A program made the position numbers and the translations under genes. The notes below the pieces were generated by a model. That model saw only the letters and a program-made list of their open reading frames with translations, made no database searches and was not told where the DNA came from. This document shows, piece after piece, positions 1 through 42,695 of a stretch of 42,695 nt of DNA; the stretch's first letter is position 1; every line of letters begins with the position of its first letter. The stretch is from a virus. The DNA lies in the IMG/VR virus record IMGVR_UViG_3300035663_000027, positions 1 to 42,695 of that record. One strand, given 5' to 3'.

Positions 1-23
1 TCCGTGGTGTGGGTGTGTGGCTT
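1..23. repeat. Contig-end direct repeat (circular assembly overlap)
   Basis: Bases 1-23 are identical to bases 42673-42695, the last 23 of the window. This is what an assembler leaves when a circular or terminally redundant phage genome closes on itself. The overlap lies between the winged-helix gene and the 211-aa gene at 42030-42665, so it probably does not mark the physical end. The real terminal repeat, if present, is collapsed somewhere else, most likely in a gene-free stretch. Confidence 0.9.
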
Positions 24-27
24 GTGA

Positions 28-321
28 TCAATCGTAGCGCCAATCTAGCACGTTGGCAACCGCCAAGTACTTTGATCGTGCGCCACGCTCAACCAGAGCA
101 AAGTAGCGTGGTGGAATGCGCTTGCCGTGGCGGGACCGTTGAACGTACAACCATCCCTCCTCCTCAAGGCGGGCCAACACTGACTTCGTTCCCCAGCTGT
201 GGTGACTCTTGAGCGTAGCAGCGTTGATTTCAAATAGGCGTGAGCCCGGATGCTTGCGGATGTAGCCTAGCAGAGCCTGATCGGCCAGCTTAAGCGAAGC
301 CCGCGACAGAATGCGGATCAT
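28..321 (-). CDS. Winged-helix-like DNA-binding protein, first early gene
   Basis: This 97-aa protein starts at an ATG at 321 and ends in TGA at 28. Residues about 14-75 read like a winged helix: a helical N-terminus (ALLGYIRKHPG), a helix-turn-helix with a second helix (SWGTKSVLARLEEEGWL), then a basic wing (YVQRSRHGKRIPPRYF). The LEEEGWL-Y-R pattern is typical of MarR/PadR/GntR-like or replication-type winged helices. It is the first gene after the 542-bp leader, which holds two palindromes around a sigma70-like promoter, so it may be an early regulator binding its own leader. No strong Shine-Dalgarno is visible. Fold assignment is by pattern only and the regulatory role is inferred. Confidence 0.6.
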   Translation of the reverse strand: MIRILSRASLKLADQALLGYIRKHPGSRLFEINAATLKSHHSWGTKSVLARLEEEGWLYVQRSRHGKRIPPRYFALVERGARSKYLAVANVLDWRYD

Positions 322-494
322 GGCGGTGGTGTGGTGTGAACCTAAGGCAATGGTAGAGCACAGAGCCCTGGTTTGGCAACCCCCAACCGATAACCGGTGA
401 GAGTCTGGCGGATGCTGGGTTGGCTTGCCTTCGCGGCAGCTCCTCTCGATCCGTTGACACCATCATGGGGCCTAGGTGGCCGATCCGTCAACCC

Positions 495-522
495 TTTTTA
501 CGATAAGTCTTGCTTATGTCAA
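495..522 (-). promoter_or_regulatory. Sigma70-like promoter candidate for early genes
   Basis: On the minus strand a perfect -35 TTGACA (522 to 517) is followed after 16 bp by TAAAAA (500 to 495), a 4-of-6 match to TATAAT. It points at the winged-helix gene and the first early operon. T7-like phages start infection with host RNA polymerase promoters in this position. The -35 touches both palindromes at 503-539, so occupation of these would block it. The weak -10 and the 174-base distance to the start codon keep this tentative. Confidence 0.4.
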
Positions 523-539
523 TGATAAGCTTACCTTAT
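503..539. promoter_or_regulatory. Paired palindromes ATAAG-N5-CTTAT, operator candidate
   Basis: Two palindromes of identical design occur in tandem: ATAAG-TCTTG-CTTAT at 503-517 and ATAAG-CTTAC-CTTAT at 525-539. The half-sites are the same and the spacer is 5 in both. Their start-to-start distance is 22 bp, about two helical turns, so both face the same side of the DNA. Sites of this form are usually bound by dimeric repressors. The TTGACA element of the minus-strand promoter lies exactly between them. The binding protein is unknown; the winged-helix protein at 28-321 is the nearest candidate. Confidence 0.6.
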
Positions 540-839
540 CGCGCACAGATTTTATAAATAGAGCATGCGTGTATGCGTGTGCAAGCATAAACGCGCCCGC
601 GTTACATGTATCCCCCCCGCGCCCGCCTGTGGTGCCCCCTTGCGTACCTGCCACACGCACAATGACGCGAGATGGCCAGATCCCTTGCGGCGCAACGGGT
701 TAGGCGTGGCCAGCCGGGGGTTGGACATGGACACGAGGCCAGACACCCCCTATGGGGGGACCGCAGCCGGCGCATGGAGCGTAAGGACTTCACAAATTTC
801 TGCCAAATTTTCAGACCAGTGTGTAAGCGCCAGGAGTGG

Positions 840-887
840 CCCTCTGAGGAGCCTTAGGTGTCCTCACACCTGAGGGGAGTCAGAGGG
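840..887. terminator. Compound hairpin at the late/early boundary
   Basis: An 8-bp outer stem (840-847 with 880-887) encloses a symmetric 4x4 internal loop and a 10-bp inner stem (852-861 with 866-875, one G-U pair) capped by a 4-base loop. The stop codon of the 98-aa gene (864-866) lies inside it. There is no U-tract on either side, so it is not a classical intrinsic terminator. Its place at the end of the last late gene fits a phage-polymerase terminator, RNA-processing site or end-structure. The stem is clearly seen; the function is inferred. Confidence 0.55.
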
Positions 888-1160
888 GGCTTCCTGAGCC
901 TTCCAGGGGGCAGTAAGACGCATCTCGTCAAAGAAGCCACTGCCGGATTCGGAATACACCGGAGGAGTCACCCCAGACGGAGGCAGATACGGTTCCACCT
1001 CCTTGATGGCATCATTTACGGTCTGGACAACCTTTTTATTGATCCACCACTCCTCCACGGCAACAAGCAACCCAAGCAATAAATGACGAGCCCAAAGCGG
1101 CCACCCACTACTGAGATTGAAGATGTCTTTAAATTTGGTCGTCTTTAGTGATCCGAGCAT
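864..1160 (-). CDS. Small membrane protein, last late gene
   Basis: I choose the ATG at 1160 (98 aa); an upstream TTG at 1196 would give 110 aa. Residues about 20-38 (WPLWARHLLLGLLVAVEEW) form one likely membrane helix with aromatic ends, followed by a soluble tail with a Pro-rich stretch (YLPPSGVTPPVY). It overlaps the 55-aa gene by 32 bases and is third in the thyX operon. A single-span protein at the end of the late region could be a lysis accessory (holin or spanin type), but I see no lipobox and no family I recognise. Its stop codon sits inside the hairpin at 840-887. Confidence 0.6.
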   Translation of the reverse strand: MLGSLKTTKFKDIFNLSSGWPLWARHLLLGLLVAVEEWWINKKVVQTVNDAIKEVEPYLPPSGVTPPVYSESGSGFFDEMRLTAPWKAQEAPSDSPQV

Positions 1161-1296
1161 CAGCCTTAGGATACGGAGGTACGGGCCTCTTAACAAGTGC
1201 GGCGACAGCCTGGATGTAATAGGGACTATTGGTTAGACCACGCTCTTCAAGGCTGGTCTTAATGTTTAACCACTTCTGGTATTCTTCGTAAGTCAT
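1129..1296 (-). CDS. 55-aa hypothetical protein coupled to thyX
   Basis: A short frame starts with ATG at 1296, sharing ATGA with the thyX stop, and ends in TAA at 1129. It begins MTYEEYQKWLNIKTSLEER and continues with GLTNSPYYIQAVAAL and a Pro/Tyr-rich stretch near the end. Composition looks like a folded, soluble phage protein, and the ATGA overlap argues for real, coupled translation. It fills the gap between thyX and the 98-aa membrane protein. I do not recognise the family. Confidence 0.65.
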   Translation of the reverse strand: MTYEEYQKWLNIKTSLEERGLTNSPYYIQAVAALVKRPVPPYPKADARITKDDQI

Positions 1297-1943
1297 GTCC
1301 ACAGCAATGCCCTGGAGATAATCGGTAGTTGTTCGGAAAAGATGGTACGAGCCTGTTCAGCAATCTGTCGATGCTCCAGCTGGGTACCATTGCTAGAGCG
1401 AAGTTCGATGTAATGGATCCAACTACGAACGGTCCCATTCATGTATAAACGCGTTGGTGATGACAGTGGTAGAACCTCTCTGGCACACTCCTTTGCTACG
1501 CCCCTGCTAATCATCTCAGTATAGAGATCTTCAGCCTCAGCATAGTGTTGAGCGATACGGCGATAGAACAACTGAGTCTCTTCCGCAGAAAGATCATCTG
1601 TGCTGTTCTGGCGATTCTTCGTGTCTTGACGGCGAAGGTGTGGGGAATAGAGCCCACCGAGCCCCTCAAGGGTAGAAGCGTAGCGTTGACTAAACTCTTG
1701 AAAGGTAAAGGATCGGTGACGAAGGATCTGTGGACTAATGGCTCTGGTGGTATTGATCTCAAGTACGATGTTGGCCATCTCAAACACGGACCAATGCTGA
1801 TGGCGGATACAGTAACCAAGAAGCTTCTCCACGGTCTCGTGGTTCTCCTGGTTGCTGGGGTTAGACACCCTGGCACAATAGGCAATGGTCTTTTCTGCAT
1901 CTGGTGTGATGCTGATGAGCTTTACAGAAGGAATGTTAAGCAT
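1293..1943 (-). CDS. thyX: Flavin-dependent thymidylate synthase ThyX
   Basis: This 216-aa protein makes dTMP from dUMP with FAD/NADPH and methylene-tetrahydrofolate, supplying thymidine for phage DNA. The family signature RHR-x7-S is present at residues 75-85 (RHRSFTFQEFSQRY), and the N-terminal ARVSNPSN and RHQHWSVFE stretches match known ThyX sequences. Length is normal for the family. It starts at an ATG at 1943, next to a run of GGT/TAG triplet repeats, and its stop overlaps the 55-aa gene as ATGA. It lies downstream of terminase, after the 614-bp structured gap, so the candidate promoter at 2538-2557 would transcribe it. Together with NrdA/NrdB and MazG it completes a nucleotide supply set. 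Confidence 0.95.
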   Translation of the reverse strand: MLNIPSVKLISITPDAEKTIAYCARVSNPSNQENHETVEKLLGYCIRHQHWSVFEMANIVLEINTTRAISPQILRHRSFTFQEFSQRYASTLEGLGGLYSPHLRRQDTKNRQNSTDDLSAEETQLFYRRIAQHYAEAEDLYTEMISRGVAKECAREVLPLSSPTRLYMNGTVRSWIHYIELRSSNGTQLEHRQIAEQARTIFSEQLPIISRALLWT

Positions 1944-2024
1944 TGGTGGTAGTGGTGGTAGTGGTAATAGATAAGGGGGTATATAACTATAGCAGTGGTA
2001 CTGGTACTAGTAATAGTAATATGG
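1944..2024. repeat. Triplet-rich low-complexity repeat upstream of thyX
   Basis: The segment starts with two tandem copies of the 9-mer TGGTGGTAG and continues with GGT, TAG and TAA triplets (for example TAGTAATAGTAA near 2009-2020). It lies directly before the thyX start codon, so it would be in the 5' leader of a thyX transcript and read ACC/CTA-rich in the RNA. It may be slippage-derived and length-variable. No function is evident. Confidence 0.6.
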
Positions 2025-2333
2025 TCGGGTTCGACGGGCATAGCCTTGTACTCTTCTCCGCTCACGCTCCGAAGACTCCTGCGGATGCCTTTTCGGTAAA
2101 ACCTACCGCTCGGGTCTACGACCCTCACTAACCATAGAGAACTATAGGTGATGACAGCTCCGCGTCAGCCCCATCCTTGCGGATGTGTCTAACTTGGTCT
2201 TCATTATCAGTCGCTGTCGCTCCTTCTAATTCAGAAGCCCCGGCCCCCGGTTTGGTGTCGTATTTCCTTCTGCTGTCGGCCCCAAAACAGGGAAGGGAAG
2301 GGTAGTCACGTCCTTCAGTCGGTCAATTTTGTG

Positions 2334-2444
2334 GTGTCTATCTTCTCTTCCTTCCATGCCCCTTTTTGGCCGTCCTTTGGCGTCTGCCAAGAGCGTTTGC
2401 AAAAGAGAATTGGTTTAACTGGTGCGTTTAAAGAAGATAGACAC
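2334..2444. repeat. Perfect 13-bp inverted repeat with 85-nt loop
   Basis: GTGTCTATCTTCT at 2334-2346 is the exact reverse complement of AGAAGATAGACAC at 2432-2444. The enclosed 85 bases hold a smaller TTGGC-GTCT-GCCAA stem near 2386-2399. An arm this long is unlikely by chance at this spacing in non-coding DNA. It could be a structured RNA, a recombination or packaging site, or a processing signal. Confidence 0.6.
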
Positions 2445-2452
2445 TATGGATT

Positions 2453-2508
2453 AGCGGTCGTGTTTGGGTGGAGGAGGTGAATAAGTTCGGCCTCCTCCGA
2501 TTACCGCT
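2453..2508. other. Nested hairpin downstream of terminase
   Basis: GGAGGAGG (2470-2477) pairs with CCTCCTCC (2491-2498), a perfect 8-bp G+C-rich stem with a 13-base loop. An outer 6-bp pair AGCGGT (2453-2458) with ACCGCT (2503-2508) encloses it. It lies about 50 bases after the terminase stop on the minus strand. No U-tract follows, so it is either a phage-type terminator, an RNase III-like site or part of an end structure. Confidence 0.55.
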
Positions 2509-2516
2509 GTTCCACA

Positions 2517-2538
2517 CCAGAAGGCACCACTCTTCTGG
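2517..2538. other. 7-bp hairpin next to the 20-nt repeat
   Basis: CCAGAAG (2517-2523) and CTTCTGG (2532-2538) are exact complements with an 8-base loop. The hairpin begins within the last base of the 20-nt repeat at 2538-2557 and is not shared with the other repeat copy at 38193-38212. If the repeat is a promoter, this hairpin would be at the 5' end of its transcript, protecting it or marking the start. Confidence 0.5.
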
Positions 2539-2557
2539 TAATAATGCGTCCCTTCTC
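2538..2557 (-). promoter_or_regulatory. Candidate phage RNA polymerase promoter, copy 1
   Basis: The minus-strand sequence GAGAAGGGACGCATTATTAC occurs here and, exactly, at 38212-38193. A shared 20-mer is not expected by chance in a genome this size. Both copies have the same orientation as all genes. This one abuts the terminase stop codon (2558) and points into the non-coding region and thyX, like T7 phiOR after its terminase gene. T7-type promoters are about 20-23 bp, so this is my best candidate for the phage promoter. The polymerase recognition itself is inferred. Confidence 0.4.
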
Positions 2558-4306
2558 TTAAATCCAGGTATAGACAGCGTTTTCAGCAGAACCCATGTCT
2601 TCAAAGTTTCGACCCATTACCAGTCGATCGGTGGCTTCCTGTGGGTGGTCGATGAAGGCAGTTAGCATCTGATTCCACTCGGTTCGCTTTTGTTCAATCT
2701 GTGCTTCCTTTGCTGAAATGGCAAGGATGTCTTGAAAGTATTTTACACCAAGGGCAAGGGCGTCAACCCTATCGTCGTGCTTTACGGCGCCTTTTTCCCG
2801 ACACATCCTTGTCAGCTGGTACATTAGCATCCGTGGAAGGCGTTCCTCGGGGGCCATGTCACCGTTAGATGTATAATCCCAGCTAATAAGACGTTGGTCA
2901 ATGATAAGTCGGTGTTGATTAAGAACCGGTTCAAGGGTGTCGATAATTCGATCTTCCTTTCTTGTCGTAGCCCTAACTTCTTCAAACGATAGACCAACCT
3001 TCATCTCCATGGCGTGCTTTTTCATCAGCTCCATGATGGCACCATCACCGAAGTTACTTTCGATGAGGCAGGTGGTAGCCTTGTACTTCTTTGCTCGTGT
3101 AAGGATTTCTCTCAGGGTGGTGTCGGAGTACCCGTCTTGGTTGGCAAAGATGTCCCTTACAAAGAGGTACCCGTTAATTTGAGACAGAATGATAGCAACC
3201 GTTTCGTCTTTACCACGACCAGAAGGGTCAACGGCAACGATTGTTTCCCCCCAATGGGTAAATTCCGCAGTATTTTTTGGCCTATGCCACCGGTCCCCAG
3301 GCAACGCAACAGCGGGTAGATCAAGAAGAGTCTCCTTGTCAGCACCCCACACAAGATCGCTTGGGCCTTTTTCCATATCCAAAGGCAACACGGAAAAGTC
3401 GGATAGCTTTAATGGAAACTTTAACGCATCACTTAAACTTGTGTCGAGCATGAACTGAAGCATAAAGTTGCTTCGGCTCATACTTTGCTCACGCTCAAGC
3501 AGGTTGATCTCAGAGAAGCGTGTGTCGGTAGGTGTCCACCGTACTGTGTCGTGTCCCTTCTGTTCAATGTCTGCTACGAGCTGCGGGGCAAGGACATCTT
3601 CGTAGCCCGTCAGGCTTTGAGGGTAGCGAGCAGGCCACACAAACGGACGGTAGTTCCGTTCTCTCAACGTGCGGTAAATGGTAAACGTTGTTTGCGGCGT
3701 TCCTAAAAACACGATGCGGGAATCTGTTTTTGGTGTAAGGACGGACTCACCTTCCGTAACCAGCTGCAACAGCTTCTCTCGCATCAGGTCTGTGGCGGAG
3801 TTAGCGGGCACCTCCACGTCATCAAACACGATCAGATCCGCACGGCTACCAGTAATCTGACCGGTAATACCTACGGACTTGACGGAGGGGCTTTGTGCTG
3901 GTTTACATCCGGCAACATCAAAGGAAACCCGTGACCACCGTTGCTCGTCGTCCACAGGGCGAAGATGAGCCAACCAATCAAACTCAAGAATACATTTCTG
4001 AGTAAAGATAGTAAAGTCATCAGCCCTTTGCTTAGACGCAGATATAACAAGGATCTTCTTATCACGGTCGTTCCATAGCGTCCACAGAACGAAGGCAGCA
4101 GCGATCCACGATTTACCGAGTCCTCGAAAGGCTTGGATTTGAAGTCGTTTTGGTCCATTCTGGAGGTACTGAGCAATGGCAAGTTGTGCTCGTGTTGGAG
4201 AAGGCAGGTCTAGCGATTTCCAAACAAGAGACAAGAATAACGGAAACGAATCACCAAGTCGCTGTTCTATGGGCGTAGAAGGTGCTTGTTTTGTGGTTCT
4301 GGGCAT
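2558..4306 (-). CDS. terL: Terminase large subunit (T7 gp19-like)
   Basis: This 582-aa ATPase/nuclease pumps DNA into the procapsid through the portal and cuts concatemers. The N-terminal ATPase shows a Walker A at about residues 60-67 (FRGLGKSW) and a Walker B (LIVFDDVEVP). The C-terminal RNase H-like nuclease shows its acidic residues in VAVDPSGRG, CLIESNFGDG and DDRVDALAL. Length matches T7 gp19 (586 aa). The ATG at 4306 has only a weak AGG upstream. Its partner small subunit is the 77-aa gene at 7079-7312, separated from it by small basic virion-type genes and the HNH gene. Confidence 0.95.
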   Translation of the reverse strand: MPRTTKQAPSTPIEQRLGDSFPLFLSLVWKSLDLPSPTRAQLAIAQYLQNGPKRLQIQAFRGLGKSWIAAAFVLWTLWNDRDKKILVISASKQRADDFTIFTQKCILEFDWLAHLRPVDDEQRWSRVSFDVAGCKPAQSPSVKSVGITGQITGSRADLIVFDDVEVPANSATDLMREKLLQLVTEGESVLTPKTDSRIVFLGTPQTTFTIYRTLRERNYRPFVWPARYPQSLTGYEDVLAPQLVADIEQKGHDTVRWTPTDTRFSEINLLEREQSMSRSNFMLQFMLDTSLSDALKFPLKLSDFSVLPLDMEKGPSDLVWGADKETLLDLPAVALPGDRWHRPKNTAEFTHWGETIVAVDPSGRGKDETVAIILSQINGYLFVRDIFANQDGYSDTTLREILTRAKKYKATTCLIESNFGDGAIMELMKKHAMEMKVGLSFEEVRATTRKEDRIIDTLEPVLNQHRLIIDQRLISWDYTSNGDMAPEERLPRMLMYQLTRMCREKGAVKHDDRVDALALGVKYFQDILAISAKEAQIEQKRTEWNQMLTAFIDHPQEATDRLVMGRNFEDMGSAENAVYTWI

Positions 4307-4324
4307 ACGATACCTAATGGGGAA

Positions 4325-4359
4325 GAGAGGAGGCTTACAGAGGCGTATAGCCCCCTCTC
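4325..4359 (-). other. 10-bp hairpin in the terminase leader
   Basis: On the minus strand GAGAGGGGGC (4359 to 4350) pairs with GCCTCCTCTC (4334 to 4325); the only imperfection is a G-U pair, so the stem is better in minus-strand RNA than in plus-strand RNA. It sits in the 61-bp gap between the 43-aa gene and the terminase start, 18 bases before the ATG. No U-tract follows. It may protect or process the terminase mRNA or control its translation. Confidence 0.55.
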
Positions 4360-4367
4360 ATGCGGTT

Positions 4368-4499
4368 TTACTTCTTACGAGCCTTGCCAGCCTTACTGAG
4401 GGCAATAGCAATGGCTTGTTTTTGAGGGCGACCTTCCTTTACCAGCTTGCTGATATTTTTGGAGACGGTCTTCTTTGAACTACCTTTTTTAAGGGGCAT
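4368..4499 (-). CDS. 43-aa Lys-rich conserved phage protein
   Basis: A 43-aa frame from ATG at 4499 to TAA at 4368 begins [20 protein letters not shown] and contains [23 protein letters not shown] remember near-identical small proteins in marine phages and bacterial genomes (DUF6496-like, "[14 protein letters not shown]"). It is strongly basic. Two short amphipathic helices look likely, and a nucleic-acid-binding or virion role is plausible but unproved. It lies between terminase and the DUF6321-like gene. Confidence 0.8.
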
Positions 4500-4501
4500 A
4501 A

Positions 4502-4750
4502 TCAGCTACACTTCCAACGCTTTAGGGCAAGGGCTTTGCGGGTGGGTTTGCCGTTCTTTTCCATCGGTCCTTTGACACCGCTCATGCGGGCACAGAACGA
4601 TTTCTTGCGGGGGCCACCCTGCGGCTGTGGGGCCTTTAAGTTAGACCCCGTAGCAGCATTATATTTGGCCCTGCCCTTGGCGGTAAGGCCACCCTTGCGG
4701 GACTTTTCCCCACGACCAAGGGACAGGCTGGGCTTTTTCTTGGCGGCCAT
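4502..4750 (-). CDS. DUF6321-like basic protein
   Basis: This 82-aa protein reads [20 protein letters not shown] at its start, followed by [19 protein letters not shown], then [21 protein letters not shown], and ends [12 protein letters not shown]. These blocks match a small conserved family that I recall as DUF6321, common in marine phages. It is rich in Lys/Arg/Gly with two Cys and may bind DNA or sit in the virion. Its start ATG overlaps the stop of the 271-aa gene by one base (TAATG), so translation is coupled. The molecular role is unknown. Confidence 0.8.
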
Positions 4751-5565
4751 TACTCGCCCTTAATCTTGGTAGTATACTTTTTACCGCGCCAGGTAAACTG
4801 CTTAGCACCAGAAGTACGGGCAGCCTTAAACGCTTGGTCAAAGGTCTTCTTGTTGAAGGAAGCCTGAGTCGTCTTGGGGCTGGGACCCTGCTTGGGCTTA
4901 TAGTCTCCACGCTTCATAGCGGCAGACAGAGTACCATCAGCAGTATTACGAGCAGTGAGACCTTCAGCAGCAGCAGCAACATAAAGATTGCGGCGAGCAG
5001 CACCAGCAACCAAACGAGAAGCTGCCGCTTTGGCAAGTTTGCCAGCCATACGCTGGGACGCCGCACTAGCAGCACGACGGGTTTCAGCCGCTTGACGAGC
5101 AGCTTTGCCTTGAGCAGCAGCACGAGCTTGAGCACCAGGAGAAGTTGTACCAGCAGCCTGTTGGCGAAGTTGAGCAGCGCCTTGACGGATGCCAGGAGCC
5201 CGCTGCGTCATCAGCCGTTGTGCTTCAACAGGCTTCACCAGGGGACGGCCAGAGGCGGCTTTACGGGCTTGGGCTGCCTTACGCACCAGCTTTTGCATGG
5301 TAGGCTTATTGGCATTTACCATCTTAGCAGTGCCACTGGGCTTGGTCACACCACCGCCGCCAGTACCAACGGGCTTAGAACGAGCTTGGGAAACAGTACC
5401 AGAGGGACGACCGCTGCCAAGACCACCACGGGTAATCTTGTTGCCCTGCTTTTGAATAGCAGCGTTGGTGGTAGATTGGGGCTTAGAACCCTTAGGGCCG
5501 GTTACAATACGACCGGCTTTGTCAGCCTTTTTTTGAAGGCGAGTTTGAGGTTTCTTAGGAGCCAT
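4750..5565 (-). CDS. Ala/Lys/Arg-rich probable virion protein
   Basis: This 271-aa protein is very basic, with long Ala/Gln/Arg helices in the middle (about residues 90-210, for example RAAAQGKAARQAAETRRAA). It ends in a compact block, FDQAFKAARTSGAKQFTWRGKKYTTK. I remember that terminal FxxAFxxAR-x3-G-FTWRGKxY block from several structural proteins of marine phages. The composition suggests a DNA-contacting internal or decoration protein. It lies in a run of small structural-type genes between HNH and terminase. Homology is uncertain beyond the C-terminal block. Confidence 0.65.
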   Translation of the reverse strand: MAPKKPQTRLQKKADKAGRIVTGPKGSKPQSTTNAAIQKQGNKITRGGLGSGRPSGTVSQARSKPVGTGGGGVTKPSGTAKMVNANKPTMQKLVRKAAQARKAASGRPLVKPVEAQRLMTQRAPGIRQGAAQLRQQAAGTTSPGAQARAAAQGKAARQAAETRRAASAASQRMAGKLAKAAASRLVAGAARRNLYVAAAAEGLTARNTADGTLSAAMKRGDYKPKQGPSPKTTQASFNKKTFDQAFKAARTSGAKQFTWRGKKYTTKIKGE

Positions 5566-5570
5566 GATAA

Positions 5571-6134
5571 TCAGGCGTTATTGGGACCAGAAGTCGTAGC
5601 TACAGTAACGGAGAAACCAGAACCGGTACCACCGATGTTTGCAGCAGCAGCACTCAGCACTTCACCCACATCATAGCCAGAGCCAGCAGCAACAATAGTC
5701 ACAACAGTCACAGCACCACCCGCAACGGTGATGTTAGCGGTAGCGCCCGTACCAGAACCACCAGTCAGGGCAACACCGGTATAAGAACCAGTGGTATAGA
5801 GGGTACCACCAACTAAGGTGTTGACGGTCAGAATCGCGCCTTGAACAACATCCACGCGACGCACACGGCCAGTCTTGTTAGCGTTGTTGGAAGAAGGCAC
5901 ACGATCAGCCTTACGCACGGTAAGGATGGCAGTTTTAGCAGCACCAACGGTAGCATTCAAAGCCACGGTGGTGGTTTTATCAGCAAAGGTAGCACCAATA
6001 GTGGTCGTGGTGGTAGTGCCGTTGCTTACATTTTTAGTAGTATGAGACCGGTTCTTCAGTTCGTCCTCACTTTGACGACCAGGGGCGTTAGAAATGGAAC
6101 CGAAAGCGGAACCACCAGCAGGAAGAGTAGACAT
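5571..6134 (-). CDS. Gly/Thr-rich beta-structured virion protein
   Basis: This 187-aa protein has an N-terminal Ser/Asn/Thr-rich part and a C-terminal repeat-like stretch (about 110-180) of G-x-G, TxxG and V-rich strands: YTGVALTGGSGTGATANITV and GSGYDVGEVLSA. Repeats with GSGYxxGD/EvL are frequent in phage surface and fibre proteins with beta-helix or Ig-like folds. It is therefore likely exposed on the capsid or tail. There is no cysteine or membrane segment. It precedes the Ala/Lys-rich gene by a 5-base gap. Confidence 0.65.
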   Translation of the reverse strand: MSTLPAGGSAFGSISNAPGRQSEDELKNRSHTTKNVSNGTTTTTTIGATFADKTTTVALNATVGAAKTAILTVRKADRVPSSNNANKTGRVRRVDVVQGAILTVNTLVGGTLYTTGSYTGVALTGGSGTGATANITVAGGAVTVVTIVAAGSGYDVGEVLSAAAANIGGTGSGFSVTVATTSGPNNA

Positions 6135-6165
6135 TTGGTTTTACCTAAAAAAGTTTATGTTAAGG

Positions 6166-6486
6166 CTAGGTAGTAGTCCAGGCAAGGACTTTGGAGAAAT
6201 TTGAATGGTCAAAAGAGTCTTGACCAATCCACCAAGAGAGCCAATGTGAACTACCCTTGGATTGATTACAGGCCCAACAAGCAGGAACCACGTTATTTGT
6301 GGTGTCATGACCGCCTTTCATCTTTGGATGGACGTGATCCAACGTCAGATGATCGGAGTCTTGACCACAATAGGCACACCGGTTATCCCAGTGTTCCTTG
6401 ATGGCCTGTCTCCACATGCGCTTGGCTTCACTGCTTGTCATGGCCTTAAGGAGAAAAAGGTACTCAGAAGGATCTTTGAGAGGCAT
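6166..6486 (-). CDS. HNH endonuclease
   Basis: This 106-aa protein has a full HNH motif: CxxC at residues 37-40 (CAYC), the catalytic DH pair at 50-51 (LTLDHVHP), GG and N64/N65, then a second CxxC-N at 70-74 (CWACN). It may nick or cut DNA using a beta-beta-alpha metal site. Freestanding HNH genes in phages act in homing or help terminase in packaging. Here it lies among small structural genes about 1.9 kb upstream of terminase. The ATG at 6486 is used; a second Met at residue 16 is possible. Confidence 0.9.
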   Translation of the reverse strand: MPLKDPSEYLFLLKAMTSSEAKRMWRQAIKEHWDNRCAYCGQDSDHLTLDHVHPKMKGGHDTTNNVVPACWACNQSKGSSHWLSWWIGQDSFDHSNFSKVLAWTTT

Positions 6487-6504
6487 TGTGCCTGCTGCGG
6501 TGGT

Positions 6505-6654
6505 TTACTTCTTTTTCTTAGGGAACCCAGCCTTCATGTTGGCGTAGGCTTTTGGGGTAATGGTAGACTTTTTCTTGGAACGGGAAGTGCCAGCTGCTTT
6601 ACGCTTGTTGATGTTGGCGTAAAGACCCGGAGGTTTAGCGTTGCCTTTGTTCAT
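6505..6654 (-). CDS. 49-aa Lys-rich conserved phage protein
   Basis: A frame from ATG at 6654 to TAA at 6505 encodes a 49-aa protein with PPGLYANINKRKAAGTSRSKK and a Lys-rich end (GFPKKKK). The core "GLYANIxxKRKxxxxGS" is familiar from many marine phages as a small conserved protein near the terminase genes. It overlaps the 88-aa gene by four bases, suggesting coupled translation. It is highly basic, without membrane segments or Cys. Function unknown; a virion or nucleic-acid role is plausible. Confidence 0.8.
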   Translation of the reverse strand: MNKGNAKPPGLYANINKRKAAGTSRSKKKSTITPKAYANMKAGFPKKKK

Positions 6655-6917
6655 TTCTTTGTGGATTTACCATTGTGACCATTTCTGGCGCGGTTCCGAC
6701 TAGCACTTTCAAGAACCATGGTCCCCTTTTTGGTATGGGAAAGATCGGGGCCTCCCTTTCCCGCTAAGCCACGCCGCCGTCGTTCGGTCCACCGCTCTTC
6801 AGAGGCGTTTTTAACAGCTGGCTTTTTATTTAGTTTGCGTTGGTAAGCCGCCTTTTTAGCAGCAGCCTTTGGATTGGCTGCGTAGTATTTAGCGGATTTG
6901 CTTTTCGCCTGGGCCAT
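6651..6917 (-). CDS. 88-aa basic conserved phage protein (SAKYYxxNP family)
   Basis: I choose the internal ATG at 6917, giving 88 aa beginning MAQAKSKSAKYYAANPKAAA; a longer frame would run into the preceding gene. It continues KKAAYQRKLNKKPAVK, then ERRRRGLAGKGGPDLSHTKKG and ends with SASRNRARNG. The two blocks, SAKYY-x2-NP and D-SHTKxGTxVLESASxNRARN, are characteristic of a small family that I recall in marine phages. It is very basic. Virion or nucleic-acid binding is likely but unknown. It overlaps the 67-aa membrane gene by 29 bases. Confidence 0.8.
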   Translation of the reverse strand: MAQAKSKSAKYYAANPKAAAKKAAYQRKLNKKPAVKNASEERWTERRRRGLAGKGGPDLSHTKKGTMVLESASRNRARNGHNGKSTKK

Positions 6918-7092
6918 CTTTGAAATAAACGAAGTTCTCCAAGCGTTCGATGCGTTGATTGCTGAGTCCAACCTGTGTAACGAGTACATCAACAGACTTA
7001 GCAATGTTATGAAGGGTCAATAGGTGCCAACCGAACAGTCCTAGAACTGCTGCGGCAATCATATTCCTTACTGCTTCATTATCGGATGACAC
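6889..7092 (-). CDS. Small single-span membrane protein, holin-like
   Basis: I choose the GTG at 7092 (67 aa): it is preceded by a strong GGAGG six bases upstream, lying within the end of the terminase small subunit gene, whereas a TTG at 7098 would have the site abutting it. A hydrophobic segment at about residues 9-25 (NMIAAAVLGLFGWHLLTLH) is followed by an amphipathic coiled helix (VTQVGLSNQRIERLENFVYF). T7 gp17.5 holin is of similar size (67 aa) and lies just before the small terminase gene. Thus this may be the holin or a lysis accessory; the alternative is the 65-aa gene at 8221-8418. Confidence 0.65.
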   Translation of the reverse strand: MSSDNEAVRNMIAAAVLGLFGWHLLTLHNIAKSVDVLVTQVGLSNQRIERLENFVYFKDGPGEKQIR

Positions 7093-7312
7093 GCTCAACC
7101 TCCTCCAGTTCTAATTCAGGAAGAGTTGCAAACAGCTCAGCCAAGGGGGAACCGGATACCGGTAACCCCGTTACATTATTTTTGCTGAGCCAGTCGCAGG
7201 CCGCACGAATATCTTGAGTTGTTGCTTCTCCGCTTTGAATGCGGAGGATCAGTTCTTTTGTAACAAGGCCGTGAAGCTCGTTAAACTGATCTTCAGTGGC
7301 TCTCGTACTCAC
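7079..7312 (-). CDS. terS: Probable terminase small subunit (T7 gp18-like)
   Basis: This 77-aa protein starts with GTG at 7312 and reads STRATEDQFNELHGLVTKEL, then SGEATTQDIRAACDWLSKNN. The same opening is found in cyanophage proteins annotated as DNA maturase A. The first part, with a helical pair ending in DWLxxN, fits a DNA-binding or oligomerisation domain, and the C-terminal acidic helix (ELELEEVERV) fits a terminase contact. The length is close to T7 gp18 (89 aa). It precedes the membrane protein, HNH and terminase large genes. The assignment depends on remembered family sequences and context. Confidence 0.65.
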   Translation of the reverse strand: MSTRATEDQFNELHGLVTKELILRIQSGEATTQDIRAACDWLSKNNVTGLPVSGSPLAELFATLPELELEEVERVIR

Positions 7313-7313
7313 C

Positions 7314-7655
7314 TTAATTTACCAACTCTGTAATAAACAAAGTCGTGCTGGCACCAGTGCCTTGAATAGCAGCAATGTTTGCACCAATAGGCACAGCAAG
7401 GCTAATACGCTCGCCAGTCTTTAGATAATGAGTGGTGGCAGAGGCAGTTTGAGCACCCACACCGATTTGATAGTGGCAATGAGTACCACCAGTACAAATC
7501 AGCGACACAAACCGGCAGGTAGAAGTCAGAGCCAGGTTAGAACTGGTAGCACCCAAAGTAATGGTACGAGCAGTCCCCACCTCAAAAGCGGTGGTGGTAT
7601 CGCTAGTCAGAAAAGTTCCAGCGGTAGTAGTGCCGCCAGTAGTAAGAGAAGCCAT
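7314..7655 (-). CDS. Small Thr/Gly-rich probable structural protein
   Basis: This 113-aa protein is rich in Thr, Ala and Gly with regular beta-strand spacing (TARTITLGATSSNLALTSTC, then TGERISLAVPIGANIAAIQG) and ends TLFITELVN. It has one Cys-x6-Cys-x-... region (CRFVSLICTGGTHCHY). It looks like a small all-beta sandwich such as a decoration or fibre-tip protein. The start ATG overlaps the endolysin stop by one base. It lies between the lysis gene and terS. No family is recognised. Confidence 0.6.
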   Translation of the reverse strand: MASLTTGGTTTAGTFLTSDTTTAFEVGTARTITLGATSSNLALTSTCRFVSLICTGGTHCHYQIGVGAQTASATTHYLKTGERISLAVPIGANIAAIQGTGASTTLFITELVN

Positions 7656-8224
7656 CAGTCGTGGTCCTTCATAAGTTTAATAAGTTTTTGTGGGTAGATT
7701 GGATCAGTAGCATACCCCTCACGCTTAAGAAGGTAGGCGCAATCTTCCCGATTGGCAGCACGGTTGACACCTTTATAACCCTTGTAATCCTTGTACCACT
7801 GGGTAACCAGATGATTTACGCAGTCAAATGGAGTTGCAAAGTCCATAAACGCAGCCTTTATGGTCACTGGACCGTTGCCGTAGTCTTCCCAGGTGGTCTT
7901 AATTGTGCCGGGACCTTTGATGCCAAAGAAGTTGTTCTTACCGCTCAGGGCGGTGCCATGCGCAGACTCAAGTGCCCATTGGGCTGCCACAACTTCAGGA
8001 AATTTGGCACCAGCTGCCGCTGCCGCCGCTTCAATACCATCCCAGGTATTAGAAAACGTCTTAGCAGGTGCTGGGGCTGGAGAAATGCGCCACAGTTGGA
8101 CCCAAGACGCACTATCGTCAGCCAGTTTATTGGAATCCAGCAGTTTTTGCAGTTCAGCAAGCGCCTTATCCTGATTAGGCAGGCCTTTGTAGTATTTAAT
8201 TACGTCTCGGATCTGAATACTCAT
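7655..8224 (-). CDS. Endolysin, glucosaminidase family
   Basis: This 189-aa protein should hydrolyse peptidoglycan at lysis. Residues about 60-185 form a glucosaminidase/FlgJ-like domain: AAQWALESAHGT with the likely catalytic E86, then GKNNFFGIKG at 96-104 and the conserved aromatic F/Y residues toward the end (AYLLKREGYATDPIYPQKL). The first 50 residues are a short helical part that could be a wall-binding or targeting segment. No signal peptide or membrane segment is present, so export needs a holin. It shares ATGA with the preceding 65-aa membrane gene, and its stop overlaps the next start. T7 uses an amidase (gp3.5) instead. Confidence 0.85.
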   Translation of the reverse strand: MSIQIRDVIKYYKGLPNQDKALAELQKLLDSNKLADDSASWVQLWRISPAPAPAKTFSNTWDGIEAAAAAAGAKFPEVVAAQWALESAHGTALSGKNNFFGIKGPGTIKTTWEDYGNGPVTIKAAFMDFATPFDCVNHLVTQWYKDYKGYKGVNRAANREDCAYLLKREGYATDPIYPQKLIKLMKDHD

Positions 8225-8418
8225 TTGATAGAGTCCTTGATGCGCTTGATTTTATCGTCCTCAGAACGAAGAGGACGCAGCAGATCCACTACTTTGAGGA
8301 AGATCTGGACAACGCTATTCGATTTGAACTTGCTAATACCGATCAGTTCGGAAGCAAGGAATAGTGCAAAGAAGACAGCTGCCTCGTAGGTCAGCTTAAG
8401 TCCAAAAATGGTAATCAT
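8221..8418 (-). CDS. Small membrane protein, holin candidate
   Basis: This 65-aa protein has one hydrophobic segment at residues about 4-26 (IFGLKLTYEAAVFFALFLASEL) with a charged, Lys/Asp-rich C-terminal tail (RSEDDKIKRIKDSIK). That form matches small class II/III-type holins or a holin-like accessory. The strongest argument is position: its stop and the endolysin start overlap as ATGA, the common holin-endolysin arrangement. The 67-aa protein at 6889-7092 is a second candidate, so one may be the holin and the other an antiholin or accessory. Confidence 0.7.
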   Translation of the reverse strand: MITIFGLKLTYEAAVFFALFLASELIGISKFKSNSVVQIFLKVVDLLRPLRSEDDKIKRIKDSIK

Positions 8419-8424
8419 GATAAG

Positions 8425-8556
8425 TTAGCGGCCTTGGCCGCGAGTCTTTTTACGACCGTGGCTAGGAAGGGACCTTGTTCCCTGCCCCTGTCTAGATTTT
8501 TTCGGGGGACCGGGAACGAAGGATACCTTATTTAATGCGCCTTTTGGTTTGGCCAC
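8425..8556 (-). CDS. 43-aa basic protein with GTG start
   Basis: A 43-aa frame begins with GTG at 8556 and ends in TAA at 8425. Upstream is a GAGGG Shine-Dalgarno eight bases before the GTG, and the frame is limited by the stop of the preceding fibre gene, so no ATG alternative exists. It reads KPKGALNKVSFVPGPPKKSR and then a Lys/Arg/Gly-rich tail (HGRKKTRGQGR). I remember similar 40-residue MAKPKGALNKV-type proteins in cyanophages. It lies between fibre genes and the holin candidate; function unknown. Confidence 0.75.
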   Translation of the reverse strand: MAKPKGALNKVSFVPGPPKKSRQGQGTRSLPSHGRKKTRGQGR

Positions 8557-8559
8557 AGT

Positions 8560-9165
8560 TTAACCCTCATAGAGGATGTTCACGGTACCAGCATCAAACG
8601 TATCAGTGCCGTTCACAGTGGTGATGCGGACGCGATCTAGAGTGCCGGAGAGCGTGACGGTGCCGCCAATCATGGTGGTGCAAGCAACATTAGACAGGCC
8701 AACGACCCCAAAAGCTGCCCAAGCATTTGAGCCGAGAAGACTTAACGACACAGACCCACAGCGCGTGGCAGAAGCGGAGTCATTGCCAGAATAAGTTTGG
8801 ATAAAGCCGGATGTTGAATTAACTGCTGCAACGCCAGTAGCGTTTACGCTTGACGAACTTGTATAGCCAGTGGTCGTAAAACTTCCAGAACCCAGTTGCA
8901 CAAGGACGGATGAAGTTCCATTCGTACTCACTCCGTTAAACATCACCGTAATCCGCTTCACCCACGATGGGATGCTGGTGAAATCAATCGACGTGCCACT
9001 GGTCGAAGCAACGGATGTGCCCGACTTGATCGTGCCTTGAATTGTGGTGCCGGTGATCGTGGTGCTGCTAAGCGTGGCAATCGTGGCGCTACCGTCAGTC
9101 GCCAGTACGATGTTGTTGCTGCCGGAGCTGGGGTTCTTGAGGTTGGTGGTAGATAGCGTGCTCAT
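8560..9165 (-). CDS. Fibre-tip protein, duplicate module 1
   Basis: This 201-aa protein has a short Thr/Ser-rich lead (DGSATIATLSSTTITGTTIQ) and a C-terminal domain starting at about residue 55 with TSIDFTSIPSWVKRITVMFN and ending GTLDRVRI...NILYEG. That domain occurs also in the neighbouring 214-aa protein, with the same block order and different residues between strands. The family is typical of fibre or receptor-binding tips in environmental phages. The gene pair is a tandem duplication that has diverged, possibly widening host range. A gp17-like fibre lies upstream at 10725-11531. Confidence 0.75.
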   Translation of the reverse strand: MSTLSTTNLKNPSSGSNNIVLATDGSATIATLSSTTITGTTIQGTIKSGTSVASTSGTSIDFTSIPSWVKRITVMFNGVSTNGTSSVLVQLGSGSFTTTGYTSSSSVNATGVAAVNSTSGFIQTYSGNDSASATRCGSVSLSLLGSNAWAAFGVVGLSNVACTTMIGGTVTLSGTLDRVRITTVNGTDTFDAGTVNILYEG

Positions 9166-9167
9166 GA

Positions 9168-9812
9168 TCAGCCCTCGTAAAGGATGTTGATTGTGCCAAG
9201 ATCGAACGTATTTGTCGTCTCAGAGGCAATACGAACTCGATCCAAAGTGCCTCCTAGATTGATGGCGCCTCCAAATGTCACAACCCTGAGATTACCGCTT
9301 ACGTACAATGTTCCCGTAGCAACCCATTGATTGCTGCCAAGAGTTGTAAAAAACACATGACCGTAGGCGACTCCGGCCGTCGTCGAAGACCAACCGTTTG
9401 CAGTTATTCCGGTTGTTACGTTAGTTGCAGAGCCACCTGTGGTATTGCCGGTGCTTACGGAAACACTGGTGGCGCCTGAGTTATAGCCGCTAGTTACAAA
9501 TCCAGACGAAGTGCCTAGCTGGAACAAGTATGTATCGGTTCCGCTCAGGCTTACCCCGTTAAACATCACCGTCACCCGCTTCACCCAACTCGGGATCCCG
9601 GTAAAGTCGATGCTGGTGCCAATGGTTGATGCCTTGGCGGTCTCTAGCACCATCCGCCCATTGACCCAGCTCAGGTTGCCCGAGCCGTCAGTGCCCAGGA
9701 TGTTGCCCGCTGAGCCATTACCAGTCGGAAGCACCAGTGTGTTCGACCCAGCCACCGCCGGAGCGTCGATCTCGGTGTAGCCCGATGTGCTGCCGTTTAG
9801 TCTGAGTGTCAT
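9168..9812 (-). CDS. Fibre-tip protein, duplicate module 2
   Basis: This 214-aa protein starts with a common phage fibre lead-in (MTLRLNGSTSGYTEIDAPA, then LVLPTGNGSAGNILGTDGSG) that usually forms a trimeric stalk. From about residue 65 it has the domain SIDFTGIPSWVKRVTVMFNG through GGTLDRVRI and ends in NILYEG, shared with the 201-aa neighbour. The stalk is different in the two genes, so only the tip is duplicated. Its ATG shares ATGA with the stop of the 103-aa gene. It is probably part of the host-recognition apparatus, by homology type and position. Confidence 0.75.
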   Translation of the reverse strand: MTLRLNGSTSGYTEIDAPAVAGSNTLVLPTGNGSAGNILGTDGSGNLSWVNGRMVLETAKASTIGTSIDFTGIPSWVKRVTVMFNGVSLSGTDTYLFQLGTSSGFVTSGYNSGATSVSVSTGNTTGGSATNVTTGITANGWSSTTAGVAYGHVFFTTLGSNQWVATGTLYVSGNLRVVTFGGAINLGGTLDRVRIASETTNTFDLGTINILYEG

Positions 9813-10120
9813 GGGGTCACCTCCGTGGGATAGGGAAAACGAGCACGGATTTCTTCGCGCTTAGCAAGCCACTCGGCCTGGTCAACCTCACCCGCCTGTG
9901 CCTTGAAGAACAGTGGGTCAGATTCGGCTGCGTAGGCGGCAGAGCGGTTGCGTTGAGCGGTTGCCAGCGCCTGCTCTTGGGCGACAACAACTGCTGCTGA
10001 GTCAACCACAGTCTGATCAAGAGTTACGGGGTTACCGTCTGCGTCGAAAGCTCCAGCGCCATCGTCGATGGTGACGACCTCTGGGTAAGCCTTACGGATA
10101 GCTTCGTGATTGAGTGTCAT
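9809..10120 (-). CDS. Small tail-associated protein (XkdW-like N-terminus)
   Basis: This 103-aa protein begins MTLNHEAIRKAYPEVVTIDD, continues GAGAFDADGNPVTLDQTVVD and ends with a helix containing ADPLFFKAQAGEVDQAEWLA. I remember many marine-phage proteins with this layout, placed among fibre genes and sometimes labelled XkdW-like or fibre assembly. The C-terminal E/W helix is similar to those of tail fibre assembly chaperones. It shares ATGA overlaps with both neighbours, so it is part of one coupled fibre cluster. Function as chaperone or minor tail part is inferred. Confidence 0.65.
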   Translation of the reverse strand: MTLNHEAIRKAYPEVVTIDDGAGAFDADGNPVTLDQTVVDSAAVVVAQEQALATAQRNRSAAYAAESDPLFFKAQAGEVDQAEWLAKREEIRARFPYPTEVTP

Positions 10121-10716
10121 CCTGCTACCTCCATTGCAACGATGCTCGATGCACCGAGATACACACTTCCGCTGTCAGCATTAGTTCCTGACCGATTGCA
10201 CCAGAAAACGCTGCCGGACTCGCCACTTCCCTGTACTGAATAAGATTGAGAAGAAGTAGAACCAGGTGAGTGAAGGTAGTTGATTGTCAAGTGAGAGAGA
10301 TCGTTGCCTGAGGTTCCCGCCCACGTTGCGGAGGTGGCTCGAGTTCTTGTGCTGGAAGCGTCACCAGTAATAGCCGTAATTGCACTGCCATTCACGGCCA
10401 ATCTGATTCCAAGTCGGTTGCCTGCAGTTCCGTTTGAGCAGTTAACAGAGGCAAGAATCAAAATTTTATTAGAGGTGGAAGAAGGCGTAATAGAAATGCT
10501 CAGTCCGGTAATGTCGCCAAAGTCAGAACTACTGCTTGTCCTGCTGAACGTATTAGTTTTGACTGCCTGCACCACCTGCAAAATCGCCCCCGCATAACCC
10601 ATCTTGGCGCGGGTGATAGCAGAGGCCGCAATGTCATCCGTGGTGATCACGCCATCGGGCAGGCCGCCTGCTGTAATTCCGGTTACGGTTCCGGATCCGT
10701 TAATAGTAATAGGCAT
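10117..10716 (-). CDS. Tail fibre-like protein
   Basis: This 199-aa protein has a stalk-type lead (MPITINGSGTVTGITAGGLP, then DGVITTDDIAASAITRAKMG) followed by a beta-rich domain from ILQVVQAVKTNTFS to the end (LGASSIVAMEVAG). The GxILQVVQ start and S/T-rich strands are typical for secondary fibre or spike genes of cyanophages. The gene follows the gp17-like fibre and precedes the 103-aa gene with an ATGA overlap. It may form the distal part of the fibre. Specific receptor is unknown. Confidence 0.7.
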   Translation of the reverse strand: MPITINGSGTVTGITAGGLPDGVITTDDIAASAITRAKMGYAGAILQVVQAVKTNTFSRTSSSSDFGDITGLSISITPSSTSNKILILASVNCSNGTAGNRLGIRLAVNGSAITAITGDASSTRTRATSATWAGTSGNDLSHLTINYLHSPGSTSSQSYSVQGSGESGSVFWCNRSGTNADSGSVYLGASSIVAMEVAG

Positions 10717-10724
10717 AATTTACC

Positions 10725-11531
10725 TCAAACAATAATCCAATTTGAAGTTGAGGGTACAGTAATTGTGACCCCAGTTTGAATGGTTACGGGGCCGCCAGAA
10801 ACTGCATTTCGATTTTCACTAATAGTGTAATTGTTGCTAACAGTGTTATCATTTTCCATAAATACTCTGTCAGCACCTCCCCCAACAGCTCCACCTCCAA
10901 TAGTACCCCAAACAGTACCATTGTGGCCTTCAAATTGAGATATGGTTGAGTTAAATCTAACCATACCGGCATTAGCGGTACCAGGACGCTCTCCCGTAGT
11001 TCCTGATGGTAAATCAAAATACCCAGTAGAGGTATTATCTACGTTTCCAGAAAAGCTAGCTGAAGTTAAATTTGTCGTTCCGCCAAGCGTTAGATTGTTT
11101 GCAAGTTTAGTACTGGTAACAGCACCATCACCAATTTTGCCGGTAACTACTGATTCATCTGCTAGTTTAGAGGTACCAATAGCACCGTCTGGAATATCAC
11201 CGGCAACGGCATTTCCAACGGCTGCTAATGTTTCTTGAGCAATATAAAGACCTTGAGTAAAGTTATCATTTAGGTCTTGCGCTCTTATGGAAGAACCAGC
11301 AAAAAAGGTTGCAATCGTTTCTTCGGAATCGGTTTGCCGATAAATACGAATAGCAACCCCGTTAGCAGGCGCAATTAAAAATTGAATTTGTGTGGCATTC
11401 AGAAAAATATATGAAGTTGTCAGCGCACCGTTAAGTTCAACCTTAACATCATCGGTGCTAAAATATTCAAATGTAAATGAATAGATCGTAGTAGATCCAT
11501 TCCCTGTGTATGTGTTTTGGACGATTGCCAT
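10725..11531 (-). CDS. Tail fibre protein with T7 gp17-type N-terminus
   Basis: The first ~130 residues of this 268-aa protein match the T7 tail fibre attachment domain: MAIVQNTYTGNGSTTIYSFT, FEYFSTDDVKVELNG and IRIYRQTDSEE with SIRAQDLNDNFTQGLY. This part docks the fibre to the tail. The remainder has KLADESVVTGKIGDGAVTST-type stalk repeats and a short C-terminal domain. It is much shorter than T7 gp17 (553 aa), so the fibre is probably extended by products of the downstream genes (8560-10716). It follows the 1342-aa internal protein by three bases. Confidence 0.9.
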   Translation of the reverse strand: MAIVQNTYTGNGSTTIYSFTFEYFSTDDVKVELNGALTTSYIFLNATQIQFLIAPANGVAIRIYRQTDSEETIATFFAGSSIRAQDLNDNFTQGLYIAQETLAAVGNAVAGDIPDGAIGTSKLADESVVTGKIGDGAVTSTKLANNLTLGGTTNLTSASFSGNVDNTSTGYFDLPSGTTGERPGTANAGMVRFNSTISQFEGHNGTVWGTIGGGAVGGGADRVFMENDNTVSNNYTISENRNAVSGGPVTIQTGVTITVPSTSNWIIV

Positions 11532-11533
11532 GG

Positions 11534-14500
11534 TTACTGTTGACCGTAATTGATCAGTTCATTGTAGATCCTGGTGTTTTCCGCTTCGTCAGTCGGACTT
11601 AGTTGTTCAGCGGTAAGCGGTTTGGAAAGATCGTATTGACCGCGTTGGATTTGATATTTAGCTTTTCTGATGCCTTGCTCAGCCAGACCCACCTCTTCCA
11701 CATTGGCTTCCATCTGTTGGAAAGCAAGCTTTCTCTTTTGTTGCCAAATGTCATCAATAGCAGCATAGAAGCGAGGCCATTGTGCTCGATCAGTACCAAT
11801 ATCACCTCTGTTACGGTTTTGCCAATTTTTAAAATCTTCCTTAAACCAGGACTGCTTACGAAGGCTATCCAGTTCCTGACGAAGGCCGTTCTTAGCCATG
11901 GCATTGCGAATGAAATACTTCTGCTCTGCTGTCATAGCCCGCCCAGAGGGGGACTTTTCCAGACTATCAGACCAGTTGTATTCAGCAGCCATCAGCATCT
12001 TGGCTACAGGATCTTTGTTGTCTGGGTTCACTTCAAAAGGAACCAATGCGTTCCAGGGGCCAAAAGCACTCCAACCATTAGGATTGCGAAGAGGTTCGCC
12101 CGTTAAAACGTTAATCATTGGTGGTTGAAGGTTGCGATAACCAGGCAGCGCAGATTGCATCGCCCGATCAAGCTCACTGTTAAATTCCCTCATGTAAGGG
12201 TCAAAGGCATTAGCAGCAGCTCGACGAGCGCCAGACAAAGGCAGCATGTTGTTGGTCGTAGATAGCAAGCCTTTAAGAACCGTGTTGCCTTTGATCAATT
12301 CACCTGGGTCTGCCAAAACAGCAATGGCTTCCAGACCAGCAAAGTAGCTCTTTTCGGTAAGACCCGCAGCAATAGCAAGAGCCATCTGTCCGGTAAGAGT
12401 TTCTAGCCAATCTTCATTTAAACCCATCCGACCAAGCATGGCAATATCAGCCATACCAGCAAGAACATTGTTCAGAGGCTCCAAGGCGTTGTACGAAACC
12501 CACTGACCACCAATGTTGATGGAACGGGGTTGAATACCAAGGGCTTTCCAACGAGCACGTTCGCGGGCGTCCACAGGCATGTTACCGGTGGTCAATCCAG
12601 CAGCACCAAGCATCAAACCAATGCCAGCACTAATGGCTCCAATAGCTTCCCTGCCCTCGTATTCAGCCACCCGTAGAGCGTCACCAGACTGCTTGACAGC
12701 CAGATACTCACCGGCATACTTACCAACAAGAGGGGTAAACTGTGCCTGGTAGCGAATAATGTTTGCAGGGGTACGAAGGAACGGAACCGCAACACGACCA
12801 AGAGGGCCAAGAGGGCCAAGGTTTTCCAGGAATTGACTAAGACCATTAACAGCCTTGCCGGGGTCTTCTTGGAAGGTACCAATCTCAGCATACTGTGCAA
12901 GTCCTTTTGCTTTGATGCGGCCTGTTTGTGGGTCAATGGATTTGGAGTATTCAGCTATGTATTTCTGAGCCAGTTTATCCACATCAAGAGGATTCTTGGC
13001 TTCAGTCATGGCTTGATACATCGACTGCTCAGCAATCCGTTGACGGGCCAGGATGGTACGGAAAGCATCATCAGTGCTCATCAGCAAACGAGTTGGAAAG
13101 TCCAACCACTGAACCAATCGGTAGTGGGCCTTCAGGAACCCAACTGCCTTTTCCTCCGTAGGAGTAGCAGCAATCTTTTCAAGCGTCTGAAGCATGGCTT
13201 CAGTTTCAGCCCGTTCAATCACCTGACGCGGAGTCCAGGTAGCAGCGGTACCACTTTTGAATGTAGTAACACCAACCTTAAACGCTTCCGCCGAGCTGGT
13301 CCAAATGGCGTGGAGGCCGGCCACAGCAGCACGAGTCAGTGCCGGATCACCCTTGCGGGCACCCATAATGGCGATGCTAACAGGGGCTTCGATGAGGCGC
13401 ACAGACGCACTGAAGTTACGAATGATGGTTTTGGTGCCAGACAGAATGCTGTTATAGAACATTCCCATCTGGTTTTCGCCAAACACCTTCATGGCCGTAC
13501 CAGCAAAGGTAACGGTCTTAGCGGGGTCACCACCAGCAAGAACCATAGCACGGACCATTGCCCGCATTTCATCCTCAGCCTTAGGATCACCCATGCGCTT
13601 CAGGTTCTTAACCTTATCTGCCCACTTCCGTAGGTCACGATTGGTCAGAACATCTTCACCTTCAAATTCACGCAGTGCTTGAGCAGCCTCACCGCCATCC
13701 ATAGCGGCGCTGATCTTCACCTTAAGGGCGTTCAGACTGCCACCATAGAAGTTGGTACCAAACTTATACACCTCAAGCATACCAACCAGACGGTCAATAA
13801 GACGGTCAAAGTTGTTGGCTCCAGTGATTTGATTGGTATCCAAATCCTCGGCAACACGAGCAATGTCGTAGATCTGAGCAGCAAGGTCAGAGATGATTGC
13901 CTTAGCAGCAACAAGACCCTCAGCAGATGGGATGTCGGTGCCTTCAAGCGTACCGCCAGCAGTACGAAGCACGGACCCAGCCACATCGGTTGGATCTTGC
14001 ATTACCTCATCAACAGTCTTAAATGCATCGTTGAAATCTTGATAAACACGAGCTGCGTTACCAACAACTTCATCAACAGTCTTGCCAACTGCTCTGGAGA
14101 TCTTGCGAACATCCACCTTTTTGCTGGCATTCTTGATAACCTTTTCAACACCCTCATCAAGATTCATGATCTTAAGTTGGGCATCGGTCATCACCTTACC
14201 AGCAGAACCGTGAGACACAACACGACCAGGTTGGAATCCAAGATCCTTTTCCGTGCCCTTGAAACCAGTCTCTAGTTGATCTTGCTTTTTAACAACATCA
14301 TTGATGTCAGCAACTCGGTGTGCGGCTTGTGTTTCCCAGAATTCATAGGGAACATCATCAGCCCCCTCGAAGATGGTATTTTCAAGGTCAGCCTGAGCAA
14401 GGCGCACCTGATCCAGTTCTTCGGTCAGAGTCTTAGCAAGGTCATCTTCTGGATCCAGAGCATTGATGCGTTCTTGGAGAGTTTGTTCCCGTGCCATGAG

Positions 14501-15562
14501 TTGGTTCATTTCCAGCTCTTGAGCATCGGTCCACCGAACACGTTCGGCTTCCTGGGACACAGCATCAGCTTTGGCCAGTTCTTCAGACTTGTCTGCCGTG
14601 GCCTTTACGCCAGCAGCAACAGCCTCTTCCTTGCTACCACCATTGTCAATGACTGCTTTAGCTGCCTTTTTGCCAAAAGCAAAAGCAACCACAGCATTAC
14701 CAACAGCATTTAGGGGACCACCTTCAGCAACCGACTTGATGCGGTTGATCCAAGGGTTATCCTCTTCCTTGGCAGCCAGGGCAAACACAAAGTTATCTTG
14801 CCATTCTTCAGGCACCCACGATTGGATCATGGAGCTGAAATTACCATCACGAGGATCGGTAAGGAAGAAGTCTGCGATGGCACCAGGAACAAGGCCTTCG
14901 GTGACAAGACGCTTTGCTTGTGCTGCAACTTTAGCACCACCTTTCAATCCAGCAGGAATGGCAGTGGTACCAGCTTTTACCCCAGGCAGGGGAAGACGAG
15001 CTGCTTGACGGGTAGCAACAATAAAGCTAAGAATTTTAGCGGACGCTTTACCAACCTCAGTCTTAGGAGTAACCCCAAAATCATAGGCTGCTTTAAGATA
15101 TGTATCCGGTTCGCGGTTACGATTAACAGTCAGATCAAGAACAGGCTGGGTAGCCACGTTAAGGACACCCTCTGCCACGCTAGACACGCCCTTGAGAAGA
15201 ACGTTCTTGGCTTCCGTAGCAGCTCCAGCAGCAGCTGCAAAAGGGCTACCTTTATCACGTTGTGCTTGAACCTTACGACCACGTTCCAGGGTCTGTTCAA
15301 TGTCAGTGCCGAGATAGGCATCAGCAGTACGAGCAATCGAACCAGCCGGATCTGCTATGAAGGTAGCAAGAGGGGCAGCTGGATTCACATACTGAGCGTT
15401 GAGCTTGGCTTGCCTTTCGGCTTCCCGCTTTTTTGCTTCCTGATCAGCCTTAGCCTTGGCAGCTTTTTGTTGAGCTTGGCGCTGAGTTTCCTCGCGTTTT
15501 CTGGTTTGAGTAAAATCTTCAGGAGCCAGACCTGTGGCCCGTCCGGGTACAATTTCAGCCAT
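11534..15562 (-). CDS. Internal virion protein, gp16-like in position and size
   Basis: This 1342-aa protein has the size of T7 gp16 (1318 aa) and the same place before the tail fibre. It is mostly alpha-helical with Ala/Lys/Glu-rich coiled segments at the N-terminus (about residues 20-55). A Gly/Ala-rich hydrophobic stretch lies near residue 1000 (GAISAGIGLMLGAAGLTTG). No lytic transglycosylase motif is seen here; the cell-wall domains are in the 1050-aa neighbour. It probably is ejected with DNA and forms the trans-envelope channel. The assignment rests on gene order, length and composition. Confidence 0.8.
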   Translation of the reverse strand: MAEIVPGRATGLAPEDFTQTRKREETQRQAQQKAAKAKADQEAKKREAERQAKLNAQYVNPAAPLATFIADPAGSIARTADAYLGTDIEQTLERGRKVQAQRDKGSPFAAAAGAATEAKNVLLKGVSSVAEGVLNVATQPVLDLTVNRNREPDTYLKAAYDFGVTPKTEVGKASAKILSFIVATRQAARLPLPGVKAGTTAIPAGLKGGAKVAAQAKRLVTEGLVPGAIADFFLTDPRDGNFSSMIQSWVPEEWQDNFVFALAAKEEDNPWINRIKSVAEGGPLNAVGNAVVAFAFGKKAAKAVIDNGGSKEEAVAAGVKATADKSEELAKADAVSQEAERVRWTDAQELEMNQLMAREQTLQERINALDPEDDLAKTLTEELDQVRLAQADLENTIFEGADDVPYEFWETQAAHRVADINDVVKKQDQLETGFKGTEKDLGFQPGRVVSHGSAGKVMTDAQLKIMNLDEGVEKVIKNASKKVDVRKISRAVGKTVDEVVGNAARVYQDFNDAFKTVDEVMQDPTDVAGSVLRTAGGTLEGTDIPSAEGLVAAKAIISDLAAQIYDIARVAEDLDTNQITGANNFDRLIDRLVGMLEVYKFGTNFYGGSLNALKVKISAAMDGGEAAQALREFEGEDVLTNRDLRKWADKVKNLKRMGDPKAEDEMRAMVRAMVLAGGDPAKTVTFAGTAMKVFGENQMGMFYNSILSGTKTIIRNFSASVRLIEAPVSIAIMGARKGDPALTRAAVAGLHAIWTSSAEAFKVGVTTFKSGTAATWTPRQVIERAETEAMLQTLEKIAATPTEEKAVGFLKAHYRLVQWLDFPTRLLMSTDDAFRTILARQRIAEQSMYQAMTEAKNPLDVDKLAQKYIAEYSKSIDPQTGRIKAKGLAQYAEIGTFQEDPGKAVNGLSQFLENLGPLGPLGRVAVPFLRTPANIIRYQAQFTPLVGKYAGEYLAVKQSGDALRVAEYEGREAIGAISAGIGLMLGAAGLTTGNMPVDARERARWKALGIQPRSINIGGQWVSYNALEPLNNVLAGMADIAMLGRMGLNEDWLETLTGQMALAIAAGLTEKSYFAGLEAIAVLADPGELIKGNTVLKGLLSTTNNMLPLSGARRAAANAFDPYMREFNSELDRAMQSALPGYRNLQPPMINVLTGEPLRNPNGWSAFGPWNALVPFEVNPDNKDPVAKMLMAAEYNWSDSLEKSPSGRAMTAEQKYFIRNAMAKNGLRQELDSLRKQSWFKEDFKNWQNRNRGDIGTDRAQWPRFYAAIDDIWQQKRKLAFQQMEANVEEVGLAEQGIRKAKYQIQRGQYDLSKPLTAEQLSPTDEAENTRIYNELINYGQQ

Positions 15563-15616
15563 TTGTAAGAAATAGGGTCTCCTCCCTCAAGAGGATATGG
15601 GTGGTAGTTGGTGTGA

Positions 15617-15644
15617 AGGACCCCACCCCGCAGAATAGGGTCCT
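15617..15644. other. 7-bp hairpin between two core-protein genes
   Basis: AGGACCC (15617-15623) pairs with GGGTCCT (15638-15644) around a 14-base loop, in the 96-bp gap between the 1050-aa and 1342-aa genes. The gap also has a GGAGGAG run upstream of the 1342-aa start. No U-tract is present. It may mark an mRNA processing site that separates the two long messages. Confidence 0.45.
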
Positions 15645-15658
15645 ATGTTCACATCCGA

Positions 15659-18600
15659 TTATCGAAGCGATCCGGTTTGAATACGACGTGCGAGTTCACG
15701 CCGAAGCCTGTCGAAGTTCTTGTATCGAGTCATCGACTTACTGCCTTTAGGGGCTGGTGCAAAGAAATCAACACTGGCTATGGTTCCATCCGCAGATCGA
15801 ACATTCCCAGTACCTCCTTGTTTGCCAATAGCCGTACCGGCAGAGATCCTATCTCCAGGTTTGTAATAGACTTGATCGAGGTGGCCATACAACACATCAA
15901 CTGGATTACCAGTCAATGGATCAATGGATTCCACCACAACATAATTACCATAGCCAGGTTCTTGGCTTACTTCCTTAACACGTCCAGGCAGTACTGCACC
16001 AAACTGTTTATCAGCAAACCAAAGATCAAAGCCAGGCTGACCAGCGGAGTTCTCAAAGTTAATTGATTGAACATTACGACTGGTCATATCCACCGACTTT
16101 CCCATTTGGGACATACGCTCCTTACGAATGTTACGAAGGAATTCAGTCACCGTCAAGGAAGGACGATTACCAGCAGTGCCTGTATATCGGCTACCACCGG
16201 ACATATTACGGGCAGCAGCCCATTCGTTTGAAAAGTCTTCAACAGCACCACGCAGATCATTACTCTGACCATTCAGGTAACGAGACAAACGAGTGCGGTT
16301 GTTGGCACCACCAAAAAGAACCGCTTCAAACATACGGTCCTGGGTAGCCTTATCAAATTTAGCAGAGTCAGGAATACCGGCAGCTGCTGCTACAACATTA
16401 AAGGTAGGCCCAGTGAATTGATACGCCCCAAGAGCATTATAACCTTGTTGATACAGGCGCTTCACCTGACCAACAGTCATGTTGCTGAGATTGGGAACAC
16501 CACCGGGGGTATCACCTGCCGTACCACGGTTTGCACCATTGTAGGCCTGTCCACCACCTTCTGCTGGAATCAGAGCTGCCTTGAGATCTTCCAGGGCTTT
16601 CCCCGCTCCTCCTGGTAACTGTTGCTGGCTACGGGTTGCTCGAATGCGTGCTTGTGCCAATCGAGTAGTAGCTCGAATCCTTTGGGCAGCTGAAGCTCTG
16701 GGGTTGGCCAGAATGGCAGCAGCAGAAGGGTCGAGGCGCTGGTTTTCAGCGTACCTTTGTGCAGCAACGTTTTGACTTGTTGGAGTGTAGGAAATACCAT
16801 ACTTTTGTGCTTGTTTAATTAGGGCAGCCTGCGGCGATACATTACCTGATTTGGCAATCGCAACCAGATCAGCAGACGGTTGTCCTCCATTATTCAAGGC
16901 ATCAATGTTAGCCTGAATTTTATCTTCCGATAGGAGTGTATCACGATCAACCGAAACCACAGGGGGAAGCTTGCTGAGGATCTGTAAGGAAAGATTCTTA
17001 CCACTAGGTCCACGGCTGTATTTAATAACAGCAGGGAGACCAGTACTTACAGCAGGCATTTGAAGACGACCGTTAATCACTTTTGGTTTAAAACGATCAG
17101 TCTTAAGTGCATCAACAGCTTGCTTTTGAATAAAGGTTTGAAGTTGGGCAGAACCAATGGTACCACCAGCGGCTCTCACTTCTTGAAGCTTGGCAAGAGC
17201 GGACTCTTGAAGTTCATCCGTTAGTTGAGCCACCAGCGGCAACGTCTCATCCTTAAAGCTTTCAAAGTTACCACCTTCACTATTGATAACAGTTCGGAGT
17301 TGGTTGCGAATAATTGCTTCAGTACGAGCACGAAGTCCTTTTACAACTTCTTGAGAATCATCATCTGGAAGACTAGCACCAGCAGCCTGAGCTGTTTCCC
17401 TGGTAATGTAGCCATTGTTTTCCAGTACCGCCAGCTCGGAACGACTCTTAATCGAACCGTTAGCAACGGCATCCATGATCCTCTTTTGGTTAAGGGCGTT
17501 ATAGTTACGACCCTTTTGACGGACACGATTCAGAGCCTCAACAGCTTCTGGATACCGATCCGTAAATTTCATCAGACCTTGCTCAGCAGCATCATAGGCT
17601 TGCTGGCTTTGCTGTAGGTTCTCAGTTTCAGCCGAACCATTGAAGATATTTTCAATAGTTCTAATTTCATCCAGAGCAGCCTTCTCTTCTCCTTGAGCAA
17701 CCTCTTGACCAGCATTAGCAATGCGCTTAGAGGCCTCTAGGAACTCCTCAGGGAAGCGTTGGGCAAAGGTGCCTAGCTCTGGCTTGTCTGGGTTGATGAG
17801 CTGCCCTCCAAAGGATTCCAGGAGGTTCTGAGCTTGTTCTGGTTGAGCACCACTGAGACCAGTGATTTGACTGAGGTAACTTTCAGCAACAAGAGCGTTT
17901 GCTTTGCTCCAGTCACCGCCTTCGATCACATAAGCCTTTTTAAGGTCTTCGGCCACCATCTGTGGACCCAGGGTTGGATCAATGAGGCCCGTAAACTTTT
18001 GACCAATGTTAGCCCTAAGTTCATTGCGTTCGTTGTTTTCACGAACGTTACGGATCTCTTCAACCCTAGAACCCAGCAGCTGTGCCTTGAGGCGGCTGAT
18101 AGTGGGGGTAACATGCTCAGCAATAACCAAGGGGTTGAGGCCTTCCAGACCTGCCGCCTTGATGTATTGTTGAAGACCAACCTGCCACACAGCTTGAAGT
18201 TCCAGTGAGTCCTGGACGGTGCGGGGCGTTACAATCTTAGTGCCGCCTTGGCCATCAGGAATCGGAACCTGAACATCAGATTTAAGGTATTCGCCAAGGA
18301 TAAAGGCAGCGTTAGATGCGGCAGCCTGTGCCTTACCTACAGCTCTACCCTTGGCTCTCCATCCACTGACTGCTGGGCTTTGATTAACAATAGTCTCACC
18401 AAGACCAGGATTGGTAGGGGCAAGGTTATTGGCTTCAGCAATCGTACCAGCAGCAGCGTTATCAAGTACAGCCGCTTGTTGATTGAAGTTAAGAAGAGCG
18501 TTAGGGGTGGGGGTCAGATCACCATTGAGGACATCAGCAATGCCAAGGTTATACTCAGCGGTTACAGCTGCTTCTGCTTTATTTTGAAGAGTTGTAAATA

Positions 18601-18811
18601 AAGTTTTGCTAAATTGGCTGAGATCTTCCAGAGTCCCACGCTGACTTTGGAATTGAACCTGAGCAGCATTATTAGACTGCTCGATTGCCCTCAAAGTTTC
18701 CCTAAGAGTATTTTGACTTTGGTCTACCGCTTGAACAGGATTAAACCCAGCAGATACACCAGGACCACGCAGTTCAACCTGAGGCCCAGTAGGAGAATAA
18801 ATTTGTCCCAT
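15659..18811 (-). CDS. Internal virion protein with lysozyme-like and M23-like domains
   Basis: This 1050-aa protein corresponds to T7 gp15 in position but carries wall-associated domains. Residues about 740-890 look lysozyme/transglycosylase-like (IPAEGGGQAYNGANRG, GAYQFTGPTF). Residues about 909-1050 match an M23 peptidase fold (GQPGFDLWF, YGNYVVVESIDP, VDVLYGHLDQ, GKQGGTGN). Two M23 zinc-ligand positions look changed: the first His reads Gln (about 925) and the HxH motif reads SVD (about 1013-1015), while the Asp (929) and the His of GHLD (977) remain. Thus the M23 part may be structural. The long helical front belongs to the internal core that is ejected before DNA. Confidence 0.8.
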   Translation of the reverse strand: MGQIYSPTGPQVELRGPGVSAGFNPVQAVDQSQNTLRETLRAIEQSNNAAQVQFQSQRGTLEDLSQFSKTLFTTLQNKAEAAVTAEYNLGIADVLNGDLTPTPNALLNFNQQAAVLDNAAAGTIAEANNLAPTNPGLGETIVNQSPAVSGWRAKGRAVGKAQAAASNAAFILGEYLKSDVQVPIPDGQGGTKIVTPRTVQDSLELQAVWQVGLQQYIKAAGLEGLNPLVIAEHVTPTISRLKAQLLGSRVEEIRNVRENNERNELRANIGQKFTGLIDPTLGPQMVAEDLKKAYVIEGGDWSKANALVAESYLSQITGLSGAQPEQAQNLLESFGGQLINPDKPELGTFAQRFPEEFLEASKRIANAGQEVAQGEEKAALDEIRTIENIFNGSAETENLQQSQQAYDAAEQGLMKFTDRYPEAVEALNRVRQKGRNYNALNQKRIMDAVANGSIKSRSELAVLENNGYITRETAQAAGASLPDDDSQEVVKGLRARTEAIIRNQLRTVINSEGGNFESFKDETLPLVAQLTDELQESALAKLQEVRAAGGTIGSAQLQTFIQKQAVDALKTDRFKPKVINGRLQMPAVSTGLPAVIKYSRGPSGKNLSLQILSKLPPVVSVDRDTLLSEDKIQANIDALNNGGQPSADLVAIAKSGNVSPQAALIKQAQKYGISYTPTSQNVAAQRYAENQRLDPSAAAILANPRASAAQRIRATTRLAQARIRATRSQQQLPGGAGKALEDLKAALIPAEGGGQAYNGANRGTAGDTPGGVPNLSNMTVGQVKRLYQQGYNALGAYQFTGPTFNVVAAAAGIPDSAKFDKATQDRMFEAVLFGGANNRTRLSRYLNGQSNDLRGAVEDFSNEWAAARNMSGGSRYTGTAGNRPSLTVTEFLRNIRKERMSQMGKSVDMTSRNVQSINFENSAGQPGFDLWFADKQFGAVLPGRVKEVSQEPGYGNYVVVESIDPLTGNPVDVLYGHLDQVYYKPGDRISAGTAIGKQGGTGNVRSADGTIASVDFFAPAPKGSKSMTRYKNFDRLRRELARRIQTGSLR

Positions 18812-18817
18812 TTTTAA

Positions 18818-19501
18818 TTAGCCTTTCGGTTTAGGTGCTGGTTTAGGCTCCGGTTTAGGTTTAGGAGCTTCTGGTCCACCAATACTCTTTAAACTGGCGT
18901 AAGAAGAAACTCCTCCCATAATTGAACCACCAATACCTCCAACCAATCCAAGAGCACTAGGACCTGGCGCCCCAATCGGAGCAGTGGGTTGAAGCATCCT
19001 GTTGGATTGAGCAACGTTCTGAGCGCTTTGAAGTTCGTTAAAGATGCCCGTGGTGGAGGTAAAGTAATCTTGCTGAGCATAGCCAAGGTTCTGACCAAGA
19101 GTAGCCAGGTCTCGACCCATTTGCTTTTCAGGATCCGCCATCAAAAGACCAATCGACTGACCAGTACGACCAGAGGAAAGGATAGTACCTTGTTGGCGAA
19201 GACTTTGAATGGAAAGCTGCTGAGCCTTTTCTGCTGCTTGCCGATATTCGGCTTGAAGCTTTTGCTGCTCAGAAACGTATCCACGATTGGCTGCTTCACG
19301 ATTCAAACGAACCTGTTCAGCATAAGCCTGTTCAGATTGACGATAAGCCTGTTGCTGCGCTTCGTATTGACGCTGAGCAACAGCATTAGCATAATTAGTT
19401 TCTTGCTGAGCTTGAGTATATGCTGCAATAGATTGGACAGACCCAGCAACGGCTGATCCAATCGCGGTGACTACAGCTAAAGCTCCGGCTGGGATGCACA
19501 T
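18818..19501 (-). CDS. Internal virion protein (T7 gp14-like)
   Basis: This 227-aa protein starts with a hydrophobic, Ala/Val/Gly-rich segment (ALAVVTAIGSAVAG), followed by a long Gln/Ala-rich helix (about residues 25-110, QAQQETNYANAVAQRQYEAQ). A Gly-rich segment (LGLVGGIGGSIMGG) and a Pro/Lys tail (KPKPEPKPAPKPKG) complete it. That pattern fits T7 gp14 (196 aa), the core protein that inserts in the outer membrane at ejection. It lies between the gp13-like and gp15-like genes as in T7. Its start overlaps the end of the gp13-like gene by 25 bases. Confidence 0.8.
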   Translation of the reverse strand: MCIPAGALAVVTAIGSAVAGSVQSIAAYTQAQQETNYANAVAQRQYEAQQQAYRQSEQAYAEQVRLNREAANRGYVSEQQKLQAEYRQAAEKAQQLSIQSLRQQGTILSSGRTGQSIGLLMADPEKQMGRDLATLGQNLGYAQQDYFTSTTGIFNELQSAQNVAQSNRMLQPTAPIGAPGPSALGLVGGIGGSIMGGVSSYASLKSIGGPEAPKPKPEPKPAPKPKG

Positions 19502-19956
19502 GGCATTAGTTTTGCAAATTCAACGTAGGTTAAACGATCAGGACCAACAGTTACATAAGACAGCCGCTTGAATCCAAGAAGATGAAGCAGCTTAAGGTGC
19601 ATAGTATTTCGTGGGTCTGCTATGTTATAAAGCATATCGAAGCCTTTGATGGAGTTTACCCATTTCTTGGCTTCTGTAAAAAATAACTTTGGATAGGGGC
19701 GGACATCGGGTGTTGTTACCATCCAGATGGCTCCGCATTGGGCATCTGTTCTGGATACCCCCGCTACACCACATATCATACCCTTTGGATTCCAAAAGGT
19801 TACTGCGGTTTCCGAAGTCAGTACAGAAAGAGGGACGGCCTCAAGTGGAGTACACCCAAGGCCAGTTATTTCCCTATGGTCTTCTGGTTGAAGGTTTTGA
19901 GCCACATAAAGTGCATCATGATGCGTGGCTGGGTGGATCAGCGTTTTGCAGATCAT
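19477..19956 (-). CDS. T7 gp13-like internal/assembly protein (DUF2833, acetyltransferase fold)
   Basis: This 159-aa protein has the order of blocks seen in T7 gp13 and DUF2833: a helical lead (HDALYVAQNLQPEDHREITG), a strand pair around AVTFWNPKGMICGVAGV, TDAQCGAIWMVTTP, and a late NTMHLKLLHLLGFKRL. The last block resembles the acetyl-CoA-binding helix of GNAT enzymes (N-x2-HLKLLxxLGF), though activity is not known for this family. In T7 gp13 (138 aa) is needed for virion assembly. It shares ATGA with the tail tube B stop and lies directly before gp14, as in T7. Confidence 0.8.
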   Translation of the reverse strand: MICKTLIHPATHHDALYVAQNLQPEDHREITGLGCTPLEAVPLSVLTSETAVTFWNPKGMICGVAGVSRTDAQCGAIWMVTTPDVRPYPKLFFTEAKKWVNSIKGFDMLYNIADPRNTMHLKLLHLLGFKRLSYVTVGPDRLTYVEFAKLMPCASQPEL

Positions 19957-22895
19957 ACTGCTTTAATGCCTCTGTTGTTGAAAGTTCCTTCCCACGTCAC
20001 AGAAGTAAACGATGTGGGGAATGGGCTATCAGCCACAAGTTCAACTTCAACCTGATTACCTTTTGCCATAACAGGAATCTTATTTTGAGGGTTTCTCAGC
20101 ATCGGAATACTGTTGGCAAGATACTGGTTGCTGATGATTTGTGGAAGAGATGCAACATATTCATCACGACCCTGTGCCCGCACCTTAACAAGGAAGGGTC
20201 CAGAGTTGTAGCTGTCAACCGACATGCGATTGATCATTGGAACATTCAGGGTATCTTTGCGTCCCTCGGATCCTACCACATAGAAAGCAGGCAGCACAGC
20301 ATCGGCTTCAAACTTGTAACCAAGAGCATACCGCAGAGTTGTATGGTCACCCTCCAGCTCCACATAATACCTTTGACCAACCGGTTGTGCCAGGTCGGTT
20401 TGAAGGGACAGTTCTTGGACAACGCCAGGCTGAAGGTAGCTCAGGCTGACAAGCACCGGCTGTAGGTTGGCATCTTCATACCCATCCTTAAAGCAGAAGC
20501 GGGTGGTATCGTTGCCAGCAAAGTAAACCTTGGTGGGGTTGTAATCAAAGAGATCCAACCGCAGGTCAACAAACTCATCGTCAAAAAATACCGCACCACC
20601 AGGGGTATCGGTCAGCAGGTTAACCTTGCTAAGAACGTGACCATTGTCTTGGCTTGTGACAATGTAAAGCGTGTCGTGGTTAAACTCATACGCAATTACA
20701 TTACCAGGTAGCGTCCACTTAAACCAAGAAGACATAATCCGCTCAGTTCCGTTGTTGTAGAAGCGGAAGAGATACAGAGCAGTCGGATCTTGGTTGCTGC
20801 TGATGGCAAAGGTAGCAGCAGAGGTGGTAACCTTTAACGACCGTACATCAGAAGGCAGGAACGTCGGTACGTTTCTACTAATCTCAGCAACAGCAGGACG
20901 AGTGGCCGAATCAGTCACAGCCATCTCAAACACGCTGGTGGCTGTATCATTCTGCTCCAGAAATACAATACTGGGGCCGATGTCAACAGGAGACACACGA
21001 GTGCTTAAGCTGTAACTAGCAAGAAGGTTGATCTCAGCAGTAGCCGCAGAGAATGCTTCAGTAGTAGTTTCGAATATATACTGAGCGTTATCCGCAAACA
21101 GAACCAGACCACGAGGCGCAGAGACCGCATGGGTTAGTTTGATTGGATTCAACGAACCGCAGGAAATATCAATCGGATCACTATCCAAGATGGTGATGAC
21201 TGTTCCAGCAAAGAAGTTAAAATAGTCACCTGCCTGGGATGTTATGACGTTCTCATTGGAGGTGAAGATGATGCGATTTTTAAAGAACGAGATACCATGA
21301 ATCTTACTGCCAACAAACGAAGGCATTGGATTGGTCTCGGCATCACCCACTTCCCGTGGCTTCCAAAATAGCTTAGCAATGGAATCTACATTGGAGGTCA
21401 CAGACGCAACCGTATCCACGCGGAAGGTATCGCCTTCAGCATTGGTAACGGTATCCAAAGCAGTGTAACTGCGACCAGCACGGCTAATGCTAACGCCATT
21501 GATCACGCCCGTTACGGTGGTGATAATCTGAACCCCAGCCTGCTGGCGAAGGGCCACATTAGGCGCACCAGAAGCTACCGTGTTATACGAACCAAGCACA
21601 TGATACTGGTTGTTGGCAATGGTAAACACTGCGTCCGTACCAGCAGTTCTAACGATTTGTCCGTTAAAATACCAGTTATATACCTGCGTACCGTTTGTGT
21701 AAACGATGCGCTCTACATAGGTAACGGGGCTAGGAACCCAGGCCACGTTTGTGGTGGTGACATTGGTCGTTGTGCTGGTCACCTTAAGGCGCAGGTTGAT
21801 GCCCGTACCACCATAGACAGGAAAGCTTTGACCAACCGCATACCGACCATTACCCGAAGTAAGGATGGAAACGGTTTGGGGAACACCAGTCACCGTAGCC
21901 GTGGCGGGGGTAGCAGTGGCTGACGCCTCATCCAGCTTACGATAAGTAAAGGTACCGTTGGCTTCCCGAATGATAGCGTGAGGCATGGTGGATTCATTGA
22001 TGGTTTCAATCACACCACCAGCAATGCTTTCTTCCCAGATACCAGTACCCTTAGTACTATTGTCGCTGGTTTGAAAGATCACCCAGTAATCATCACCATC
22101 AGAGTTTTCCGATGCTAAGATCTTGATTTTTGCTCCATCTAGAAACTGCCTGGGAAGCTCAGATACAGTATTGACAGTACCTTTATACGCTTGAATAGCA
22201 GCACCACTTTGACCACCCTTTGCTTCAAGAGAAAAGTCAGCATTGTTAGCACGACGGATATGAATCGTGTTACCAATAGCTGTAGCTACATAAGCAGGGT
22301 TTGCGTTGATAGAGGTAACAAGGTTGCTAACAATATCATCGGCATTAAGCTGCGTGGTAGCGGTAGTAGGGGTAGCGTAGGTAAAGGTATTGGTATCAAT
22401 GACAACTTTGTACGTCGTAGCATAAGCCACAACACCTACCGTAACAAAACCAAAAGGTGTAATGGTTGCAGTCAGGTCACCGGCATTTTCAGTAACAGTG
22501 ATCTGCCGATTCAATACAAAGGTATAATCATTAATCTGGAGTACCGCAAGATCAGATGAATCTGTATGTGTTGCGTAGGTAGTAGCAGAAGCAGCAGGGG
22601 TGTTTACCGTTTGCTCAATACCACTATCAGCATCCCAGATTCGCAGCACACCAGCATTGGTAAACTGAGCCAGGTACTTCTCCTCATCATCCCTGAAGAT
22701 GGAGAACCAAGTACCACCATTAGCAGCATTGGACAGTTTACGAATGCCACGAAGGCCAGGCCGTTTAGAAAGCCCGAACGTCGGATCAGGATAGTAGTTA
22801 GTACATTCCCGCAGCTGGTTGTTCAGCTTGATCGAATCAGGCTGCTGCGAGACCCCACCAACAAGGTTAGGGATTTTCTGGGAGATCGCAGCCAT
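19953..22895 (-). CDS. Tail tubular protein B (T7 gp12-like)
   Basis: This 980-aa protein begins MAAISQKIPNLVGGVSQQPD, which is the standard start of gp12 homologues, and continues with SIKLNNQLRECTNYYPDPTF and KRPGLRGI. Later blocks include YLFRFYNNGTERIMSSWFKW, typical for gp12. It forms the nozzle of the tail and contacts the fibres. T7 gp12 is 794 aa; the extra ~190 residues are in the Thr/Val-rich middle (about 130-500), perhaps added beta domains. Its start overlaps the gp11 stop by one base (TAATG). Confidence 0.95.
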   Translation of the reverse strand: MAAISQKIPNLVGGVSQQPDSIKLNNQLRECTNYYPDPTFGLSKRPGLRGIRKLSNAANGGTWFSIFRDDEEKYLAQFTNAGVLRIWDADSGIEQTVNTPAASATTYATHTDSSDLAVLQINDYTFVLNRQITVTENAGDLTATITPFGFVTVGVVAYATTYKVVIDTNTFTYATPTTATTQLNADDIVSNLVTSINANPAYVATAIGNTIHIRRANNADFSLEAKGGQSGAAIQAYKGTVNTVSELPRQFLDGAKIKILASENSDGDDYWVIFQTSDNSTKGTGIWEESIAGGVIETINESTMPHAIIREANGTFTYRKLDEASATATPATATVTGVPQTVSILTSGNGRYAVGQSFPVYGGTGINLRLKVTSTTTNVTTTNVAWVPSPVTYVERIVYTNGTQVYNWYFNGQIVRTAGTDAVFTIANNQYHVLGSYNTVASGAPNVALRQQAGVQIITTVTGVINGVSISRAGRSYTALDTVTNAEGDTFRVDTVASVTSNVDSIAKLFWKPREVGDAETNPMPSFVGSKIHGISFFKNRIIFTSNENVITSQAGDYFNFFAGTVITILDSDPIDISCGSLNPIKLTHAVSAPRGLVLFADNAQYIFETTTEAFSAATAEINLLASYSLSTRVSPVDIGPSIVFLEQNDTATSVFEMAVTDSATRPAVAEISRNVPTFLPSDVRSLKVTTSAATFAISSNQDPTALYLFRFYNNGTERIMSSWFKWTLPGNVIAYEFNHDTLYIVTSQDNGHVLSKVNLLTDTPGGAVFFDDEFVDLRLDLFDYNPTKVYFAGNDTTRFCFKDGYEDANLQPVLVSLSYLQPGVVQELSLQTDLAQPVGQRYYVELEGDHTTLRYALGYKFEADAVLPAFYVVGSEGRKDTLNVPMINRMSVDSYNSGPFLVKVRAQGRDEYVASLPQIISNQYLANSIPMLRNPQNKIPVMAKGNQVEVELVADSPFPTSFTSVTWEGTFNNRGIKAV

Positions 22896-23494
22896 TATCG
22901 TGCAATAGCTCGGAACGGAGTGTAAGAAACGTAGAAGTTCTGCCCACTTTCAACACCAAAGATGTTTACATCAGAGGTGCCAGTATCATAGGCAATACAG
23001 TTAGCTCGCAGGTTAGCTTCGTCTTGAGCGTTGAAGGTCACCATTTCCTGGGAACCAAGGGCTCGACCAGCAAACACCCGAGCAGAACGTTGAGTAATAT
23101 AATCTTTAAAGACCTGAGGAAGATCTTCAAAATCAAAAAGCCAAACAACATCGCATTTTACGGTGCTGTTAGCAGTAAAAGTGTAGGTGTGCCCGATCTT
23201 ATCGTAAAGTTTCCCGTCCCTCAGCACGGTCTGGTACTTTTGCGTATTCGAATACTTGTTGTCAGAAAGTTGCAGCACATTAACTGGTACAAAGATCTGA
23301 CCATTAACATCGGCAGTAAAAGGATAGTTGACCTCAGTATTGAAGTGCCAACCTTCGCCTTGAACTTCCCGATTAACGGCATCAAGGATTGACTCCGCCA
23401 GGGCGATTTCGGGATTAGAAATATCGAGAGACACCACGGGTGCCTGCCCGATACCAGACAGCATCTGATTAATTGCTTGTAGTTTGGTAGTCAT
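22895..23494 (-). CDS. Tail tubular protein A (T7 gp11-like)
   Basis: This 199-aa protein begins MTTKLQAINQMLSGIGQAPV and includes SLDISNPEIALAESILDAVN and EVQGEGWHFNTE, the classical blocks of gp11 homologues. It forms the adaptor ring between portal and nozzle (gp12). Length matches T7 gp11 (196 aa). It is the first gene after the Tphi-like terminator and is translationally coupled to gp12 by a one-base overlap. No clear Shine-Dalgarno precedes the ATG. Confidence 0.95.
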   Translation of the reverse strand: MTTKLQAINQMLSGIGQAPVVSLDISNPEIALAESILDAVNREVQGEGWHFNTEVNYPFTADVNGQIFVPVNVLQLSDNKYSNTQKYQTVLRDGKLYDKIGHTYTFTANSTVKCDVVWLFDFEDLPQVFKDYITQRSARVFAGRALGSQEMVTFNAQDEANLRANCIAYDTGTSDVNIFGVESGQNFYVSYTPFRAIAR

Positions 23495-23513
23495 CTGTAT
23501 CGGACAGAACTTA

Positions 23514-23551
23514 TTAAAGAAAAGGGGGCCAACCTTTAATTGGCCAGCCCC
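23514..23551 (-). terminator. Intrinsic terminator after capsid gene (Tphi-like)
   Basis: On the minus strand GGCCAA (23545 to 23540) pairs with TTGGCC (23532 to 23527) around a 7-base loop; GGGG (23551-23548) pairs with CCC (26-24) over a CT bulge, and a TTTTCTTT tract follows. It begins 14 bases after the capsid stop codon. In T7 the Tphi terminator lies at the same spot between genes 10 and 11 and reduces expression of later genes relative to capsid. Confidence 0.8.
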
Positions 23552-23564
23552 ATATTAAAAGTAA

Positions 23565-24566
23565 TCAGGCCACGTTACGGAAAGCACCGGCGCAGGAAAC
23601 GCGCACAGCACCAGCACCGTAAGCCAGACGGCCCACGATCACGTCACCTTGGTAGATCACCTTGGTGTCAGCACCGGTGGTCTGAACGGAAGGACCGATG
23701 GCCTCCACAACGCCAGCAGCATCACGGTGGAAGATCAGGCCGCAGCTGTTGGTGAAGTCGGTAGCGATACCGTAGTTGTTGTTCTCACCGGTCACAGCAG
23801 CCGCATCAATGGTGGCACCAGCAGCCGAACCATACTTGCCCAGGAAGGGGATGTTGTTCGACTTGTAGATCTTGATACCAGCGATCTCGTAGAGACCTTC
23901 ACCGCTGTTCAGGTTGCCCTGGCTGTTGCCGTATTCGCGGTTCAGGATGTTGGTGTCCACCTGGCTGATCAGTGCATAGTACTGACGAGGAGCCAGCACG
24001 GCCACACGACCCTCCTTGGGGGCAGCGATCTCGTCCAGGCGGGCAGCAGCTTCGAAGAAACCATCCACCAGGGCTTGAGCATCATACTCCTTGTTGGCAC
24101 CCAGGTTCACGCGGAAACCACCAGGCTCACCGGTCACAGCGGCAGTCAGGCCAGAGGCACGATCCAGCACACGGAAGATGCGGCGATCGTAGAACTCAGC
24201 CAGGCTTTGGCCGATCTGACGGGCGATAGGGCCACGGATGTCATACTGGGCCAGGGTCTCGTTCAGGTCATACACGAACGCAGACGCCACCAGCAGGTCG
24301 TCCATGGCGATGGTGGTCTCAGCCACCGGAGGGTTGCCACTACCAAGGATAGCAGAACCGGGGGTGTGATAGCCAGCCGAAATACGACCGGTGTGAATGA
24401 ATTGAGCTTCCTTGCCGTTACGCAGGGTGCGGTTCTGAACCAGACCCTTGGCAATGGTAGCATTACGGAAGGCCTCATAGACCTCGCCGGTGAAGAGCTT
24501 CAGAAACAGAGCCTTCGTATCGCCAGCCTTGTTAGACTGACCAAGTTGAGTAAGAGTTGCAGTCAC
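23565..24566 (-). CDS. Major capsid protein (T7 gp10-like)
   Basis: This 333-aa protein forms the icosahedral shell. It begins MTATLTQLGQSNKAGDTKAL and continues FLKLFTGEVYEAFRNA, the usual start of cyanophage gp10 homologues; the middle has FYDRRIFRVLDRASG and the C-terminus KVIYQGDVIVGRLAYGAG, all HK97-fold blocks of this family. T7 gp10A is 345 aa. The start is GTG at 24566 without an obvious Shine-Dalgarno, unusual for such an abundant protein. I see no frame that would give a gp10B-like extension before the terminator at 23551. Confidence 0.95.
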   Translation of the reverse strand: MTATLTQLGQSNKAGDTKALFLKLFTGEVYEAFRNATIAKGLVQNRTLRNGKEAQFIHTGRISAGYHTPGSAILGSGNPPVAETTIAMDDLLVASAFVYDLNETLAQYDIRGPIARQIGQSLAEFYDRRIFRVLDRASGLTAAVTGEPGGFRVNLGANKEYDAQALVDGFFEAAARLDEIAAPKEGRVAVLAPRQYYALISQVDTNILNREYGNSQGNLNSGEGLYEIAGIKIYKSNNIPFLGKYGSAAGATIDAAAVTGENNNYGIATDFTNSCGLIFHRDAAGVVEAIGPSVQTTGADTKVIYQGDVIVGRLAYGAGAVRVSCAGAFRNVA

Positions 24567-24765
24567 TTGATTAAAGGAAAAAAGGGTTTACTTGATTCCT
24601 AAGTACTTAGAGTTGTATCCGGATTAAGGTATTTAGTTGTTAGATGATACGTCCGTTGTATTGGGTATCCAGCGCACCGGGCCAATACTCCAGTCATGAC
24701 TGGGTTTTTAACGAGGTTATCCCATCCTCAATAGGCAGGGGGACATTGCAGTCCCCACAATCTAC
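24567..24765. promoter_or_regulatory. Structured intergenic region upstream of capsid
   Basis: This 199-bp gap between scaffold and capsid has no gene. It contains GGGGAC-ATTGCA-GTCCCC (24739-24756, 6-bp stem), the perfect palindrome CCAGTCATGACTGG (24690-24703) next to a T/A run, and a GTATTGG/CCAATAC inverted repeat (24658-24664 with 24682-24688). In T7 the strong promoter phi10 lies at this place. I do not find the 20-nt repeat here, so the capsid promoter may use a diverged form or be absent. Confidence 0.5.
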
Positions 24766-25608
24766 TTAAAGCAGATCGCCACTTGCAGCCAGTTTTTCTT
24801 CAACGTCCATGCGATACGCTGGATCATTACGATACCGAGGATCGGAGATGGCGCGTGCCAGTTCGGCCTGCGAACGGAACCCCTTGATGGAGTTCTTCAC
24901 GGCCTTGCCGGAAACTTGTTTGCCTTCGAATCCCACAGCGTCACGATAGCGTTGATTAAGAGCTTGAACCGCAAAAAAGATTGCGTCCTTGTTGCCACTG
25001 TTGACTACATTGTCATAAGCAGCAACTTCAGCAGGAGTCAGGTTTTCAGCGGCCCATGACAGGGTTTCGCTGTAAGCATCCTGACCACCTACCGACTTAA
25101 CGATGTCCTGGGCCTCGGCATCAGAGAGGGGCCTAGCAGCCACAGGAGAGGCGTTCTTTTGAAGTTCGAGGTAAGCCTCCACCAATTTCTCGGAGGGCAG
25201 CTCCTTGAGCTTCTGAACGGTCTCAGGGCTCAGCTGGTTATCGTTGGAGTAGTACTCTTCCGAAGCCTTCAGAATAGTCTGGACTTCTTCCGATTCAACA
25301 GCCTCTTCATCAGATTCTTCACTCACGTCCTGGGTGTCATCACCCTCTTCTTGAGTGGTTTCGTCCTTCTGACCAAGCTTCTTCTCAAGTTCTTTGTAGG
25401 CCTTTTCAAGATCTTCAGCAGACTTGAACTTGCCAGCATAACGCAGTTCAGACTCGGCATCCTCTCGGGCCTGGTCATACTTGCGTTGTTCACGAGCGTC
25501 CTCTTCAGCCTGGAGTTTTTCTCCAACTTCAAGGAGCTGTGCTTCTCGGGTTTGACGAGCCTCGGTTACATCGAGGTCATCAGTGGAATCAAACGTAAGT
25601 TCGGGCAT
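24766..25608 (-). CDS. Scaffolding / capsid assembly protein (T7 gp9-like)
   Basis: This 280-aa protein is acidic and helical, with Glu-rich coiled stretches (about residues 15-130; EKLQAEEDAREQRKYDQARE, QEEGDDTQDVSEESDEEAVE). The region after residue 180 has DAYSETLSWAAENLTPAEVA and NQRYRDAVGFEGKQ, known from gp9 homologues. Length is close to T7 gp9 (307 aa). It guides capsid assembly and leaves the procapsid. It lies between portal and capsid, as expected, with the 77-aa gene just upstream. Confidence 0.9.
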   Translation of the reverse strand: MPELTFDSTDDLDVTEARQTREAQLLEVGEKLQAEEDAREQRKYDQAREDAESELRYAGKFKSAEDLEKAYKELEKKLGQKDETTQEEGDDTQDVSEESDEEAVESEEVQTILKASEEYYSNDNQLSPETVQKLKELPSEKLVEAYLELQKNASPVAARPLSDAEAQDIVKSVGGQDAYSETLSWAAENLTPAEVAAYDNVVNSGNKDAIFFAVQALNQRYRDAVGFEGKQVSGKAVKNSIKGFRSQAELARAISDPRYRNDPAYRMDVEEKLAASGDLL

Positions 25609-25620
25609 TGGTGTTGTGGA

Positions 25621-25854
25621 TCAGTTGTACTCGCCGCGCACGGTGCCGAAGGTGGGTTTAGATACCTTAGGACCATGGCTACCAATCAAAGGCTTGGACG
25701 CATTGGCCCGGACCTTTGGCTTGCCAGCATACTTGTTGCGGGTAGACAATTCAATAGAGTCAGGAATTTCGTAATCAGCCGGATTCAGTTCCTCACTGGG
25801 GGGATTGAATGTTGGGGACTGAGACGTTTCCTTGTTGGGCGTTTGTCGCGGCAT
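25621..25854 (-). CDS. 77-aa hypothetical protein between portal and scaffold
   Basis: I use the ATG at 25854 (77 aa, MPRQTPNKETSQSPTFNPPS); an upstream TTG would add five residues. It is Pro/Ser/Lys-rich and probably disordered at the N-terminus, with a C-terminal RANASKPLIGSHGPKVSKPT. It overlaps the 3' end of the portal gene by 62 bases and stops 12 bases before the scaffold start. Cyanophage genomes often carry a small gene here. Function is unknown; a role in head assembly is suggested only by position. Confidence 0.6.
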   Translation of the reverse strand: MPRQTPNKETSQSPTFNPPSEELNPADYEIPDSIELSTRNKYAGKPKVRANASKPLIGSHGPKVSKPTFGTVRGEYN

Positions 25855-27439
25855 TTCTAAGAGAATCAATAACTTCTGGGTTCTTGGAAGGATCCATCAT
25901 AGGAGCCTTGGCAAGATCACCCATCTGATTAACAAGAGAACCTTGCATTGCTTGAGCCTGTGCTTTCTGCATTTCAGCAGATTGCTCTTGAGGAGTCTTC
26001 ACAAGCTTCAAAGTTTCAATGCCTTGGGCAGCGGCAAGCCGCTTGATTGCTTCATCAGGATGGATGTACTTGGCCAGCATGTCAGGACCCAGCGACTGAC
26101 CAACGGTCTGAAGGAACATCATCAAGGATTCACGATCCTGTCCACGTCCAATACCGTCAAGACCAGCAATCACCGTGGGGAACACAATGCCCTTGGGAAG
26201 CTTGGGCAGGTCACCAGAACGCTGAAGCAGGAACAACTTACGCTGAAGATAAGGGCGCAGCAGTTCCGAGGTAAGGTTACCATAGATGCCACCAAGTTGC
26301 TCGTTGAGTTCCTGTTGGGTGGCGCGAATTTCTTCCGCAGTGGTCCGCTCGCTTTGACGAACAGACAAAATCAAGAAGGCCTCCGACAGACGTTGAGTCA
26401 GGGAAGTGATCATCTGATAGGCGGAAGCAAAGTCTGCTTGCTTGGCTACTTGAACCGCAGTAACATCTTCGGCACGACCTTGGATAATAGCCCCGTTGCC
26501 AGCCTTAGCCAACACGGAGGGCTTGATGGTAGCGGAGGGGGACACCAGGAAGACCACCTTAGCAGCGGCTGCGGAGCCCTCTACCATTGCTTGCATCAAA
26601 CCTTCAAGGGACTTGAGGTCACCAAGAAACTCTTCGATGCGACCACGACCATAGTCTTCACCATCTACCACATTAAAGCGGAGAGGCAACCAGGGCGTAG
26701 TATTTTTGGGAGACTTGCCAAGGGATTCTTCAATAATTTCCCCCTCAGCTTCTTGCCTCCAACGCCACTGTCCATCCTTGAGCTTAGCCCAGGTATAAAC
26801 AGCAACTTCATTTTCTCCGACATTGACATCAACGTCAGGAGTAGTTGTATTGTCACCCGCAGCGTTTACATTGCGAGCTTTGTTGACTTGGAATTTCTCA
26901 GGAAGAAACTGTCGATCAATAGATTCAACCGTAATGATCTCGGTTGGTTGACCCTCTCCATCACGGACGACCACAAAGCGGTCAAGAGGATACAACTTCA
27001 CCCCCTTCGAACCCATGTATACCAGGACATTCCCGGTTACAATCAGATGCTTCATTGCCTGGTGGAGGATAACACGATCCTGTGATTCGGCAATGTTTTG
27101 CATCACTACCCGTTCCATTTTGGACAGGCTGATGTCAATTTCAGAACGAATTGTAGCATCTAGATTTGGGTCCGAGGCCAGCTTTCCGTCGTTGATCTGA
27201 AGCTTGAAGAAAGTCGTGTTCACGGGGAACAGACTCAGCATCAGCTTCGAGGCCATGACGTTACAGCCTTTGGCGCCTAGAGATTGCCAGGGCGTGGGAA
27301 GCTTTTGTCCATTTACCACACCAGTAGGGGTAAGGAGGTAAGGAAGACTAAGAGCAGCACAGTCCCTGGCAGTATCAAGGAAGATCGTCCGGTCACTGGC
27401 TAGCTTAGCGTAGCGGGATGCGGCGGACTGATTTTCCAT
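25793..27439 (-). CDS. Portal protein (head-tail connector, T7 gp8-like)
   Basis: This 548-aa protein forms the 12-subunit portal through which DNA is pumped and ejected. It begins MENQSAASRYAKLASDRTIF and has PYLLTPTGVVNGQKLPTPWQ, SLGAKGCNVMASKLMLSLFP, and SERTTAEEIRATQQELNEQL, which are typical of the gp8 family. Length is close to T7 gp8 (536 aa). I prefer the ATG at 27439, which shares one base with the stop of the preceding gene (TGATG), over a GTG one codon upstream. The C-terminal Gln/Ala-rich tail overlaps the 77-aa gene. Confidence 0.95.
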   Translation of the reverse strand: MENQSAASRYAKLASDRTIFLDTARDCAALSLPYLLTPTGVVNGQKLPTPWQSLGAKGCNVMASKLMLSLFPVNTTFFKLQINDGKLASDPNLDATIRSEIDISLSKMERVVMQNIAESQDRVILHQAMKHLIVTGNVLVYMGSKGVKLYPLDRFVVVRDGEGQPTEIITVESIDRQFLPEKFQVNKARNVNAAGDNTTTPDVDVNVGENEVAVYTWAKLKDGQWRWRQEAEGEIIEESLGKSPKNTTPWLPLRFNVVDGEDYGRGRIEEFLGDLKSLEGLMQAMVEGSAAAAKVVFLVSPSATIKPSVLAKAGNGAIIQGRAEDVTAVQVAKQADFASAYQMITSLTQRLSEAFLILSVRQSERTTAEEIRATQQELNEQLGGIYGNLTSELLRPYLQRKLFLLQRSGDLPKLPKGIVFPTVIAGLDGIGRGQDRESLMMFLQTVGQSLGPDMLAKYIHPDEAIKRLAAAQGIETLKLVKTPQEQSAEMQKAQAQAMQGSLVNQMGDLAKAPMMDPSKNPEVIDSLRNAATNAQQGNVSVPNIQSPQ

Positions 27440-27708
27440 CACTTACCAATATTAAGTTTGACGTTGCCACCAGCACCGCCCTGGGAGGCAGCAGGCGAGG
27501 GGGCAGAAGAACCACCCATGGGAATGCTCAAGGCACTAGGACCACGGCTAGCCTGACGCTTAGCAGCACGCTGGCTGGAAGGGCGGGCAATGGTAGCAGC
27601 TGCACCACCAGTGGTCACAGGAGCCGGCGGCGGGGGTTGAGGAAGAGGAGTGGGCGCGGGCGCAGCAGGAGCCGGGGGCATCTGCGGAGCTTTTGGAGCA
27701 AGGCACAT
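27439..27708 (-). CDS. Pro/Ala-rich virion protein, T7 gp7.3-like position
   Basis: This 89-aa protein is Pro/Ala-rich at the front (APKAPQMPPAPAAPAPTPLP) and carries RAAKRQASRGPSALSIPMGG, ending NVKLNIGK. The pattern "basic stretch - SALSI/SLSVA - G-rich - INI end" is also found at the end of T7 gp7.3, a tail-assembly/adsorption protein encoded just before the portal. This is similarity in pattern, not shown homology. Its stop overlaps the portal start. It is probably a minor virion protein. Confidence 0.6.
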   Translation of the reverse strand: MCLAPKAPQMPPAPAAPAPTPLPQPPPPAPVTTGGAAATIARPSSQRAAKRQASRGPSALSIPMGGSSAPSPAASQGGAGGNVKLNIGK

Positions 27709-27710
27709 GA

Positions 27711-27914
27711 TTAAAGATCTCGCTTTGATTTAAGATAGCGAATGATTGAAATAGCCCCAGCACGATAGGCTAGGTCTCGTTCGGTGATGGTGTGATCAGG
27801 ATACACATCAGGATACATATCCTCAAGCTCCTGAATCAAGCGGTCTAGATCAACGTTGCCCCCAACCACGCGAGTCAGGGGCAAGGTCTCTTCTTCTAGA
27901 AATGGACTACCCAT
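27711..27914 (-). CDS. 67-aa hypothetical protein
   Basis: This small acidic protein (ATG at 27914) reads VVGGNVDLDRLIQELEDMYP, then DVYPDHTITERDLAYRAGAI and ends IIRYLKSKRDL. It looks like a compact all-helical domain. The ATG overlaps the nrdB end by eight bases, and the next gene starts three bases after its stop, so it links the metabolic and structural regions in one message. I recall similar genes in this position in cyanophages, without a known role. Confidence 0.65.
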   Translation of the reverse strand: MGSPFLEEETLPLTRVVGGNVDLDRLIQELEDMYPDVYPDHTITERDLAYRAGAISIIRYLKSKRDL

Positions 27915-28638
27915 ATTGTGGAAGGTCGGTGTTCGCAGCCTCGAAGAACGCAGGCATTCTGGATCGTTGCGTGTCCTTCAGGCCAGGTGCCTTGCCCCGC
28001 TCATAAAGCGAGTCGGACTGGTTCAGCCAGAAGTCTTTGTCCAGGTACTTGTTCTCAGACGAACCAAGGGCATCCATCACCCATCCCACAGTCGCTCGGC
28101 GTAGGCGATTGAGGCTCGGTGTGGACTTGAGGCCCAACTCAGAGCAGACCATTGAGTGGACAGCGACGTGGGTCTGTTCGTCCCTTGAGATGTCGGCTGC
28201 CGTGGTTCTGATTCCGATGTCTCCGTTAAACCGGAAGAACGGGAGGATGACAAAGAAGACACTGCGTTCGAGGATGGCGGCTTTAAGCAATGGATGTTCG
28301 GGGGCATCCAACCATGCTTTAAGGATGTGCTTGGCTTCGGCTTCGGCTTTGCCATTGATGCCATGAGCAGCAACAACATAGTTCAAAGCCTGATCGTGAC
28401 GCTCTTCATCCTGTTGGTTTGAGAGTAATGCCTCCCGTACACCAGGTGTTTTTGGGAGTTCTTTCTCCAACCCTTGCTGAAGAAATTCACGAACAGGCAG
28501 TTCAAGATGGCGAAGACCAAGCGCACGATAAATGGATTCTTCGGAACCATCAACAAGTTTCCCTTGCTGTACGGCTACCGGAGTCCACTTACGCTTGCGG
28601 CTAATTACTTGATCATAGGGCGAAAGGGTCGAGTTCAT
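27907..28638 (-). CDS. nrdB: Ribonucleotide reductase small (beta) subunit, compact
   Basis: I choose the ATG at 28638, which shares ATGA with the nrdA stop (243 aa). The metal-site pattern of class I beta subunits is visible: E-x-x-H in EERH (about residues 78-81 in this numbering), E in LERSVFF and a second E-x-x-H in DEQTH. The position four residues after the first His, Tyr122 in E. coli NrdB, is Leu here (HDQAL). So a standard tyrosyl radical is unlikely. It is about 100 residues shorter than E. coli NrdB. Work on cyanophage P-SSP7 reassigned its RNR as class I with a small beta subunit of this kind. It needs NrdA for activity. Confidence 0.85.
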   Translation of the reverse strand: MNSTLSPYDQVISRKRKWTPVAVQQGKLVDGSEESIYRALGLRHLELPVREFLQQGLEKELPKTPGVREALLSNQQDEERHDQALNYVVAAHGINGKAEAEAKHILKAWLDAPEHPLLKAAILERSVFFVILPFFRFNGDIGIRTTAADISRDEQTHVAVHSMVCSELGLKSTPSLNRLRRATVGWVMDALGSSENKYLDKDFWLNQSDSLYERGKAPGLKDTQRSRMPAFFEAANTDLPQYG

Positions 28639-30074
28639 TCTCCGCAAGGAATACAGGGTTCGTTTTCTGGTTTAACTATGGGACAGCCGCAATCAGGATC
28701 TACATCCTCTTCAAACCCAAACAAATGCTTGAAGTCATCATCAAGCGCAGCAAGGGCATCATCTTTTGCCTGGGTGTCAGGCATCACTTGAAGAGAATAG
28801 TAGAGAGAGGTTTGAGGTGAGTTGAACCATTCAGTCAAGAAAGCCCTGTCGTAGGTGACGACATCGCTCCAGCTGTTGAATGAATAGCCATGGAACAACA
28901 GTGTGCTTTGGAACAGACGAACGATGCCGTCTGCGACTGCCTTATAATCTTTCCACCCAACATCAGAAGCTATTTCGATGTTCGGCGGGTAGTCATAAGA
29001 CTGGACTCCAAATGTCCCACTATCACGGTCGACATGACGAGAGATAGGAGGGGCCAACTCGGGGGCAGTAGTATACCCGTTGAGATCAATGTTGTTATAA
29101 GAACAGGAAGCCGTAGGCGCAATAGCAAAGGCTCGGTCCATGTTGGCGGATCGAGCAATTTGAGCTGCGATTTCGATGGCTTTAGAAAGCTCAGATACAA
29201 GCAGATAGGCCGGAGTATGCTCCGGTTGATGAGAATGGAACTTGGTTAGGGCGTCTCCAAACTCTTTATAAGTCACACCGTTCTGGCACAAGAAGTTAGC
29301 CAGACCAAGAATACCAAGGCCAACCTGACGGTCAGTCTCGGGGGCAAGGTATTCCCCGGTATCACCCACGCCAGTCTTAGCGTGAAGAGCCACCAGGCTA
29401 CTCATTCCTTCAGTAAACGCAGAAACCAGTTCCGAAATAGAACAAGCTCCGAGATTGATATGCTGAAGAAGGCAGGTACCGCGACTAGGAAGATACACCT
29501 CCAGACATACGTTACCGTAGATGCGATTGCCTTCAGCGTCATAACGAATCTTGTTGAGCCAGATGTCACCCTTCTTGATTCCATCAAGCGTAGCTTCAAT
29601 CAGTTCGGGTGATGCATCCCTAAGGAAGTTTCCATCCACGTTAAGACAACGCTTAACCCAAGCAAGATCAGAACGGGAAGCTTGAATAAACTCAAGGGCA
29701 TCGGGGCAAGTATAATCGAGGTGACACACCACAGCCCCATTTTTGTATACCCCACCGCGCCTCAGGGTTTCGTTGAGGGCAGAGTAGATCCTGGCAAAAG
29801 ATACGGGGCCAGACGCTGTAAGTCCCTTTCCGTTTTCTGAGCCACGAGGACGGAGTTTACTAAGATGAACAGCAACGCCAGCTCCATTACGAAGAGCGTG
29901 CGAAACAAAGCGCCAGGACGCTTCAATACCTTCAGGACCCTCCATTGTGTCTTCAACGACGAAGACCGTACAACTGACGGGGAGGCGAGATTCGGGGTTA
30001 TCAATCCAGTTTTGGACACGACCTGTACGGGCAATAGTGTTGGGGGTGTCGCCAAAATCAGCGTAAGCGGTCAT
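28635..30074 (-). CDS. nrdA: Ribonucleotide reductase large (alpha) subunit, class I type
   Basis: This 479-aa protein reduces ribonucleotides to deoxyribonucleotides. Key sites: Cys35 (LPVSC), the active-site N188-V-C190-L-E192, the second redox Cys at 201 or 211 (TCLLQHINLGAC), the IAPTASCS loop at 318-325, and a radical-transfer Tyr pair Y425-Y426 (SLYYSLQV). The C-terminus has a Cys pair (CIPCGE) for thioredoxin-type re-reduction. The Tyr pair indicates class I rather than the cobalamin class II often annotated for such phage genes. No ATP-cone is present and the length is well below E. coli NrdA (761 aa), so allosteric control is likely reduced. It is coupled to nrdB (ATGA). Confidence 0.9.
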   Translation of the reverse strand: MTAYADFGDTPNTIARTGRVQNWIDNPESRLPVSCTVFVVEDTMEGPEGIEASWRFVSHALRNGAGVAVHLSKLRPRGSENGKGLTASGPVSFARIYSALNETLRRGGVYKNGAVVCHLDYTCPDALEFIQASRSDLAWVKRCLNVDGNFLRDASPELIEATLDGIKKGDIWLNKIRYDAEGNRIYGNVCLEVYLPSRGTCLLQHINLGACSISELVSAFTEGMSSLVALHAKTGVGDTGEYLAPETDRQVGLGILGLANFLCQNGVTYKEFGDALTKFHSHQPEHTPAYLLVSELSKAIEIAAQIARSANMDRAFAIAPTASCSYNNIDLNGYTTAPELAPPISRHVDRDSGTFGVQSYDYPPNIEIASDVGWKDYKAVADGIVRLFQSTLLFHGYSFNSWSDVVTYDRAFLTEWFNSPQTSLYYSLQVMPDTQAKDDALAALDDDFKHLFGFEEDVDPDCGCPIVKPENEPCIPCGE

Positions 30075-30079
30075 CGGTA

Positions 30080-30454
30080 TTAAAGAAGATCTTCGAGGAT
30101 AGGAGGTTGGTAGTTTGGCCCCTTCAGAACTTTACCATCTTCGCGGCGGAGGGGCTTGCCGTCCACGAGTTTGCTCATGTTTGATTCAAAGACACGGCGC
30201 ATGGCCACATCTAGATTCCAGCCACGAGCAGCAGCATACTGGTAGCAAACGAACACAAGGTCGGCCAGCTCCTTGAGTTGGTTTTCTTTGGAGCCACCAT
30301 CATGTTCAATAAAGTATTCTTCACGCAGTTCACTAAACTCTTCCTCAATTAAAGTAAATTGAAGTTCGTGAACATTTTCATCTGGTGTGTTGAGTTGTTG
30401 GTCCATTGCCTGACGAAAGGTAATGGCCTGCTGGAGCAGCGATGCGTTGTGCAT
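30080..30454 (-). CDS. mazG: MazG-like nucleotide pyrophosphohydrolase
   Basis: This 124-aa protein has the all-alpha NTP-PPase pattern: EEEFSELREE (residues 37-46) and, 16 residues later, KELADLVFVC with E62-x2-D65, which together bind Mg-nucleotide. A later block (ESNMSKLVDGKPLRREDGKV) with N and K is also typical for phage MazG-like proteins. In cyanophages MazG is thought to act on nucleotides or ppGpp during infection; the substrate here is not known. It lies between the DUF3310-like gene and nrdA, in the nucleotide-metabolism block. Confidence 0.85.
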   Translation of the reverse strand: MHNASLLQQAITFRQAMDQQLNTPDENVHELQFTLIEEEFSELREEYFIEHDGGSKENQLKELADLVFVCYQYAAARGWNLDVAMRRVFESNMSKLVDGKPLRREDGKVLKGPNYQPPILEDLL

Positions 30455-30456
30455 GA

Positions 30457-30855
30457 TTAGCGGTTACGCGATTCAGAGACGGCTTTGATCTTTCGTTCGA
30501 CGTAGGCCTTTACCTTAAGCCAGTCATCCAGTTCGGACTCATAACTTTTGTGGCCTGCTCGACAAACATACTTGATCACATTGCCAGCGAGATAATCAAG
30601 GCCTTGGTCAACTATGAAGTCCCAGACCTCAATCGTCCCCCTTTTGTAATGGGTTGGATGGTACTTGCTCACGGAAGAACTCTTTGTAGGCAGGGTTGGT
30701 TCGGATTTTCCAGAGGCTGTAGGCGTTCCAGAGTCTGCCCACGGGTCCTCTACGGTTGAAGGCTTGTCGGTCGAGCCACAGTCGGAATCCAAGAACTCTC
30801 TTATAGACTTGTAGACGGATTGCAATTCTTGAGTTTCGAAGTAGTAGGTCCACAT
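30457..30855 (-). CDS. DUF3310-domain protein (SaV-like nucleotide kinase family)
   Basis: The ATG at 30855 gives 132 aa; a TTG at 30891 would add 12 residues. The C-terminal half has the DUF3310 signature: HYKRGTIEVWDFIVDQGLDY, then GNVIKYVCRAGHK and a final KVKAYVERKIK helix. The N-terminal half is Ser/Pro-rich, likely disordered. The domain is common in phages and is listed as a nucleotide-kinase-like family, but I know of no clear activity. It stands just before mazG in the same operon, which supports a role in nucleotide metabolism. Confidence 0.75.
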   Translation of the reverse strand: MWTYYFETQELQSVYKSIREFLDSDCGSTDKPSTVEDPWADSGTPTASGKSEPTLPTKSSSVSKYHPTHYKRGTIEVWDFIVDQGLDYLAGNVIKYVCRAGHKSYESELDDWLKVKAYVERKIKAVSESRNR

Positions 30856-30915
30856 AATGGAAAAGATTTCGATCCAATAAGTAGAGAACAACGAGGGCCA
30901 GACTTATCTCTAGTT

Positions 30916-31671
30916 CTATTGTGAGGCGGGTGGGGTCCATAGGATGGGTTCCTTCGTGGTTGAATTGTATTCGCCCGGACGAAGGATCCGTGCGAGACGA
31001 GCGTTGAGTAGGGCATCGTCGACCGTGAGCTGTGCCTTGTCATAGGCCGCTACAATCGCCTGCCAGGGGTCTTCGGCTTTGGAGAGGATCTTCTCAGCAC
31101 CCTTTGCTCCAATGCCTGGTACGCCCTTGTAGCCATCTACTGGGTCACCCGTGAGACATTGTGTCCAGAACCAGCGGTCGGCTTCTTCAAGAGATACGTT
31201 GATCAGCTCTTCCCCATTGAAGAGGTTACAGCTGATCTGTTTCATGTCCTTGTCCGGACTGACCAAGATGAAGTCAGACGGATCAAGGTGACACTCTAGG
31301 CCAAGCGCATCGTCGGCTTCAAGGTTGATATAACGAATTGTTTTGTAATGCTTGTTGCACCACTTCAGGAGTCGTTTGTACCCCACAGGCTTGCGCTTAG
31401 TGCGTTTTCCCTTGTAGTCGGGAGATAAAGCCTTACGGAAGTTTTGGCTGTCCGAGAAGTAAAGGGTGATGGTGTTTGTATCGAACCGCTTTCTGAGCTT
31501 ATCAATCTCACCTTCAAAGATTTCCAGAACTTGTTTAAAGTTGCTAGCAATCGTGATGAGATCATCGCCCCAATCAAGTTCGGTTTCAGCAGATTGGCAG
31601 GCTCGATAAGCATAGAAGTCAGCGTCGATACGAAGGTGCGTCTCAATGACAGTCGGCCCAGCTTTGACCAC
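30916..31671 (-). CDS. 5'-3' exonuclease (T7 gp6-like, FEN family)
   Basis: The catalytic core begins at LRIDADFYAYRACQSAE, the first metal site, followed by SPDYKGKRTKRK, EADDALG, SPDKDMKQIS and a helix-hairpin-helix block, DGYKGVPGIGAKGAEKIL. These are the ordered blocks of FEN-type phage exonucleases. It degrades host DNA and removes primers. No ATG lies near the domain; I propose GTG at 31671 (251 aa), which is inside the last 29 bases of the DNA polymerase gene. The frame continues upstream, but that part is just the overlap with the polymerase. T7 gp6 is 300 aa. Confidence 0.8.
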   Translation of the reverse strand: MVKAGPTVIETHLRIDADFYAYRACQSAETELDWGDDLITIASNFKQVLEIFEGEIDKLRKRFDTNTITLYFSDSQNFRKALSPDYKGKRTKRKPVGYKRLLKWCNKHYKTIRYINLEADDALGLECHLDPSDFILVSPDKDMKQISCNLFNGEELINVSLEEADRWFWTQCLTGDPVDGYKGVPGIGAKGAEKILSKAEDPWQAIVAAYDKAQLTVDDALLNARLARILRPGEYNSTTKEPILWTPPASQ

Positions 31672-33427
31672 TTTTCGCTTCGGATGCGAGCGGGACCCGG
31701 AGTTTGTAGTACTCACCGGCTTGGACGATTGACCATTCAAGTTGGAATTTGGAGTCATTGACGAGGTGCGGTTGAACAGCAAGCTGTATTTCATCGTGGA
31801 TCCAGCCGAGCCATTGGAAATCAATGTCCCATTTGTAGGCAAGTTGATGTACGAATTGTTGGTAAGCAATAACGTTCCATCTCTTGCAAACAATAGCTCC
31901 AGCTGATTGAAGCAGGTAATTTAGTGCGGCGTGTTTCTTGCCTTGAAGTCGAATAGGACGACCATCAAGACCTTTTAACACATCAGACTCTGCCCTTTTG
32001 TTTACTGCCTTGAGTAGTTCATCAAGACCAGGAATAGCCTCAAGAAACTTCTTGCGGATGTCTTTGCCAAGAGCAACAGCTTTTCTATCATCCAAGCTTT
32101 TATCCAACGAGGCCCCAATCTTGCGGTCGGAAGCACCGTAGATGAAGGCATAGGTTAGTGTCTTGACATCCTTCCTAGAACAGCCAACCCGATCAGCATT
32201 CTGTTGATGAATGTCACCATTAACAACAACATCTGCAAAGGCTCCACCATCGTAGAAAGCCAAGTAATGCCCCAGCATCCGAAGCTCCAGGCCTGATGCG
32301 TCAGCACCAACCTGAATCATTCCCTTGCCAGGACCGAACAGCTCACGACAACGAGGGTCCGAAGAAGTTTGGCCAAGGTTGGGACGGCTGTGAGCATTAC
32401 GCCCAGTGTTCGTGGCCAGCTGGCAGGTGTGGTGGATACGACCATTCTGGGTGACGGTCTTGAGCCATGCGTTAGCGCCATCGCTGAGCTGTCCCAAGGC
32501 CTTCTGTAGCTCCAGGATGCGGCCAAAGGTCTCAGCCTCCTCGGTGCCAATCGACTGAAGAATGCCTTCATCAATCTTTGGGCGGCCCGTGTCGGTGAAC
32601 ACCTCAGGTTTCCAGTCCCTCCAGGTCATAAAGGCCCAGCCAATGTGGTCCCTGCTGGTGGGGTTGAACTCCTTAAGTTTGGTAAACGGTGCGTCTTTGA
32701 TGTACCCACGAGTGGAGTTGGGACGCTTTGGTGTCATCTGCCCACCGTCAACATACGGAAACGTTGCCCGCATCTTGTCGGCCAGCTGGTCCATCTCTGT
32801 TCTGAGAGTGGATTCCAGTTGCTGGGCTTTCTTTACATCAAAGGGCCAGCCAGAGGACTCTTGAAGAGCCATGATCTTTGCCACATCGTGTTCCAGTCGG
32901 ATTGAATCGTCGAACTTGATCAGCTTGTCGCCAAACAATTCGAACAAGGTCATGCCGACGTGGACATCCTGTTCACAGTAGTCCTCCATTTCCTGTGACC
33001 AATCAGACCAGTCGGTGGTCTTACCGAACTCGCCCTTGTAGTCACCAAGACGGTAGCCCCAGGCTTCCAATGAATGGCGACCATAGAGCTTACCAGGCAT
33101 CCCAATGGGCTTCTTGCGATAGTCCCGCTGGAGAATGTCAGGAAAGAACATACGGCTCAGGATAAGCGTATCGTATGTCTTGCCCTCTGGTTGGAAGAAA
33201 GGGTAGATGGAGGTGATTACAGGAATATCAAACCCAACAATGTTGTGACCGACAAGTACATCGGCCTCAGCAAGTAGGTTGATTCCTTCGGTGAGTGAAG
33301 CAGCGGTCCCAATATCGTTGAAGCGATAAACTTCTCCGGTATCGAGATCCTTGACTACCAAACAATGGACATGAGTTAGTCCTTGTCGTGGCAGTCCGTT
33401 GGTCTCAATGTCAAAGAGAAGTCTCAT
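31643..33427 (-). CDS. DNA polymerase (T7 gp5-like, family A)
   Basis: This 594-aa replicative polymerase has a 3'-5' exonuclease (D6-I-E8, GFDIP at 65-69, Y150/D154) and family A motifs: A at 374-384 (VGADASGLELR), B at 419-431 (KDVKTLTYAFIYG) and C at 543-547 (IHDEI). The residue equal to E. coli Phe762 is Tyr426, as in T7, a choice linked with fast lytic replication. It is 110 residues shorter than T7 gp5, and I see no insertion like the thioredoxin-binding loop, so host thioredoxin may not be used. Its start overlaps the zinc-ribbon gene as ATGA. Confidence 0.95.
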   Translation of the reverse strand: MRLLFDIETNGLPRQGLTHVHCLVVKDLDTGEVYRFNDIGTAASLTEGINLLAEADVLVGHNIVGFDIPVITSIYPFFQPEGKTYDTLILSRMFFPDILQRDYRKKPIGMPGKLYGRHSLEAWGYRLGDYKGEFGKTTDWSDWSQEMEDYCEQDVHVGMTLFELFGDKLIKFDDSIRLEHDVAKIMALQESSGWPFDVKKAQQLESTLRTEMDQLADKMRATFPYVDGGQMTPKRPNSTRGYIKDAPFTKLKEFNPTSRDHIGWAFMTWRDWKPEVFTDTGRPKIDEGILQSIGTEEAETFGRILELQKALGQLSDGANAWLKTVTQNGRIHHTCQLATNTGRNAHSRPNLGQTSSDPRCRELFGPGKGMIQVGADASGLELRMLGHYLAFYDGGAFADVVVNGDIHQQNADRVGCSRKDVKTLTYAFIYGASDRKIGASLDKSLDDRKAVALGKDIRKKFLEAIPGLDELLKAVNKRAESDVLKGLDGRPIRLQGKKHAALNYLLQSAGAIVCKRWNVIAYQQFVHQLAYKWDIDFQWLGWIHDEIQLAVQPHLVNDSKFQLEWSIVQAGEYYKLRVPLASEAKSGQSWADCH

Positions 33428-33594
33428 AGTCCCCAGTAGCCAGGCTCTTCGGTTTCCAGCTTGCGCTGGGTAATCGGATCAGGCGTGCCACATGCTTTGC
33501 AGAAATAACCACTCGGGTCCATCTCTGAAAAGAAAAAGGCGTCAGAGCCGCAGGCACATACAACACGGTCGTGATCAGAAATCGGTGTAGTCAT
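33424..33594 (-). CDS. 56-aa zinc-ribbon protein between primase-helicase and polymerase
   Basis: A 56-aa frame starts at ATG 33594 and ends in TGA overlapping the polymerase start (ATGA). Its start overlaps the end of the primase-helicase gene by 20 bases. It has C13-x-C15 (VCACGS) and C32-x2-C35 (YFCKACGT), a four-Cys zinc ribbon, and the tail LETEEPGYWGL. Complete packing between two replisome genes with overlaps on both sides suggests a real gene. It may be a small replisome or transcription cofactor. The motif resembles zinc-ribbon domains of primases, but this is separate from the primase ribbon. Function is inferred only from context. Confidence 0.75.
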   Translation of the reverse strand: MTTPISDHDRVVCACGSDAFFFSEMDPSGYFCKACGTPDPITQRKLETEEPGYWGL

Positions 33595-35179
33595 CGGAGG
33601 CTGTGGGTGAACTTGTTGTTTCGAAGGAGACAGTAAGATCCTCCTTCATGCGTCCTGTTTCACTATCAAAGACGATAGTACCAGCAGGACCAGTCTTACC
33701 GTTGAAACGGTTCTTCAGTACTCGGATGTTGGCGTTGTTTTTCCCGGAAGATAGATCTCTTTCCAGGGCCACCACGAGGTCGCTTAGTTGAACAATGGCG
33801 TGTGAGCCGCGAAGTTGTCCAAGACTAACCTTGGCACCGTCCTCATGCCCCTTGCCATCACTAGGACGCTTGAGGTGGCTGATGAGAATCAGACCAATGC
33901 CAGTCTCCTCAACAAAGGATCGCAGCTTGGTCATGGTCACGTCGATCAGTTTCCGCTCGTCGTGGGATTCGTTCCCAGACATGAGGATGGAGAGGTGGTC
34001 GAGGATGACCCAGTTGACGCCCTTGACAACCATAAACCGGATGTCACTAAGGATGGCCTCAGGATCCACGGATCCAAATCCGTCCCGCAGAAATACTTGT
34101 CCAGTGCCGAGTGAAGCTTCGAATGCCTCTCGGAGGACATCTTGGGCCAGGTCATTGTTTAGGTGCAGTGGTTTGTTGGCCTTGACGGACATGAGCCGCA
34201 GCGCAGTGCGTTGTAGCCCCTCCTCCAAGGCGATGTAGCCTATGTTTTGACCCTGATCCACCAGCGATTGAGCAACCTCACCACAAAAGGTGCTTTTGCC
34301 CACGCCCGAACCGGCGGTTACGGTAACAAGTTCGCCCTTTCTGAGACCGCCAGTAAGTGAATCAAGGCTATTAAAAGGCCAGTCAGCATCCCGACCACGA
34401 AGAGGGCGAATGGCCAGATCGAAGAGGTCTCGTCCGTCGATGACGGTTTTTGGTGAGTAGGGCTTTCGATTCCAGAACGCTTGTCTGATAGCATCAGCAT
34501 CTTTGGCAATGATAGCTTCGTTGGCATCCTTGTAACCAGCAAGTCTTGCAATGAAAACTTTATCTGGTTTGAATAGACTCGCACAGTCTTGTGCTGCTTG
34601 GATACCAACATCGTCTCCATCAAACATCAAAATAACTTCGTCGAAGCTGTTGATGTATTTGAATTGGTGTTGGAGACTTTTCTTGGCCGCTGCTGCTCCG
34701 TTGTCGAGGCTAACAACAGGCCAGTTGGGGCGGGCCTGCCAGACGCTCAAGGCATCAATTTCACCCTCGACGACGACAACAGACTTGCCGTTGCCGAAGA
34801 GTTGTTGGCCAAAAAGCGTGTGATCTTCGTTCTTGCCAGACCATTTGAAGTTCTTGTCCGCATCACGACTCTTGAACGCAACGAGCTGACCAGCACTGTT
34901 GTAGTACGGGAACTTAAGTGTTTTTGTTTCGTGGTCGTAGCGGACGTTGAACTTCTTACATGTGTCCTCAAGAATGCCTCTGCCTTTTAAGGGTACGATG
35001 TCCCCAGTGAAGTCCATGCGGTAATGAGGCTTGTGAACAATGATTGGATCTCCGTCGCCGTGTTCATAGTGCCGACAAGAAAAGCAATGCCCATGCCCAT
35101 CGGTATAACGAGCTAGGGCATCACTACTGCCACACTTGGGGCACGGCTCATGCCTGACAAATTCGCTTTCTGAGTTCAT
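33575..35179 (-). CDS. Primase-helicase (T7 gp4-like)
   Basis: I use the ATG at 35179 (534 aa). The N-terminus has a zinc ribbon C13-x2-C16 and C32-x2-C35, followed by a TOPRIM primase domain with VVVVEGEIDALSVWQ and LMFDGDDVG. The C-terminal RecA-like helicase has a Walker A (TAGSGVGKSTFCG), Walker B (VNWVILDHLSIL) and the LISHLKRP/RGSHAIVQLSD blocks of DnaB-type helicases. It unwinds DNA as a hexamer and makes primers at the fork. T7 gp4 is 566 aa. It overlaps the 64-aa gene at the front by 32 bases and the zinc-ribbon gene at the end by 20. Confidence 0.95.
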   Translation of the reverse strand: MNSESEFVRHEPCPKCGSSDALARYTDGHGHCFSCRHYEHGDGDPIIVHKPHYRMDFTGDIVPLKGRGILEDTCKKFNVRYDHETKTLKFPYYNSAGQLVAFKSRDADKNFKWSGKNEDHTLFGQQLFGNGKSVVVVEGEIDALSVWQARPNWPVVSLDNGAAAAKKSLQHQFKYINSFDEVILMFDGDDVGIQAAQDCASLFKPDKVFIARLAGYKDANEAIIAKDADAIRQAFWNRKPYSPKTVIDGRDLFDLAIRPLRGRDADWPFNSLDSLTGGLRKGELVTVTAGSGVGKSTFCGEVAQSLVDQGQNIGYIALEEGLQRTALRLMSVKANKPLHLNNDLAQDVLREAFEASLGTGQVFLRDGFGSVDPEAILSDIRFMVVKGVNWVILDHLSILMSGNESHDERKLIDVTMTKLRSFVEETGIGLILISHLKRPSDGKGHEDGAKVSLGQLRGSHAIVQLSDLVVALERDLSSGKNNANIRVLKNRFNGKTGPAGTIVFDSETGRMKEDLTVSFETTSSPTASDDYTDF

Positions 35180-35342
35180 CAAGAATGCCTTTGTACTGAT
35201 CAAGTTCTTTTTCGTGATAGCTTATCCAGCCATCAAGAGCTGCAACAAAGGCTTCAGCAACCTCAGTTGAAGTTATTTGATCGGGTTGGCATTCGGCAAA
35301 CACATCAGCAAAGTAATCTTCAATCCGTTGTTGAATGTCCAT
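35148..35342 (-). CDS. 64-aa acidic hypothetical protein
   Basis: The ATG at 35342 gives MDIQQRIEDYFADVFAECQP, followed by TEVAEAFVAALDGWISYHEK, with a Lys/Asp-rich C-terminal helix (ELDQYKGILDELRKRI). It is all-helical and acidic. It overlaps endonuclease I by 23 bases and the primase-helicase by 32 bases, so all three are read from one message. The overlaps and the coding-like composition support a real gene. Family and role are unknown. Confidence 0.65.
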   Translation of the reverse strand: MDIQQRIEDYFADVFAECQPDQITSTEVAEAFVAALDGWISYHEKELDQYKGILDELRKRICQA

Positions 35343-35694
35343 CGAACCAGGTTAGTGGAATGTCGTTGTAAATGGCCCAGAGGAATCCGTTCTTCTCTGC
35401 CCACATAGCATACGTTGTCTTAGATTTCTTAGACAGCGTATTGTATGGAGCTTGAAAGACAAGACGAATGTCCAGCTCAGGATGTTGCTTTTTAACGGCA
35501 AGCATCTTGCGACGGTCCTCTGGTTTGAAGTACCCCTTGGCCTCAAGGATGACGCCATTGGGTAGGATGAAATCTGGACTGTAAACGGCCTTGATGGTGT
35601 AGTCGAGCTTTAAGGTCTCGTATGCAAATGGAAGTTCATTGACCTCCATCCACCGGGCCAGCCGTTCTTCCAGGCGGGACCGGTACGCTGGCAT
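35320..35694 (-). CDS. Endonuclease I (T7 gp3-like Holliday junction resolvase)
   Basis: This 124-aa protein should cut branched DNA and help break down host DNA. It begins MPAYRSRLEERLARWMEVNE; E9 in SRLEE equals E20 of T7 endonuclease I. The nuclease core is YSPDFILPNGVILEAKGYF, with D41, E51 and K53 equal to T7 D55, E65 and K67. Length is near T7 gp3 (149 aa). The ATG shares one base with the SSB stop (TGATG). It also overlaps the 64-aa gene. Confidence 0.95.
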   Translation of the reverse strand: MPAYRSRLEERLARWMEVNELPFAYETLKLDYTIKAVYSPDFILPNGVILEAKGYFKPEDRRKMLAVKKQHPELDIRLVFQAPYNTLSKKSKTTYAMWAEKNGFLWAIYNDIPLTWFDGHSTTD

Positions 35695-36269
35695 CAGAAC
35701 GGAATGTCTTCGTCATCATAGCCAGGGCCATCCTCTACCTCTTGATCAGGCTTAAACGATGGAGCGCCTGTCTTGAAGCCATCCACAACACCAAACAATC
35801 CAGCCACGTCCTCAGTACTAAGGTCACCAGAATCAGACCCGCCAGCGCCGACAAGTTTGAGAACTTGAGCACCTTTGACTTTGAAACTGCAGCCGACCTT
35901 GGTTCCAAACACATAGGGCTTCAGGTCGATGATGAGGCGAACAACGGTGCCTTTCCAGACAGGAGTGTCGATGTCGACAGGAACCCCATCGGTATCGACC
36001 CAAGGGAACATAGGAGCCCCCTCCTCGCCGCCGTAGGACACCTTGACGAAGCCATCTTCCTGCCACTTGGGCAGTTCTTCGGTGCAACGCTTGCCTTGCA
36101 TCTTGTTCTTGCCCCAGGCAATACACTGCTCGTAGCAGGCATCAAACTTGGGCAGCTCTTCAGCAGGGATGCGGAAACCGATGGTGCAGTTATTGAATTT
36201 ACCGGAGGGCTTCAACGCATTGATGTAGCCTTCCAGCGAGGTGGTGATGATAAAGCGGTTTTCAGACAT
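35694..36269 (-). CDS. Single-stranded DNA-binding protein (T7 gp2.5-like)
   Basis: I use the ATG at 36269 (191 aa). The protein has an OB-fold type layout (TTSLEGYINALKPSGKFNNC, WKGTVVRLIIDLKPYVF, GCSFKVKGAQVLKLV) and a highly acidic tail ending DQEVEDGPGYDDEDIPF. The acidic tail with a C-terminal aromatic residue is the feature by which gp2.5 binds polymerase and helicase. Cyanophage gp2.5 homologues share the WQEDGFVKVSYGG block seen here. It overlaps the 60-aa acidic gene by eight bases and precedes endonuclease I as in T7. Confidence 0.9.
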   Translation of the reverse strand: MSENRFIITTSLEGYINALKPSGKFNNCTIGFRIPAEELPKFDACYEQCIAWGKNKMQGKRCTEELPKWQEDGFVKVSYGGEEGAPMFPWVDTDGVPVDIDTPVWKGTVVRLIIDLKPYVFGTKVGCSFKVKGAQVLKLVGAGGSDSGDLSTEDVAGLFGVVDGFKTGAPSFKPDQEVEDGPGYDDEDIPF

Positions 36270-36444
36270 TGAGGAGTTCGTCGATGGCGGCAATGGTGGC
36301 AATTTCTTCGTGCTCTTTGATCAGCTCAATGACATCTTCAATGCTGTCATCAAGGGTATCATCAAAGATACGATAAGCTTCAATAATATCTGCCGGATCT
36401 ACATCGTAGTATTCGGCAAAGTAAGCAAGAGAATCAACCGTCAT
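36262..36444 (-). CDS. 60-aa strongly acidic protein
   Basis: The ATG at 36444 gives a 60-aa protein with 18 Asp/Glu and two Lys/Arg: AYFAEYYDVDPADIIEAYRI then FDDTLDDSIEDVIELIKEHE. It looks like a short helical bundle with one acidic face. It overlaps the SSB start by eight bases and the preceding 84-aa gene by 11. Along with that gene it forms a pair of super-acidic proteins directly behind the RNA polymerase. Charge density is like DNA mimics or polymerase-binding inhibitors, but I see no homology to known ones. Confidence 0.7.
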   Translation of the reverse strand: MTVDSLAYFAEYYDVDPADIIEAYRIFDDTLDDSIEDVIELIKEHEEIATIAAIDELLNV

Positions 36445-36688
36445 TAGACTCCTCAGTCAGAAGGTCATAAACGTTGTCGTAGGCCTCAAGACAATCCACC
36501 GCATCACCACCTTGAAGGGCAGCGTTGAGGTAGGCGTATTGAGCACACTCTTCGACCAGGTAGTCAAAGAACTCAATGTCCAGATCAAAGGCCTCGACTT
36601 CGAGCAGATACTCGTCGTAAAGGTTTTCAAGAACAGACTCTCGCAAGCAGAAGTGCTCAGAGAGTGCGGCGTAGTCCGGTGCAGACAT
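36434..36688 (-). CDS. 84-aa super-acidic protein behind RNA polymerase
   Basis: The ATG at 36688 shares one base with the RNA polymerase stop (TGATG). The 84 residues hold 22 Asp/Glu, one Arg and no Lys, for example DEYLLEVEAFDLDIEFFDYL and ECAQYAYLNAALQGGDAVDC. Regular spacing of acidic and aromatic residues suggests a folded protein. In T7 the small proteins acting on host RNA polymerase and restriction enzymes (gp2, Ocr) are also small, and Ocr is very acidic. No sequence homology is evident. The coupling to the RNA polymerase gene suggests a role in the transcription switch or host defence block. Confidence 0.7.
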   Translation of the reverse strand: MSAPDYAALSEHFCLRESVLENLYDEYLLEVEAFDLDIEFFDYLVEECAQYAYLNAALQGGDAVDCLEAYDNVYDLLTEESNDG

Positions 36689-39024
36689 CAGCAGAAGAAG
36701 TAAGAGGATTCCTGAACATCGTTAATGTCCAAGGTGTTGATCATGACAGACTCATCAAACTCTACGCCCAGTTGCTCTGACCAGTTACGGAGAACAGGCT
36801 GTGAATAGATCTCGACAAACTTGTCACGGATAGCTGCGGCCAATTCATCCATGTCAGATGATCGACCCAGCACGCAGTCGTGGATAACGGTAAATGGTTT
36901 CTGCCATTCAGCAAAGACCAGGTGTAACAATGCGGCATCAAGGCTGTGGACAAAGTTAGGACTAGCAGCAGTCTTGGCTTTGTTTAGATCAATCGCTCGA
37001 TCTTCCCAAGGCTTCAACATCTGTGTGTCGATTCGTTGTCCCAGTAGCTTGGTCCTGATCCTTTCGACCTCTGTCCTTCGGTATTCCTGGTAGACAATGA
37101 AACCAGACGGGGTGACCCATCGAAGGTAGGGCTGACCACGTTTGACACATTCTCCAGCAACACTTTGGATGAAGGCCATAGAGGCACAGGGACCAGCAAA
37201 GACCTTCCTTACCGCATAGCGATAGACAGCTTTGACGATTGCTTGGAGTTCGCCTCTCTCCAGTTCGACACCTTTGAGTTCCTGACGGATGTAATCACGA
37301 GCACTGTTTTCGGTGACCCCATACGGTGTGGTCATCACAGTCCTCTTGGTTAACTTCCGTGTAATCAGGTGATGGAGGTGTTCGGGTAACTGTTCTTTGG
37401 CGACCTCTGCCACAATCGCATAGCCATCAGAAGGCTTCGGAGTCGGTACCACATTGACCATCTCAGCCGCTGTCCTGTCCAAAGCCATAGCAGAGAGATG
37501 CTGTAGGCCAGAGCAGGTGGCATCGACCGATACCGGTAGACCACTGGTTTGTTTTTCACCAGTAATCACGCAGAGATAGTACTCAATCGCTGCTGCTATG
37601 AAACACCAAGGTTCCTCAGCAGATGACCACTCAGAGATAGTTCCCTCAGGATCAGTAGCGACACGAGTCAAGAATTCATGGTTAGACAATACCCATTGCT
37701 GTCGCTCTTCCATCGGGGCTTTATCAAGACCCCAAGTCGTAGCAACCTGAAAGGCTAACCACCATTCCGACACATCAGCTTCCTCGTGGAAATAGATCAG
37801 ACTCTTGTCGAAGTCTGTTCCCTGGGGGCTGAGGCTTGTGGGAATTGGGTAGACCCTTCCACGGAAATCGAATGACCATGGCGTCCAGAAGACTTCACCC
37901 TTGTATTTGTTTGCCACATACAGAGCCTCTGTGGTTCTGTAGTTCTTCTGCGCCAGAGCAGAGTTCCTATCCTCAATCTCAGTACGAGCTTTGCGATAAG
38001 CAAGCTTGTCCTCATCAGAGGCGGTCTCCCATGGTTCTGGCTTTGGCGGAGGAGGTGTTGGTTCCTCGGCGCGGAACTTACCCACACTGATGCGGTGTTC
38101 CTGGCAGAAGTTGGCCAGTTCAAGGATCCGGTCGTTGATCCGATACGGGACCTTCTGGAGCCGGTTCAGCATGGCGAGTGCCGTGCTTCCCCGTAATAAT
38201 GCGTCCCTTCTCGAAACCCTAGTCCTGACAAGGCGAGTCAGCTTCCGAAGGTCGTTGGTCAAATAGCCTCCCGCAAAGTCATCAGACCAGTCGTTCGGCT
38301 CACACAACATGGGCCATAGACAGCCCGCAAAAGCCTCTGCCTGGGCCAGCAGGGCCTCTCTCGCCTTGATGAACTCCGGTTGGTACACCAGGTAGGTAAT
38401 GCGGCTGTTAGAGGACGTTGCAGACAGGCGTGTAGTCACCCATCCTGTGGCCGTAGCCAGCCGATCCAATAGCCATCCACCAACCAGGTGCCTAACGCTG
38501 GTACCCCAAGACAAGATCTCCACCTCGTTGCGCCTCATCACCGCTCGATACCGCTGGACCTTGTACCCATACCCTTTGTGGGCATGGATGTGGGCCTCTG
38601 CCTTATCAAACAGCTCGGGTTGTTCAGCAGCAAACCTATCAAGCATGATCTGGTGATACACCAAACTGCCGATGTGTGTTGTTGCCGCAGCGTAGGTCAG
38701 GCTCTCAATCCTCCGTACACCAAGGATGTCAAGGACGCCCTTTGCCGTAATGAGGGCAAGCACGCCTGGATCACAGTCCTTGATTGGAGCAACAGCCTGG
38801 GCCTTGTCGCTGGCCCACCCCTGAGACACACGATTGATCTTGTCAGCAATCTCCTTGGTAATCTTATTCAGCCCTTGATTGATAAACGCTGAACCATAAA
38901 CCGTAGCACTTGCATACATCCTATCCTCAGCGGTACGAGTACGTTCCCTGAGACGAGTAATGGCTTCAGTGCGTGCTTCGGTTTCTCGCTGAAACTGACG
39001 GGCGAGTTGTTCCGGTGTTGCCAT
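36688..39024 (-). CDS. Single-subunit DNA-dependent RNA polymerase (T7 gp1-like)
   Basis: This 778-aa enzyme transcribes middle and late phage genes. Catalytic residues are visible: D501 (DATCSGLQHL; T7 D537), K560 (KRTVMTTPYG; T7 K631), Y568 (T7 Y639) and H715-D716 (VIHDCV; T7 D812). The specificity loop reads GFIVYQEYRRTEVERIR; T7 N748 aligns with R657 while T7 R746 aligns with R655, so promoter choice should differ from T7 and T3. It is about 105 residues shorter than T7 gp1, mainly in the N-terminal half. Start and stop codons overlap the neighbours by one base each. A copy of the 20-nt repeat lies inside this gene. Confidence 0.95.
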   Translation of the reverse strand: MATPEQLARQFQRETEARTEAITRLRERTRTAEDRMYASATVYGSAFINQGLNKITKEIADKINRVSQGWASDKAQAVAPIKDCDPGVLALITAKGVLDILGVRRIESLTYAAATTHIGSLVYHQIMLDRFAAEQPELFDKAEAHIHAHKGYGYKVQRYRAVMRRNEVEILSWGTSVRHLVGGWLLDRLATATGWVTTRLSATSSNSRITYLVYQPEFIKAREALLAQAEAFAGCLWPMLCEPNDWSDDFAGGYLTNDLRKLTRLVRTRVSRRDALLRGSTALAMLNRLQKVPYRINDRILELANFCQEHRISVGKFRAEEPTPPPPKPEPWETASDEDKLAYRKARTEIEDRNSALAQKNYRTTEALYVANKYKGEVFWTPWSFDFRGRVYPIPTSLSPQGTDFDKSLIYFHEEADVSEWWLAFQVATTWGLDKAPMEERQQWVLSNHEFLTRVATDPEGTISEWSSAEEPWCFIAAAIEYYLCVITGEKQTSGLPVSVDATCSGLQHLSAMALDRTAAEMVNVVPTPKPSDGYAIVAEVAKEQLPEHLHHLITRKLTKRTVMTTPYGVTENSARDYIRQELKGVELERGELQAIVKAVYRYAVRKVFAGPCASMAFIQSVAGECVKRGQPYLRWVTPSGFIVYQEYRRTEVERIRTKLLGQRIDTQMLKPWEDRAIDLNKAKTAASPNFVHSLDAALLHLVFAEWQKPFTVIHDCVLGRSSDMDELAAAIRDKFVEIYSQPVLRNWSEQLGVEFDESVMINTLDINDVQESSYFFC
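38193..38212 (-). promoter_or_regulatory. Candidate phage promoter, copy 2, inside RNA polymerase gene
   Basis: The exact 20-mer GAGAAGGGACGCATTATTAC is read on the minus strand within the coding part for residues about 271-278 of the RNA polymerase. It is followed by GGGG, as T7-type start sites often are. If used, this promoter would transcribe the 3' two-thirds of the polymerase gene and the replication genes behind it. The other copy is at 2538-2557. Conservation at the nucleotide level within a coding region is what makes it stand out. Confidence 0.4.
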
Positions 39025-39329
39025 TAAATGTTGGAAAGGTTGTGGTTTACATCAAGCAGCTGGTTACATTTAGATGGCGTTGCCCGTTCTATTGCTTGCC
39101 TCCATAATGTACGCCCTGCCTCAGTCTCTGGTTGCGGATAAGCAATCTTAGACTCATCAAGGTAACGATAGAAATGGTAAACAGTAGTTGGGACGTTGTG
39201 GCCACGTTTGATGAAGCAGATGGGAATGGTGTGAAGCTCAAGCAATAGCCTGGCATCTTCGGCGGTGTTAGAAGTCGGCACCACCGATAAGAGCATTCCC
39301 AGTATCAGACTCAATGGAGTTGTGTTCAT
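39024..39329 (-). CDS. 101-aa hypothetical protein before RNA polymerase
   Basis: I use the ATG at 39329 (101 aa). The N-terminus TPLSLILGMLLSVVPTS is hydrophobic, like a short membrane or signal segment. The rest reads HTIPICFIKRGHNVPTTVYH and FYRYLDESKIAYPQPETEAG, with a basic end. Its stop overlaps the RNA polymerase start by one base (TAATG), so the two are translationally coupled. It overlaps the upstream 110-aa gene by 62 bases. No known family is recognised. Confidence 0.6.
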   Translation of the reverse strand: MNTTPLSLILGMLLSVVPTSNTAEDARLLLELHTIPICFIKRGHNVPTTVYHFYRYLDESKIAYPQPETEAGRTLWRQAIERATPSKCNQLLDVNHNLSNI

Positions 39330-39600
39330 TGCGGATAGCGTGGCGAGCACGGCGGATAACAATGATGTTGCTGATGATAGAGATTAAACTCTGAGTCATT
39401 TCGATCTCATCCTCGGATCCATCCAATCCAAGCTGGGCGTTGAGTAGCTTACTAGCGTCGTCGCCTTCAAGGTCTGGGTCGAGAATGTCGGCATGGGCAT
39501 TGCATCTGCCAACCAAGTCAGTACACCGATCAACAGCCATGTGCTGAAGCGTGTAAAGAAGATCATCATAGTCATCACTGTTTGGGATTGGGAAGGGCAT
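39268..39600 (-). CDS. 110-aa hypothetical early protein
   Basis: The ATG at 39600 gives 110 aa beginning MPFPIPNSDDYDDLLYTLQH; the frame continues upstream, but the extra part coincides with the overlapping 63-aa gene. It has HADILDPDLEGDDASKLLNA and a hydrophobic stretch SLISIISNIIVIRRARHAIR. Overlaps on both sides (25 and 62 bases) are typical for the compressed early region. It is acidic in the first half. Function is unknown; host-takeover roles are common for such genes. Confidence 0.6.
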   Translation of the reverse strand: MPFPIPNSDDYDDLLYTLQHMAVDRCTDLVGRCNAHADILDPDLEGDDASKLLNAQLGLDGSEDEIEMTQSLISIISNIIVIRRARHAIRNEHNSIESDTGNALIGGADF

Positions 39601-39766
39601 GACGCTGTGCTTTGTTGAAGGTGTTAATAGCCAAGAGAGTAGCCAGTTGTTTCTTACCGAGATAAGAATACTGAGTGATCTGGTTCTTCTTGGCCAGTCG
39701 ACGCAGCTGTCTCCAAGTAAGGATGTCCTCAAGGTGGGCAGCCAGTTGATCAATGGTGAAGGTCAT
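39575..39766 (-). CDS. 63-aa protein with SAP/HeH-like helix pair
   Basis: The ATG at 39766 gives a 63-aa basic protein: MTFTIDQLAAHLEDILTWRQ, LRRLAKKNQITQYSYLGKKQ and LATLLAINTFNKAQRH. The order "helix - LRxLAKKxxI..YSxLxKxxLxxLL - helix" resembles SAP/HeH/LEM-type helix-extension-helix DNA-binding domains. It may bind nucleic acid. It follows the 163-bp gap at 39767-39929, so it is the first gene after a possible promoter or processing site. It overlaps the 110-aa gene by 26 bases. The fold is inferred. Confidence 0.6.
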   Translation of the reverse strand: MTFTIDQLAAHLEDILTWRQLRRLAKKNQITQYSYLGKKQLATLLAINTFNKAQRHALPNPKQ

Positions 39767-39929
39767 CGCCACTGTGGTGTAAGTAGAACGTTGATTGAGT
39801 GATACTGAAACTCAGGAAACAATTCCAAAGCTGTAAGTATCGCCTCTGCCTTTGTATAGGCGTAGATACACACCTCTTTGCCACAACAAAAGACTGTGAA
39901 ACATTGGGGCGTGTACGATTTAGTCATGG

Positions 39930-40151
39930 CTACGTCTCCAACTCAGCAGCAATTAACATCAGCTGACGTAAAGCAAAGACAATGCCAGGACTATCCTTTA
40001 CATTGCTTTCACAATACAACTCTTCGATCTGCTCGGCAGCAACACGAAGGGCTTCAGCCAAACTGGGACCATCCACCTCAAAAGGATCACACGTCCCGCT
40101 GTCTTTGTAGGCATTCCATACTGCCTCCGCTGCAAGTGCTGGATTAGTCAT
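39930..40151 (-). CDS. 73-aa hypothetical early protein with strong RBS
   Basis: I choose the ATG at 40151 because GGAGG stands five bases before it; a GTG two codons upstream would have the site touching the start. The protein is acidic and helical: ALAAEAVWNAYKDSGTCDPF and LAEALRVAAEQIEELYCESN with two Cys. It overlaps the end of the 72-aa gene by eight bases. It is followed by a 163-bp gap with a CGCCT/AGGCG hairpin. No family is recognised. Confidence 0.65.
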   Translation of the reverse strand: MTNPALAAEAVWNAYKDSGTCDPFEVDGPSLAEALRVAAEQIEELYCESNVKDSPGIVFALRQLMLIAAELET

Positions 40152-40362
40152 ACTCACCTCCCTTTTTGGTAAGACTTAAACAGTACTCAAGATGTGCCTG
40201 TTGAATGCGATGCTTAATCTCCGCAACCTCAGGCCTATTGGTAAGGGCTGCTGCTCGAAAGATCTCAACAACAAAGACGCGCTCAGCATAGGTAAGACTT
40301 TCAGACCCATGCCTGGCAATCTTCATGATAACCTCAATTGGAGTAATCATTTGGTCATTCAT
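40144..40362 (-). CDS. 72-aa hypothetical early protein
   Basis: This 72-aa protein reads MITPIEVIMKIARHGSESLT, YAERVFVVEIFRAAALTNRP and ends with a Lys/Gly-rich SLTKKGGEYD. It is helical with no Cys pair motif. Its ATG (40362) shares ATGA with the preceding 104-aa gene, and its last codons contain the ribosome site of the next gene. It is one of a tight series of small early genes. Function is unknown. Confidence 0.65.
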   Translation of the reverse strand: MNDQMITPIEVIMKIARHGSESLTYAERVFVVEIFRAAALTNRPEVAEIKHRIQQAHLEYCLSLTKKGGEYD

Positions 40363-40673
40363 ACAAGTAGAGCATCGGATCGGAAGGAGTTAATCAACAC
40401 AGCATCCTGTGAAAACGACTGCTTATAAAGATTAGCAATCGCCCTTACTTCAAGTGCTGCCTCGTAGCTCTCAGCAATGATAGTAAGAATGAACACATCC
40501 TCTGGTTCACCCTTCCAGCAGCTGGTACCCTCAGTCACCGTCCAACTATCAAAGTACCGATTGACAGTAGTGGTAATGAAGTCAGCAAAGTCATCCCCCG
40601 ACACAGTAGACAAAGCTTCGGGCCGCTGTGGAATGTTGCGACCCATGAACAGCTGGTAGGTAGTGTGCATCAT
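40359..40673 (-). CDS. 104-aa protein, DUF3574-like pattern
   Basis: This 104-aa protein has TVNRYFDSWTVTEGTSCWKG followed by EDVFILTIIAESYEAALEVR and IANLYKQSFSQDAVLINSF. The order "F..wTvteg.G.W+ge.E....itii......... i..lY+..F.QdaVl" resembles DUF3574, a small alpha/beta family of unknown function in bacteria, including cyanobacteria. If so, it may have been taken from a host. The first Met is at 40673, with a second directly after. It is coupled by ATGA to the 72-aa gene. Confidence 0.6.
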   Translation of the reverse strand: MMHTTYQLFMGRNIPQRPEALSTVSGDDFADFITTTVNRYFDSWTVTEGTSCWKGEPEDVFILTIIAESYEAALEVRAIANLYKQSFSQDAVLINSFRSDALLV

Positions 40674-40706
40674 CGTTTGTAAACAAAGGGCAGGTAGTAC
40701 GGTTGA

Positions 40707-40922
40707 TCAGCCTTGGTCTTTGGCTTGGGCCTCGAAATACTCTTCGATGAGCTTGAGGACTCCGTAGTAGTAGCCCGCCTTGAAGGCGATGCTTTGGTCT
40801 GGGTTGTGCTTGAGGTGGTGGACTTCATTGAACCAAGATCTCAAAGGTGCGGGAATTGGAGACTGTTTGCCAAGAATAGCAGGGTCGATGCGGGCAGCAT
40901 CAACATCACGATACACTGTCAT
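40707..40922 (-). CDS. 71-aa hypothetical early protein
   Basis: This 71-aa protein reads TVYRDVDAARIDPAILGKQS, PIPAPLRSWFNEVHHLKHNP and FKAGYYYGVLKLIEEYFEAQ. The aromatic-rich C-terminal helix and a His cluster are notable. It overlaps the upstream 61-aa gene by 17 bases and is separated from the next by 33 bp. No homologue is recognised. It belongs to the early array before RNA polymerase. Confidence 0.6.
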   Translation of the reverse strand: MTVYRDVDAARIDPAILGKQSPIPAPLRSWFNEVHHLKHNPDQSIAFKAGYYYGVLKLIEEYFEAQAKDQG

Positions 40923-41091
40923 AACGCTTCATGAAATAGGTGCGGTAATCAATGCTCTGTTCAATGATAGCCTGTGTGGCCCATCCACGCAACGGTCTGG
41001 TTGATTGAATAGGGCCAACATACTCATCATAAACAATGGGGCGGGGTTTGTGTTTGATGCGCTGTGAGGTAGCGCGTCCCAAGAGAGACAC
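40906..41091 (-). CDS. 61-aa basic early protein (GTG start)
   Basis: This frame begins with GTG at 41091 and encodes a basic 61-aa protein: LLGRATSQRIKHKPRPIVYD, EYVGPIQSTRPLRGWATQAI and IEQSIDYRTYFMKRYDSVS. There is no good Shine-Dalgarno, and no in-frame ATG near the start, so the exact start is uncertain. It overlaps the 71-aa gene by 17 bases. It is the first gene of the second early unit, right after the gap that follows the terminator at 41347-41378. Confidence 0.5.
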   Translation of the reverse strand: MSLLGRATSQRIKHKPRPIVYDEYVGPIQSTRPLRGWATQAIIEQSIDYRTYFMKRYDSVS

Positions 41092-41346
41092 AGAATCAAA
41101 AAGGTAAGGTGGACAGTTACATCTATTCAGTTGTATCCGTAGGTTACTTCAAGCGCCACTCATACGGTTGGCGATCACACTCACTTATCGGTAGAGTGCT
41201 GCCCCTTCTATTTAGTTCCCTCCGTCTTCAGATCAGCTCACCACCAGGTTCTTCTGATGGGAGGCCCTGACCCTAGCATCGGGTGTCACTGAGCCTAACC
41301 TAGCACCGCCAGCTCTGACTCACAAGCCGCAAACCGGAAGAAAGTC
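41092..41346. other. Gene-free gap between first and second early units
   Basis: This 255-bp stretch has no gene: minus-strand ATGs at about 41119, 41163 and 41278 are followed by stops within 1-13 codons. It directly follows an intrinsic terminator, so a promoter for the next genes (including RNA polymerase) would be expected here. I see only weak sigma70-type matches (for example TTGAAG-17-TGAATA on the minus strand near 41120-41150). Several short inverted repeats occur but none stands out. Confidence 0.5.
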
Positions 41347-41378
41347 AAAAAAAGGTGGGGACCATGGGCAGCCCCCCC
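41347..41378 (-). terminator. Intrinsic terminator of the first early operon
   Basis: On the minus strand a seven-G run (41378 to 41372) pairs with CCCCACC (41360 to 41354; one mismatch) across an 11-base loop, followed directly by seven T (41353 to 41347). It starts 11 bases after the stop codon of the 159-aa gene. The G+C-rich stem and U-tract form a classical rho-independent terminator for the host polymerase. It separates the first early operon from the array leading to RNA polymerase. Confidence 0.8.
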
Positions 41379-41388
41379 TAAGATGTGT

Positions 41389-41868
41389 TCAAATGCGGCA
41401 CAGTTTCTGCGGTTGAAACTCGCCAGTCTCAAGACAGGCAGCAGCCTGGCCCGCAACCTCACTCCAGAGAATCCAGTGGATCTCCTTAGGAGCAGTCAAG
41501 GTGTGGGCAATGGTCACGGCAAGCTCACCCTCCCAGTCAGCACCAGCATTCTCGCGCCAATGTGCAAAGTCGTGAACCGCACGGAACATAAGATTCTGTT
41601 GCGTCGACATAAGATCAGGGTTCGGATCGTTATTCAAGCGAGACACTGGCAGCCAACGGGTCTCACCGGGAAGAACGGGTCGGCTCAGCGCGGCCATAGC
41701 CTCTTCAATGGGAACCTCACGGGTCACAAACAGGGGCTCAATGCCTGATGCTCGCATCCTATGGAATTCCCGCATCAACCACAGGCCGAACGCTTTACGC
41801 TCATTGTGGGTAGGTTTGGTGTGAGGCGCTGCCAACCATTGGCTGGCGATGTTAGATTGCGTGATCAT
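41389..41868 (-). CDS. 159-aa early protein with HDxxH motif
   Basis: I use the ATG at 41868 (159 aa). The C-terminal half has MFRAVHDFAHWRENAGADWE, GELAVTIAHTLTA and LWSEVAGQAAACLETGEFQP. The His/Asp/Glu series (HDxxH, then EGE, H and SEVAGQ) suggests a metal-binding site, and similar "HDxxGH...GE...H...SExxGQ" proteins are found in actinobacteriophages, where their function is unknown. The N-terminal half is helical (FGLWLMREFHRMRASGIEPL). It is the last gene of the first early operon, just before the terminator. A hydrolase activity is speculation. Confidence 0.65.
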   Translation of the reverse strand: MITQSNIASQWLAAPHTKPTHNERKAFGLWLMREFHRMRASGIEPLFVTREVPIEEAMAALSRPVLPGETRWLPVSRLNNDPNPDLMSTQQNLMFRAVHDFAHWRENAGADWEGELAVTIAHTLTAPKEIHWILWSEVAGQAAACLETGEFQPQKLCRI

Positions 41869-42040
41869 AGTCAACGTCCTCAACGGATAGGATGTGTTCG
41901 CCACGGTCACAGAAACCGTAAGCCTGATTGAAAGCACGGTCGGATGTGCTGGCGTGGATGATGTGTTGGCCATTAATCTGCCAACCCCCACGGCCCCGCC
42001 GTACCCCTACGGTCACGAGCCACCGTTTCTCAGTCAACAT
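41852..42040 (-). CDS. 62-aa hypothetical early protein
   Basis: This 62-aa protein reads MLTEKRWLVTVGVRRGRGGW, QINGQHIIHASTSDRAFNQA and YGFCDRGEHILSVEDVDYDH. The first half is basic and beta-like, the end acidic. It overlaps the preceding 211-aa gene by 11 bases and the following 159-aa gene by 17. It belongs to the first early operon. No family recognised. Confidence 0.6.
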   Translation of the reverse strand: MLTEKRWLVTVGVRRGRGGWQINGQHIIHASTSDRAFNQAYGFCDRGEHILSVEDVDYDHAI

Positions 42041-42665
42041 AGCCCAGAAGCCTCCGATAGGTTACCCAAGTTACAGCCTGAACCTCAGCAGCAGTCAGAA
42101 TGTGGCCGCATGTTTCAAACGACCGCTCAGCAGCCAGCACATAGGATCGGGTGATGGCAGCATAGAGCGCAGGGCTGAGGCTAGGTGTCTTGGTGGTGGG
42201 GATGCGCTCACCCATAAAAATGGCGAACGCGTGGCCGTCGACACAAACAGTATCCTTGAATCCTGAGATGCACCGATAGAATGCAACGACCTTCTGACCC
42301 GATAGAATCTCCTGAATAGCCTCACCGTCTGGTGATTCCATCTCAAGAATACGGGCCGCCTTGTCTTTATTCGGATTAAAGGTGCAAACCTTAGCAATCC
42401 GAGGGTCGTGCCCCTGATGCCATAGCTTGATCATGGTTTCAGCATCGGCAACGTTACGGCCCCATTTATTGTTCGGGCTAAGGGCCGCTATGACACCGAT
42501 TGCCTGGCCCAGTGTGAGCCCCTGATAGGCGTGCATCAGCTGAACCGCTAGATCATAGGCGCGGCGATACCAGTGCTTGCCCTGTTCTATGTCAGCAGCG
42601 GACGCTAGCCCGAGCATCCCGATAATGTGACGAGCGTTCGCCCGTGGTGTGACCCGTCTAGACAT
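42030..42665 (-). CDS. DNA-glycosylase-like early protein (DUF7178-like)
   Basis: This 211-aa protein starts at an ATG (42665) with GGAG six bases before it. It has WYRRAYDLAVQLMHAYQG, GVIAALSPNNKWGRNVADAE and SGQKVVAFYRCISG followed by VCVDGHAFAIFMGE. The last blocks resemble the G-x-K ... VDxHA pattern of HhH-GPD DNA glycosylases (K and D in the active site), and "WY..A...A......GviAALSPxxxWxxN" is the signature of a family that I recall from actinobacteriophages (DUF7178). It may act on modified bases in host or phage DNA. It is the second gene after the operator-bearing leader. Activity is not established. Confidence 0.65.
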   Translation of the reverse strand: MSRRVTPRANARHIIGMLGLASAADIEQGKHWYRRAYDLAVQLMHAYQGLTLGQAIGVIAALSPNNKWGRNVADAETMIKLWHQGHDPRIAKVCTFNPNKDKAARILEMESPDGEAIQEILSGQKVVAFYRCISGFKDTVCVDGHAFAIFMGERIPTTKTPSLSPALYAAITRSYVLAAERSFETCGHILTAAEVQAVTWVTYRRLLGYVD

Positions 42666-42695
42666 TGTGTTCTCCGTGGTGTGGGTGTGTGGCTT

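Follow-up and report, generated by a model that had tools for sequence, protein, structure and literature searches.

A promoter- and terminator-bounded gene block of a T7-like virus encodes a probable HhH-GPD DNA glycosylase and its frequent HD-family partner

Four minus-strand genes of the 42,695-nucleotide window (the whole stretch of virus DNA analysed here, positions 1–42,695 of IMG/VR record IMGVR_UViG_3300035663_000027) form a separate block between two conserved promoters and a real terminator, and we think it somewhat probable that this block supplies a previously undescribed entry-phase DNA-processing pair, a glycosylase/AP lyase and an HD partner, whose target would be abnormal bases on incoming DNA. 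Below, gly denotes the 211-aa protein (DUF7178), HD denotes the 159-aa family with the HDxxH motif, and L-numbers denote related loci.

The first 23 bases of the window are the same as its last 23 bases, and this direct overlap means that the contig is circular and that the four-gene block spans the join. All of the genes of interest are on the minus strand, where the order is terminase (2558–4306), ThyX (1293–1943, upstream of the early block), a 110-aa ORF (864–1196, between ThyX and the leader), a non-coding leader, and then the genes for the 97-, 211-, 62- and 159-aa proteins. On the same strand the 159-aa gene is followed 3′ by the terminator, a region of small genes and the RNA polymerase gene (36688–39024, minus strand; phrog_414, 2e-207), so the polymerase gene does lie downstream of the block terminator, as a sequence-only reading of this DNA had stated. 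The closest counterparts of the window enzyme come from podoviruses of Synechococcus and Prochlorococcus, at ~45% identity, which indicates a T7-like virus whose host is probably a cyanobacterium. Other genes of this phage encode endonuclease I, an exonuclease-like protein, ribonucleotide reductase (RNR; 27907–30074, minus strand) and the ThyX mentioned above. A 104-aa early protein (40359–40673, minus strand) matches DUF3574 (3.2e-9) and, weakly, an S-adenosylmethionine lyase family (E = 0.011), and judged from these matches its gene is possibly a second early gene of anti-restriction type.

The packing of the four genes, which had been proposed from the window sequence, was confirmed: all four ORFs are present as one block on the minus strand, with reading frames that overlap where gly stops and the 62-aa ORF starts and again where the 62-aa ORF ends and HD starts, and the gene content and order (winged helix, gly, 62-aa, HD) are repeated in related contigs. 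The first gene of the block encodes a 97-aa winged-helix protein (28–321, minus strand; MarR_2, E = 0.0011, which is below the Pfam cut-off), whose homologues in the relatives are 70–99% identical and likewise precede gly at this position. The 62-aa protein encoded between gly and HD (41852–42040, minus strand) has relatives that are 31–98% identical and lie directly after gly. Such relatives are also found directly 3′ of gly at loci where HD is absent (L016, L042, L013 and L072), and within the clade of the window phage the 62-aa protein may be a more constant partner of gly than HD is.

The leader carries two sigma-70-like promoters on the minus strand, a distal one (TTGACG-18-CATGAT, 462–491) at about −170 from the winged-helix start and a proximal one (TTGCCA-18-TACCAT, 350–379) at about −58, the −35 element of the latter being TTGACA in the relatives. 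Both positions are matched in 6 of 6 comparable leaders (the window included) while the surrounding sequence has diverged, and such −35/−10 matches are expected by chance 0.34 times per 700 nt. Upstream of the distal promoter are two palindrome-like 17-bp elements, GATAAG-N5-CTTATC (524–540) and GATAAG-N5-CTTATG (502–518), which are partly conserved in L016 and L042–L044 and replaced in L010 and L017; judged by sequence, the winged-helix protein or a host regulator might use them as operators.

At its other end the block is closed by an intrinsic terminator (41348–41376, minus strand) that consists of a hairpin (41376–41357) and a run of seven T. It had been called strong; considered in isolation the window terminator is of modest energy (−15.8 kcal/mol, z −1.2), but it is real and conserved in position, since a hairpin plus T tract lies no more than 130 nt from the HD stop in 17 of the 22 relatives that share this gene order. 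The corresponding control values were 1.8% for shuffled sequences and 0 of 74 for sites inside the operon, and the comparison of the relatives with the shuffled sequences rules out a terminator that arose by chance. The conserved promoters and terminator together bear out the proposal of a separate operon. The further proposal, of expression alone and ahead of the other genes, is put in doubt by the comparison with relatives, 8 of 13 of which have an extra sigma-70-like promoter 160–200 nt past the HD stop, where the window has none; the RNA polymerase block may therefore be transcribed by the host enzyme simultaneously. The relatives with this post-terminator promoter are L006, L010, L011, L025, L026, L040, L075 and L080, and it is absent from the window and its nearest kin.

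Gly, the 211-aa HhH-GPD DNA glycosylase/AP lyase-like protein (42030–42665, minus strand), matches DUF7178 (3.9e-41) and phrog_3842 (9.6e-52), neither of which has an assigned function in its library, and a few database records name its relatives “glycosylase” or “N-glycosylase/DNA lyase”. Structure prediction supported the glycosylase-like character first noticed in the sequence: the AlphaFold2 model of gly (pLDDT 95.7, pTM 0.90) was compared with the PDB by Foldseek, and every one of the best 14 matches is an HhH-GPD glycosylase, with 8-oxoG glycosylases accounting for 13 of them. The top matches are MjOgg (3knt, prob 1.00, TM 0.52), SsOgg (3fhg, TM 0.54) and TmOgg (3n0u, TM 0.54), and the match probability with Ogg2 enzymes is 0.99–1.00. 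Over these 14 matches the TM-scores are 0.36–0.54 and the lowest Foldseek E value is 0.0085 (none is below 0.001), and TM-scores of about 0.5 with E values of at least 0.0085 mark gly as a distant glycosylase relative; a search by sequence profile found no relative of gly in the PDB.

Nine gly residues, K125, D143, W32, Y33, W68, N71, H145, Q196 and W200, are invariant in 60 of 60 diverse sequences, and the spacing from K125 to D143 is 18 in the window protein and 17–21 across the family. In an hhalign comparison K125 falls on the Lys and D143 on the Asp of E. coli EndoIII (GRKTA...AVDTH), a match that is weak when taken alone (Prob 2.5%), and on this alignment K125 is the predicted equivalent of the lyase Lys, and D143 that of the catalytic Asp, of HhH-GPD enzymes. 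The gly hairpin is shorter than that of EndoIII, and only GxK is left of the LPGVG-type motif (G123 is present in 53 of 60 sequences). The fold and the conserved residues place gly in the HhH-GPD superfamily as a probable bifunctional glycosylase. Assignment of gly to Ogg2 itself was rejected: Ogg2 enzymes recognise 8-oxoG through a C-terminal Lys, and this Lys is missing from the window protein, which ends in GYVD.

The sequence distance between this family and known glycosylases would also suit an HhH-GPD scaffold that has been turned to base transfer or DNA binding and not to excision, for example in a step of DNA hypermodification, and glycosylase-related enzymes that modify phage bases do exist; nonetheless, both catalytic residues of the bifunctional glycosylases are invariant here and no gene for hypermodification turned up among the scanned proteins of the window, and we regard reuse of the scaffold as very improbable. 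Many relatives of gly are in cyanophages and other aquatic phages, and they are also common in actinobacteriophages. The position of gly upstream of the RNA polymerase gene in the cyanopodoviruses S-CBP2 and 9515-10a speaks for an early placement. Neither gly nor HD matched the known anti-phage defence proteins of PADLOC or the named proteins of NCBIfam.

The 159-aa HD protein (41389–41868, minus strand) matches phrog_3170 (1.8e-7), and none of the Pfam models passed. Its predicted structure (pLDDT 95.3) has no confident solved-structure match in the PDB (the best is a weak one to selecase, prob 0.44, TM 0.29), and among the BFVD viral models it has 17 matches at E ≤ 0.001. These are stand-alone podophage proteins (LKA1, shl2 and AS12) and domains of proteins of ~600–1500 aa, a few of the large ones being named ART-PolyVal-like, NAT or phage head morphogenesis. 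Residues N92, F95, R96, H99, D100, G114, E115, E137 and Q141 are invariant in 42 of 42 sequences, and as a set they look like an enzyme active site that could bind metal. The His spacing varies from HDxxH in the window protein to HDxxxH in members of polyvalent type, so a classical zinc motif is unsupported. An HExxH zinc metallopeptidase (zincin) was considered and rejected, since the motif and spacing do not fit and there is no confident PDB fold match, and the original suggestion of a metal hydrolase gains no clear support from either the spacing or the fold. HD-family proteins were also seen in regions of early type in two cultured phages where no DUF7178 was detected, which again fits an early placement: ORF7 of Pseudomonas phage LKA1 (L228, 3662–4228), which is in the early region before the first annotated terminator, and a protein of Bacillus phage P59 (L235, 3869–4447) encoded inside the annotated terminal repeat region.

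Are the two families linked beyond this virus? Their co-occurrence in other phages had been suggested as a check, and the result was positive. A search with the HD family only (no gly query) returned 47 viral loci, 41 of which have DUF7178 close by; two of the remaining 6 end at a contig edge and four are without DUF7178, which gives 41 of 45 informative loci. Many of the 47 HD loci are near kin and the raw count overstates their independence, which is better judged from the arrangements (gene order, fusions and tree). Both gly/HD gene orders are found, and on the DUF7178 tree the label “paired” or “unpaired” has to change 10 times, with well-supported branches forcing at least 5 of these changes. 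Gly and HD are also neighbours in Mycobacterium phage Grungle (gp93/94) and Gordonia phage Skog (gp165/166). Linkage confined to close relatives is ruled out by the switch in order, the fusions (below) and the tree.

The partnership is frequent, not obligatory. No HD neighbour is detectable at 94 of 222 DUF7178 loci (some of which are redundant), so the glycosylase does not always depend on an HD partner. HD loci without gly are L140, L141, L142, L151 and L225–L227, and a scan of genome contigs for HD gave five loci, two of them gly fusions and three without gly. In Mycobacterium phage Sheen (L031, 3153–3626) and Microbacterium phage Cece (L035, 2676–3137) an SprT-like protein is encoded 1–2 kb from the DUF7178 gene, and no HD was seen near the DUF7178 gene of either phage. 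SprT-like proteases act on DNA–protein crosslinks, and AP lyases can create such crosslinks.

Gly and HD are joined in a single protein in five cases, L138, L145, L223, L224 and gp205 of Rhodococcus phage E3, the domain order being reversed in L224. E3 gp205 is labelled “structural protein” in its record, and a search of open papers for evidence that it is in the particle found none. The fused proteins of L138 and L145 continue into the internal virion protein family phrog_6651. The window has an internal virion protein of this family (1342 aa, 11534–15562, minus strand; phrog_6651, 1.6e-136) that matches those of L138 and L145 in BLASTP at 9e-19 and 2e-21 (25–30% identity over 290 aa). In the window, HD and gly profiles match the operon genes only, and the internal virion protein is without the fused pair. 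T7-like phages eject internal proteins of the phrog_6651 kind into the cell, and going by this family name the fusion proteins are probably injected with the DNA.

These arrangements bear on whether gly might be an ordinary base-excision repair enzyme (for 8-oxoG or a similar lesion) that is loosely linked to its neighbour, with part of the linkage being hitch-hiking in mosaic early regions. Its closest folds are indeed 8-oxoG glycosylases, many of its relatives come from cyanophages and aquatic phages that are exposed to light, and many gly loci are without HD. However, the five fusions and the two gene orders are hard to reconcile with hitch-hiking, the family is also common in actinobacteriophages, and it is not obvious why a repair enzyme would have to come first or travel in the particle; we consider ordinary repair improbable.

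A dedicated entry-phase pair, the reading that we prefer, draws its evidence (fold, catalytic residues, linkage, fusions, promoters and terminator) from comparative genomics and modelling, and from these we infer catalytic activity, target, HD role, timing and injection. Gly would flip out one kind of base, cut its glycosidic bond and nick the strand by means of the AP-lyase Lys. HD would work with gly, and its likeliest role would be that of an enzyme whose active site consists of H-D-E-E-Q and whose substrate is either the gly product or the same lesion. In the window phage both proteins would be made at once by the host RNA polymerase from the two promoters, with the terminator behind them, and in other phages the same two domains would be joined to a protein that is expected to accompany the DNA into the cell. 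Either route, host-type promoters or the particle, would place the module in the cell at the start of infection. The likeliest target on the incoming phage DNA would be an abnormal base, one that had been damaged or that a host defence had installed.

Immediate-early or virion delivery would also suit a weapon of host takeover, in which gly would remove a normal or host-specific base from the chromosome of the host, HD would assist in breaking that DNA and the pieces would supply the nucleotide pools of the phage; the phage does have genes for nucleotide recycling (endonuclease I, an exonuclease-like protein, RNR and ThyX). On the other hand, endonuclease I is already available against host DNA, and the block has no base-modification gene that would shield the phage DNA from cutting at normal bases. 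An abnormal-base target is favoured for the latter reason, and we prefer removal of abnormal bases from incoming DNA to attack on the host chromosome, which seems to us rather unlikely. A more specific form of the preferred reading is counter-defence by excision, in which the glycosylase/lyase and HD would strip base adducts placed by host immunity from the incoming DNA and the module would alternate between an immediately transcribed form and a virion-carried one joined to the internal ejection protein; we hold this version, too, to be tentative and on the unlikely side.

DUF7178 and phrog_3170 are widespread phage families without assigned function; they recur together as a single unit, and gly now has a concrete and testable predicted chemistry. 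Should the two proteins target incoming DNA or defence marks, phages as well as bacteria would be using base excision as a weapon. The fusions suggest that phages swap “transcribe it first” for “bring it along”, and the timing of action would then be a selected trait.

The pair was said to be undescribed when it was first noticed, and no description of it was found in the open-access literature; among the 5.39 million open papers covered, not one names DUF7178. The main text of Iyer et al. 2017 (PMC5512222) has no mention of glycosylases, and the polyvalent-protein literature examined has none of an HhH-GPD glycosylase. How does the pair compare with known systems? Gly shares with the Ogg2-type 8-oxoG glycosylases (MjOgg, SsOgg and TmOgg) and with endonuclease III the all-helical HhH-GPD fold, the places of the Lys and Asp, and a similar size; it differs from them in that its sequence shows no detectable relationship with any solved member, its hairpin before the Lys is shortened, and it is linked to a phage HD family. 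In polyvalent phage proteins (PMC5512222), which combine at least two disparate domains in one polypeptide encoded among virion genes, the likeness is that HD and gly, too, occur as domains of very large virion-associated proteins, with the earliest phase of infection as a shared theme. The window pair, by contrast, consists of small stand-alone early proteins from separate genes and does not form such a polypeptide, whereas L138 and L145 do have the domain fusion. Brig1 is a bacterial antiviral DNA glycosylase that makes AP sites in the conflict between phage and host; it is monofunctional, has been likened to the uracil-DNA-glycosylase superfamily and is a host weapon against phage (PMC11078745), while gly is phage-encoded and has an HhH-GPD fold and a putative lyase Lys. 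The T4 internal proteins Ip1–Ip3 are small phage proteins that are in the cell at entry and counter defence as inhibitors of GmrSD nucleases (PMC12373910); their entry-phase placement is like that proposed here, and no relation of theirs to a glycosylase is known. Proteins that act at entry are thus a known theme, and what appears to be new is a glycosylase-based pair that exists in both early-transcribed and virion-linked forms.
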